From: Sphaerolaimus hirsutus | Taxonomy: Eukaryota; Nematoda; Chromadorea; Monhysterida; Sphaerolaimidae | Length of the DNA: 64,000 nt | Assembly (NCBI GenBank): GCA_964036195.1 | Contig: OZ038451.1 | Location: 6,514,529-6,578,528 of the forward strand | Reading direction: 5' to 3' | In this document: piece after piece, positions 1 through 64,000 of the stretch | How the letters are laid out: the number at the start of each line of letters is the position of its first letter | Position numbering within the stretch: the first letter of the stretch is position 1 | Translations under genes and position numbers: made by a program | The notes under the pieces: model-generated | Databases searched by the model: none | What the model was told of the DNA's origin: nothing | What the model saw: only the letters and a program-made list of their open reading frames with translations

Positions 1-476
1 CCCCAAACCGCCCAGCTATCTATCTATCCCGGAGGCCGCTCAGCTATCTATCTATCCCGGTGGCAAAATGTTGGGCTACTACCCCCTAAACCCCCCCCCC
101 CCAAATCGCTCAGCTATCTACCTATCTGGAGCGATTTTTCAGAAACTATACCCAAATTTTCGCTCAAAATCGCTATTTTTCATACCTATATATAGATTTT
201 CACCTCCAAAATCACTGGTTCATGCGTCTAACTGCCTATTTTCAGCTATTTTAAGTACTATATGCTCTTGTATACCCATTTTGAGCTATTTTACACCTAC
301 TTTTAGCGATTTTTCTCCCTTTTCTTCCTTCTATGCCCCGAAAAAGCCTATATATCGAACCACCACAACCCCCCCCCAAACCCCCCCCCAGAAAATTTTT
401 CAGCTATCTATCCCTCCGGAGGAGCGATTTGCTATCTAGCCAACCACTCGGAGGGTCAAAATTCAAGATACCCCTG
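1..476. mobile_element. hAT-like non-autonomous element, left end cut by window edge
   Basis: This is the right-hand part of a family also seen at 12059-12560, 21488-21988 and 60128-60330. Shared landmarks are the AGCTATCTATCTATCCCGG blocks near the left, C- or G-homopolymers, and the GGAGCGATTTGCTATCTA block near the right. The right end reads ATACCCCTG at 468-476, which matches the CAGGGG...CCCCTG ends of the complete copies. The duplication cannot be tested because the left end lies outside the window. Open frames across it are chance frames. Confidence 0.75.
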
Positions 477-646
477 CTCCCCCCACTTTTGTGTCACACT
501 GTCAATTTTTGAAGTAAGGAGTAAAAGGTCTAAAAAAATTAAATTTAGAGTTTTTAGAGGAAGTAATAGTTTACTCTTCTTTTACCTTTTACTTTACCCC
601 ATATTGTTAAACCACCAAACTCCAAAAAAAAACCCAAAAAACCCAC

Positions 647-3622
647 CTGCTGCTGTTGCACAAACTTTGGATCGAGCAAATTGAGTCTCCTAGCCCTGGC
701 TTTGCCAGATCTGGCAATATCCACCCTGACAGGTTCAAAAATATAATCCCTATGGGCGATTTCCACGATGTATGAGCCAGCGGGTACGCCGCTCACACTG
801 AATGAACCATCTTCACTGAGTGGGGGGTAATTAAGTGATTTGGACACTTATTTTTATGGATTAAATTAATTATCATGATTTGTGTTGAGATGGATTGTAA
901 TTTTTATGTGCACACATAAGCACAATTTTCAAACATTTTCACATTTACAATCGCTTGTGTTGCATTTTTTCTCGCCCTCAGCCACTCCATTTGAAATGGT
1001 TCAGTGTACTTATTATTCTACAGTAATCTGACAATGTTGCGCGTCTGTTTGGCAGACGCGCGTCCGCTCAATGCATTTACGTCTGCAATCATCGAAAAAA
1101 CCAACCCCTGCACGCGCCAATAAATAGGAGCACGCGCAAAGGACTTGCGTGTGGCACAGCTGTTTCTTTTCAGCAATAGTTTTTCCATTGTGATGTAATG
1201 GCTTTGAGGTCGCCGACCACGGTGTGGGCGGGGGATTATGGGTGATAATCCAGCCGTAAAAGTAAATTAGTCTCGTAGAAAAGTATATTCCAAGACACTT
1301 TTTGAAATGCACACTTTAGGAATCAAACTCCGATTTTGTATGGGAATTCTGAGCGGCTAAAATTTGCGCAATCAATGTGTTCAATGTGATCAATGCGCAA
1401 CCCTTGACTAATCAATGTGTTTTTTTGCACAATCACAATCAAATTTCAACGTCTTTTTCAATTTCTCTGTCCTTTTTCTTTTCGTTTTCTTTTTAATAAA
1501 CAAATTTCAATGTAATTTCAATCAATTTCACTTACAAATTTCAATGTAATCAATCTCTATATAGAGTGGAAATCTGATGTAAACAGGTTCACATTGAAGT
1601 TCGTCCGGCATCATACGCAAGTCCATTACGCATGTGGCTATTTACTGGCGGAATTGCACGCCTTTGATGAACACCGCACCGACCCCTCACATGAGAATAC
1701 GTAAAACAGACAGAATGCTATAGGCCGCACGACACGATTGCTATAGGCCGCACATACGGTACTCAACAGATGCCAAGCGAAGCCAGAATAATAACTCCAC
1801 AACGTCTTTGAAATGAGTATTTGGCACAGTGCCAAGTTTTCAACAGCAAAAAAAGAAACTAACAGCAAAAATCCCACATACTGTCCGTAATTGACCAAAA
1901 CGCGTGCATCAGTGCGCCATTTGGGCCGGTCATAAATCAAAACATCCCTCCCAACGGAAGCTTTCCCTTCGATTTTGAACAATTTTGATTTCGGTCCGGC
2001 TGGCGACGCATTGCTGATTCTAAAAAAATAATTAGAGAAGGTTTTATCAAAATGTTTTTGGCTGCCAGACCAGTGACAATTAGGGTTGGGACGATATGAC
2101 TTTTCGATATCGATATTCGATATTTTTTTCTGAAACTCGATATTCGATATCGATACGATATGGACCATCGATATCGATATTCGATATTAAAAAATGCTCG
2201 ATATTCGATATCGATATTTCGATATTTTCGATATTTCGATATTTTGCTTTTGGTATAGCAGGTCATATCTCATTTGGCATGTTGCCTTTCCATTTGATCA
2301 CAAACCCAACTGATCATCTCTACTGAAAAGTAGATGATACAAATTTAAATGGCACACAATGATCAAAATGACAAAATGATTTTAAAATGTGGTAAGGAAA
2401 AGGTGCCAGCTCCATTTATAGGTGCCATGTCATGGTGTAAGTAGCTATTAAACATACATATACTCTGATGTGAACATCTGAGAGATCATTTGCACAAGAT
2501 TTGATGCTGCCGCAAGTGCTGAAACAAAAATACCTGTCATGTGAGAACAAAGTGCGCGCTTGCGCGCAAAATTTGTTAAAATTGCTTATGAAATCGCCTT
2601 CTAATAGTGCCATTCCTGGCTTATTTGAAGTCAGGCCCAGGGAGTATAGAATATCGAAAATATCGAAAAAAATGGTCGATATTCGATATCGATATTCGAT
2701 ATTTTTTCAAAATTTTCGATATCGATATTCGATATTCGATATGAAAAAATAGTCGATATCCGATATTCGATACGATATATCGTCCCAACCCTAGTGACAA
2801 TAGTGACTTTATTGCAAGTGCCCAGTCCGTTAAACCATTAACGCCAATTAAGAGCTGGGGCCAGTTCCGCAAACTGAGAAGTGAGACGTGAAATGGCAAA
2901 ATCGAATCTAAAAATATAGGCAAACAATTTCTCAGTGTTCGTTTACTAATTGGCTTAGGTCCAAGTGACACTCGTACCTCCTTCCAGAGAATGAGCGCAT
3001 CACCAAAACACTCAGACCTAAGCCTAAGCGGAGCCTAAAATATTGTGAAAATATTACAAATTTGTATGTAATCCAAATAAATGCGAAGTACAAACCGTAT
3101 CCAAATCAATAATCCCAATAGAATTTTTGGCACATGATCAAAAAAGTCGCAAAAAGAATGCCGATGAATTGAATCACTTACTGCCTTTGCCATTTCACTT
3201 CTCACTTCTCATTTTGCGGAACTGGCACATAGCCTGACAGCGTTCTGAGCAACGATACTTACCCTGCACTTTTCAGACATTTTTCTACGTTTTATATTCA
3301 TAAAACCACGGTGACATACAGTAATCTTTCAGCGTGATTCAGGATTTCATATCGAAGGTGCATAAGTCCGTTTAGTAAAAATGATGTTATGCACTGAATA
3401 AAATCTTCATTTCAGAAAGTGCATGACTGCCGTCGACTACGCAGCGATACATTTTTCACAAAATTGGACAAGTGCCAAAACTCAATTTTAATCCATAAAA
3501 CACATCCGTATCATGAAAACTCACGTAGGTGCTGCTGGGGACGTAACTGGTTTGGGTAAAACTTGAGATTGGCAAAGCGGTGTGACGATGGCCAGAAAAG
3601 CGGAAATGATGAAAAGATCCAT
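647..3622 (-). CDS. EMC7: EMC7, ER membrane protein complex subunit 7 (5' three exons; 3' end outside window)
   Basis: EMC7 is a single-pass ER membrane protein with a lumenal beta-sandwich. It is part of the EMC, which inserts and folds multipass and tail-anchored proteins. Three minus-strand exons join in frame: 3622-3525, 2019-1864 and 815-647 (98, 156 and 169 nt). Exon 1 starts with ATG at 3622 and encodes a classic signal peptide, MDLFIISAFLAIVTPLC. Exon 2 carries KLFKIEGKASVG and ARVLVNYGQYVGFL. Exon 3 carries EDGSFSVSGVPAGSYIVE and FEPVRVDI, close to the human EMC7 pattern DGSF...GSYVVEV...FDPVRVDI. All junctions are GT-AG (gtgagt, gttagt, gtgggt donors) and exon 3 ends in phase 0. The 141 residues cover the signal and beta-sandwich; the transmembrane segment and tail lie to the left of the window. 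Intron 1 holds two transposons (2081-2793, 2858-3228). Identification is firm. Confidence 0.93.
2081..2793. mobile_element. hAT-like element, TAGGGTTGGGACGATAT family
   Basis: The ends are inverted copies of TAGGGTTGGGACGATAT. The element is flanked by a perfect 8-bp duplication GTGACAAT (2073-2080 and 2794-2801). The sub-terminal arms consist of long runs of CGATATCGATATT-like units. The element sits in EMC7 intron 1. A second copy with its own duplication is at 23220-23892. The overlapping open frames of 76-116 residues are translations of the ATCGATAT repeat, not genes. Confidence 0.92.
2858..3228. mobile_element. Inverted-repeat element, CCAGTTCCGCAA family (family 2)
   Basis: The left end GGGGCCAGTTCCGCAAA and the right end TTTTGCGGAACTGGCAC are inverted repeats, followed inward by GAGAAGTGAGA / TCTCACTTCTC arms. 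It belongs to the family that forms an exact intron at 45065-45599; further copies are at 35191-35971 and 47187-47368. Here it lies inside EMC7 intron 1 and does not define the splice sites. I could not fix a target-site duplication. Confidence 0.75.
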
Positions 3623-4284
3623 AATTTCGGGCGTTGAAATAAGGAGATTATTTTTAAATTTTTAAGGATCTTCTCCAAAGCGCACAAAAACGTCACATTG
3701 TTTGTTTATGATTCAGCGCTTTGTCTGGTGAAATAAATGACGTAAAACTATTCCCAATTGTTATAGTTCAGCTTACTTAATTTTCTGTTCTTCATTCAAA
3801 CAAATTAGCACTTGTCTGTTCCCGTTTCTTACCCCGTACAAAAATAAAACATAAACACCGAACAACAAAAACCTTCCAAACATGTATCCACTTCTTTACT
3901 CGATAATAGATACAATAGAGTCAGATTATGTTAACAAGTGGGCAAACGTCCAATTAACCAGATGCGTAATGTAGTTTGAGCAGTTTTTTACTATCATTTC
4001 CTAAAAATTGCTAAAATTAGCTAAAACGGTAGAAAATTTCTTAAAACACATTGTTCTCGTGGGGTGGGAAGAGGCGCTTTAGTTAAGTCAGTTTCTATTT
4101 ATATGTACACTTGTTATCTGAAAATTTTTGGAAATTTCTAGTGATGTCAATTCGATACTGCAGTGCTTATACTGATTTCGAAACTTTTGGCCGACTTCCA
4201 ACTTGTCATACGGCTATCTCCGTCCATGATTCACACTCAACAAATTGAAAAAAAAGATAAACTTCAAAGAAATCATCCTCAAAA
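3623..4284. promoter_or_regulatory. Divergent intergenic region between EMC7 and PDCD6IP
   Basis: The start codons of EMC7 (3622, minus) and PDCD6IP (4285, plus) are 662 bp apart and point away from each other, so the gap must contain both 5' UTRs and both promoters, possibly shared. It is free of the inverted-repeat elements common elsewhere. I see no unambiguous TATA box; the sequence is AT-rich near both starts. The role is inferred from gene orientation only. Confidence 0.6.
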
Positions 4285-7200
4285 ATGAGCAGCCTCCTAT
4301 CAATCCCGTCAAAAAGGACGTACGAAGTTCAATTAGCGCCGCAAATTCGCTCGTTTATAGAGTCGCAATTTCCGGCCCAAAGCGAATCGAATCCGTTCGA
4401 AGATGATTCGCAAACGATGGACGAAGCTATTCGGGAATTTGACAAATTGAGAAATAAAGCGGTTGTAGCGCCGGGGGACAAAAGCGACGCCGGTTTGCAG
4501 GTTTTGTATAGGTTGGTTTAGTTGGCACTGTGCCAGGAGAATTTTGGGCCATTTTGATTATATGTGTGATGTTGTTGGAGGTTTTTGCTGTACCGTTGGG
4601 GGTTTTGTAAGTGTGACTAGTGATGACACTTGATTGCTTCAGACTGTTATTTTGAAAACTTTTATCTTCGAGCTGTCAACTTGAAATCAAATAATGCAGC
4701 TTCAAAAACGGCTGCTTGTTTAATTTAATTGTTTTTTCAAAAATAAATAAATAATTAAAATAAAAATGTTTAAAATGATAAATATTTATGTGATAGATAT
4801 TTAGCCTGTCATACTGCAGTAGGTCCCACACTTTCTGAAAAGCTAGAAACGTTATAAAATTAAAAGTATGGTGAGTTCTTTTTGATTTTATATTATAGTC
4901 ATTTTTCTCCACTGAACATTTTTTAATGATAACATTTATGAAACTGGTCTTTCTTCACCAAAAGTTTTCTTGACGGATCACTCAACCTAAAACTGCTGGG
5001 ACATTATTTCAGCGCCTGTTTTTAATCCCAATTTCGAAATACTCCCCCTTATCCAGATATTACGACCAGTTGTGTGCAATTGAATCGAAAATTCCTATCA
5101 CACCGACTCAAATTCCAGTTAGCTTCAAATGGAAAGATGCTTTTGATAAAGGCTCCCTGTTTTTCGGGAAAGCGTCCCTCAGTTAGTTTGTATTTATTAT
5201 GGGAAATACTATAATGTTTTACGTTTAGACTTCAGTTAGGAGGCTACATCAAATGCAGAGACGTACGCAGGATTTTTGAGCGGGGGGGGCGGATTGTATA
5301 CGGAGCCCGGCGAACGGGGGGGGGGGGGGGCGGCGCCCCCCCCCTAAATTTTGGCCCTTAAGTAAAGAAATGGAGCCATGGCGCTGGCGCCATTTGTAGG
5401 CGCCAACGCCATGGCAGTATTGGCGCTGGCGTTGGCGCCAACGTCTACTATATAGGTATCTTTATATACCTATATTTCGTACTAGAATCATGTTGGGTGC
5501 TTTTCTAACGCTGCTAGGTACCTAAAAAATACATAGTAATCATTGGGCGGGTATTTGCGCGCTCGCGCGCAAAAAATGTTTAGAAGTGCCTACAAAATCG
5601 CTTTAGAAAAGTGCCATTTCTGGCAATTTTTTTTGTCCGGCCCGGGAACGGGGGGGGGCGGCCGCCCCCCCGCCCCCCCCCCCCTGCGTACGTCCTTGAT
5701 CAAATGCATACATAAATATTTGTGAATATCGTTTGACTGAGTTGTGGGAATAGCCTGACTTTTCCGGGACCGGGATTAAGGTCTCCGGATCGGGATTTTG
5801 GACAAATTTCCAGTATTCATTTTCTAAAATTTTTCATAAAAAGTCTAATTTTTCATAAAAACCACACTTGCATATATCAACACCTGAACCTTTTCGGGGG
5901 AGGGGGGGGGAGGGGGGCGGGAGGTTCACCCCAGACCCCACTTAAACACATTTTTACACTCTCTCAAATTTGTCCATATCCTCTCAGCCCTCTCCTACGG
6001 GAGCTACGAAAAAGCCTGTGTCATGTTCAACATCGCTGCGATGCAGTCGCAAATAGCAGCCGCGCAGCCGCTACTCACGGATGAGGAATTAAAAACGGCT
6101 GCGAAACTGTGCCAACAGTCTGCGGGCATGCTGTCCGCGCTGGTGCCAGTCCCAGACCCTGTAAAATGTGCTGTAAAATGTAAAATGTCACGCAAAGTGT
6201 CTAAGGTCATGGAAAATGTCATGCAAAATGTCAAAAGTCATGGAAAATGTCCTGGAAAATGTCAAATGTCATGCAAAGTGTTAAAGTCATGGAAAATGTC
6301 GTGCACATATCTTTGCCATTTCCCAGGGCATTTGACTTTTGACACTTTGCATGACACTTTACAGGGCATTTTACATGACTTTTCACACTTTGCATGACAT
6401 TGGACATTTTCCAGTGTATCTTCCATGACTTTGACATTTGTCATGACACTTGACACTTTCCAGGGAATTTTGCATGGTCTGGAATTTGCCCCTAGAAAGA
6501 CTCGGTGCTGGGCTTGGTGCCGGCCGAGGCCACGCCCGACTTGCTGCCTGACACGCTGCAGGCGCTGGTGGCGCTCATGTTGGCCCAGGCACAGGATGCT
6601 ATATATTTGAAGGCGAATAAAGGTGGGGTGGAAGGTCAATTTTGGGTGGTTGAGAACGTGGTTTTATTCGACTGTAGCAGTTTAGATGTCAAGTCATCAA
6701 ATCAAAGTTGTCATTAAATTGCACTAAGTTGTGCATCAGATTCCATTTTTTCTTACTAGTTTTTGGGGTTGGTATGTATAAAAATATATATTAAAATCGG
6801 TAGATAAAAAAATCTCTGTCACAAATTTCTCATGCTGATTTTGAAAAATGTGAAGTGCTTTACTTTCGCAGACAAAATGAAACCAGCCCTGTTGGTAAAA
6901 GTAGCAAATCAGGCAGCCGAATTTTACCAGGAAGCTATCAGACAACTCGGCAAAGATGCTTTGAAGCCACTTTGGGAAAAGGTATTTTTTTAATATTCTT
7001 TATTTTAAATTACGTACGTGAAGTTTCATTTTGATGGAGAATTCATATTGTGCTGTAAATATTTGTATCAAATCAATTTTTATTCATACTTTATGTGTGC
7101 TGCGTTTGTGTGCATGTGATCTATATTTTTATAGATTTGGCTTTAAAAACTACAACTATTTTAACAACAACGATCAATTTGAAAAACCGTATTTTCCACA

Positions 7201-10200
7201 CCTCACCCTAAAGCCCACCGTAATTATATCTGCATTAAACTCGATCCCAATGGCATCAAATCTCAAATAACTGGGGTTAAAACGGGATTGACTTTTCGGG
7301 ATCGGGATTGGCTTTTTGAGATTTCTGGATTGAGGTTTCGGAATCGGGATCACAAAATCCCGAAATTTATCGGGATTCGAGATCGATATCCCGTTTAAAC
7401 CCTACAAATCACCCCCAAAACCCCCAATTAACCCCCCCCCCCAGGACTGGCTGCACGTGTGCACCGGTAAACAACTAGCATTCTCAGCTTTGGCCCATTA
7501 TCACCGATCAGCCGAGTGCAACCAAAACAAAGACATTGGCGAGGAATTAGCTAGACTCACGGAGGCTGCGGCCCTGATGCAAAGGGCCAGGGCCTATTTT
7601 GCAGGGGATATGTATAAAAGCGAATTGAGTGTTATACAGCGAGCTTTTGAGTCCGCTCAGAAGGATAATAATTTTATTGTGAGTTGTTGTTGTTGTTGTT
7701 TTGGTGTTGTTGTTTTTTTGGGGGGGGGGGTTGTAGGGGATAGGGGTAGAAAAAAACTTGTCCAACGACACCGGTTTTTTTAGAAAAGGTGTCAAAATCG
7801 CTTTGTTAAATACGTTGCTCATACAAGTTCTTTTTAAATATAATAAAATTCCACTCGTCAGTACCACGAGAGGATTCCCGACATCAAGTCGCTACCCGCG
7901 CTGCCCAAAGCGACCCTGGCTAAGGCGCTGCCACCCGGCGCACCTTTGAGCCAGCGATTTAAAGGTAAGCAATGCAATTATGTGTATTTGCAGCTGGCGT
8001 TTTTTGTAGCTGTATTTGCAACTTTTGACGTTTTTTTAATTTGAATTTTAATTTGAAATGAATATACTGCCCTCCTGTTTTCTATTTCTCTGCTTTAGTG
8101 AAGCTTTGTACTTGAAGCTGTGAAAGCTTGTTTCCGTGAAGTTTGCCATTTGTTTCCAATTTCTATTAATCGCAACTGCGCCATAGGCACCCCAATTTAG
8201 ACCCATTTGTGAAAAACCTAAACCCAGTCGCATTTACACCAAAATTAGTCCCAAATTCTAAATTGACGCCACCCAAAAAACCGCAGATTTATTCGCATCG
8301 CTGGTGCCGGTGGCAGTTTCCAGTGCGCTCAGCGCCTACGAGTCCCGCAAAAAAGAAATGGTCAATTTGAATGTTGGCAGATTGAGGGAGCACACGCAGC
8401 TGATGAATGCGTCAGTTTTTATTTATTTAGACATTGGCAAGGTGTAATTGGGGAAAAAGTGGGTGAAAAATAGCTAAAATTAGGTAATTACCATATTTCT
8501 TCTAATAGAAGAGCGCTGTACTATTTTTTCGTCAACTTTTTTACCTGCCGTTCTATTGGAGGCTGCCGTTCTATTCTTTCATCAATCTTTTTCACACATT
8601 TTTCTTTTGAAAAAAGTGTTTTTAATGAAACAGTAGCAACATTTAAAATACAGATCATCTATTCAAACAAAACCAAAGGTAAAAGCAACCCTGAATAATA
8701 GTTCAATCACCTTTGATGTTCTCACCGCCCGTTTTTCTAATATGTTTGTGTTTTGGCACTCTTCCAACTTAATTTCTTCCTGCCGTTCTATCAGTAGAAA
8801 TACGGTACACATGAAGTGGATTATTGCTGTTTGATGTGAAAATAGGCAAATGAGTGCAGAAATTAGCGCTTTTAAGTAAAATTCTGGGCAAAATCACTCA
8901 AAAATTGCTCCAGGGTGGCAACCCGCAAAAACTTGATCCCCGCCCAACCCAACCCCCAAATCACCCCCAAAATCCAACCCCCCCCCCAGTCTCCTAGCCT
9001 CTCTAAACCTGCCGGCGGCTCTGGACGACGTGAGCAACGCGCAGCCGCTGCCCGAGTCGCTCAGAGACAAGGCGGCCAAGGTGAAGGCCGCGGGCGGCTT
9101 CGACGACATCCGCGCCAAGATCGACGAGCTGCCCTCGTTGTTGAAGAGGAACTTGGAGATTTTGGATGAGGTCTGGGTTGGGGGGGTGATTTTGGGTTTT
9201 GTGCTGAAATGGTGTGCTGAAAGTTGAGAGAAAGCAGAGTAATGGCAAGTAAAAAGTCGAAAGCTATTTTGGCGTTTTCTTGTCACTTGCCGTTTAAATT
9301 TTTACTTGCTATTTAACTTTTCACTTATAATTTTTGTGATTTTTTACTTTTCACGTCAACTGTTTTTTTCTCCTTTTTTACGTCTCCATTAACACCGAGA
9401 CCGAAACCGCGTTCTTGTAAAAACCCTAGCCACAACTGCGGTGAAATCTCTTGGGTACATCTGCCATACAGCGCGCGCAGTGCGTTGTTGCCGCTGTGCG
9501 GTTCGAAAACACTCAGATTCGGTGCCTGTGATGAATTACAGTGACACGACGGTCTTCAGAAACCTCTTGGTGATGAAGTCACTCTGAGGCACACTCTTTC
9601 TCCGTGTTTTGATGCTTTGCCACCACATACTAGTTGACATCGCGAATTCGTGTCAACTGAATAACACAAAAAAATATTTAAACACACTTAAACACAGAAA
9701 CAAAATAAAATAATAACTCTTATTTAAGTTTCACTGTGTAAAATTAACTATGCTCTATCACATGAGAAAGTTGAAATCACATGCACACGCTAATTTTGAC
9801 GTCAACTAATCTGTGTGGTCTTCCACTTTAGTAAACATTTCACCGGTCAACTAAATTCATCCACTCAGACAACGCGACTTCTAACCGAAGAGCAAAACGG
9901 CGACAATCAATTGCGATCACAATTCAAAGAGAAATGGTCTCGGATGCCTTCTGAACAATTGACAGCGCCCTTGTGGGAGGAGCTTGGCAAATTTAAAGGC
10001 ATCGTGGAAACTGCCAAAAATGCTGATGCTGTGGTTGTGGGGAAATACAAGGCGAATGTGGAGGCCTTTAAGTTGCTGAGTAAGCCCGAGGTGAGTTTAT
10101 TTGTAGCCTTTGTTGATGGCTTTTTTGCCATTTTCATAAGTCCTCATATGGATCCAACCCCAATATAGACCCCAGCCCCCCATATAGACCCCGCAACCCC

Positions 10201-13200
10201 AGTACAGACCCCCAACCCCCATTAGACCCTCAACTCCAATATAGAACCCCAACCCCCCATATAGGCCCCAACCGTCATATACACCCCCAACCCCCATATA
10301 GACCCCCAACCGCCGTAAGGACCCCCAACCCCCGTGTAGACCCCCAACCCCCATAAAGACCCCCTGGCTGAAAAACTCTTTTTTAACACCCCCCAAACAA
10401 ATCCCTCAGCCCGAACTGCGCGCGGCGATGCCGCAAATCGACCAGTCTGGTGGCGATGTCAAAAACAATCCCGTTGTGACTGAATTACGCCAGTTGTTAG
10501 CGCAGGCGGAAAATCTGAGACAGCAAAGGGACAAAATGGAGAATGAACTGAATGATAAACAGTTTGATATGAGTGAGTTTTTGTGTGTTTTGGAAATGTT
10601 TTGTTTTCTGTCAATTGATGCGAATGGCCCTCAGTGCTCAGTGCTCACACTAGTTTTCACGCGAAATTTTGAAAACTCATAAATGGGCTTTGAACGTGTT
10701 TGAGTTTTCCACAATGAGTCATTATTAATCTCCGTCAACTGTAGTTGACGGCCACCTCATTGTAGAAAACTCAAATTTGTGAGTTTTCGAAATTTCGTGT
10801 GAAACTTAGTGTGCGCAGGCACAATAGCACACGAAAATGTAACTCGACATGCTAGTTTAAGGCCGAAATATCGGGTTGATAAATTTGGATTTTAAACACA
10901 GTCGGGTTTGAGTGAATCCTTTTCCGATCTCTGTCAGCAGCAGTTTACGGACTCATTCCGTAAATCCAAATGCGTTAAAAGCTGTTTTATAAGTTTCCTG
11001 GAAGAAACAATGTAATACGATGAGAAATCTCCTTGTATCCTCAAATGCGACACGGTCAAAAAATTTGATTGTCTAGTAGTATTCAGTCAGCAGACGATAT
11101 CTCACTTAGGGATGGAAAAAGCGCTTTTTTCCACAGCCCCGCTTTTTAAAAACGCGCACTTTTTCGCTTTTTAAGTGGCGGTTTTTTAAAAACGCTTGAA
11201 AAAAGCGCTGGCCATCCCTAATCTCACTCACTAATCAAACTTTATTCGCACCAATCAATTTGTCCCAGCGTCCGAGTTTCTGCGCGCGCTGTCTTCATCG
11301 GGTGCGGCGATGACAATCGACGAGGAGTCTTTGTCCACGCAAAAGTTAGACGAATTGTACGGCGATATAAAATCTGCAGTTGAGGAATCGTGCAGCAAAC
11401 AGGAGGAGCTTATTGCTAAGATTACGGTAGGTTTGAATAGATGGATGAGACTCTCTGCAAATAAACTACTCTGAAAATAGTAGCAGTGTGTAAGTAATTA
11501 TGACCGCTCTGTAATTAAAGGGTGTGCTTCTAAAAGTACCGATCTAAAATTTTTTCAAATTTGAGTTAGGACCATTTTTGGCATCCCCATAAAAACCCGC
11601 GTCCAAAAAATATAAAATAGGTATGTGGGGGGTGCGAAATTCAATTTTGAGATATCGGGGGCCCAAAAAATGAAAAACATGGCAAAATACAGATCCTGTA
11701 ATTTAAAAAGTACCGATCTACAAGCTTTTTCAGCTTTTGTACCTTTAAAAGTACCGATCTACAGTTTTTCCAAAATTGTGCTTTTAAAGGTACCGATCTG
11801 CACATTATTTTTTGTGCTTCTAAAAGTACCTATGTCAGATCGTTAGTTTTCAGCGCAAAAACTCATTTTGAGCTTTTTTTATTATGGGTAAAAGTACCGA
11901 TCTACATCTATCTGATTTTGTGCTTTTAAAGGTACCGATCTACATGCTATTACCAATTTGTTCCTTTAAAATGTACTGTACTACAAAAATACCATTCACT
12001 AAATTTGATATAGCTAATGTTATGTGTATAAACAACGATAATACCCATGCATGTGGATCAGGGGTATCTTGAATTTTGACCCTCCGAGTGGTTGGATAGA
12101 TAGCAAATCGCTCCTCCGGAGGGATAGATAGCTGAAAAATTTTCTGGGGGGGGGTTGTGGTGGTTCGATATATAGGCTTTTTCGGGGCATAGAAGGAAGA
12201 AAAGGGAGAAAAATCGCTATAAGTAGGTGTAAAATATCTCAAAATGGGTATACAAGAGCATATAGTACTTAAAATAGCTGAAAATAGGCAGTTAGACTCA
12301 AGAACCAGTGATTTTGGAGGAGAAAATCTATATATAGGTATGAAAAATAGCGATTTTGAGCGAAAATTGGGGTATAGTTTCTGAAAAATTGCTCCAGATA
12401 GGTAGATAGCTGGGCGATTTGGGGGGGGGGGGTTTAGGGGGTAGTAGCCCAAAATTTTGCCTCCGGGATAGATGATAGCTGAGCGGCCTCCGGGATAGAT
12501 AGATAGATAGCTGGGCGGTTTGGGGGGGGGGGGTAACCCCCCCCCCATTCGAGACCCCTGATGTGGATACCCAACAATATGCCCAAAATGCCCATACCAA
12601 AAATTCCCATACCCAATACCCACGTATGGGTATTGCATACTCCAAACTTTAAATTACGATTATCTCAAAATCGATTTTTTGTAGATCGTACTTAGAAGCA
12701 CACCCTTCAATTTCGTTTGATTTGTAAATGTACCTGCAAAGCGAGCTAATTTGCACTGCGGTCATGATTACTTACAGACCGCTAATATTTGGAGACTGAG
12801 TTTAATTGCAGATAGGCACAGGGTCATTGGTACTGTACGCTGTATGTGGGCCGCCTAGGCTATTACGGCGCTATTATGTTACACAGTAAGAGTAACTGTT
12901 ACACGGTAATAGCAACTGTTACAGTAATAGTGACTTTTACACGGTAATAGTAATTGCTACACGGTAATACTAACTGTTACACGGTAATACTAACTGTTAC
13001 ACAGTAATAGTGACTGTTATTTACATCGTAATAGTAACTGTTAGACAGTAATACCTTACACACACCAGTTGACAGTGTCAATTGGATGTCAACTAGGCCA
13101 ACTGATTACCATTCGGATTTTCGATGGTTCATTGGTATCTAGGGATGGCAAGCGCTTTTTTTAAGCGCTTTTTTTTAAAAAAACGTCGCTTTTTTTAAAA

Positions 13201-15859
13201 AAAAAGCGCTAGGGTCCCGGCGCTTTTTTTTAAAAAAAAGCGCTGGCAAAAAATTTTGTACTTATGCACTGGGTATTTTGCTATTTTTTTGTGCACAAGC
13301 GCAAAATTTCACATGCAAATTACCACTGGTGGCTGTTTTCATTGGTTTTGTGGCATTTTTAGTGTCATTCATTGCTTCTATCTCTGCATGCTATCATGTA
13401 ATAATAAGTTGTGATATGTTAGTGTAGTATAGAATATTCAGCCAATGTGCTCCCAAATACTTCAACAGTGGGGAACATGAGTCTCAATGTATTAGCCTTC
13501 TCTTATAGCCTTATTTATAAGCACTATTTCATGCTTAACTTCACTCGAAGTCATGAAACCATTCACAAACTGCGATATACAAAATGAGTCAACATAAAAA
13601 GTAATTTTTTTGGCAGAGATCACCACTGATCATGTTATCCAATGACTACACAGCCATTCTATGGCTATATAGCATCAAAAGTACTGCCACTTGTCTGATA
13701 TACCTGTATATATTGATACAGAACCATATTTGGGAGGTTTTTAGGGAACGTCTCAACATTTTTTGAAAAAAAGCGAAAAAAGCGCGTTTTTTTAAAAAAA
13801 AGCGCTTTTTTAAAAAAAAAAGCGGGGCCGTTAAAAAAAAGCGCTTTTTTTCCATCCCTATTGGTATCTTAACGAAGTTCAACCCCCCCCCCCCCCCCAG
13901 GCGGCCAACGACCGTTTCGTGCAGTCGCGTCGCAGCGCCGCCAGCGGCACGTCGACACGCGACGAACTTCTGCGTTCGCTAGCCGCCGGCCACGACGCCT
14001 TCATGGAGCTGCAGGTGCCAGTCCCGCACCCTGTAAAATGAAATGTAAAATGTCAAGTGTCAAACAAAGTGTCAAAAGTCATGTAAAATGCCATGGAAAA
14101 TGACAACTGAGTTGCCATTTTCCAGGGCATTTTACATTACTTTTAACACTTTGCTTAACCTTTGACATTTTACATGGCATTTTACAGAGTCCGGGACTGC
14201 CTCCAGGAGAACCTTCGAGAGGGCACCAAGTTCTACAACGATTTGACGCCGCTTTTGGTTCGACTGCAACAGAAAGTGGCCGATTTCTGCTTCGCTAGGA
14301 AAACTGAGAAGGAGGAGTTGATGAAGGAATTGCAGCAGAATATTGTCAGCGCCAGGACGGATACTTATGGTTGGGTGTTGGGTGTCAAGTTTGCGTTTCC
14401 CGTTTCCGTCTTTTCGCAGGATTTTTTTTACCTTTTCGCTTTCCGTATTTCCTGCAGCTGAAAAAAAATTTATTTTCCGTTTTCCGGCAGCCGAAAAAAA
14501 TTTCCGTATCCGTAAAACAAATTTTATGACACCCTAGTTGGGTTGGGATTTTTAAGGTTTTGGGATCACACCCATTTGGGCTATTCCCGCAGCGCGTAGG
14601 ATGAAAACAAAAGGAAATGTGGTGAATATCAAATGTCCGGTAAATTTTTTGCCGGTCATTTTAAATACATTTCACAAATGTGTCTGACATTTATTTTACA
14701 CTTTACATGACATTTTACGAGTGGGTACTGGCCCTATGAATTATGCATTTGTATAATGTAACATTCCAGCCGTGCCTCATCTAATCAGCTCCATGCAACT
14801 CATCCCCCCCCCCCACTCAGGCGAGCAACAAACCAGCACGACTAGCACTACGCAACCTCCGGCCCGGCCGCCGCCGCCCAAACTACCCGGTGCGTCGACG
14901 CCAAATGCACCGCCGCAGCAACAACAACCGGGCGCGCAGCAACAACAACAACAGCCGGCGCCCACGCCCTACTTGCTCAATTATGGCAACCCTTATGGTG
15001 GGGTTTTGGTTTGAGGGAATGGGTTTTGGAGGTTGAATTTTTGTGGGTTTTTATATAAAAAGTTTTTTTATTTTGCCGCAATTGAAGCCGTTCTTTGCCG
15101 ATAAGTTTTTTGAGTTTTGCCGATAAGTTTTGTCGGTTCATCAAAATATTCGATGAAGTTTTTTACAAAAATTTCCAAACCGACAAAACAACGAAAAACT
15201 CTCACATGTCCTCTCTCAGGTTCGATTCCTATGCATCAAAACGCCCCCTACCCTCCGTCGGGCGCGGGGCAGCCGGGCATGCCGAACCCAGCGAACCCGT
15301 ACGGCATGGCGCCGCAGCCCTACGGAAACTTCTACGGCACTTATCCGGGTGCTCAGCAGCAGCCCCAGCCGCCCTACCCTGTGCAGGGTGGTCGGTTTTA
15401 GTTTTTTTTATTGTGTCGAGAAAATTTAGTGTTGGGTTTTTATCAGATGTTTGGCCATTGGTTTTTGTTTGTACCGTTTAGCGACTCGCTTATGCGATGT
15501 CGGGAGGTTCATGACCCGAAATTACAGGGATTGTGGGAGAAAATATACTCACCCAGAGGGCCCAGTGTACTTTCGTGGTGACTGACACAGAACGGACAAA
15601 GTTTTTTGTATGATTTTTCTAAATCGATCACTTACTCAGACAACATGTCAGCAACTTATTATCTCTTTTTCAAGTGCCAACCGACCACTTTCCTTATTCA
15701 CTTTAAAGTGTCCTAGAAAAATTCATGCCCTTAAACCCAGGCATGCCCTACATGGGCTACATGCCGCCCTACCCGGGGCAAGGGCAGCAAGCTTGGCCCC
15801 AGCAGCCCCCGCAGCAGCCCCAACAGCCCCAACAGCCACCTGGACAGAATAATCAGTGA
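4285..15859 (+). CDS. PDCD6IP: PDCD6IP / ALIX (Bro1-domain ESCRT adaptor), 17 exons, 889 aa
   Basis: ALIX links ESCRT-I and ESCRT-III in multivesicular-body sorting, cytokinesis and membrane repair. Exons: 4285-4511, 5057-5181, 5988-6142, 6496-6622, 6872-6981, 7445-7678, 7862-7964, 8287-8410, 8990-9170, 9869-10090, 10410-10572, 11269-11426, 13901-14014, 14207-14369, 14821-14997, 15220-15387, 15741-15859. All phases agree and give 2,670 nt ending in TGA; human ALIX is 868 aa. The Bro1 domain covers about residues 1-370 ([43 protein letters not shown]). The coiled-coil V domain covers about 370-720 ([38 protein letters not shown]). The Pro/Gln/Tyr-rich tail covers 736-889 ([26 protein letters not shown]). 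Introns 3 and 13 are themselves transposons. Several acceptors have tracts of almost pure C. The start was chosen as the first ATG matching the conserved N-terminus. Identity is certain; a few donors could shift by a codon. Confidence 0.96.
5256..5698. mobile_element. hAT-like element with GACGTACGCAGG ends
   Basis: The termini are CAGAGACGTACGCAGG and its inverted partner CCTGCGTACGTCCTTG. They are flanked by a perfect 8-bp duplication ATCAAATG (5248-5255 and 5699-5706). The interior holds G- and C-homopolymers and GGCGCCA palindromes. It is inserted in PDCD6IP intron 2. Confidence 0.88.
6143..6495 (+). mobile_element. Introner, family 1: whole of PDCD6IP intron 3
   Basis: The intron starts at its first base with GTGCCAGTCCCAGACCCTGT and ends GGTCTGGAATTTGCCCCTAG, an imperfect inverted terminal repeat. 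Inside, both arms are built of AAAATGTCATGCAAAGTGTC-like units that fold back on each other. The donor GTGCCA and the acceptor CCCTAG are the ends of the element itself, so no ordinary intron sequence is left over. Sister copies are the introns at 14015-14206 and 62990-63182. Compared with human ALIX, the protein is collinear across the junction (LSAL then KDSVLG). Confidence 0.88.
8489..8807. mobile_element. TA-flanked hairpin element, CCATATTTCTTCTAATAGAA type
   Basis: The ends are TACCATATTTCTTCTAATAGA and TCAGTAGAAATACGGTA, with internal CCGTTCTAT motifs near both ends. They start and end in TA, as expected for Tc1/mariner-type target choice. A longer relative is at 36897-37349 and a degraded one near 57500-57670. 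It is inserted in PDCD6IP intron 8. Confidence 0.7.
10151..10370 (+). repeat. Degenerate tandem repeat of about 19 bp in PDCD6IP intron 10
   Basis: About eleven imperfect copies of a unit like CCCCCAACCCCCATATAGA run through most of the 319-bp intron 10. The 99-codon open frame on the minus strand, rich in Gly and Trp, is a translation of this repeat and not a gene. Confidence 0.85.
10643..10818. mobile_element. Short inverted-repeat element with CACACTAGTTT ends
   Basis: The left end CACACTAGTTTTCACGCGAA pairs with the right end TTCGTGTGAAACTTAGTGTG, followed inward by GAAAACTCA / TGAGTTTTC. Similar CACACTAGTT...AGTGTGCGC ends occur near 22850-23045. It lies in PDCD6IP intron 11. No clear duplication was found. 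Confidence 0.6.
11107..11220. mobile_element. hAT-like mini element, TAGGGATGG ends
   Basis: This 114-bp element has TAGGGATGGAAAAAGCGC and GCGCTGGCCATCCCTA ends. It is flanked by a perfect 8-bp duplication ATCTCACT (11099-11106 and 11221-11228). It is the short relative of 13140-13860 and lies in PDCD6IP intron 11. Confidence 0.93.
11481..12784. mobile_element. TA-flanked element with internal AAAGTACCGATCTA repeats
   Basis: The outer arms GCAGTGTGTAAGTAATTATG and CATGATTACTTACAGACCGC are inverted and flanked by TA (11481-11482, 12783-12784). A second inverted pair, GGGTGTGCTTCTAAAAGTAC / GTACTTAGAAGCACACCC, lies just inside. The left half holds about six spaced copies of TTTAAAAGTACCGATCTACA. 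A hAT-like element (12059-12560) is inserted in it. The whole lies in PDCD6IP intron 12. Confidence 0.75.
12059..12560. mobile_element. hAT-like element, CAGGGGT...GAGACCCCTG family, inserted in 11481-12784
   Basis: The ends CAGGGGTATCTT and GAGACCCCTG are bounded by a perfect 8-bp duplication ATGTGGAT (12051-12058, 12561-12568). It runs in the opposite orientation to the copies at 1-476 and 21488-21988. The 232-codon minus-strand open frame here is repeat translation. Confidence 0.92.
12881..13054 (+). repeat. 20-bp tandem array, ACACGGTAATAGTAACTGTT
   Basis: Eight or nine imperfect copies of a 20-bp unit, each containing both AGTAAC and GTAAT, stand in a row in PDCD6IP intron 12. The unit is itself partly palindromic (AACAGTTA / TAACTGTT). 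No coding potential was seen. Confidence 0.9.
13140..13860. mobile_element. hAT-like element, TAGGGATGG ends with AAAAGCGCTTTT arms
   Basis: The ends TAGGGATGGCAAGCGCTT and GCGCTTTTTTTCCATCCCTA carry a perfect 8-bp duplication TTGGTATC (13132-13139, 13861-13868). Each arm contains several AAAAGCGCTTTTTT palindromes. The centre (about 13260-13740) is unique-looking and non-coding. It lies in PDCD6IP intron 12. Confidence 0.93.
14015..14206 (+). mobile_element. Introner, family 1: whole of PDCD6IP intron 13
   Basis: The 192-bp intron begins GTGCCAGTCCCGCACCCTGT and ends AGAGTCCGGGACTGCCTCCAG. The first and last 20 bases form the inverted repeat, and the inner arms (GTCATGTAAAATGCCATGG and its partner) continue the hairpin. 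CAG stands on both sides (CTGCAG before, CTCCAG at the end), which fits a 3-bp duplication but also plain splice consensus. The spliced protein [18 protein letters not shown] is collinear with human ALIX, with no gained or lost residue. Confidence 0.92.
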
Positions 15860-16649
15860 GGGTTGGCCAGGTGCCAAGTGACAAAAAGTGTTAATTGGTA
15901 AGTTGTAAGTCGAGTGACAAGTAAATCAGTGCTGATTTGTGTTTTCATTTTAAAAAATTTCTGTTATTTCAAGTTCACTTGTCACAGTTCACGTGTTCGC
16001 TTGTCACTGGACTTACCACTTACTTCAATTCACATATATTACTACTTATGGCAATTTTAGGGTGGTGGTTGTGAATAGGTGATTTTTTGTTGATTTATGT
16101 ATATATTTTTAGGTGGGGAAAGAGTGTAGGGTATTTTCAAATGCCTGATTGATGTGACTAAAAACGTAAAAAAATTGGCTTTTATCTGCAATCGCAGCAC
16201 ATTTTTCACATCTTTTTAATGTATTTATGTATACTTTTAACTATTGATCGGCGTTCACAACCTTACATTTCTGAAAATATGTTGGTCGATTTTTCTCATC
16301 TGCCAATATTATTGATTTGTGATACATTAGAATCCATGTATACTCGGCAGACACGATACTCTACAAACAGATAGGAGTTATGTCTTTGGCTGGCAGACGG
16401 CCAGCCGAGAACTTATGGAAGGCGTGATGACGGCGAAGTGATTGCGAGAGATGATGATGGCGACGAAAGTGATCACGTCATGATGGAGTGTTTCCTCCGG
16501 AAAAATGTACGGCGTAATGTCATCCGAGTATATTGGCTTGGTGCCAAAGTTTTTGCCGTTTCAGGATCGTCTCCGATTGGATCCTCCTCGATCGTGAAGT
16601 TTAAGTGGGGGTATATGAGCTGGAATTACAGCTCCACGTAAAATTGAAG

Positions 16650-16655
16650 AATAAA
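16650..16655 (+). terminator. Candidate polyadenylation signal of PDCD6IP
   Basis: AATAAA, about 790 bp after the PDCD6IP stop codon, is the first perfect hexamer I see on this strand downstream of the gene. An upstream variant signal cannot be excluded. Confidence 0.4.
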
Positions 16656-17129
16656 GGTCTAGCGCGAAATTGGTTACATAAAAGTCGATGATTATAAATG
16701 TCACCAACTTTATTTTTCACACTGATCTTACATTGAAATTTCACTGAAAAATCGAAAACTTTGGAAATGGTGGGCCGTGCATGCAGAGTTTTGGACATTA
16801 TTGAGCGATGGATTAGGCCTGGATCCACTTTAACGTGATCAATTTCACGGTAAAATTTTACACTTTTATCAATGCCAGCTTATATAACCCAGCTGAAACC
16901 CCACTGATCATCCTGGACGCTCCAATGAGAAGCAATCCGGAAACGGCAAAAACTTATCCATCAGACCAATATATCTACATTTAGTATTATTAATAGTTTT
17001 AGCACGATGTTGTAAAAGCCCACCTGATACATGATAATATTTACATAGTTGCAGCTTTTTTCGAAAATTATATAATTGAGTAGTATATTTTGAAAGCATT
17101 ATCATATTATGACCCGGTGCCATTTAATG

Positions 17130-17250
17130 TACCGTATTTCCTCGAAATATCCCCCCTCGCAATCCCCCCCCCCCGTTTATACCCCCCCCCCCCCCCTCAA
17201 AATTCTCACTCTGAAAAAAACCCTGGGGGTATTTCGAGGAAATACGGTGA
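17130..17250. mobile_element. TA-flanked hairpin, CCGTATTTCCTCGAAATA type
   Basis: The ends ACCGTATTTCCTCGAAATA and TATTTCGAGGAAATACGGT are perfect inverted repeats around a C-rich centre. Relatives are at 24095-24477, 30561-30979, 32176-32441 and 61318-61397. Confidence 0.8.
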
Positions 17251-18454
17251 ATACGTAGTTTCTGGCTGCTTCACTAAAGATGATAGAATTTTTGCCGCAA
17301 CTTTAAATTAATGATTATTTTTGTTGCTGTCTTATCTTTAAAATGAAAGTATTAATCAATTTTTCTGAATTGATTGAAAATTTCGCAAAACTATTCGATA
17401 ATTGCAAACTATGAAGAAACCTAGATGCCTATCAATATTTTTTGACTCGTAGATTTTTTATCGGTGGTTTTGAATAGTAATAATTTATTACTTTCCGAAA
17501 ATTTGAAATGCAAATTGGTGTGTTTGAAAATTTTAAAAATTTCTGAATGATTTCTCCTGGGTGTATTCACCAGTTGACTGTATGATAATTTTGTCTCTAT
17601 TTTATTTCAGTGCAAAATTACAAGGAATACATCCACATATTAACAAACTGCTTTTTGTAGGCAGACAGAAATTCCGATTTCTTGACATTTTCAATTTTTA
17701 CCCCCCCCGCTCAAAAATCATGGATACGTCCCTGATAAGTGTAAAACTAAAAAACACGTAGAGGAATGCCGAGGGATTCCGGAAAAACGTAACTCTTTGA
17801 CTTAGTCGTAAGTTTGTAACAGTACATAGTTGTCGGACTTAATTGGCTGTCAACTAGCTTGCGTACCGCATACATACATAAATAAATTTATATGATACCA
17901 TGTTTTCAGTTAACTGAAAAGGACTCAAATACTCAGTGATGAACCACATTTTGAAACATATTGCGTGGATTTTTTTTTTTTTTTGTGAACATAAATTGTA
18001 TCTTCATTGAGATGGCCCTGAGATGAATGCTATTTATCTTGATAAATGTGAATTTAATTGGCGCTATCAAATGCGGACGCATTTAAAATCTAAATTTCGC
18101 GTCCAGATTTTATGATTTTCTACATTTGAATGCATGCGTTCGATCTCTGGATATTTATTGATATATTGATTTGAATTCTCGGAATGAAAAGTCATAAAAC
18201 TGGCAGAGGTTTATAAATCGAAATGTATAAAATTCCAGTTGAATCTATTCGAACGGAAGTGTCGGCCATCAATTTTCGAAGGTTTTCTGCTCAATTTTGA
18301 GTCTGTTTTTATGTTGTTGCAAATGTCTAATTTATTGACATTGGCTATTTAAAGTGAAAATTATCACAATCCCCCCACCAATCTTGTTCAGGCTTCGTCA
18401 TTGATAGATCAATAAATTCATTTATATCGGATTTAGTTAAGTTTTTCTGCACAC

Positions 18455-18969
18455 CAGAGAGGTGAAGAGTACTGAACTTTTTTCAAAGTAAACGTTAAGT
18501 TTTTTTTCATACCGCTGAGTACAGAAAACGTTAGGTAAAAACTTGCGTAAAACGTGAGTAAAATACTTTTTTCTGGGAAAACGTAAAACTGAGTATTTTT
18601 CTCACAGAAAACGTATAAAAAAATAAGTATTTTTTTCACAGAAAACGTGAAAGTGAGTATTTTACTCACAGAAAACGTGAAAGTGAGAAATTTTGTCAAT
18701 TTTTTTTCTAGAATACATCAAAGATGTGTTTTTTCTCCCGATAAGTGAATATTTCTTAGCAAAATATCCTATTTTTGTCACTTTCTATCTGTCAAAATGT
18801 CTCTTTGATGTCCCGTTAAAATACGTTTTCGGTACTCGCGTACTTTCAAAAAGTACGTATTTACGTCAGTCCGTACCAGTATTTTTTCTGGTAGAAACGT
18901 CAACGTATTTATGCATTACCCGAGTATACGTATTTATCGAGTTAACGTAAATACGTTTTAACAACTGTG
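18455..18969. mobile_element. hAT-like element, CAGAG...CTGTG type, with AACGTGAGTA arms
   Basis: A perfect 8-bp duplication CTGCACAC (18447-18454, 18970-18977) frames ends CAGAGAGGTGAAGAGTACTG and TTTTAACAACTGTG. The interior carries repeated CAGAAAACGTGA and CGTATTTA motifs that fold back. Siblings are at 19446-21123 and 26025-26526. Confidence 0.9.
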
Positions 18970-19563
18970 CTGCACACCTCCCATGAATGATAAGATGTTA
19001 AATCGAATGTGAATTCATGTGGATATTTTGTGCCGTTGATTTCTTCCGATTGCATTCTTGCGGGTCAACTGAAATTCCTGCGAATATTTTTTTTTGCTGT
19101 TCAATTGACCCGAATTTGCAAATTCCATTCATCATTTTCCGATTTAGTGAGTAAATATATACATTTCGTTACTTTTTGTCTCAATCTACGGTGATTTATG
19201 CATTGTTGTAATTGCAAAATGCCGTTCCCTATCATTTAGTCAATTTGATTTCACGACCCACCGCATCGAAATGATTTTTCCTGAACTATACGTTGTCTTG
19301 ACGCCTGGTGCCAGTTCCAAACCCTGTAATGTAAAGTGTCAAATGTCATGTAAAATATCAACAAAAAAGCTTTTTATTACTGAACTTTGTATGACAATTG
19401 ACACTTTACATTTGTCATGACAATTGACACTTTGCATGACATTTGCAGAGTTGTTAGAATTACTAAACTTTTTAAAAAAGTATATGTAAATGTAAGTATT
19501 TATTTTTTACTCACCAAAAAGTGTAGAAAATGTAAAATACCTTTTTTTACTCGTACTCACGCG

Positions 19564-20742
19564 TAACGATGGCAAAAAAAGATTCGAAAATTCGAAAATA
19601 TTTTCGAATTTTCGAATTTTTTCGGAATTTTCGAATTTTTATTCCACCACTGGAAAAAACACTTAAAAATCGATTTTTTTTTGAAAAAATTCGAAAATTC
19701 AAAAATTCGAAAATAGTTTTCGAATTTTTCAGGGAATTCAAGGACATAAAACACATTATTCGGTTCTATGTGCTAAATCGATTGATAATTGATACGCGGT
19801 GCATCTGAAAAAGTCTATCGAAACGAAAAAAAACGTCAATGAACATTGAAATGACATCTGTGGCAGACCCATAGCTGGAATCGGGGAAGGCATTTTAGGG
19901 GGTGGGTGCACCAGACTTTGTGTCACCCCATTGTGTTGCATGTCAACCAAATTGTTTTGCTTCCTTGAATCGTCCCCCAATCCCAAGTAGAGGCGGTCGA
20001 TGAAAAGGTGTTGACTTTGCATTACCGATCTGGCTAGTTGACATTAGCTTAATAACTCGGCCATTTCTTGGCCAATTTGGACTGTTAAATACTTAAAATG
20101 ATCTGCACAACCTGTAGATTCCATTTTTGATGCTGGATTAGTGATGTATAAATTCATTATGCCAAGTTGACGCAGTATTTCAACGTGTAAAATAAATTTT
20201 TCTGGGGGGGGGGGATTTTTTGTCAGTGATTTTTGAGGGGACTTATTCGAGGGGGACTTATTCAACAATTAATGGTAAATATATAGATGAAAATCACATA
20301 AATACAGGGTCAAAACACATAAAAATTTTGCAATTACATAATCAGCAAATGTACAACAGAATGGAATGACACAAAAGTCTGGTGGACCCCCCCCCCCCAT
20401 AACAGCCACCCACAATTCCGGCTATGGGCAGACCCGGTCACATTGAAGAATGAACAGGAATGCACCGAGCAGCCATAACTATTTCAACATAACTACTTAA
20501 CAGCTTAAAAAAGCTCTTAATACAATATTTTTCCAAAAAATTCGAAAAGTATGTAAAAAAATTCGAAAATTACTCAAAAAAAATTCGAAAATTGCTCAAA
20601 AAGATTCGAAAATTCGAAAATTCGAAAATTAAATTCGAAATTCGAAAATTAATTTGAGAAAAAATTCGAAAATTCGAAAATTCATTTTGGAAAAAACACT
20701 TAAAAATTTAAATACTTTTTTTCGGAGGGTTTGCCATCGTTA
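19564..20742. mobile_element. hAT-like element (TAACGATGGCAAA) nested in 19446-21123
   Basis: The ends TAACGATGGCAAA and TTTGCCATCGTTA are perfect inverted repeats and carry an 8-bp duplication CTCACGCG (19556-19563, 20743-20750). The sub-terminal arms consist of AAAATTCGAAAATTCG runs. It is itself interrupted at 19870-20426. Confidence 0.92.
19870..20426. mobile_element. hAT-like element (CATAGCTGGAAT), innermost of the nest
   Basis: The ends CATAGCTGGAAT and ATTCCGGCTATG are inverted with one mismatch and flanked by a perfect 8-bp duplication GGCAGACC (19862-19869, 20427-20434). The interior contains GGGGGTGGGTGCACCAGACTT and its inverted partner near 20380-20390. There is no coding frame. 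Confidence 0.9.
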
Positions 20743-21487
20743 CTCACGCGTAAATGTGAGTAAAATACATTTTTTCCCAGGAAAATGTAAAAGCTAGTAC
20801 TTTTCCCCTGAAAAACGTAAAAGCTACTACTTTTTACATGTGAGAGTGAGTTTTTCACTGGGAGACATAATGAATGTCGTTTTTTAGTGTTTATTTGGTC
20901 TTTTTTAGAAAAATTACGTGATTTCTTAAAAATTTTCTTATTTAAGCAACAGAACATTGAGATTTTAGCACCAAAAATACATTTTCTCTGTACGCGTGTG
21001 CTTTTAAAATGTACGCGTAAAAATGAGTACATTAATTTTTTTGAAAGTATATGTAAATGTATTTACCGCGTACTCGCGTACGCGTATTTTTCGAGTAAAT
21101 GTACGTACATTTTAACAACTGTGGACATTTGGCACTTTACAGGACTAGGAACTGCCCCGTGGTGACAATACAAACGCAAAAAAATCACAAATCAAGTGGT
21201 AAGAATTCTCTAAGTACTGAAGACACTTGCCACTTAACTATATTCGAGACTATAGTTTAATTGTCACTTAACCACCTATCTTGTTAATTACTTGTCCGCT
21301 TCCCACGCTATTTTTTAACGAAGTTACCGTAAAGTGCTGATGAAGGACCCCGGTGCGAAGCACCAGCTTCTTTCATGATTCTGCTTACACAGTATTATAG
21401 GTTTTAACGAAACTTTCGAAAACACGTTAATCAGAATTTGAGTTCACCAAAATCAGTTACTTTTATTTCCATCAACTGGAGTTGACG

Positions 21488-21988
21488 CAGGGGTCTCCTA
21501 GGGGGGGGGGGCTGGGGGGGGGCTGCCCCGCCACCCAAATCCGTCAGCTATCTATCTATCCCGGAGGCCGCTCAGCTATCTATCTATCCCGAGGCAAAAT
21601 TTTTGGCTACTACCCCCTTAGCCCCCCCCCCCAAATCGCTCAGCTACCTACCTATCTAGAGCGATTTTTGAGAAATTTTGTCCCAATTGTCGCTCAAAAT
21701 CCCTAATTTTCATACCATTTTGTAGTTTTTCACCTTCAAAATCGCGGCTTTCCCCTATGTACATGTTTAAATACCTATTTTTAGCCATTTTTAGCCCGTT
21801 TTTACCGATTTTTTCCCCTTTTTGTCTTCTATGCACTGAAAAAACCTATATATTTTGCCCCCGCGAGCCCCCCCCCCAAGCCCCCCGCCCAGCCCCCCCC
21901 AGAAAAATTTTTCAGCTATCTATCCCTCCGGAGGAGCGATTTGCTATCTATCCAGCCCCCGCGAGGGCCAAAATCCTGGAGACCCCTG
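21488..21988. mobile_element. hAT-like element, CAGGGGTCTCC...GGAGACCCCTG
   Basis: The terminal repeats CAGGGGTCTCC / GGAGACCCCTG are perfect. They are flanked by an 8-bp duplication AGTTGACG (21480-21487, 21989-21996). This is the best preserved copy of the family at 1-476, 12059-12560 and 60128-60330. It has inserted in a stretch containing GTTGAC motifs. Confidence 0.95.
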
Positions 21989-21996
21989 AGTTGACG

Positions 21997-23053
21997 GCTA
22001 CCTCTCGGCCATCGGGTATTTCGGCCGGGGAAAGCGTAACAAAGCGTGAGGGTATTTTATAAAAGCGTAAGCGTAAGTATACCCAAATACCCTGGTATTT
22101 GGGTAAGAGTAAATACAATTTTGCAATTCTGCTTGTTTCTCGTCGTCTTACTTTAGTTAAAATAACTTACCACTAATATCACTTCTGTCTGTGTCTACTT
22201 GCGGAATTGGCATTGGAGCTTAGGTAATTCTTTTTATTCATGACATGTCGCCATGCGGTATCGACTATTGGCGCAGCCCCTTTAATGGTGCTGTAATGTT
22301 CAGTATATTTACCTAATGATGGAATGGCGCCACGGCGCCGGCGCCAAAACGTGCTACGCCACAATTCCAACGGCATAATTACACTTGATATTTTCATCTG
22401 CAATTATTCTATGCCCCAAATTGCCGCTTAGATTCGTTGAGTCCTATTTCGATGGGTGTATACCTACCTACGAGGGCTCCCACCTAGACCCGATTTGAAT
22501 CCCGTATGTGTTTTGATTTATTTATGATATTTTTGTAATAACAATTTTCACGTTGTACTTGGGGTTGACCCTGACGCCTTGTTTGAGCGAATTTTTCCTT
22601 TTTTCTACACCATGATAAGTCTATATATTGACATTGGAAAATCCCCCACTAGTGATGTAAAAGCATCATGGTGTTTGTGCCTGTGCCTTTTCTGCGGCGC
22701 CCTGGCGCCTGACGCCATTTTTTGATAGGCGCCTCTGCCGCTTGACGTACTTTCCATGGCGCGTTTTTCGGCGCTTTTTTATCACTAGTCTAGCCACATC
22801 CGTTCATGTAGCGTGCATGTGTTCATCTGAAAAAATGCTGCCGCACACACTAGTTTATCAACTAAACTCAAATTCGGTTCTCCTAAATCAGCTGTGACTC
22901 TATTTGAGTTTACCAGAATGAGTTACTTTAAATCTTCGTTCACTGTAGTTGACATACACCTCATTCTGGTAAACTCGTGTGGTAAGCTGATCTATGAGTT
23001 TACCGATATTCGATTTTACTGACAATAAAATAGTGTGCGCAGCGCCAATACGT
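21997..23053. other. Intergenic sequence with fragments of inverted repeats
   Basis: No gene was seen. The stretch holds a degraded GTGATGTAAAAGC...TATCACTA element (about 22650-22790) with GGCGCC motifs, and CACACTAGTTTATCAACTAA...AGTGTGCGC arms (about 22848-23045) resembling 10643-10818. The only open frames are under 75 codons and cross repeats. Confidence 0.55.
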
Positions 23054-23219
23054 TGGTATTTAGAGTACGGACCACTTCTAATCATGCACACTTCACATCA
23101 AGCCCAGGTGCATCTAATCAAGAAGTGCCTCACTTCACATCAAAACCTTGAATTGGGCTACTGCCCCACTTCTAATCAAGAATTGCATCACTTCTAATCA
23201 AAAATGCGTCACTTCACAT

Positions 23220-23892
23220 TAGGGTTGGGACGATATATCGTATCGAATATCGAATATCGGATATCGACGATTTTTTCATATCGAATATCGAATATCGATA
23301 TCGAAAATTTTGAAAAAATATCGATATCGAATATCGACCATTTTTTCGATATTTTTCGATATTCCTCCCTTCCCTGGCCTGACTTGAAATGTGCCAGGAA
23401 TGGCACTGTTAGCAAGAGATTTTGTTGGTAATTTTCAAAAATTTTGTGCCCAAGCATGTCCTTGTCATCACATGACAGGTATGTCCATTTCAGCATTTGC
23501 AAACACCTCGAATGTTGTGCAAATGCACTCATAAATGTCCACGTCAGAGTATGTGCCATTTTCCTGACTGCATCGGTCAGATTTTAGGGGGTGGGGAGAT
23601 TTTATGTTCATTTTATGTAAACTTGTATAATCTACTTTTTAGTAAGGAGATGATTAACTATGTTTGTGACCAAATGGAAATAGATTATGACACTCAGATA
23701 AAAATAACAAGCAACAAAAGTAAAATATCGAAAATATCGAAATATCGATATCGAATATTGAGCATATTTTCATATCAAATATCGATATTGAATATCGAGG
23801 GTCCATATCGTATCGATATCGAATATCGAGTTTCAGAAAAAAATATTGAATATCGAATATCGATATCGAAAAGTCGTATCGTCCCAACCATA
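23220..23892. mobile_element. hAT-like element, TAGGGTTGGGACGATAT family, nested in 23063-25227
   Basis: The ends TAGGGTTGGGACGATAT and CGTATCGTCCCAACCATA carry an 8-bp duplication CTTCACAT (23212-23219, 23893-23900). It is the sister of 2081-2793. The 251-codon frame starting at 23497 runs out of the element through repeats and is not a gene. Confidence 0.92.
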
Positions 23893-24094
23893 CTTCACAT
23901 CAAAACTCTTCATTGGGCTACTGCCCCACTTCTACTCAAGAACTGCATCACTTCTAATCAAATATTTAATTCCCATAATATTTTGTCATCAATATGTATG
24001 CTGTTTGTATATGCTTACTGCCTCCAGATTATGTTTGTATTATGTATTGCATTAAGTATTGCCCATTGTTCAGTATTTTTTACTCATTGGCATC

Positions 24095-24477
24095 TACCGT
24101 ATTTCCTCAAAATACCCCCAGGGGGGTTATTTTTTCAGAGTGGTAATTTTGAGGGGGTATTTCGAGGGGGGTGTTATCTCACCAGAAATTTTCATAAATA
24201 TCGTATGGGCTTTTTCATACCCAGAACTGGTAATAAATGTCACCAAACGTAAAAAAATGTATATGAACATACAAATGTTGATAGCTATACAAACTACTCT
24301 GTGTAGCTGTGATGAGATTTGACCCCAATAAATACATTATGTACATTATATACATGATGTATATCATTTAAGAGGGGGTATTTTGAGGGGGTTTATTTTT
24401 TTCCTCAGCTTGAAAACACCTGTGGGTATTTTGAGGGGGTTTATTCAAGGGGGGGGGTATTTCGAGGAAATATGGTA
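24095..24477. mobile_element. TA-flanked hairpin, CCGTATTTCCTC type, nested in 23063-25227
   Basis: TACCGTATTTCCTCAAAATA and TATTTCGAGGAAATATGGTA are inverted ends, with GGGGGTATTTTGAGGGGG repeats inside. TA dinucleotides flank it. Confidence 0.75.
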
Positions 24478-26024
24478 TATATATATAGACACAAGGAACA
24501 AACAGCATACTTTTTCCACTATGAATTCCATTGCTATAAGACCTATAGTAGTGACTGGGATTTGTGTGACTTTCAATGTAAAGACTTGACTTATCTTTTG
24601 ATGATAGACCTGAGATGACATCCTCATCCCAAATAGAATGAAAACCAGTCATACTTTCAATAAAGTGAAAATATAATGTCTTCCAAATATTTAAATACAC
24701 ATGAAAGATGTGGATCCATTGACATGAGCTAATCCATTTTCATTTTTAGCTCAAGTGTACTCAAAACTTATGTCACATTGAAGTTTTGAATACACTGTGT
24801 CAAAGGACAGCAAGCAGGTTCTACATAGACACATGCTTTTCCCAGGCAATACTAATTGCTACAGGTGCAGCACATGGTGCAGTCTGCAGCTTTTCCAACC
24901 AGCTTTACATGAATTATTTTTCTCTTTGATCTGAAGTGATGCAGTAAGCACAATATGCACAACATACATTGATGGCAAATATAAGTGGAAGTAAATATTT
25001 GATTAGAAGTGATGCAGTTCTTGATTAGAAGTGGGGCAGTAGCCCAATTTAAAGTGTTGATGTGAAGTGAGACATTTTCGATGAGAAATGAGGCAGTACT
25101 TGATTAGAAGTGAGGCAGAAACGTTGGATTAAGTTTTGATGTGAGGTGAAGTGAGGCAGTTCTTGATTATATGTGATGCACCTGGGACTTAATGTGACGT
25201 GTGCATGATTAGAAGTGATGCACACCCTGGTATTTACGTGGCTACATAAATGTGTACATTCCGGGGTCTCTAATTAATGTAGGGGAGTTGGTGTACCACG
25301 AAAAAATGTTGGTTTTTTAATATAGATTTGATGTGGTAGATATTATTGTAAAGTGTGCGATCAGTGGGATGGGTACAATACAAATGGTACAACAGGAATA
25401 AAATATTACTGACGCATATTAAAATAACCATACATAAATACCTGTTTATACTCCAGTGGCATGACACCCTGCACTGGCATTGATTTATGTCTCACGTTGG
25501 TAGCGTGCCAACTAAAATAAAGGCATGCGATTTAAAAAATTCTTTTCTGTGAATACATTAACGTATTCATAATGTAATAAAAACGGCAATTATTTTTTCC
25601 ATCTTTTTATGAAGATCGCACGTGTAAAATATCGTTGGCACGCTTTCAACGTGAACCACGCGTGCAAGGTGTACAGTCACTGGGGTATCTACATCCATTT
25701 ACATCGATTTTTAGCCAAAATTTCGCGTTTGAACTTTACAACAAACCAGTCGCCTTTCCATTTGATTCAATGCACATCTTCTTTTATCGCTAGTCGTGAA
25801 CGATTTTTGATTACTTTAAAGACCTTGAAGTCATCTCATAGTGTACGAAAAATTTCACAAGGCGTTTTTCTCTTTTTAGTCATTTTTATTTTCGTGCCAA
25901 GTTTTGTGACGCGTCGCTGAGACCGTATTCGAATTTCATGCATTCTTTCTGCTTGTCTTTGCTTTTTTTTAACTGCAAATAGACTCTCCACGCGAGAAAA
26001 GCAGTACGTAAAATTGGTGTAAAT

Positions 26025-26526
26025 CAGAGTTGTTGAAAGTACCGAACTTTTCTCAAAGTATACGTAAACGTAAAGTATTTATTTTTACTACCCCTTGAGT
26101 ACAGAAAACGTAAAGTAAAATTTTTCTACTTTTACTCGCGAGTAAACGTGAGTAAACGTACTTTTCCCCCGGAAAACGTAAATGTGAGTATTTTTGAAAA
26201 ATGTAACCCCAATTTTCACTCAAAATCACTAATTTTCATAACTTGTAGCATATTTTAAGCAAATTTTGGCTAGATGTGTGCTTATATGTTCATTTTCGAC
26301 TATTTTTCCAATATTTTCAGCATATTCTCTCTTTTTTTCCTACTTTGCCTTCAAAAATCGACAAAATACTATCTGAAATACGTTTTCTGTACTCGCGTAC
26401 TTTCAAAAAGTATACGTAAAAGTATACGAGTTCAGGAACTTTTTTCAAAGGAAACATATACGTATTTACTCTGTACTTGAGTATACGTATTTATCTAGTA
26501 AAATTAAATACATTTTCACAACTATG
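26025..26526. mobile_element. hAT-like element, CAGAG...CTATG type
   Basis: The ends CAGAGTTGTTGAAAGTACCG and ATTTTCACAACTATG are flanked by a perfect 8-bp duplication GTGTAAAT (26017-26024, 26527-26534). Internal CGTACTTTCAAAAAGTA and AACGTAAA arms match 18455-18969. Confidence 0.92.
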
Positions 26527-26534
26527 GTGTAAAT

Positions 26535-29500
26535 GAGCCCGGGGCCACTAGAAACCCTCTAAAATGTAAAATGTCCTGCCAAGCTACAAAAGTCATGTAA
26601 AGTGCCCTATGAAGCGTTGAACGGTTAAAAAATGACATTTTACATGAAAAAATATACCGTTTTGTATTTTTTAACATATTTGAAACCCTATTTGAGAGTC
26701 CGCGGAAGTTGTGCGTCACGAGACCTATTTTTCTATTTCATTTTGCAGAGTAGAAATTGGCAGTGAAAACTCACTTGTAGCGTAAATATTTTACACAAAA
26801 TACTAAAGTATTTGCTTTTTACACCGGCACACCTGTGCTACTTTTATGTAAAAGCTGCCACTTTTGCATCTCAAATAATTTCCAGAAAGTATACAAAATC
26901 TATTGTCCCCAGAACTCACACATCTACTAAATACGCGGCAGATTTTTGTTCCCGCAATTTTTCAAACACAGGCATGCTTTTTGAGGTGTGTCCCATTTCG
27001 GGGGATCTGTACAGTCAATGGTATATTACGCAATGTTTGCAAATTGACAAGTGACTTGAAAAGTGTCAAGTGACAAGTAAAGTGATAATCTGTAACTCGT
27101 GTGAATTGTTAAGTGGCAACTTTTTCACATGGATAATTACTTGTTACAGAAGTTTACTTGCCAGTTTACTTTTTATGTTGCCTATTCATAACATTTTTGT
27201 TTGTCACTTACATTCACACCGACCATTACTTGTTGCTACTCCACTTGCGAAAGTGTGCCCAGTTAAAGTTAAATAGGTGGCACTATGGCTTTACATTATC
27301 ATTCCGTTGCATTGACGGTCATTTTTGGCAAGTTGCAGCTATTTGTCACCAAAGAATCCATTTGACCCATAAGATCATTCAGGGTCATCCCAATTTAGTA
27401 CTAACAGTGCCAAATGGTTGGAAGTTAGGCACAAACTAGGCACTGTTATAAAGAAACAGTGATAAATTGGAACAATTCCATTCTATGTACCTAAATGGTT
27501 CTTTGGTAGCAAAACCCAGTTGCCAGTCCCACAATTCACACCATGTAGATTGTAAACTGCATCATCTTTAAGAAAATTTGCAAAATGTCATGTAAAATTG
27601 ATATAAAGTCAAATTATTTTTTTATCAGACATTTTAAAATTTACATATCAGACACTTGACATACATTGTATGATATGATATCTGTATGATTTTTACATAC
27701 ATTTCAAAGAATGTGTGAATTGCCCATGCTAACAATTGTCAAAAAGCCCAGCTGCAACAAACCTATGAAGCATTGCTCACTCCATAAAAAAAATTCAAAA
27801 AAATTTCATTGTGGGCTACCCTGTATTACCTGCATTTTATTGCAATGTATTCCGCCGGGCGCGCTCAAGCGAATCCGCTGTGCACACACGGCGCCCCCCA
27901 AAAATTGTGTGCCCCCCTTCAAATTGACAAAAATCTTTTGCCCCGGCTAAAAGTGCCGATTTTTTGTAAAAATACAGAGACTGACAGTTGGTTTTCAGAG
28001 CCGGTATTCTTTACAATCGTAAAATTATATGATGATTATCGCGTCTTTTTACTGATTGTTGGCAGTTTGGAGAACATCTGAATACCGGTTTTATGTAGAA
28101 TTTTTTTTTTTGTTTTCATTTTTTGAGGTTTAATTTTTTTAATTTTTATCGTTGATTCACAGAATATTATAAAATTTCCATTACTGTTTCCTATTGAAGT
28201 GTACATAGGTAATTTACCGCTTTAAGACAAAAGTTTCAAGTGTTTCATGTTTTAATTGGTTCATAAGTTTTAAGTTCTCCGAAATTACAAACCCTCAGCA
28301 AAATTTATTTATCAGATAATTTTACTGAGCCTTTTTTCCCGTACTTTGCAAGCTTACCTTAAATTGGTTTTAAAGAAACGTTTCAATCTACCTATATCGA
28401 ATATTGACACTTTTTTGTATTTGATGCCAACCCGTCATTGTCAGGGGTCAATATCGATAGTGGAAATTTGATCAAATAAAAATAACTATAATAAAAATAA
28501 ATATCGAAATATCGAAAGGTGATATTAATTTTTTGAAACTTACTGAAACTTGTAGTCGGAAAGTGTTTATTCGGTAGATTATCAATAAATAATGTCAGGT
28601 TTACTTATTGATAAACGAAATGATTTTTACGCCACTAATTGTTGGTAAAAAAATTGATGGTTGAAGGAAAACCTTTTAAGGAAAAAAATGCTGGTTAAAA
28701 TTAGTTTGACTGATGTTTGAATGGGCGAAAAGGTATTCTCACGTAAATTTTCCCTTCATTTAATTGGATAGATTAAATATAGATGGACACTAAATTTCGT
28801 ATATTTCAATGGAAAAACTTCCGACTACAAATTTGTATGACCTATTTTGACTACTTTTCCGTTTACCCAAGTACCGCAAATTCTAGAATAAGTCCCATAA
28901 TTGAATAATTCACCTCTCTAATAGCTGATAAATATGAATTTGTTGAATTTTGTACTTAATACATACATAATTGGATTTTTAACTCCATTTGTATGATCAA
29001 TTGATACAATTATACAACTTGATATCGCTTACGAAAAATAAACTCCATCCCTTGAGTAACTCCCCCTTTGAATAACTCTGCATTCAAAAAAAATCTGCTG
29101 TGCTAAAAAAATAACTGTCATGTAACTTATTCAATGATTTGCGGTATGTATTTTTTATAAAACATGGACTCTATTGTTTGATATGTATATTTTATCCAAG
29201 TGATGCATTTTTTCAAACATTAAGTTCAATTTCATATGACACTTTTTCAGCCACATAAATACTGCTTAATTTTGAAAATTCATGACCCATTTTCCGTGAT
29301 TTTTCCGCTCTGATGTTGATTCACATCAACGTGAAGGGAAATGTTTAAATGGAGATCTAAGACATCAAATTAACACATTATTTGCACCCACACAGAGCGA
29401 ACTTCATGCCTGGTGCCATTTTTGCAAATGGACATGTGAGTGTCCAGAAAAGAAAAGTAAAGTGGCGAGCAAAGTTTATTTGTCACTTGAAAAATTTTAC

Positions 29501-29593
29501 GTTAATTACCAACGTATCGCTCTCCTCGGGTCTGGCCAGTTGCGCATGTAAACCCATTATGCATGTAGACCCATTATAGACACATTATACCCG
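26535..29593. other. Intergenic sequence, no gene seen
   Basis: The beginning holds degraded family-1 pieces (about 26540-26720 and 27515-27680, recognised by AAATGTCATGTAAA and GACACTTGACA). GTCACTTG-type arms lie at 27050-27250. From about 27700 to 29590 it is plain AT-rich sequence. The longest frame is 93 codons and crosses repeat arms. Confidence 0.5.
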
Positions 29594-29812
29594 CAGGGGT
29601 AAGAAAGGGGGGTGGGTTCCCCCACCCCAAACTGCCCAGCTATCTATCTATACCAGAGGCTCATTTTTGGTTACTTGCCCCTGAACAACCCCCCCTGCAA
29701 ATTGCCTAGCTATCTAGCTATCTGGATCGCTTTTGAGCAATTTTACCAGAATTTTCACCCAAAGTCGCTAATTTTCATACATTTTATAGATTTTCACCTT
29801 TAAAATCACCAG
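29594..29812. mobile_element. Truncated copy of the CAGGGGT / CTATCTATC family
   Basis: CAGGGGTAAGAAAGGGG at 29594 is followed by CCCAGCTATCTATCTATACC and CTAGCTATCTAGCTATCTGG, matching the left half of 21488-21988. Similarity fades before a right end is reached. Confidence 0.7.
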
Positions 29813-30560
29813 GTCATTTGTTTTATTGCATATTTTCAGCATGCCGGGTATAGTTCGTGCCGGTTCTACATGCGTAATGAGTTTACATGCGTAATGGCAC
29901 AGGGCCGATCTCCTCGTCACTTATCCAGCATTATCCGTTTATCAATCAGTGGTTTTATTTCAAAATTAGTGAAAAGATCATCAGTGGGGAAATCTTCATT
30001 GATAGTGCACTGTACATCCTCGAATAGACCCCCCTTTGAACAACCCATCTTAAATAACTTCCCCTGTTGCCAGCTAGTAAAATCTGATGAAAAAAATTTA
30101 ACCCTTGGTGACTTATTCGAGGATTTATGGTAGCCGCACCTGGTGCCAATTTCACAAGTGCACATGGGCCAGTTCTTCATAACGAGAAGTGAAATGACAA
30201 GTGGAATAGGAAGTGAAGTGAGAAATGAAACGTTTACTTCTCCAATTGCGTAATTGGCACCAGATCACGAGATAACAGTTTGTAACTAATGAGTAAGTTG
30301 TAAGTTGTAAATGAAGTGACAAGTAGATATTTGTATCTCAATTTTCTCTAATAAATTCACTTGTCACTTGTACGACACACAACTTTACTTGTCACTTGGC
30401 ACTTTTCTTGTGGCACTTGCGGAATTGGGACCTCTTAGGAGGTCATCTTTTAAGTCCTGCCTCGCGTATAGCTGACATTCGCTTTTACTTTTTTAATTTT
30501 TACCGCTATTGAGTTATTTTTAAACTCCTTGAGCAGCGCAGTTTACATGCACAACACACA
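29813..30560. other. Intergenic, with overlapping family-2 fragments
   Basis: Between about 30131 and 30435 several partial family-2 ends overlap (GGTGCCAATTTCACAAGTGC, GGGCCAGTTCTTCATAACGA, GTAATTGGCACCAG, CACTTGCGGAATTGGGACC), suggesting one copy inserted into another. A decayed TA hairpin (CCTCGAATAGACCCCC...TTATTCGAGGATTTATGGTA) ends near 30132. No gene was seen. Confidence 0.55.
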
Positions 30561-30979
30561 TACCGTATTTCCTCGATTTACCCCCCCCCCCCCTTGAATT
30601 AACCCCTCCTCGAAATACCCCCAGGTGTTTTCGAGCTGGGGAAAAAATAACCCCCCCCCCTTGAAATACCCCCGTCTGGAATGATGTACATCATGTATGC
30701 AATGTACATGATGTATTTTTTTGCCAGTTTGCATCGCAGACACACATATAAATACACTAGTTTGTATAGTGATGAAAGTTGAATGTGCCAATTTATCCTA
30801 TTTAAGTACGTTTATTACCGGTTTTAGGTATGTAAAAGCGTGTTCCTTACTATGAATTCTACGAAAATTTCTAACGAAATAATACCCCCCCCTCGAATAA
30901 GCCCCCCCCCTCGAAATACCCCCTCAAAATATCCACTCTGAGAAAAAAAACCCTGGGGGTATTTCGAGGAAATACGGTA
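30561..30979. mobile_element. TA-flanked hairpin, CCGTATTTCCTCGA type
   Basis: TACCGTATTTCCTCGATTTA at the left pairs with GGTATTTCGAGGAAATACGGTA at the right. C-rich blocks with CCTCGAAATACCCCC repeats lie inside. The middle (30680-30890) is unrelated AT-rich sequence. Confidence 0.8.
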
Positions 30980-31407
30980 TTTAAATAAAATACCTACTTA
31001 TCCAGCGGCCAGCGCGACAAAGCAACACTTTATGTATCTACCTTCAAAAAAATATATAAAAAAACAACGCATTTTTCACGCACGAAATGTTTGTTTGTGT
31101 ATCTATCGTCGGGTCAATTTTGATTTTATTTGGACCGTTTAATTCAGAAAAACATTATAAATATGTGGCATTCGATCCGCTGAATACACATTATTTTCAA
31201 TTTCTATTTTCAAATCTGTTGTGCAAAAAAAAAAAAACGAGAAAAAAACCGAATACCAAGTGCACAAGTGTGGCGAAAAACGCATCTGTCAAACGTGTCA
31301 AACTCGCGGACAAACATGTCACCAGAAACTCTGCATGATTTCCTTCTGAATTTCCAAAGTGAAGTAACGCCCGAATTTTAGTGCCGGCCCGCCGCAATAT
31401 GCACGCC

Positions 31408-31542
31408 TACCGTATTATCTCGAATAAAAGAACAAGTAAATTTCGAAGTTTTGCAATTTTTGGTCAACGAAAACATTTAAAAGCCAAAATCTACCGTAGT
31501 CTCTCAAATAGTACCTGGGGGATTATTCGAGGGACTACGGTA
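31408..31542. mobile_element. TA-flanked hairpin, CCGTATTATCTCGAATAA type
   Basis: The ends TACCGTATTATCTCGAATAA and TTATTCGAGGGACTACGGTA are inverted repeats with TA flanks. It is a short copy of the same superfamily of hairpins. Confidence 0.75.
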
Positions 31543-32175
31543 TTCACATTTTCATGGGCCGTCCGCAATTCGCAGACCGCCACTCATTGCAGTGTCACTT
31601 TTTATATTCATTTGGGTTTCATCTGACCAGTATTGTGTGAGAAAAATGTCATGTTACGACATCATTTTAAGAAGTTTTGATGTTTTATTGTGGATTTGTT
31701 TAATTTGTTTTGGGTGGAATGGATGAATTAGGTGTTAGGATGTAATTTTTGGCATCACTCGTTTTGTTTCAACACCGATTTGGGTAATTTTTGGCGTAAT
31801 TTTTTGCGAAAATCTACACTTTCCATTGCCTCCTTGCGTTCGTTTTTTTTCTGGCCCGAGAAATTGAAGTGATTTTTTTCCGATTTTGACATTCGCCGAA
31901 TTTATTGCTAATTTGTCACTAAAGTTGCTTCCGGCATTTTTCGCGGTAAATATTTATTTAATTTTCACATCATTATTGCTTCACGTTTAAATTTCCGAAT
32001 TCGGGACGACATTCCGACAACTATTTATGAGCGTAAGCAAAAACACATTCGCAGAAAACCTGTAGTTGAGAAATGAAGAAGTTTTGAAGAAATGATAAGT
32101 TTGAGTTCGCATGATAAATATGACTTTTCGGTGTCGATTTTCGAGATTTTTTACAAAATTGTCAAAAATGTCAAC

Positions 32176-32441
32176 TACGGTATTTCCTCGAAATACCCCC
32201 CCCCCTCGAAATACCCCCCACCCCCTCAAAATAGGCACTATGAATTTGTGGTCCGGGAAATGCATAACAGACGTTCAAAACACTTACTGTGTTACGTTAG
32301 AACATCGTTTATTCCATCTACATCCTTATATAAGGCTGTAAAAACTTATAAATGGTGGTTATTGTTGCATTTTTCACGTTTTTCACGCAAAATTTTCTCC
32401 TGAAAAAATAAACCCCCGGGGGGTAATTCGAGGAAATACGG
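32176..32441. mobile_element. Hairpin element, CGGTATTTCCTCGAAATACC type
   Basis: CGGTATTTCCTCGAAATACC on the left faces GGTAATTCGAGGAAATACGG on the right. The centre contains GGTCCGGGAAATGC and about 150 bp of AT-rich sequence. A half copy (CCCTATTTCATCGAAATACC) lies just downstream at about 32578. Confidence 0.7.
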
Positions 32442-35190
32442 AATTCACTTAACTCGTAGACAAGGGTTGAACACATTTGAATTTACTGCAATGAGTTTAC
32501 CATTTTACCCTCCGTCAACTGGGCATATCTAATGTTCATGTTTCTATTCGATAATTGATAAATATAAGTAAGTAATTACCCTATTTCATCGAAATACCCC
32601 CAGTGTGTTTTTTCAGGGTGCAAATTTTGAGGGGGTAATTGGGCGGAGGGGTATTTAGGGGTGTCAATTTTTCATACGCGCACTCGACTTATATCGTGTA
32701 AATATTTGAATTTTTGTGAATCTTGTATTTACATTCAATTTGATTAAGATTCGCAATTCAGTATTCGATGTTTGTTCCCCAATTAGGTATATATTTTCCA
32801 TCCTAAATACTTTAATATTGTAGATGATACATCGCCGCAACAAATAAAGCATTCACAATTCCATTTTCCATCTCGAAATGTTTTTTTCATCAGCCATAAA
32901 TAATCATTTCGTTTGCTGCCACACCCACGATTTTCAGGTTTCATTTTTATACTTTCACCGCTATAGTTTTTCCCCTCTAATTTATTAACATTAATAGTTT
33001 TTGTTAGCGGTGGAATGTGCACCGTGAATTCGTTACCGGAATTGTTGCGGTTTCGGTACCTGCAGTCCGGTATGATGCACCACTGGATGTGTTTCTTTTC
33101 AAATGATTTTTAGGCGGTAACATTCTACCTAATTATTTGAGCGGTCATATAGAAAAAGAAAAAGCTTTCGGTGTTTTGGTCTTTTTTGTGTTATCTTTCT
33201 GTAAAAAAAGTTGTATTTATGATCAATTTAAATGAAATCGGTCAATATAATATTTAAATTTACCGACGGTGTTTTTTCTTTCAGTTTTAATCCTAATTCC
33301 CCCCTATTTTGTTTAGCAAAATATTCTGTAAATGTAACACAAGTACGAAAAAACATGTACCGTATTCATTGATACCGCATGAATTACGATTCATTGATAC
33401 CCCTGGTAATCACTAATAAATTCGTACAAACTTTCTATAAAATGGAATATTTACACAGCGCCAAAGTAAAAGTGCCAAAGTTGCATCTTCATTACGGAAA
33501 AATGTGCATCGCCAAGTTTTATTCATTCCATTCCACAAATTTTTACAATAATTTCGTTCTTATTGGTTTTAGTTTAGTTTCAGTGTGCAATTTTTGCGGT
33601 GGGGTGGATGCAAATTTTTGTGTACGAAACTGTTTTGTAGTGGTAGAATTTTCCGCGACCGTATTTCTCTGTATTTTTGTGTATTTGGCGTTATTTTCCA
33701 AAGATTGACCAATGGTGATTTTTACTCGATAAATATTTACTTCATACCCGATTTATGCATATCAGATATAGATGAAAAAAGTTTGCCCTACAATTGTCAA
33801 TTTTCCATTCACTGATATTCACACCCACACCCAGACCCTGTAAAATGTCAAACGTCATGCAAAATGCCCTGGAAAATGTCAAATGTTTTCTAATTTTTTT
33901 AGTTTGTTTGACGTTTTTCATGACATTTTACATGACGTTTGACACTTTGCATCGCATGATATTTGGCATTTTGGAAGTAGCCCCTGGTTTTATTCGCACT
34001 TGATGTCTTTGTAGAATTGTTTTGCTCTATGACCTTGAATTTGCGAAGACTGAAATCGAAATGGTGGTTTTGTTTATGTGGCATTGCATACTTTGGCAAG
34101 TTTCCAATTCTACGTTTGTGTCATCGTTTTTGTGCACCGTTATAACAAATGAGGTAGAACAAATTGAAACATGAGGTTACTTTCCGCCATTTTTATTCCA
34201 GGGTTTTCAATAAACCATTGTTAAATTACTGTACACAGTAAGATTCTATCAGAATACAGTTTGTTTCATTTTGGACAAAAATGAAAATACATATGCCCGT
34301 TTATCGAAATAGGCACCGAAGTTTTACAAACACTAAGATAAACTTCAAATCTTCCATTATTTAAAAAGAAACGATAATTTTTTTAGAATTCATATTCACA
34401 TCCACTGGAAATCACTCTAAAATTCTCAAAACTGTCCCCAAATTCAAAACTTCCGAACGAGTGACCACTGTCCACCCTCACATTGCATTGCAATTCAGAA
34501 CCGCAATTTAATTGTGCAATACTTTTGTCTGTCTGCGCGTGTGTGCAAGGAAATGCACCACACAACTTGCACATAACATACCTAAATTGCATACAAAATA
34601 GTGTACTGTCCTTATGTTCAATCCATGCGTATACTGCATACAAGTGAAATGTTGTGCCAGCCGCAAAATTGGCACCATTTTGATAATTATGTTTGTCTAC
34701 CGGAGATGACTTTCTCAGTGGACTGTGGTCAGGCGTGGCATTTGGGGGGTGCTCCTCTAATTATACTAGTCACTTTAAATTAGTTTGAACTTATGTTTTA
34801 CAGCTGGATTAATTATGCTAATTATTCCTGTTCTACAGGCAAATTTTGTGTTTTGAGGGTTTTTGTTTCAATTAATGCAAGCATTGAAACAATAGACATG
34901 CCTGGAATATGAGGAAAAAAAGTGAAAGAATTTGTGCCATTGGTGTGTTGTGTGGCTTTTGTTAGTGCCCATATCCCACGGCACCAGTGCTTTGCAGTTT
35001 CTAATCTACCACATTGATTCCATTCAAATGTCACTTAATTTGAAAATTTATTTAAAAATAGTATTTATTTGTTAATATTTACCCCACACCGCAATCTGCA
35101 GTGCTTTTATTTCAAATAATTATCAACATGCTTTGACAGAATTAGACATTACAATATTTTTTACCTATCAATGATATTTTATGCACATCA
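32442..35190. other. Intergenic sequence, no gene supported
   Basis: This is AT-rich DNA with one family-1 copy (33825-33985) and one half hairpin near 32578. The minus-strand frame 34643-34383 (86 codons, Cys-rich, with a reasonable-looking C-terminus) was considered but has no recognisable match or splice context. Confidence 0.5.
33825..33985. mobile_element. Family-1 inverted-repeat element (intergenic copy)
   Basis: CCCAGACCCTGTAAAATGTC starts the left arm. GACATTTTACATGACGTTTG and then GGCATTTTGGAAGTAGCCCC form the right arm. It has the same organisation as the intron-forming copies but lies between genes. Confidence 0.75.
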
Positions 35191-35971
35191 GGTGCCGGTT
35201 CCGCAAGTGGACAAGTTAAGAGTTAAAAGTTAAGAGTTGAGTAAAAAGACAAATGGCGAGTTAAGAGTAAAGTTAAAGTTTAAGAGAAAAGTTAAAGTTT
35301 AAGAGAAAAGTTAAAATTTAAGAGAAAAGTTAAAAGTTGAGTTAAAGGTTAAGAGTTGAGTTAAAGGTTAAAAGTTGAGTTAAGAGTTAAAAGTTGAGTT
35401 AAGAGTTGAGTTAAGAGTTAAGAGACAAGTGGAAAATGATGGTAAAAAATATAAAAAAATAAAAATATGAAAGTGGTATCGATACGGCTGTTCGCTGGCA
35501 TGGTGCCAATGTTGTATGCACGTCATTTGAAAATAACGTATCCAAAAAAATTATCGCTAAAAAAAGAAAAAATCGCCAAACGTTGTTTCGAAATGGCCGT
35601 GCGGGGACAAAATATGATTGAAGATCAGCGTATCGCGCTTCTGCAACGAATGACCCATTTGTCTAATTAAATCAACTTTTAACTCATTTTTTAACCTTTA
35701 ACTCAACTCTTAACTTTTAACTCAACTTTTGACTCAACTTTTAACCTTTAACTCAACTCTTAACTTTTAACTCAACTTTTGACTCAACTTTTAACCTTTA
35801 ACTCAACTCTTAACTTTTAACTCAACTTTTGACTCAACTTTTAACCTTTAACTCAACTTTTAACCTTTAACTCAACTCTTAACTTTTAACTCAACTTTTG
35901 ACTCAACTTTTAACCTTTAACTCAACTCTTAACTTTTAACTCTTAACTTGTCTACTTGCGGAACTGGCCCC
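35191..35971. mobile_element. Family-2 inverted-repeat element carrying an ORF
   Basis: The left end GGTGCCGGTTCCGCAAGTGG and the right end CTACTTGCGGAACTGGCCCC are inverted. The arms are tandem AGAGTTAAAAGTTGAGTTA and its complement TAACTCAACTCTTAACTTTT, giving a hairpin several hundred bases long. Between the arms sits a 204-bp open frame (35467-35670) of quite different composition, which looks like captured sequence. Confidence 0.85.
35467..35670 (+). CDS. Small ORF (67 aa) between the arms of a family-2 element
   Basis: The frame starts ATG AAA GTG and ends TAA, almost filling the space between the two repetitive arms. The predicted product is basic, with a short hydrophobic N-terminal stretch (IRLFAGMVPML) and then KKLSLKKEKIAKRCFEMAVR, with mixed codons and no low complexity. 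Unlike the other short frames here it is not a translation of a repeat. I do not recognise the protein. It could be a captured exon or small gene, a decayed remnant, or chance. Nothing nearby shows that it is transcribed. Confidence 0.35.
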   Translation: MKVVSIRLFAGMVPMLYARHLKITYPKKLSLKKEKIAKRCFEMAVRGQNMIEDQRIALLQRMTHLSN

Positions 35972-36398
35972 TGTAAAGTCATTATCTCAGAGGGTTTTTC
36001 TTCAAATTCATCAAACAGCAGTATAGAAAGTATGTGTAAAGCGCAATTACATGGTTGATTTTGATGGTAGATTCACTGAAAAAAAACTTCTTTTTTTTCA
36101 GTGGACTATAGTCTTTGGATATGTCTGTGCTAAGTACCATTACCAAATGTCAAGTGTGTGCGCATTTCCTGTAAAGTGAGTGTGACCAATGTCCATCTGT
36201 GTGTGTGATGCAAATTTACATTTATGAATCAGAGATTACACATTTTGCCTTCACAACTTTGAATGTCTTATTTATTTATTTCAAGTGTGTGCCAAAATTG
36301 GGAGAGTAACATTTATCGGTGGATAAAGTTTGAATTGATGATGGCACGGTACTTTTTGTGTTATCTGCTAAAATATTCCCTTGTGGATGTTTCAACAT

Positions 36399-36511
36399 GG
36401 TGCCAATCCCAGACCCTGTTAAATGCCCTGTAAAATGTCAATGTCAATTTTGACACTTTGCATGACATTTTACATTTTACAGAGCTTTTTACAGGCTCTG
36501 GGATTGCCCCT
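36399..36511. mobile_element. Family-1 inverted-repeat element, short intergenic copy
   Basis: GGTGCCAATCCCAGACCCTG at the left faces CAGGCTCTGGGATTGCCCC at the right, with ACATTTTACATTTTACAG arms. At 113 bp it is the shortest clear copy and near the minimum for a usable intron. Confidence 0.85.
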
Positions 36512-36896
36512 GATCTTGCTGCAGAATCAAATGTATATTTTCGCATCTGCCTTATGCACATTTTTAATTTACATATGCGTGTTTGGTTTATTGCCAATGG
36601 AATGCAGTTTCATTTCAATTTTGATCCAGTTTTGTGAATTTTCAACGTAATGTTTTTTTGCCGCCGCACCTCACATTTGCCATTCACTCTGTGTACAATA
36701 CAATACAGTAATCATCTCAATAATGCCGTGCTGTTTTTACATCAGTAGTGACGTTCTATTTAGGGGTGTCCTTTTGTATCTGCATGTTAAATTCCTGCAT
36801 TGTTTGCTGCATCAAACAATTTTTCGGATGTTTTTTTAGTATTTTTTGGTTGAACTGTCTGCCGCTTTGGAACTTTTTTATTATGTCGTACGTGAA

Positions 36897-37349
36897 TACC
36901 GTATTTCTTCTAATAGAACGGCATACCTCCAATAGAACGGCACCTCCAATAGAACGGCAGGTTTTGGCACTTTTCTACACCCACGAATAGAATAGAACGG
37001 CAGCCTCCAATGGAACGGCACCTCCAATAGAATGGCAGGTAGAAATTAGGTTGTAACTTGTAAGAGTGCCAAAACACAAAAATATATGAGAAAGTAGTGG
37101 TTAGAACATCCAGGCTGTACAGAACTATGATTTAGGGGTTGTTTTCACATTTGTTTTTGTTTGAATTGATGATCTGATGTTGCTCATGTCTCATCTAAAC
37201 TACAATGTGCAAATGAAACTTGAGTGAAAAAGTTTGATGAAATAAATAGAACGGCAGCCTCCAACAGAACGGCACCTCCAATAGAACGGCAGGTAAAAAA
37301 GTTGGCGAAAAAAATAGAACGGCGCCGTTCTATTAGAAGGAATATGGTA
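36897..37349. mobile_element. TA-flanked hairpin with AATAGAACGGCA repeats
   Basis: TACCGTATTTCTTCTAATAG and CTATTAGAAGGAATATGGTA are the inverted ends. Between them CTCCAATAGAACGGCA recurs at least eight times. It is related to 8489-8807. Confidence 0.8.
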
Positions 37350-37861
37350 TACCTATAATTCGATTTGAATGAACGATTATATTTAAAATGCTTTTTTTCA
37401 GTGAAGGAGTGAAGACAGTGTGTAATATATAATATGCCACAAACCGCTAAAACATCTTTAATGTACATCATGTCATTTTATTGAGCGGACTACGGTAATT
37501 TTGACCACACGAGTGTGAGTCATGCAAAAATAATTCTAGCATTTCTCTCTACCATTTTACGCTGTAAGATTCGCATTCTACATGTCTTTTTTATTCAAGC
37601 ATCAGTCCTTCACTGATCATGTATAATATTTATTTGAATATTTATTTATATACTGTATATATCTGAAACTGGTGTCAATTTTAACGCCATTTTATCACTA
37701 TTAAGCCCCTCCTTTTTATTTGTTTACACTTTCGTTGATAAGTCTTTTTTTAAAGCGTCCATAATAGTTTTCCTTCGTATTTTTTTGTCAGCGTTTTTGT
37801 CAAGATTTACAATTCAGCACGAAAATTGAATTTTCCTTTAAATGGGGGCCGTTCTTTTATA

Positions 37862-38022
37862 TAGGGTGGCAGAATGTATTTACAGTTTTATAGAATACCG
37901 TACAATTGGAGATTTAGCATACCGCACATTTACCGCAATAGTGAATATTTACCGTTTACCGCATAATGACCAATTCACCTTACCGTACAGTTTACCGACA
38001 AGCTGTACCGTTTGCCATCCTA
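37862..38022. mobile_element. hAT-like element with TAGGGTGGCA ends and TTTACCG arms
   Basis: TAGGGTGGCAGAATGTATTT and GTACCGTTTGCCATCCTA form inverted ends. The interior has repeated TTTACCGCA / ACCGTA motifs. The flanks CTTTTATA and GTTATAAA are only partly alike, so the duplication is doubtful. It ends 164 bp before the first exon of the next gene and could lie in its promoter or 5' UTR. Confidence 0.6.
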
Positions 38023-38186
38023 GTTATAAATACCCATAATTTTACTTACACACACACATTAGATCCACAAAACACAGCCCCCCACAACTTTACAGAAACT
38101 GCGGCCGCCTCACCTAATTTCCAACCTCAATACCCCCCAAAATACCCCCCAAAAAGTACCCCCAAATACCCCCAATTTCTTCGGCG

Positions 38187-41100
38187 ATGTCGGCCGAAGT
38201 ATTGAGCAAAGAATGGTCCTCCCCAATGAGGCGTACGGTAGTGGGCCAGCCCCCCACTGCTGATGCTATGGATGTGCAGACTAGGTGTGTTTTGGGGTTG
38301 TTCTTGCTACCGTAAGATTTGGGTTAGGGCCCCGGGGTGTTATTTGGGGGTGTAACTGTTTGCTATTTATATTTTGAAGCTTGCTGTTTGGTTTCTTTCG
38401 TGCTTGCCGTGTTTTTGTTACTGGGGGGGGGGATTATTCGGTTGGGCAGTTTGCTTATTTAAAAACAATTAAATATTTATAATGAATTTGATCAGGTTGG
38501 ATTTTTCTGAACGTTTCTCTAGTAAAAATACTATACTCTATGAAATATTTAGGTTTTACTTTTACAATTTGCACTCCCATTTTTAGCCAATTAGAATCAT
38601 CTCCGACCGAATCAAAAGCCCAAATTACTGCCTCCCATTTTCCATTGACCTCACTCAAAAAAAGTCACTTTAAAGTGTCAAAATGTCACTTTTTCCCAGA
38701 ACCGAGCAGCGAGTAAATACAACAGTCCGCGCGGTGGGCCCCAGCTACAAGTTGGGTGGCACTACGACAACTTCGCAGCAGAATAATGTCGTTGGTTTTT
38801 TTTTGTTTTCATGGTTGATGTTTTTTATGGGGGAGGAGTAATATTCAGGTGAAGCGCGTGGAAAACGCTTCACCAAATATCTCGTGAAGTGTGTTCGCAT
38901 AGGCGAGACTTCTTCACGCCAATCAGCGTTCTTCACCGTGATCATCTCTGTCAGAGCAAGGTTTCCATTGCTAGTGATGTAAAAGCGCCATGGCGCTGGC
39001 GCCTGGCGCTACCGCCAAGACAAAGCGCTATGTTGCTGTGGCGCCATTGGCGCTTGGGGACTTGCGCATGAAAAGCGCCATGGCGCTTTTGACGCTTGGC
39101 GCTATTTTCGAAATGCCTGGCGCTAGCGCCAAAGCAAAATGCGCCATGTCGCTTCTGGCGCTTGGCGCCATTTTGCTCAGGCGCCATTGGCGCTTGGCGC
39201 TGGGGGTCGGAAAAGCGCCATGGCGCTTTTGACGCTTGGCGCTAAAGTCCTGGCGCTTTTTACATCACTATCCATTGCTAAATTTTGTGATTAACGCTGT
39301 TTTTTTCTAAATCGCAGAACGGAGCGCTGCCGAATTTCTCTACGCAGCGGGCGGATTACAAGGTTTGATAATTTGATATGTATTTGGCGCATGGGCCTGT
39401 GTCCCGGCATTTGACATTAATTTGATAAATTTCATTTCAATTTCGTTCAATGTTTAAGCTACTGAAATATTTTGACTGTTTCAAAACACTCAAAAATGCA
39501 CACAATGTACCCGTTAAGCACTCACACGTTGTACATGCTGGCGATGTGCCAAACCCGTCAAAAACACCCATACCAGTGCGAAATCCCCTCATCCGACGTT
39601 TACATTTCTGATTATTTTTTCAACTACACTATGAATTGAAAACATGACCACTCCCATTCCCAATAATTCTCAGTAGGTAATCCAAGAACCCTCCCCCTCC
39701 CCAAACACCCCCAAAAAGCTACCCCCTCACCCCCAGGAAGAAAAAGCGCAAGAACACTACCGTCTACGGCTAGTGGAGCCTAAAGTGGCACCCTCCAGCA
39801 CAAAGACCCCCAACGTGGTGTTGCCCACCCTGCAGCCGGTCAAGGTCACCAGCACGGCTGTGAGAAAGCCGCTTACAGGCGACTTTCCCAGCGAGCACAG
39901 TAAATTGAGTCGCGGTTTTGGGAAACTGGACCCCCTGGCTCAAAGGAAGGCGCCTAGGGTGGGTTTTGGGATGTGTTTTTGTTACTAGGTTTGAGGGCTT
40001 TTTATTTCGATGGAGAAAGTTTATGTTGTCTGGGTGACGTAGGCTTACTAGCCATGTAAAACCGCTAGTCATGTGGACCCGCCATTCATGTATTTCTTTC
40101 TACCCACTACTAGTGTATACCCACTAGTCATCTAAATATGTCCCTAATTGGAGATAAAGTCATGTAAACCTGCTGCCTGTAATCCCCCGGCTAGTCATCT
40201 ACGCCCCACCCACTTAGGCGCATAGATGAATAGCGGGCATAAGTACATTACTGACGGGTCTACATTCTCCCCAATCAATTTCAGTCCCTGGAAACTCGCC
40301 AAATTACAACTGAGCACTATTTGACGGAATCTTTGAAGCGGCACCGCGACACGGAAGTGAGCCCTTTGAAGGAATTCATCAAAGTGAAAGAGAGCGAAGT
40401 GAAGGAAGATTGGAAGAAACCGAATAGACCCGATCCTAAGGTGAGTAATTTTGAGGATAATAACTATTCAGGCGTTCATTTCTAGAAGTCGATAAATCCA
40501 AAATATTACGAAAAAAATGGCATTTTAAGTTATCGACTTTTTGTTCAAAAGAAACGTAGACTTATAAGTGAAAACTGAAATGGCGGGTAAAAAGTTAAAA
40601 AATAAATGATAAGTGACAACGACGCTACAAACGTGCTTGAATTTTTACTTGGCATTTCACTTCTCACTTGATAACCTTACTTTTCGTTTAACTTTTTGTG
40701 ATCTGCTCATTTATAAATTGGTTTTTGTAAATACTTCCGCAATCGCGGAATTGACCCCAGCTATGACTTTCCTGCTTTATTAATCCATTTCCCGAAATTT
40801 TTCAGCTCGCCCAGCTGCCAAAATTTGACCCCATAAAACCGGTGTGTTTTCATTTTTTGTTGGAATTTACAAAGACGATTTTTCTTTATTTTTGACCCAG
40901 TTTAGGTGTACTCACTGGGTAAATTACTATTTCACATGCCATTTTATCGCAAAATTGTGCGTGTAATCGGCCAGTGCCTTGTTTCACATAAGGAACGTTT
41001 CCCAAGCTACGTTTTGCAAGATTGTGCCAGTACGCACTATTTTGTTGACGTCCGAAATTATGAAATGAGATAAATTAGCTTTCAACGCATTTTTGAGTTC

Positions 41101-42160
41101 ACCTAAATAAGGAATCCGTCAACTCCTGTTAATGATATCAAAGATGAATTATTCCGTGAAATTCGGTTGCATTGGAAAAAGTTTATCAGCTTAGGAAATT
41201 TCGGCTGTCAACTGCCATTGGCGCATTGACATAGCTCCTTTTGGTATCTATCTGATGCAAAGTTATCCCATGCAAAACACACACGATACTCGATTCAGTA
41301 TTTTCTATCCATACGCACCTAGGTTATCTGGTGAAAGAAAGAGATTGTCTAGTGCACGGCTTGGCAAATGCAACCTTATTTGTGCTGAGTCAAGAAAATA
41401 GTGCGCATTTATTTGTGTTTTTGTCAAAATAAGCCTAAGACGTGTCCGAATCTTTCGCTTTTATCCTGATTGCAATCCAAAATCTAGTTGTGGATGCGCA
41501 TAAAATTCATATAAAAGTTGAAGAGAAAGTAGGTGCATTGTGCAATATTGCACGCTTTTCGGCAATTTTATACATAAATGTTCCATGTCATAAAAACATT
41601 TGTCTCGGAGAAACTTCATAAATATTTTTAAATGTCATTTCGACGCCTTAGAAATGCAAAAATGGGTGCCCTCTTTAAAAGATAAGGTTCCGTTTTTTTT
41701 CTCCAAATTTTTGATTATTTTTCTCTACATGTAATCATTTAACAATCTTAAGACTGATTTTCTTCTTTTTTCAGAAGGAACGTCCCATTTCAAAGGTGCG
41801 TTTTTCCTCACTTTTGAAGTAAATACGTTTAAATATATTTATGTTTTATGTAACATGATATTTGATGTAAAGTTTTTTTTAATAACTTGTTTGCCAATTG
41901 AGGTCATTTGAGAAATGCTTGAAATTTTTTCAAAAAGTTTCAGAATCAATATATAGTCGGGCAATATTATTTTTAATAACTCGCATTTTTTAACGGCTCT
42001 ATATTGACTCAATAAACGAAACTATTTGATCAGTTTTTAAGTTCCACCATGACACATTTTCAACACGTTTTCGTTGTGTCATTGTCCTAAATTATTTGTC
42101 CACGTTTCTGTTCTTATTTTTCAGTCCCAGATCGATTTGTCGACTTTTGCAAGCTTCCAT
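38187..42160 (+). CDS. Unrecognised Pro/Lys-rich protein, 5' block of eight exons
   Basis: Eight exons keep one frame: 38187-38284, 38700-38787, 39318-39362, 39737-39958, 40285-40440, 40806-40841, 41775-41795, 42125-42160. They encode 234 residues starting MSAEVLSKEWSSPMRRTVVG. From exon 3 on every exon is a multiple of three and phase 0, and three are 21-36 nt, so they could be skipped or included freely. The composition is basic and hydrophilic with no signal peptide, membrane segment or domain I know (for example KVKESEVKEDWKKPNRPDPK). Donors are mostly gtgagt-like. The block probably splices to the exon at 45600 (phase 0) or to another downstream exon, making it the N-terminus of the protein encoded at 44879-63568. 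It could instead be a separate gene whose end I missed. Confidence 0.75.
38972..39270. mobile_element. hAT-like element built of GGCGCC palindromes
   Basis: TAGTGATGTAAAAGCGCCATGG and GGCGCTTTTTACATCACTA are inverted ends with a perfect 8-bp duplication TCCATTGC (38964-38971, 39271-39278). The interior is a dense series of TGGCGCTT, GGCGCCA and GCGCCATGGCGC motifs, far more GC-rich than its surroundings. It lies in an intron of the 38187 gene. Confidence 0.92.
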
Positions 42161-42424
42161 GTGAGCTTTAACGTTTTATTTTTATTCAAAATTAGTTGCA
42201 TGCTGTAGATTGAGAATATATTTTTGCAATGCCCAGCTTCTAACTGCAAAAAATTGGTTCACTAATCTGATTTAATTGCACGTTTTCATTGTGAAAGTGT
42301 CTTGTCAACATCCCATGTTGAAGAATTTCATCACCTATAGTAATTACTACCTAATTACACGGTCAGATGCACACTTTACAGGGAAATCTACTCCATTTTA
42401 CGCGAATAAAAACTCAATCGTATT

Positions 42425-42527
42425 TACCGTAAATCCTCGAATGAGACCCCAGGGGAGTTATTTTTTCGTCAGCAGTTTTTGAGGGGGGGAGTTATTCGAA
42501 GGGGGTCGTATTCAAGCATTTGCGGTA
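42425..42527. mobile_element. TA-flanked hairpin, CCGTAAATCCTCGAATGA type
   Basis: TACCGTAAATCCTCGAATGA and GTATTCAAGCATTTGCGGTA are inverted ends with TA flanks. Confidence 0.7.
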
Positions 42528-43628
42528 TTCGCTCTTTATTCATACTAACGAATATTCTGCCCGGAGTTTATTATGTGGTTTCATTCTTCAAATTATGGTG
42601 AAATTTTCTCTGTAAAGTGTGCAATTTGACTATTATAACTCATTACCCATCCCCTTGAATTGGTGGAGGTATCATGTACTCGTTTTTGCTCTAATTAATT
42701 AAATTAAAGTTCAATTCGCGAACAATTATTGGAGTGGAATTATTGGACGAACCCTGAAATTGGCAATCGTTATGATGGCAGGATGTCAGTGCACAGTGAA
42801 TTTATGTTTTGAGTCAGGTCGGTGAATATCTTTTTTTTGCATTTTTTTCTGAATTGAGTCAATTTCGCCACCGCAAAATGCATTCCAATTCTTATAATCG
42901 TTACCATTGTTACCACATTGTTATACTACCTATTTTTTCTTAAAAAATTAGCGTCGACAAACTGCACTGAAGCATAAATGCATAACACATCTATTTTATG
43001 TATGTGTTTGCTCAAATTTTCCCAGTAGGGTGGGGGTACTCTAAACTTGTCATCTGGCGTTAATCAGGGGGTGACTCTTTATTTTTTAATTTGGGTAAAT
43101 TATGTGGTATATTTCAGGGCGGTAAAAATAATGGACATTTCGGATTTAATTTTTAGCGTCGATTACTTCATTTTATCCGAATTTGGCTGTTTAAATGTCC
43201 TGGAGCTTTTCTGGTCGTATCCCCCATACTGAATAATCCAAACAGACCACATTCAATGATGTTGCAAATGCAATTTCTGGGGTTTATCGACAAGAACTTC
43301 AAAACTTCAAGAAATTAAAGTTCAATTTACACTTTCGTGCCCCTCCGTTTTCAAAAGCGTACTGCAGTAACTGCGCTGTCTTTCAAGTGCGCGCATAAAA
43401 AGTGCACACCGAAAAGGGGCTAAAACTATTTTTGCGTTGCGCACACTAGTTGACATGGGGTGCCTGTCAACTGGTTTACATGTCAATTCAGATTTTAGTT
43501 GACGGGGCGCCGAATGTTGTTCAAATGGTCATGTTACAATATTCATTTTTCAAGTGTGCAGTATGTGTACCGAACAGAGCGTGGTTCTGTGGCGGGTCAA
43601 CTAAAATCTGAATTGATAGGGAGACCGT

Positions 43629-43950
43629 GTGCCAATCCCAAGCCCTGTAAAGTGTAAAGTAAAGTGTCAAATGTAAAGTAAAGTGTCAAGTCAAATGTAA
43701 AGTAAAGTGTCAATTGTGTATCCAAATCTTATTTTTTCGTATCCAAATCTTACGTTTTTGTATCCAAATCTTATTTTTCGATGTAATATTTTTGGATACG
43801 AAAAAATAAGATTTAGATACACAATTGACACTTTACTTTACAGTTGACTTTACATTTGACACTTTACTTTACATTTGACATTTGACTTGACACTTTACTT
43901 TACATTTGACACTTTACTTTACACTTTACAGGGCTTGGGACTGCCCCCAG
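43629..43950. mobile_element. Family-1 element with repeated AAAGTAAAGTGTCAA arms
   Basis: GTGCCAATCCCAAGCCCTGT and ACAGGGCTTGGGACTGCCCCCAG (split as ends) are near-perfect inverted repeats. The arms repeat GTAAAGTGTCAA and TTGACACTTTAC, and ATCCAAATCTTA units fill the centre. It begins GTGCCA and ends CCCCAG, so it carries latent splice sites, yet lies in non-coding sequence. Confidence 0.88.
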
Positions 43951-44878
43951 TTGACAGTCAGTGTCAACTAGTGTCAACTGTGCGCAACAGTAGAACTGTG
44001 CGCAACAGCGAACTGTGCTTTTATATAAAAACACAGTAGAATAAAATATACGCCTAGTGGATATCCGGCCATTGTATTTGGAATGGACACATTGTGCTGG
44101 ATTGTATATCGATTGGCTGTCACGCCCTGTTTTCCCAACCGAAAGTGTGACATAAGTTTCCATTGTTGACGGAGACATAACTTTAAGTTTTTTTTAAATA
44201 AAAAAGCGCTGCCGTTGATTCTGTGCGTATAGATGTATTCATGTCGGTCTCTGGCAGTCAAAAAGGCATTGTGTACACAATGACAACAAATATACATATG
44301 AAATTGACTATACAAAGTGTGTTACCATATTTTTGTGAATACAGTCACCGGAAAAATTAGGCACCAAATCCACCGTATACCGAGAGCAACGTAAAGTGAT
44401 GAAGGGAAAAAAACTTTAGTTTTTATATTCCGATGGGTTATGGTAGATTCCAGTGTAAAGTTCACGGACAGTTGACTATCATACTTAAGTACGTAAATAC
44501 ACATCCGCTAGATAGATGTGATTCGAGTGTCAACTTTTGTTAGCAAAATAGATCTGTATATGTAAATACATAAGCATAGACGCATTGTTGTATTGTTTTT
44601 CTGCTGTGTACTTCCAGGCGGGAGGTTTTTTTCTCAAATTTCGTACACATCATTTTCAGCCGACAATATTGAAATAAATGAATTTCTAAATTTCTACAGT
44701 TTTTCTACTCTGCAGTGTGAATGATTTCAGATAAAATTCCTTAGAGGAAGATTTTGTAAATATTCATGAATTGAATATCACCAAAATTATGTAATGCCTA
44801 TATCTTAATATGCGTTTATTTTATTAAAAAACTATCAAAAAGTAAAAATAAATTATTAAAATTTCCCTATCCGCCAAT

Positions 44879-47800
44879 ATGGATCCCGCAAGCGTCGGGG
44901 ACCACATGCAAAGCTACCATAACCATCCAAATATACTACACCAGCGTCAGAATCGCTTGGATGCTATTAGAAATCAATTAGTCGATCAAGTGAAACGCGA
45001 CGATGCGAAACATAAGGCCCATAGAACTCACAAACAGCCGTCGATCAAGCAAACTCTTATGCAGGTGGCAATTTCGCAAATGGATAAGTGACAAGAAAAG
45101 TGATAAGTAGTGAATAAAGTGTTATGGTTGGCAAGTTACATCAGTCACGGCAAAAAATTGCTGTGTGATGCGCGGTGAAGTGTTGTGAAGTGTCTTAACG
45201 CAGATGCGCAGTGTTGGCGTGAAGTCACTTCACTGCGCCTCCATACTCAACACGACACTTCACGACGCTTCACGAACCATGCAAAGTATGCTGCAATAGT
45301 TTGTAAAGTGCACGTTATTAAAGGTGAATTGTGTGGAAGGCACTTCACCTCGAATCTCGTAAAGCGTGTGGAAGTGGCTTCACCCAAGCTGCTTTACGAG
45401 CATCCAGCCCACTTCCACACACTTCACAAACCTAAATTTTGCAGTGAGCAAAAAGGAGGCTTTTAAATAGCGGGTACTTTCATTTAAGAACTTTCTTCTC
45501 ACTTGCCAGTTCACTTGACACTCGGATTACCACTTATTTTTCACTTGAAGTATCACTTATCACTTTCCGTCACTTATCCACTTGCGGAATTGGCACCAGA
45601 TCAAATCCATGCCCAACATAGACGAGGAAGTTCACGCGCGCCAAAACGGCCTGAGTCTGAACAAAAGCTCTAGTGACGTCAAAAGTTGGCGCCAAAGTTA
45701 TGGCGCTGGCGCCAGTCCCGGCGCCAATTCTGCAATGGCGCAGAGTGACGTCATAGTTCAAAATAAGACACAGACATTTGTGCATACGGTGAATGGAAAT
45801 TCAGTTGGTGATGTAACTGGTGAAAGTGCACATGTTGACAATGACTGGAGCATTCAGGTGAGAATTGGCCCCTGCACATTATTTTCAATAGTTGACAATT
45901 GTAAATTTTCAAAACTGATAAGTCTGTTTTAAACACATTTGAGTTTATTAGAATGAAAATTTTTGTTAACTACTGTTGTTCGGGATCCATACTGATGCAT
46001 TTTATTTTGGTGCGCTCAAACGAGTTTTTAAAACATTTACCTTAACTGTTTTTGAAATTTTGGTAGTTAACTAGTTTGCGTAGGCGCAATGGATGAGCGA
46101 ATATTACTTTCAACAAAGTATTTTTGAAAGCCGGTGCATAGAATGTGGAATGCATATTTGCGTGTGCGTGAAACTAGGTATTTAAAATCTTGTTGATTGT
46201 TGCTATACAATTTTGGACCAGTTAAATCTATAACTGATTTAAGTACTTATGTTACGTTTACTTGGATCGGTGCCAACTTTCCGTTGCGCATTTATCTTAC
46301 TGCTTTATTCCGGAGAATTGTATAGAATCAGTCACTCGAGATAACTAAAACAGTTGGCATTCAAAGTCCAATAAACCTACCATCCATCGAATATAAACAA
46401 TATAAATCTACCACATTCAATTAAACAAAATCAACCTAAAAAATCCCTCCGCAGACATCAGATTCAAATGCAAGGCGCAAAACTGCTTCGCCCCGCCCAC
46501 CTGCAGGGGATGATGCCATTTATTTGTCTTATAAACCATCCTATGAAAATAATCCAGTGCCCAGTGGAGCGATCAGTGAGAGAACTTAGTTGGTTTGGGG
46601 GGGGGGTATTTTTTATGGGCGCAGACATTTGAGTTTACCATGAATTATTTGATGAAAAAACGGATTTACCAGTTTCCGAAATATCGGAAACGTGTGTTAT
46701 ACGTCAGTCATACGACAACTGCAAACTTTATAAGTTACATTAAGTAACAGGTATTCTAAACACGTAAAATATACTCGTCACTTGAAGTCTTACTTTACCA
46801 CTTATCACCTTCCCTCGCCTTACCCATCTATTTTACAACCCCCTGACCCCCCAGCATAATCCCCCTCCAAACCCAAATAATCTACGAGAGCACCCCCCGC
46901 GCCCACCTACCAGTGGGGCACTTTTCCCAACTGCGAGTGGCGGCCCCGCCGCAACTGCCGCCGCCGCCGCCGCCCTACAAACTGTATGAAAGGTACAGCG
47001 GCGCGGCGCGCAGTGAAATGCATGTGAACAGTGTGGGCAATGTGGTGCTCATGCAGCAGTCGGTGGGTTGGGGGGGGTTGTTTGTTACTAGTGTTTGGTT
47101 GATGGTGGTCAAATGGACCTGTGGACATCAAATCGCCATGGGTATTTGATGGGGATTTGTGCATGTTCACTGGGCATATGTATCCTGGGGCCGGTTCCCG
47201 CAAAATGAGAAGTGAGAAGTGAAATGGATAAGGTCAAATAAAAATAAAAGGTAATTTCTCTTCGCATTTGACATTTCACTTGCCATTTCGCTTCGCCTTT
47301 GCGCTTTTATTTCGCCTTTGCCATTTCACTTCTCACTTCTCACTTCTCATTTTGCGGAACTGGCACCTGGACTGAACATCGATGGCGCAGACGCACATCT
47401 CCCAGAAGTTTTGATCAGAATTCCAATTTTGGTGACGATTGAAGTTTATAGCACTACTTCAGATTAGGTAGTGCAGAACATTTGCAACCTTTCCTGGCAT
47501 TTAACTCAGTTATAATTTGTCTCACTCGGCCCCATGGCTGGAACCAAACATACAATACAGAAAAATCTAGAACTAAATAATTGAAACCGAATTATAATTG
47601 AAATACCTATTTATTCAGTATCAGTACCTTTATTTACAAGACATCAAGTCCGGAATTGGCTGAAAATGTTCAATACTGAATAATAGGTATTTATAAGGTG
47701 CTGTTAGGACTTTATAATCTTCACAAAACTTGAAATGCCAGTTAAAGTTCCGGTACATGTGCTAGTGCCCAGGGAGCCCAAGTTATCACTACCTAATCAT

Positions 47801-50800
47801 GCACAAACATCCAGAGAGTGTAGATGTCCAGGGGTCACAGATGTCCACAGAGTCACCCCTCAAACAACCCCCCAAACATTCTCACAGCCCACCAGTGAAG
47901 CGGGCGCTGAAGACTACAGTAACGAGCGAATCTACTACCAACCCCCAACCTCAAACACAACGTCATCAGATCATAATTACGTGTCGCCCAGCCACCGTAG
48001 GGCGCCAAGTTCAGGCGCGCCTGGTGACGATTCGTTGTTGCTGCAGCTGAGACATGGTCAGGCGCCGCGGCGCCCTACGAGCGCCCTAAATCAGGTAGGG
48101 TTGTCTTGGGGGTTATTTGAGGTTGGGTGCGAAAAATGGATGAGAAGTTTTTTGACTGGGGAAATGGTGTCTGATGATTGTACGCTTTACATTGAACCTT
48201 TACCATATACAATTCGAATAAAGACCAGAAATTGTGTACGTTTTTTGATTTCAGAATTTATATACCACCTTTATTTTACTACGGAATAAGTTTGCGTGAA
48301 TTTGTAATGTGACGTTATTCACGAAATCACAGTAATATTCCCTGTAAAGCCTGTAACACGTACACATTTGCTATATACGTTGGCGTTTCAGATAACAGGT
48401 AGCGAAAATTATGTACTTTGAAACTATTATTTTTCAGTTATTGTGCGGCATCCTTTTTAATACTGGATTATAAATATGAACTTGGATTATTTTAAATACT
48501 AGATGAAAACGTATTGCGTTGAAAACACGTAAAACATTTTGCAACGTTGGTTTTCCACAAGGGAACTTGTGGTTGGGATAATTGATTTGCATTTATAATT
48601 TCCGTATTTGCATGGTAGAAAGTCTAGATAGAGTGTTGTAATTACATGCATACAGTATGTACAGGGGTGGGCATCTTCAGTTACCGCTGGGAAAATGCGA
48701 TAGATTGAGCTACGGTTGAGCTATCGGAATGAAATTTTAACACAATGGAGTAGACTCCATAGGACACCTATTCTGAAGTTTGCAACCCAAACGGCCACAT
48801 TTTGGGTGAATTGTGGAACACACGGTTTTTAGTGTAATTTTGTGACTTGGCGTCACCCATAGGATAAATCGAGGGTGGCATTTGAGGGGGGGGTCATCGG
48901 TCGTTGGTGTCGTCCCATTCTGTCGTACATCGGCCGATTTTGATGCCCTTTGAGTATGTTGTGGTCGCGCCTACTACCAAATTCTTTTTTTACTCGAATA
49001 GTCCCCCAGTCCCGAGATAAGGGGGGTGAAGTCACAAAATTACACTAAAAACTGTGTGTTCCACAACTCCTCCAAACTGTGGCCGTTTGGGTTGCAAACT
49101 TCAGCATAGGTGTCCTATGGAGTCTACTCTATTGTGTTAAAATTTCATTGTGATAGCTCAACTGTAGCTCAAGCTATCGCGTTTTTCCAGCGGTAACTGA
49201 AGATGCCCACCCCTGTATGTATACATATACCATAAAAATGGTGAAATTTCTTCCAATTACACGGTAGTTTATATTCCTCGCTTTTGCGCATGTCAGCCTG
49301 CCGTAGTATACACCGCACAAAATAGTTAAAGTTGTGGGTAAAAAAGGTTGTTACATACATTTGGTTGAATGTGGGCAAAAACAATAACCCCTAGGGGGCA
49401 ATTCTGAAAGTGAACAACTGTACTTATAACTTTTCCTTGCCACTTATGTGTTCTTGCGGAATTGACCACAGGTTTCCATTCCATTGTCCACAAATGTAAC
49501 AACCTTTTTTGCCACGACTTTACTTTTGTAAACCACCAAAAACAACAGCCGAACAACAGAGCCTTTGAATCAATGGGCAGATAAATATTCATCCAGTGAT
49601 AGTGAAGCGAAGTCATTATTTCACCTGAAAGTGTCCAAAAGACATTTGGCGGATTGGACACTTTCCGGAAAACATGCAACGTCAGTTCCCATCTTTGGTT
49701 ACTGCCAGGAAACGAAGTGGACATGAACCTGCCCACAGATTCAAAGGCAACCCATCATTTTGAAAATAAACCCCCCTAAAATACACATCAAAAAATATAT
49801 TCAGATGGAATCGCAATATCAAATGCAGCAAAATCAATCCTATCAATATCAAAGTGAAATGCAACAAACTCAACAAACAGATAATTATCAAAGGAGGCTG
49901 GCTGAACAGAGAAAACTTGAGGAACAAGCTATAAGACTTCGGAGGGAGGAATATAATCGATTGGAGAGGGAAAGGAATGAGAGAAAAAGGTGCGTTTTTG
50001 GATTGTTATTTTTTCAGATTTGAAGTTTGATTTGCGATTGAAATCTGTTATGTTGTTTACAAATGTTTTTCTCGTATTTCTTATTTGGTGTTTATATTTG
50101 ATATTACACATTCAAAATTCAACATCAAAATTCAACATTCAAAAAACTGACCAGTTCAATAGCGGCCTCAAAACTTCTCCGGGCATTGTGACAGCCCCGC
50201 CCTGTAAAGTGTGAAATATCAAGTAAAATGTTAAAAGTTCAATACTGTGAATTATTGATATTTCACTTGACATTTGACACTTTACTTTACACCTTACACT
50301 TGGATTGCCACCTTGTTTCCCAGCCCCGAGAACCTCCTATCTAAACCCCATCGTAACAAGTATCATATAATAATAAATCTAATTAGTCACAAAACCACGC
50401 AAATAAATGACCACAAAAATATCAATCCAAATCCCCCTTAAATTTGCAGGTTCCAAAAATCTGTGCCCGATTTGCGTCCGGCCGGAGTGATTGTGACATC
50501 GTCTGGCGCTTTCACGGGTGACGGGCGGAGAATTGACACGAAATCCTGGCAACAGCAATATCCCGTTGTCACGCCCAGACCGCAGGTGGGATTTTATATT
50601 TTCATTGATTTTTATACAATATGAAAAATTGCGAAATAGTTGTTCTCAGGATAACCTACCGCATCTGCTTGAATAATTCTCTATTGAATAATCCCCCCTC
50701 TCGAATACTCCCCCCCTGTGAAACGATCGAGGAAAAATAATCCCCCTTCCTTCAATAACTCCCCTCTCAATGCAAATAATCAATTTGTTCTGTCCAATTT

Positions 50801-53800
50801 GAACAAAAACGGCATGTTATGGTGTTAATAAAGCATATTTTGTGAAATGAGTTCAGTCCCGAGCCCTGTAAAATGTCAAGTCAAATGTCAAATGTCATAC
50901 CAAAAAAAAATGCTGTTGCTGAAATTTTGACACTTTGAAAATTTGTATGACATTTGTCACAAATTTGTATGACACTTGACTTTACACTTTACAGGGCTCG
51001 GGTTTGTCTCCTGTAGTTTTTCTAAGGTGTTTACTCTCAAATCAACCCCCCTCCCCCAGGACATCATAGTAGCGGACACCCAACCACCGCAAGAATCCTA
51101 CTACGTGGACATCTTGGCGCGGCGCGACAAGTTCGTCGAGCGACCCGAGCCCCAGCCTGAGATAAAACACGTGCGTCCGTGGCAGCCGCCGCCAGACATG
51201 CCGCCTAGATTGCCCAATAGGAGGCACCCCCTCAAGTTGGTTTGAGGCCCAGGGGAAGGTTTTGATTGGAGGGGTGGGAGGTGATGGAAAGTGGTAATTG
51301 GTTAGGTTAATAGCGGGACGTGAACTGACAAGTAAAGTTTGTAGTGACAGGCATTATAGTGACAAGTATTTCTAGTGAGTGACAAGTTTTTGTTATCACT
51401 TATCATTTGTTTTTTTTGTGACTTGACGTTAGAATTGGGAATTTCAAAACTTTCGGGTCTGGTATCGGGAATCGGTTCCAAAAATGTGCGGGTATCGGGT
51501 TTCGGTCGATCCGGGTCGGGTCGAGTCGGGTTCCCAACCTTGACGTACTTGACGCACTTTTACATAGTGCCCTCACATATTCCGAGTCAAGCAAATTGAA
51601 TTAAATTGATGACATTTCGACAAGCGACAGACCACTTTATGGCCTTAGGGTGCCGCACCTATTGTGACAAATTTTGACAAAATTTAAATAAAAACAACCC
51701 CCCACAGACCATTTCTCATCGACGACGTGGGTGAGTACAAATGGCGGCCGGTATTATACGAGCCCGAATTCAAATACGAACGGAAAAACTTCACGCCCGA
51801 ACCAGAGGACATAAGTTCCAAAGTTCCGGAGGGTTATGTCTTCCAGCCGATTTCACCCCTGCCCGGTACTTTGGATGATGTTGCGAAAAGACAAACCAGG
51901 GGACTATTGGAACCTGGGACCGGTGCCAGGGCTATACCGTATACTCCGCAAATACAGTATGAAGAACCTGTGGAGGTAGGTTTTTGGCTGTTTGTTTTTT
52001 ATTTTGAGGTTTCCGACAGTTCGAGCTTTAATAATTGAATAATTGAAGTGTGATTTGGTGTCACAAACGTTTCAGTTCAAAACATATAAAAATCCATATT
52101 TCTTATTACCGGTAAAGACATGTAACAGTAACGCTGCGCTATTCAAGTAGAATTCCGTGAAAACTTCTGTTTTAGGGTCATGTCTCAGTTGTGGGGTCAT
52201 TTAACAGACATCAATAATTTCATGTACGGAAAAATTGCCAGATACAGCTGCTATACAGTGGCGCTAGTGCGGATCGCACCATTTTTTAAACCGTCCGGAA
52301 AAACAATAAACTAGTGGGTGGTGCTATTTGGCGAAAAGTATTATTATGAACAGACCAAAACACAGTAATCTCTGACAAAGCATACCTATTTAGTTTCAGT
52401 GCCTTCTCAACTTGATTTCACCAAACCCGTCAACTTCAAACCCCATCCATTCCAACTCCAACCCCCAACAACCCCCCCCCCCAGGTGCACATCCGCAGTA
52501 TCCGTCCGCAATCCGCTCAAGCAGTGCCGACGCAACCCCAACACCCCCCATTTCACTACCCCCGTAGGGCGGCGGGCACCCCCTCCACGTTCATGGTGCC
52601 CAGCGAACCCCCCTTGTCTGTTGGGCCGCACCCTTCTACCGTCACTCATAGTAGGGCGGAACTGGCGCTGGTGCTAGATTCAATTGGGATGTAGGGCGCG
52701 ATGTGGGGCGCCCAACGCCAGTGTAAGTGAGGGCAATTGGGGGTGATAAGGCGCTTACTCGCTTGTAGGACGCCCTACACAGCGCCCTACGTTCCAATTG
52801 AATTTAGCCGCTGGTGGGCAAGCCGGTCAAAAAGAGGGTCACCGAATTGGAGACGGCTAGAAGGGCGCACACGCCGCAGCCGAGTGGCCAGCAAATGCAT
52901 CAGGTGGGTGATGGTGATTGCGGATTGTGAAACTCTGAATAACCCCCCCCCCCCTTGAATAACTCACCAAGCGACTTGAGGAAAAGTTGATAAAATTAGG
53001 GGCGTTACCGTCGCACCATACTGGCTCCTTACAGACTAGAGCACAGCCACCACTGTGGTTTAGCGGTTAGCGCGCTCGTGTTCTGTACGAGAGGCGCGGG
53101 TTCGATTCCCGTCTGTGGCAGTGCAAATTTTGCAATATTTCTATAATCACAATCCGGAATACCTAACTACAGTTAACTGCCTTACTTGAGTGTTTGGTAC
53201 ACATGTTTTATGCCGTCTCCGCCTAAACCAATAGGACGTTGACTTTTTTTTGTTGAAAAATACCGTTTAAACAATGTAGGAATTATACCATAGAATGTTT
53301 TGGCGCTTTTGCTACGCAAATCGCCTGCTCATAAATTTAAAACTGGTTCTGTAGTAATTATTATTTTGTGAATGCATTGTAATACATATTTTAGCGACTA
53401 CATCAGCATGTACCTTCTCAAACACTTCCTTTTATGTAAAATTTAGCTTTTAAGTACCTACTACAGACGCTTCCAACGTGTATTCCCTGCAAGAAATTTA
53501 CAATATGCATACATATTTTTATACATAAGCAGTATAACAGAGCCTATGAACTTACAAAGTGTAATTTTTGTTGTTTTTCCTAATGACATCATTGTAAAAC
53601 AATCATATAATTCGAAATATTGGAACGAGTGTTTCCATAGGCTGTGATTGGTTCGTTTGCTTGCCTACTGGTTACTTCATGGTCGAAACATAACTAAAGA
53701 CAGCCTGTGGAAACATTCGTTACTATAATCAGGAATATGACTGGATGAACTTAGAAACAATGATACCATGGCAAATACACAACAACATAAATAACACTTT

Positions 53801-56800
53801 GTAACTTCAAGGTTTTTGGTATATTTATCTACTGCTTGCATGCCCCCATTAGACAATGCTATGTTCAAAAATAAAATTAGATTTACTGAAACCAACAGAA
53901 TCCCAACTCGACTCAAACCAAAATTTTAAAGAATTCAAATTCAAAATTGAAAAACCACAAATGCAGCCGCCTCCACTGAGCAGCGGGTGGTCCAGTTATT
54001 CGGCTCGACTGCAATCCCAAGAACACAGACACATCAAACAGCAGGGCCACAAGGCCTGGGCGCAGCACCAGAAACGAGTGAGACATGAACTACAGAAACA
54101 AATGTCACCTCAGATGTCACCGCTCGCATTGGGTCAGGCCCCTGGTGCCGTGCTGGCAATTGAAAATGGCCCCAGCACAAGTACGGAGCTACCGCATGGC
54201 AGGGAAATGCAAGTGTAGATGGCAATGGCATGTTTTGGCTTAATTATTCATTTTATTTTATTTATTATTTAGAATATTTCTATTCATTTTTTGGTTGTCC
54301 AGCTTATTTTCTCATTCTCCCATTGCTGAATGCTAATTATTTAGATGCTTAATTTCGTATTTTTCCCGCCTATGTACCCATTGTATGGTGCCATTTCTAT
54401 TTTTGGTGGCCAGTTAGCATATTTTTTATATCATCCATGATTTTCTATTGACTTTGAATGGCTATTTTTTTGTTGCGACCGGCTTTATGGAACTGCATGC
54501 TGAAATTCTAGCTAAAAACATGGTTAATTTGCGATTAATTTATGGATATTAAGATGCCTGCAGAATGAAACATCAATTTTGGTGGTTGGTCAATGTCCCA
54601 ATTGTTTTTTTTTTGTAAATACACATTTTTGTCAAGCTATGTGTTTGAATGCTTCAAAATTTTGAGAAATTTCGCAGAAACCTCCAACAATACGTCGCAC
54701 TCGTTCAGTGGATCACAAAATGGTGCAAACAGTTGTGAGTTTTTGTATTTATTTGTTTATTTATCGATGTATGTATGTTGTATGTTATACCCTGTATGTT
54801 ATATGTATTTGTGTTTCTATGTTATATGTTCTATTCACATGTTCAAATTGTCCCATGTCCATTTTCTACATGGCCTCAATTAGTATGCAATTCAATTGTC
54901 ATAATTTTATACATAGAATATAAGTATTTATACATAATGCATGAACAAAATTTGGCAATAATCCATATCAAAGTTCTTTCATTTTCAGGAACCACCCAAG
55001 ATCAAATCGGTGAGTGAAATCAAATTTACATAAGTTTTTACGTCAATTTTTGCACTCCTCTGTAGTGATGAACTTCTCTTCACTGCATTTGCACCATGCA
55101 CCCAAAATAACCTGCTTTTTAGCTGCCACAAATAATACAAAATCACTGTGAAGGGTTTACTGATGAGAATTAGGTCACTATGGGTCGTGTTTCAAAACTC
55201 TTACACAAAATTGAAACGTTTTCCTTGTGTCATTGTTCGATCATATTTATTCACAAATTCGAATGAAATTTCGATCAAAACATTTCAATTTTTAATAAAG
55301 TTAGGCATCTTGAACACTTCCCAGTGCTAACATTACATGATGACACTATTGGGGGAATTTTCAACATGTCATAAAATGTTCGTAAAAATGAACTTTTATA
55401 ATTCTATCAACTTGAAATTCAACACGATGAAATTGTTCCCCCACTAGTTTCCCGTACTCGAGTGTTTCTCATGTGCATCTCATTGACATTCAACCGCGCC
55501 CAGGAAAATTTTTTAAAAACATTTTAAAAAACGTCGAATTTTAAAAAACCACCAAATACTTCCACCCCACAAAAAACTCACTAATTACCTACAAACAAAG
55601 CCTCAATATGATGAAACAATGGCGCCGCTGCGAGAATTGTCCGAAATCAGACAGCGTCTGGAGCAGAAATCACAACAAAAGCGCACCAACGATATTCGAC
55701 TTACCGAGTGCGAGATCGATGTAAGACACGAACATGCGCACACTGCCGGCCGCTTGGCACCTTGCCAACACGCTAATCAACCTGCTGTGGAGGAGGTAAA
55801 ATTTTTTAGGGTTTTTTGCGAATTTTTTTTTGAGAAATTGGTTTGGGCTTAATTTGATTTAGTTTGAGACTGGGAAGAATGTTTGCTGACCGGCAAAATT
55901 TAAAAACTGTTTTACTTGGATTTGGTTTGGCGCTATTCAATCACTTTTCACTGAATTATTTGCTACGAAATGGGTTCAAAAAATGCTTCTTAGCTGCCGT
56001 AGTGTGGGGTGTTTGAAAATTTGCTTAACATTGCTAATTGGTAGCGAAACACTAAATATGCAACTGTAAATCGGATCAAAATGAAAAATTCAAAAGTTTC
56101 AACCGGCACGTAAATATATTCAACCGTAGCTTCGCAGTTCGCTTAATTTAAGCTTGGTGCAAATTGCTGAGGTTTCCTGCTACAAAGCTCCTAAAGTGCT
56201 GGGGGCGTTCCAACCCCTTTGCTTTTTACAGCAAAGCAGCTTGTAAAAATGTAGATATCTCTAAAATCTGTAGTACATATGTACCGTATATCCTTGAATA
56301 AGAGCCCAAGAGAGTTATTTTTTCGTCGAAAGTTTTGGATTTTGAAATTTTGAAATCTTTTCGTCAGAAATCATTCAAATATTTACACATTGTGGATACA
56401 CGTAACAAATACCTACAGGTGGAATTACTCAAGGGGTGGGGCTTGTTCAAGGGGGGGGGGGCTCACCTGGCCAACAGGGATGGGTTTATTCAAGGGGTTA
56501 TTCAAGCGGGGGGTCTTATTCAAGGATATACGGTACGTTTATACATACCCAACAAAACAACCATAAGTCACCTAGAAATTAACCCCCCCCCCCCTTTGTG
56601 CCGAACAGGAACGTGACGAACAGGGACTGGAAGCGTCCAATGCGGTGCTGCTGCGTCGAAGCGCCGACTGCGCCGCCAGTACGACCATCGCTGATGGGTC
56701 CTCTGTCTGTTTCGATTGCGACTGGTCACCCCCCCCCCCAGCAGACCCCCCCCCCCCGGGTTTTGTGGTGACCCCCAGTTTTGTTGGCGACCCCCACCCA

Positions 56801-59800
56801 CTTGACGCCCTTGATTCCGATTCCGCAAGTTGTCAAGTGCCAATTGGGAATGGCTCACAACTCTTCATTGTAGGTGACAAGTGGTGGGAGAAGTTTCGAG
56901 CTGTGTGTACAGGTGTCACTTTCAGACCCTGTAAAATTTCATGTAAAGTTGCAAAGGTCATGTAAAATGCCGTGTAAAATGGCAAACGTCCACTAAAACA
57001 TTTTCAGGGCATTTCCACAAAATTTTCCAGGGCATTTTACATGACATTTTAAACATAGCATGACAATTTACATTTTACAGGGCGTTTTAGGCCCCATTTG
57101 ACAGGTAAATTCGAAAGTCATTAATATTATGAAAATAAGATTCACTTGTCACTTGATTTACCACTTAAAACTTTCGACACCACTCGTCACTTGCCACTTT
57201 CAACTTGAATTAGCCACAGATGACCCTTCTGAAAAATGGTGTTTTTGGCAATTTGTGGAATCTATCCGTCGCCAACGATTTTAGAGCTAATTTTTGCTTT
57301 TCGTCATTACGCTAATTAATAAAAAGCACCGCGCTACGCTTTCACACTATTAGCGTTTTTTTGAGTGAAAAGCATCAACAGTTTATGGTATTTTCGTGAT
57401 AAAATCCGTCCATAAAAGATGCACATACTAAGAATTTACAGAAGAATTTTTTTGAAATACCCATTTTGTATATTTTGTGCTCTTGTCATAAGTATGCCGG
57501 CACCCTTCAATAGAACGGCATCGTAAGTGTGATTAATGAATTCCCTTATAGCTTAGAAAAAAATGAAAAATTGGTTCCCATATCCATATGCCGTAGTGAA
57601 ATTATCTTGTAAAAAAGCAGACTCGCTTGTATGTAAAATCAAACGATGCCGTTCTATTAGAGGGGAAATGGTGGTCTAAAAATTTACACATTCATTGTTC
57701 AAACTAAATGCAAAACAACAACATAAATATCGCTAAAATAGCACGCACGCACTCAAACTTACAACCGGCCCCAAATTAAGTTGAACGTAAGGCGCCCGTA
57801 AATAGGACCCACGAAATTTTGAATTCATGCGCTTAAGCTCTACACACACGAGTTGACAATGACACCGGGCGTCAACTAAGCTGACTGGTTTCCATTCAGA
57901 TTTTCAGTTGACGGAAGCCGAAAGATGTCCAATTGACATAGGTAAATATCAATATTTATTCCTTTTTGACATTGCTGCACGTGCACTTGAAAATTTAACT
58001 ATAACCCGTCAACTAAAATCTGAGTTGACATGTTGACCAGTTGACGCCCAGTTCCCAGTGCCTAACACACATATCTGGCGCCTTACGTTCAAATCGCATG
58101 CGGACTCTTACCCCCAACCCCACCCCCCACACAGGAGTACTCGTCCACAACGTGGCAATTCAGCCAGGGGGGTGCAGGGGGTGCCTCCGGGGGTCTTTTC
58201 TCCCCCCGGTCTGTGGTCACGATCAATGGTCAGGGACAGGGCCACGGCCACAGCGCCGGCCTGCTCAGTATGCAACACGATCAACACCAGCAGACTGATA
58301 ATGCCCTGCAAGATATGGTAATTTGTAGGGTGTAGGGTTTTTTGCTGTAGGGTGTAGGGTGTTTGACTGCCTTGGGATTTACCGACTTCGGCTTGGAAGA
58401 TTCAGGTTTTGCGTGCGTTTGAGCATTGATTATGAGGCTCAGAGATGTGCTAAATATATGTGCTGAATATCTTATTCGTGATTGAACTGTTTTTCCTCTA
58501 TCTCTAGATAATTATAGCAGTGCTTTTTTACATCAATTACATATAATTGCGACAGTTTGCACATTGCAGTGTGTGCAGCTATGTGTGCTGCTTTGCATGC
58601 ATTCTAGCTTAAAAAACTGGAACAGATAAATAAGTGGGAAAAATTGAAATTTACCACACATTTTCACTTTTGTAAGTCACAAGGTCAACACATTTCGATC
58701 GCTGACCATTAATAACATAAATGTAGTGATATAAAACTAAAAAATTCAATAACACATGCGGTTTCATAATTTTTTTCTCCATAAAATCAAGACACCCAGA
58801 ACCACAACCTAACAAAACCTCCAAAAACCCTCAAACAACCTCAAAACCCCACAAAAACCAGACATCCAGCTCCACCTACAACGCCAGCAGCAACTACACC
58901 AGCACAGTGAACCAGAATCAATTTCAACATAACCACACTGGCAACCTTCTCCATTGTGTGCCAGTTTTGCTGCCGGTTGATGGCAACTGGTCCGGGGTGA
59001 GATTGGCCTCGGCTTCGATGCCCATGTTGAACCAGGAGGAGGATAGTAGGGCTAATAGAACACTGATTAGGGTCAAGGTTGGGGATTTGATGGCTTCTCA
59101 CAGATTTTTTATTTAAAAGCTTTATTCAATCACTTTGAAAAACCCTTGAAAATATATTAATAAATAAGAATGATTTTTATTTTTTTCCTCAAAAATCAAA
59201 ATAAAGATCTATCATTCAATCTATTAAAAATCTGGAGAAAACAGATTTTGTTATTTGCTTATATACTCATGGACGGACATCACGCTTAGTATGGTAACCT
59301 ACCATAACCCATCTGATTAATGAACCAAAAATTTTACAGCTTTTTCATCATTATGTTTAATTTTTATTATGGAATATTTAATTATGGAATTCATCACAAT
59401 ATCTTTTTTCATTGAATTATGATGAGATTATGCACATACTTTGCGGTCCACCGAGTATACCTATATATATTAAAATGCATAATTCTCCTGAGATTGTAGG
59501 AATGCTAGGTAGGGCAGGCGCAGGGTGGGTGTAGTGTGCATGTGGCCTGCGTGTAGATTTTTAGCAGTTGAGAGTGAATCCTGATTATATTAAATAGTGC
59601 ATGGGAATGGTTGATTGTAGTCTGTAATTAGATTTTGTAATGAATTCAAACTAAAATTGAGATAACGTGTAGTGTGTAAAATCTGTAGCAGATTTCAAAT
59701 GAAGAGTCTAAAATATTTCCATTCACTTTCCCAATTCTAATACCAACTCAGCACAAATCACAATTCTATTCTTCCCCAAAAAAATCTTTCCACCCCATAG

Positions 59801-62800
59801 AAAAATTTCACATTCCCAAAATTCCTCCAAAAACCCACCCAAAAATCACCCAGGACGACAGCGCCCAAAAACAGCAGCGCGCAGTTGTAAAAGCAAAACC
59901 GCTAGCGCCGGTGCAAAGCGCCGCCACCGGCACAAATGCTAGTCAGCAGGCAGGAGAGACCATAAAAACTGAGGAGGTTACAAGGACTGAGGAAATTGAG
60001 AGGACTGTGCGCAGGCGGGAAAAAAGAGATAAGACCCAGAAACATAGAGAGTATGGACAACAGCACATGGCTCTGGAGGGGGCGGGTAGGTCTTCTGTGT
60101 GTGTTTTTGCGGTGTTACTGTTCGCTGAAGAGGTCTCCTAGATTTTGACCCTCGGGGGGGGGGGGTGGATAGATCGTTGAGCGATTTGGGGGGGTTAGGG
60201 GGTAATAGGCCAAAATTTTGCCTCCGGGATAGATAGATAGCTGAGCGGCCTTCGGGTTAGATATATAGCTGGGCGGTTTGGGGGGTAACCCCCCCCCCCA
60301 CCCCAACCCCCCTCCCATTGGAGACCCCTGGTTCACTGGAATGTATTTTTCTGAAAATTAGGAATTTTTTGTGGAATTGTTGTGGAAATTGATGGTTTAC
60401 GTAAGAAAAAGATCTGGTAAACATTTAGAAAGAAACTTAAAAATTGTTTTTTATTGTTTCACATTTCTCTCACATTGGGTAAATTCTTTGCATAATCATT
60501 TTTCCCGTCACATTATTCATCAAAATTCTACAGCATCATCCTCATCATTGTGCAGCGTTCAGTCTGATCATCAAATCCACACATCCACAACCCCCCACCC
60601 CTCAACCCCCCCCCCCAACCCCCCAGGCAACCAACAAAACTACTACACGTGGACGAGCGGGGGTGGCGGTGGGGGGCACCGCTCCACGCAGCAATTGCAG
60701 CCGCTGTCCGGCGGCAGGGTAGACGAGTCCTATACGAGGCAGACTACTACTAGACGTGCCAGGGATAGGGAGCATAGCCATGATAGGGGACATAGGGCCA
60801 GGGGGCAACATCATAGTTCTATGAGTCATGGGAGGTGGGTGGGGGGTTTTTTTGGGTGGTGGGGGTGAATTTGAAGGGGTTTTTTCATTTTGGGGATGGG
60901 AAAGTCCTTGTTAAGGGTTATAGTGTGTTATGGTTCAGGGTTAAATTGGATTCTGATGGCACTTACAGACGCTGTAAAATGCCACATGCCATGCAAAGTG
61001 TCTAAAGTCATGTAAAATGTAAGATATTCTTTTATATTTCTTCGGTCGTTTGACACTTTTCATGACACCGTGTCAATTTCCATGACATTTGGCTTTGATC
61101 GGGCGTTTTTCAGGTTCTGGGAGTGTCCCGGTCTAAAAAACTTTCCGGTGCTTTTTACGTCGCTTCATAACACACCAAACATACTTATTTATAACGTGTA
61201 GCTTCCAACTTTACCAAAAATTCGGCATCAATTATTTTGATAAAAAAAAGTAATAGAGTACAAATGTATTGCCAGATTCCACCTGAAGTTATCCACGAAA
61301 TTCTAAAAAAATATGCATACCGGATTTCCTTGAAATATCCCCAGGGGTTTTTTTCAGAGTGAGAATTTTGAGGGGGGTATTTCGAGGGTATACGGTAGGT
61401 ATTTCAAAATCCAATTTTCCAGGTCCCACCAGCACCATGGGAGTGCCTCGTACAGGGACGGCTACATGCAGGGCTACGCTGTGGGCGATTCACTCAGAAG
61501 GGGCCACCTCAAATATGCACCCGTATGTTGTATATTTTTCAAATTTCACATTTGGGTATTGGTTGCGAAACTACAAATTAATACAAAGTACAAATATTTG
61601 CAGAACGGCGATATCCGCGATCGCCGCAGCAGTTCCCGCTCAATGCACAAAAGCTACTCCAATCGTTAGTGTACCGGGCATTTTTATCCACGTTTATAAC
61701 AAATTAATTATTTAATTCTGACACTGACATGATAAATAATCATTTATAAACAAACTCTGATGACTTTATACTTTTCATGCGCGGTCGTAACTCCATTGGC
61801 AGGATGCCAAGTGTAACTCAATCGTGCGAATCTTGTCAAAAACGAACAAAATTGGATATTATAGCTGTAAATCCACACGTAAAACATTTCACCGACGACA
61901 CATTTTTTACTCATTTTACTAGGATCGCTCGCACTTTTGTAATGCTTGGCACACTGCCAACATGAGACAAAAGATTGCGTAGAATGAGGAGTCTGTCAAC
62001 TGCTGCTGATGGCAATCAAAAAAACAAACCTTCCGGTAAACTCAAATGGTTTCAAAGCAGATCTATGAGTTATTATCCCACGAGTAACCCAAACTGCCGA
62101 TCGCGTGTGTAATCCAGTATACCAACCCCCCCCCCAGGCGACATCTCCAACTTGTCCCTCATGGGCGGGGGAGGCAACGCCATAGTCGAGTACCCCCCTT
62201 CAACCCTGCCGCGCTACGGCACCCTCGACGGCAGTGTAGCGGCCGCGCCGCCGCAACCCCCGCCGCATCGGCACCATCAAAGGGACAGGGGCAGCCGCGG
62301 CGGCGCGTGGCAGGACAGGGCTGGGGGCATGGATGGGCACTGGGGGCAGGGACAGGCTGTTGCGCGGTTGGTGGGGGTTTTGAGGGGTTTTGTGGGGTTT
62401 TGAGGTGTTTTCGTCGCAGTGGCGTTGTATGTATAATGTCATGACGAGATACCTCGTTTTAGAATATCTACCCCATCCAAAGGACCCTGTCCCTGTGGGC
62501 ATGTAACCCTGCACGACATGTAGACCTGGTTGTATGGGGGCCATACTTGTCCAGTGGGCACTGGGCAGGTCAGTAAAAAGTGATTACTTTTCACTTTTTG
62601 TCATCATTTTTTGGCATACACTTTTAAAAGTAAAAAATGTCAAAAAGTGAAAAGTAATCACTTTTTACTTTTCACTTGTCACTTTTTAAAGTGACAAGAA
62701 GGTACGCCGGACATGTACGACCCCGAAAGATGTAGAGCGGGTGTCTAAAGTGTCTACCAGGTAAAAATACATTTTGACCGGGTCTACATGTCGAGCGGGT

Positions 62801-63568
62801 TTACATGTCTAGGGAGCTCACATCCACAAAAACCGCCAAAACAACCCCGTCAACCCCGCCCCTCTCAGCTACGACGACGGCGCTCTAGCCCTGGGCGGGC
62901 GGACGGCGCTGCAGCGCGACTTCGAGTCGGCCGCCAACATGCCCCTGCCCCAGTCCGGCGCCAGGGTCAACGACCACGACTTCCAGCAGGTGGCCAATCC
63001 CGGACACTGTAAAGTGCCCTGTAAAGTGTCGAGTGTCGTGTTAAGTGGCAAAGGTCATGTAAAGTGCTCTGAAAAATGGCAATCGAGTTGCCATTTTGCA
63101 GGGAATTTTACATGACTTTTGACACTTAACATGACACTTGACACTTTACAGGGCAATTTACAGGCTCTGGGACTGCCTCCAGGACAGACTGCCCGGCGGT
63201 GGGGAGTCACTGATGCGCGATACTTATGCGGATAGTGGAGTGAGGCACGGACCCCATGGGGGCACTACTAGGTTTAGGTGAGTGAGTGGAGGGGGGAGGG
63301 GGGTTGGGGTTAGTTTTGAAGTGGAGTTAAGTGACAGGAAAGTGGTAAGTGTAATGTGGTGAGAAAGTGGTATATTTGGCTTGGACAACACATGTTTTGT
63401 GGTTTTTTAATTTTTATTTAAAAATGTTTTTTTACTTCTTCACGTGCCAAAGTGGTACCAGTCTGGAGATTTTTCTTCAACGTGTTTTTTTTCAGCGAGG
63501 CAAAGAACGAGGTGCACTACAAGCGGGAACAAATGTTGGACGCCAATGAAATTAGAAGGCAGCGCTAA
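44879..63568 (+). CDS. Unrecognised large Pro/Gln/Arg-rich protein, main block of 26 exons (about 1,350 aa)
   Basis: Exons: 44879-45064, 45600-45857, 46455-46575, 46914-47062, 47888-48094, 49805-49989, 50450-50585, 51060-51235, 51708-51975, 52485-52670, 52808-52903, 53967-54077, 54678-54734, 54989-55009, 55601-55795, 56609-56869, 58135-58317, 58862-58996, 59854-60085, 60627-60834, 61423-61522, 61604-61664, 62138-62366, 62869-62989, 63183-63277, 63496-63568 (TAA). All junctions agree in phase. An in-frame stop lies just before ATG 44879, so this looks like an alternative first exon. The protein has no signal peptide or membrane segment. A charged coiled coil is likely in exon 6 (RRLAEQRKLEEQAIRLRREE), and a Trp/Tyr/Pro-rich conserved-looking stretch in exon 9 (YKWRPVLYEPEFKYERKNF). 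The C-terminus is EVHYKREQMLDANEIRRQR. A cytoskeletal or muscle scaffold is possible but is only a guess. The ends at 54077, 55795 and 56869 are less certain (alternatives 54214 and 55720). Confidence 0.82.
45065..45599 (+). mobile_element. Introner, family 2: whole of the first intron after 44879
   Basis: The intron begins GTGGCAATTTCGCAAATGGA at its first base and ends TCCACTTGCGGAATTGGCACCAG at its last (ends given in parts), an inverted repeat of about 25 bp. Arms of AAGTGATAAGTA / TATCACTTATCACTT continue inward, and a second nested inverted set (GTGAAGTGTTGTGAAG, CTTCACACAC...) fills the centre. The frame ATG-CAG / ATC-AAA-TCC is kept. CAG occurs at both borders, as for family 1. Confidence 0.9.
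47187..47368. mobile_element. Family-2 element inside an intron
   Basis: GGGGCCGGTTCCCGCAAAATG at the left faces CATTTTGCGGAACTGGCACC at the right, with GAGAAGTGAGAAGTGAAATGG / CCATTTCACTTCTCACTTC arms. It sits in the intron 47063-47887 without touching the splice sites. Confidence 0.85.
48662..49215. mobile_element. hAT-like element, CAGGGGTGGGCATCTTCAG ends
   Basis: The terminal repeats CAGGGGTGGGCATCTTCAGT / ACTGAAGATGCCCACCCCTG are perfect. Further inverted arms follow (TTACCGCTGG, CTATGGAGTCTACTC, CCCAAACGGCCAC, ACCGTGTGTTCCACAA-type). The direct repeat TATGTA borders both ends (6 bp; an 8-bp duplication would have mismatches). It lies in intron 48095-49804. Confidence 0.82.
50188..50325. 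mobile_element. Family-1 element in intron 49990-50449
   Basis: GACAGCCCCGCCCTGTAAAG begins the left arm. TTTACACCTTACACTTGGATTGCCACC ends the right arm, followed at once by TTGTTTCCCAG, a usable acceptor that is not the one used. Arms of AAATATCAAGTAAAATG pair in between. Confidence 0.7.
50850..51015. mobile_element. Family-1 element in intron 50586-51059
   Basis: TTCAGTCCCGAGCCCTGTAA and TTACAGGGCTCGGGTTTGTCTCCTGTAG are inverted ends (the second given with its tail), with GTCAAATGTCATAC / GTATGACATTTGTC arms. The tail CCTGTAG resembles an acceptor but is followed by non-coding sequence. Confidence 0.8.
52671..52807 (+). mobile_element. Introner, family 3, with target-site duplication and exact splice fit
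   Basis: The element (52673-52808) has ends GCTAGATTCAATTGGGATGT and ACGTTCCAATTGAATTTAGC, inverted for about 35 bp with few mismatches. It is flanked by the 7-bp duplication CGCTGGT (52666-52672, 52809-52815; 8 bp if the next G is counted). The donor GT is the last two bases of the left duplicate. The acceptor AG lies two bases inside the right end (TTTAG). Before insertion the exon would have read GAA CTG GCG CTG GTG GGC (ELALVG). After insertion and splicing it reads ELALPLVG, a clean gain of two codons. Confidence 0.93.
53049..53120 (+). tRNA. tRNA-Arg (anticodon UCU), possibly decaying
   Basis: The sequence folds as a cloverleaf. The D arm is TGGTTTAGCGGTTAGCGCGC. The anticodon stem CTCGT/ACGAG closes loop GTTCTGT, which puts TCT at positions 34-36. 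A four-base variable loop is followed by the T arm GCGGGTTCGATTCCCGT. The acceptor stem ACCACTG/CTGTGGC has two mismatched pairs out of seven. The A and B box regions are intact (TGGTTTAGCGGT, GGTTCGATTCC). It lies on the same strand as the host gene in intron 52904-53966. The acceptor mismatches and a Glu/Asp-like D arm leave a tRNA-derived pseudogene possible. Confidence 0.7.
56282..56535. mobile_element. TA-flanked hairpin, CCGTATATCCTTGAATAA type
   Basis: TACCGTATATCCTTGAATAA and TTATTCAAGGATATACGGTA are perfect 20-bp inverted ends with TA flanks. GGGTTATTCAAGGGG repeats lie inside. It sits in intron 55796-56608. Confidence 0.85.
56909..57105. mobile_element. Family-1 element near an exon border
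   Basis: GGTGTCACTTTCAGACCCTG opens it. GACAATTTACATTTTACAG and GGCGTTTTAGGCCCCATTTGACAG close it. It starts about 40 bp after the preferred donor of exon 56609-56869, with the reading frame still open, so the true donor could instead be the GTGTCA at its start. Confidence 0.65.
57845..58048. repeat. Inverted repeat of GTTGAC motifs
   Basis: CACGAGTTGACAATGACACC, GTCAACTAAGCTGACTGG and CAGATTTTCAGTTGACGG on the left face CCGTCAACTAAAATCTGAGTTG and CCAGTTGACG on the right. Very similar arms are at about 43440-43615 and a half copy at 13065-13125. It is probably another non-autonomous element. Confidence 0.6.
59114..59164 (+). terminator. Possible alternative 3' end inside intron 58997-59853
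   Basis: If the GTGAGA donor at 58997 is not used, the frame of exon 58862 runs on for 39 more codons to TAA at 59114-59116. AATAAA follows at 59159-59164. Together this could give a shorter isoform ending in the intron. It is inference from sequence only. Confidence 0.35.
60128..60330. mobile_element. hAT-like element, CAGGGG/CCCCTG family, in an intron
   Basis: The ends AAGAGGTCTCCTAG and GGAGACCCCTG are bounded by GTTCGCTG (60120-60127) and GTTCACTG (60331-60338), an 8-bp duplication with one mismatch. The internal GGATAGATAGATAGCTGAGCGG block is as in its relatives. It lies in intron 60086-60626. Confidence 0.88.
60955..61130. mobile_element. Family-1 element in intron 60835-61422
   Basis: GATGGCACTTACAGACGCTG and TCAGGTTCTGGGAGTGTCCC are the diverged ends. 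AAAGTGTCTAAAGTCATG and CATGACATTTGGCTTTG form the arms. Confidence 0.7.
61318..61397. mobile_element. Short TA-flanked hairpin in intron 60835-61422
   Basis: TACCGGATTTCCTTGAAATA and GGTATTTCGAGGGTATACGGTA enclose only about 40 bp. It ends 25 bp before the next exon (61423). Confidence 0.75.
62573..62668. repeat. Near-perfect 31-bp inverted repeat in intron 62367-62868
   Basis: Arms 62573-62603 and 62638-62668 are reverse complements with one mismatch (GTAAAAAGTGATTACTTTTC at the start of the left arm). The 34-bp loop would allow a strong hairpin in the pre-mRNA. CATGTAGACC / GGTCTACATG motifs lie further out on both sides, so it may be the core of a larger element. Confidence 0.85.
62990..63182 (+). 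mobile_element. Introner, family 1: whole intron between 62989 and 63183
   Basis: This 193-bp intron starts GTGGCCAATCCCGGACACTG and ends GCTCTGGGACTGCCTCCAG. Arms of AAAGTGTCGAGTGTCGTG and GACACTTAACATGACACTTG, plus GGCAATCGAGTTGCC at the tip of the hairpin, fill it completely. The flanking codons TTC-CAG-CAG / GAC-AGA-CTG stay in frame. It is very like 14015-14206 in length, ends and loop (CAACTGAGTTGCCATTTT there). Confidence 0.92.
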
Positions 63569-63984
63569 AAATTATGATTCGATTTGATTATTCTGCCCAT
63601 TTTAGCGAACGCTTTGGAAAAAGAAACACTTTTTTAGTGCAGACTACAGAGTAAATGACTAGCTCACTAATGCTTCGGTATAATTGCTGGTTTTTTTATT
63701 TTTCAGAGATATACTTGATGGTGATGCTACAGATATACAGACATGTATAACAAATGTTGAGCTCATAATTTCATTGCATATTTATTTCACTTTGTTTTTC
63801 ACTTAAAACTTTTCACTTAGCAAATTTTTGCCCAAGCAGCAGGTAAAAGCTTAAAAGCTATTTTGATATGATATTTTAGTTTGAGGGCAGAATACAGTAT
63901 TATGATTTTACAATGAGAACTACAGATAGAAATGTATTAGCTAAGATTTTTCCTTGTTTGCAAGCATTTTTGTCCATGCATCTT

Positions 63985-63990
63985 AATAAA
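63985..63990 (+). terminator. Polyadenylation signal of the 38187-63568 gene
   Basis: AATAAA lies 417 bp after the TAA at 63566-63568, in an AT-rich stretch with no further exon. It is the first perfect hexamer downstream. Confidence 0.55.
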
Positions 63991-64000
63991 AGTTTCCTAT

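Follow-up and report, generated by a model that had tools for sequence, protein, structure and literature searches.

In this study we describe a family of short DNA transposons in the nematode Sphaerolaimus hirsutus that are introners by anatomy, and one copy of this family whose insertion into an open reading frame was probably the birth of an intron. The copy lies in what we call the window, the whole stretch of 64,000 nucleotides that was analysed (Table 1). At the level of the family, the creation of introns by a transposon with terminal inverted repeats (TIRs) is well supported by what is read at 12 insertion sites in known genes. In the mechanism that we propose, a TIR transposon family of the MITE type would insert into CCWGG, duplicate these five bases and act as an introner. 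Where the end of the element starts with T, insertion would make CCW-G/T (the slash being the edge of the element), and the GT donor would be composite, its G closing the duplication and its T opening the element. Where the target is CCAGG, the acceptor CCAG/G (here and below, the slash is the splice point) would come from the right duplicate, and with such a donor and acceptor splicing would therefore restore the original mRNA exactly. The target of the window copy was GCTGG (W = T), hence its right duplicate has no AG; here the acceptor AG would lie within the terminal repeat on the right (TTTAGCC in this copy), and the predicted intron would add Pro-Leu to the protein. We consider it likely that the window copy is a canonical GT-AG intron of this kind. 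The initial annotation of this locus had already described the element, the GT, the AG and the effect on the frame, all of which hold, together with boundaries that do not and a recency of the insertion that finds no support.

Table 1. Features of the window around the element, followed by the insertion sites in recognisable genes (positions are those of the window)
Feature	Position	Strand	Details
MITE/introner	52672-52809		138 bp; TIRs TGCTAGATTCAATTGG.../GGCTAAATTCAATTGG...
Left target-site duplication	52667-52671		GCTGG (family CCWGG)
Right target-site duplication	52810-52814		GCTGG, without AG; GCTG/G would be a TG acceptor
Predicted intron	52671-52807	+	137 nt; GT 52671-52672, AG 52806-52807
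Exon left of element	52485..52670	+	phase 0, ends ...SRAELAL; open frame VHIRSIRP...AELAL between AG acceptor and GT
Exon right of element	52808..52903	+	PLVGKPVKKRVTELETARRAHTPQPSGQQMHQ (32 codons), then GTGGGT; end taken from sequence
Probable last coding exon, same frame	53967..54218	+	PPPLSSGW...GREMQV + stop; start inferred from sequence alone
RtcB (RTCB) site (L048)			83/83 residues aligned, gapless, E 2.8e-45
Glycine dehydrogenase (GLDC) site (L053)			gapless alignment
PDI/thioredoxin (PDI/TXNDC5) site			junction gapless
HhH-GPD/NTHL1 site (L089)			junction gapless
Glucosidase II beta site (L037, PDB)			51 vs 51 positions, junction gapless
Sirtuin site			53 vs 53 positions; best match one side only, SIRT3 chains both sides, E about 1e-5
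DHHC site			equal lengths either side
UAA transporter site (L009)			49 vs 49 domain positions, equal lengths either side
Two FMN dehydrogenase (FMN_dh) sites (L102, L106)			equal lengths either side
Mitochondrial RNA polymerase (POLRMT) site (L005)			three extra residues at junction
Aquaporin site (L132)			match of 47 residues vs 49 profile positions

The inverted repeats of the window copy lie within 52673-52808, as first annotated, with arms of 55 nt (52673-52727 and 52754-52808) that are 76% complementary, and the AG that had been placed inside the right terminal repeat was found there. A duplication of seven bases, CGCTGGT, had been claimed as well; the alignment of the family rules out seven and gives 5 bp, so that the seven bases are one base outside the target-site duplication (TSD), the TSD itself and one base of the element. 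Because the family TSD is the 5-bp CCWGG, we take the TSD of the window copy to be GCTGG and place the edges of the element accordingly. A perfect 8-bp direct repeat, CGCTGGTG, is present at 52666-52673 and 52809-52816; its additional C and TG are a coincidence or bases of the element. The idea that CGCTGGT is part of the TIR, suggested by copy L005 sharing GCGCTGGTGC, was ruled out by the CCWGG concordance described below. The duplication had been credited with the donor, to which it does contribute the G, but the T is the first base of the element. The element had been credited with the acceptor, which is correct for the window copy if the AG at 52806-52807 is used, but not as the usual arrangement of the family: in the seven W = A copies with a T start among the 12 gene sites the AG comes from the right duplicate (CCAG/G), and relatives commonly have GG where the window copy has its AG. 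Of the 28 bases in each TIR end of the window copy, 24 agree between the two ends, which points to an old insertion provided that the ends started out identical. With this degree of agreement, and with no empty allele found, the statement that the gain was 'caught in the act' lacks support; a search of the assembly for a second copy of the window locus, whether empty or occupied, found none. The RNA of the 137-nt intron is predicted to fold into a single long hairpin (-79.7 kcal/mol) that would bring both of its ends together. A GTAAGT resembling a strong donor lies within the element at 52723-52728, and its use would include an upstream stop codon.

The initial annotation had proposed a search for further copies, and this uncovered a large family. 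In the assembly (348 Mb, 762 contigs) BLAST with the element and its flanks found six partial relatives, a terminal-repeat pattern gave 345 matches at two mismatches or fewer, and a 19-base pattern of duplication plus terminal repeat gave 1,187 at the same threshold; the reversed controls gave 0 in both cases. Loci were fetched from among the matches listed: 60 (30+10+20) from 100 of the 345, 45 (30+15) from 100 of the 1,187, and 18 from 100 matches in a further listing. Together with the BLAST matches, this amounts to 61 distinct copies, each recognised at its two ends. Insertions reached by two loci were counted once, for example L011, L012 and L038 (all L001), L026 and L040 (L005), L045 (L025), L050 (L030), L016 and L066 (L015) and L096 (L037). 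The copies are similar in sequence and share their ends, as is characteristic of introners, and they have the TIRs and the TSD of fixed length that characterise a TIR DNA transposon of the MITE type. A set of 37 copies stems from BLAST and the terminal-repeat pattern and is nearly unbiased as to flanks, though only nearly, since some flanking bases were part of the BLAST query and the discovery copy is included; the remaining 24 copies were selected by a pattern with CCAGG or CCTGG and T. When 272 ends among the matches listed were paired by coordinate, convergent pairs of 80 to 1,367 bp were obtained, plus one of 9,965 bp. The locus pairs L009/L010, L027/L028 and L031/L032, 43 to 83 kb apart, have the same insertion ends and are local duplications. 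L010 lies 83 kb from L009, agrees with it at 1879 of 1942 aligned bases and was excluded as a further site. The longer copies L005, L015, L048 and L053 have common internal blocks such as CTAGTTGACA and CAGTTGACATT, which may belong to another inverted-repeat element nested in them or mark a longer subfamily. The window itself contains other long inverted repeats, at 35189-35973 (259 nt arms, 79%), 48660-49217 (189 nt, 93%) and 23892-25068 (92 nt, 90%), possibly representing further MITE or foldback families.

The TSD of the family is CCWGG, 5 bp long. In alignments of the ends, conservation begins directly behind CCWGG. The 5-base flanks on both sides of the 37 copies match at 3.41 of five positions as compared to 2.94 in shuffled pairs, a value reached by 0 of 2000 shuffles, and of the 29 pairs whose central base is A or T in either flank, 26 are concordant at this base, shuffling giving 51%. 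Departures from CCWGG are frequent in single copies, all five bases being matched in 8 of the 37.

For each copy we joined the flanks through a single CCWGG and read the result as protein. Pfam or PDB searches covered 44 of the 61 copies, 20 of them singly and the other 24 in one batch that comprised 45 reading frames; among the remaining 17, two were without a frame long enough and 15 were judged by eye alone. Twelve of the 20 singly tested copies gave a Pfam match, and the window copy, L033, L037, L017, L119, L030, L047 and L120 gave none. L037 was identified through PDB as glucosidase II beta; a PDB search with L017 yielded weak matches only. The batch of 24 copies had zero Pfam matches in its 45 reading frames. 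At 12 distinct insertion sites among the 44 tested copies a Pfam or PDB match runs across the junction (Table 1). Here coding sequence is interrupted and the removal of the element plus one TSD restores it, as expected of introners. An ankyrin gene (L025) matches on one side only and was left out of the twelve. Seamless removal would produce GT-AG at seven of the 12 sites (L015, L037, L048, L053, L055, L062, L089), GT-TG at three (L005, L009, L132) and GG-AG at two (L102, L106). The latter two have no GT at the junction and might possibly be GG-AG introns. They are FMN_dh paralogues interrupted at the same codon, and their elements align locally over no more than 23 bases, in the left terminal repeat, at best. 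Over the 54 codons of the joined frame we obtained a dS of 1.03 and a dN of 0.14, and on these values the FMN_dh genes look constrained while carrying the element. No empty FMN_dh site was found by paralogy in the own genome, both paralogues being interrupted.

Copies at coding sites show a bias in orientation. In the 37-copy set 11 copies were classed as coding, six by Pfam (L005, L009, L015, L025, L102, L106), one by PDB (L037) and four (the window copy, L017, L030, L033) by an open frame and motif judged by eye; the donor-side end starts with T in 9 of these 11, whereas the remaining 26 copies have T at 6 of their 52 ends (Fisher 9.4e-6). The bias is found as well when the discovery copy and two BLAST-only copies are left out (8/10 vs 6/48, 5.6e-5), when L001-L007 are left out (7/9 vs 6/44, 3e-4), and with the Pfam-supported coding copies only (4/6 vs 6/52, p 0.006). 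At the 12 gene sites a donor-side T is seen in ten; L089, where either end starts with T, is uninformative on orientation, and the remaining nine are all in donor orientation (9/9, two-sided 0.004). In tallies that include a few near-duplicate places, exact T-starting ends genome-wide follow CCAGG 27 times and CCTGG 8 times, whereas G-starting ends among the matches listed, on the contigs shared by the two listings, follow CCAGG 21 and CCTGG 24 times (p 0.007); within the same contigs, again among the matches listed, T-starting ends stand at 16 to 3 against 21 to 24 for G-starting ends (p 0.006). Such an excess of CCAGG at T-starting ends is what the pairing of a GT donor with a CCAG/G acceptor should leave behind. 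One copy, L119, reads as coding (open frame, no Pfam match) but starts with T at the acceptor end, contrary to the orientation rule. The inverted and direct repeats of the window could also be thought to have arisen by chance, or to be an ordinary MITE of the intergenic type that has nothing to do with splicing. This would agree with the 26 copies of the non-coding class in the 37-copy set, which are the 24 of the batch without a Pfam match and the two whose frames were too short. However, known proteins are restored by removal in 12 distinct copies, and the donor-side T bias also speaks against such a reading; the reading is excluded for the family, and we see next to no chance of it for the window copy.

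Splicing of the window copy as predicted would turn ELALVGK into ELALPLVGK, in frame, just as the initial annotation had it. A scan of the element from 52690 onwards met eight AGs (an AG at 52676, five bases past the donor, lies outside the scan), and of these only the AG at 52806-52807 gives a reading that is both in frame and open; exon AGs at 52821, 52833 and 52851 keep the frame too, but with residues deleted. If the element were not spliced, translation would stop inside it, after ELALVLDSIGM, and we would be looking at a damaging allele or at a gene that tolerates the loss of its C-terminus. A weak donor (CTG/GTGCTA, weak at +4 to +6) would suit such a truncation, as would the host gene, which when joined across the element has no match in Pfam and so no support from this search for conservation at the junction. 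On the other hand no stop interrupts the frame in the remainder of the exon past the element or in about 83 codons of the probable last exon, the TIR ends, with four of their 28 bases differing, point to an old insertion on the proviso given above, and the family has its orientation bias at coding sites; truncation seems quite improbable to us. The claim that the element gave birth to an intron is well founded for the family, with its 12 copies, and for the window copy it is a prediction that includes both splicing and the choice of the acceptor. A tRNA-Arg (TCT) gene is located at 53049-53120, within the next intron of the same host gene and on the same strand.

Alternatively, the window copy might be removed seamlessly, as GCTG/GT...GCTG/G, so that a GT-TG intron would restore ELALVGK and the AG 7 nt upstream would only aid recognition. 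In copies with W = T, no other GT register restores the frame exactly, as in the UAA transporter (L009), the aquaporin (L132) and POLRMT (L005), and the nearest frame-keeping AG of L009 would cost 10 residues. TG 3' sites are known as alternatives to an AG that lies no more than 28 nt away, a distance that would cover the AG of the window copy; yet human TG sites, according to the accessible part of the same report (PMC2374985), occur only beside such an AG and never as the sole 3' site. Moreover, W = T is the rarer state at T-starting ends (8 vs 27), and the window copy has a canonical AG that keeps the frame. A GT-TG intron in the window therefore appears unlikely to us, and a canonical GT-AG intron is the reading that we prefer. 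Canonical splicing does not explain the other W = T sense copies well. Downstream of the seamless point their nearest frame-keeping AG is 9 nt away in L005, 30 in L009, 45 in L033 and 48 in L017; in L120, the right TSD of which is mutated to CCCGG, it lies 81 nt upstream, inside the element, and in L132 none was found from -90 to +65. In the other W = T coding copies either TG acceptors work, or the protein tolerates being altered more extensively, or the gene copies are impaired. Hence one might suppose, tentatively and with rather more doubt than belief, that the host removes the copies at a fixed register, CCWG/N...CCWG/G, regardless of the dinucleotides, and that GT-AG, GT-TG and GG-AG are all functional. 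If indeed this were the case, introns would be defined by the target site of the transposon instead of by the GT-AG rule, and in the window we would have a GT-TG intron that functions.

Introners are known from few animal groups, and the present family has many copies, some of them in conserved genes. With donor and acceptor both predictable from a simple rule on the target site, the birth of introns might become datable and testable copy by copy, and the W = T and the G-starting copies could serve as natural tests of how strict the spliceosome is about GT and AG. A literature search for the motif together with a target-site duplication, in which most subscription journals lie outside the coverage, found no title suggesting such a family. 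In the part of their report that is accessible, Gozashti et al. (2022, PMC9860276) describe introners in two animal groups only, copepods being mentioned. The introners of DNA-transposon type presented there resemble our family in having TIRs, a TSD, many copies and insertions into coding exons. Their recruitment of splice sites varies widely, with sites derived partly or wholly from the TSD, and the length of the mRNA is usually unchanged with codons sometimes added. Judged by its sequences, the family described here is an introner in anatomy and, on the predicted splicing, in behaviour. An introner family of Aureococcus in the same report is similar to the window copy in that a splice site lies within the element and codons are added, 12 nt there and 6 nt predicted here; within our family added codons are so far predicted only for the window copy. 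The Aureococcus introners differ in their 8-bp TSD, as opposed to 5 bp, and in having both splice sites in the element. GA/GG donor introns of Eurytemora affinis (Robertson 2017, PMC5714493) are apparently recent gains with AG/GG donors like the CCAG/GG of L102 and L106, although the accessible part of that paper gives no transposon origin for them. A search of the present genome for PF00379, a cuticle domain of arthropods, had no match, and its control had none either, so that this negative says little about whether the domain is lacking. Compared with the introners covered in the accessible part of PMC9860276, the 5-bp CCWGG target and the donor split between the TSD (G) and the element (T) are features of the present family, and its distinctive points are this target, the split donor and the mixed boundary dinucleotides.
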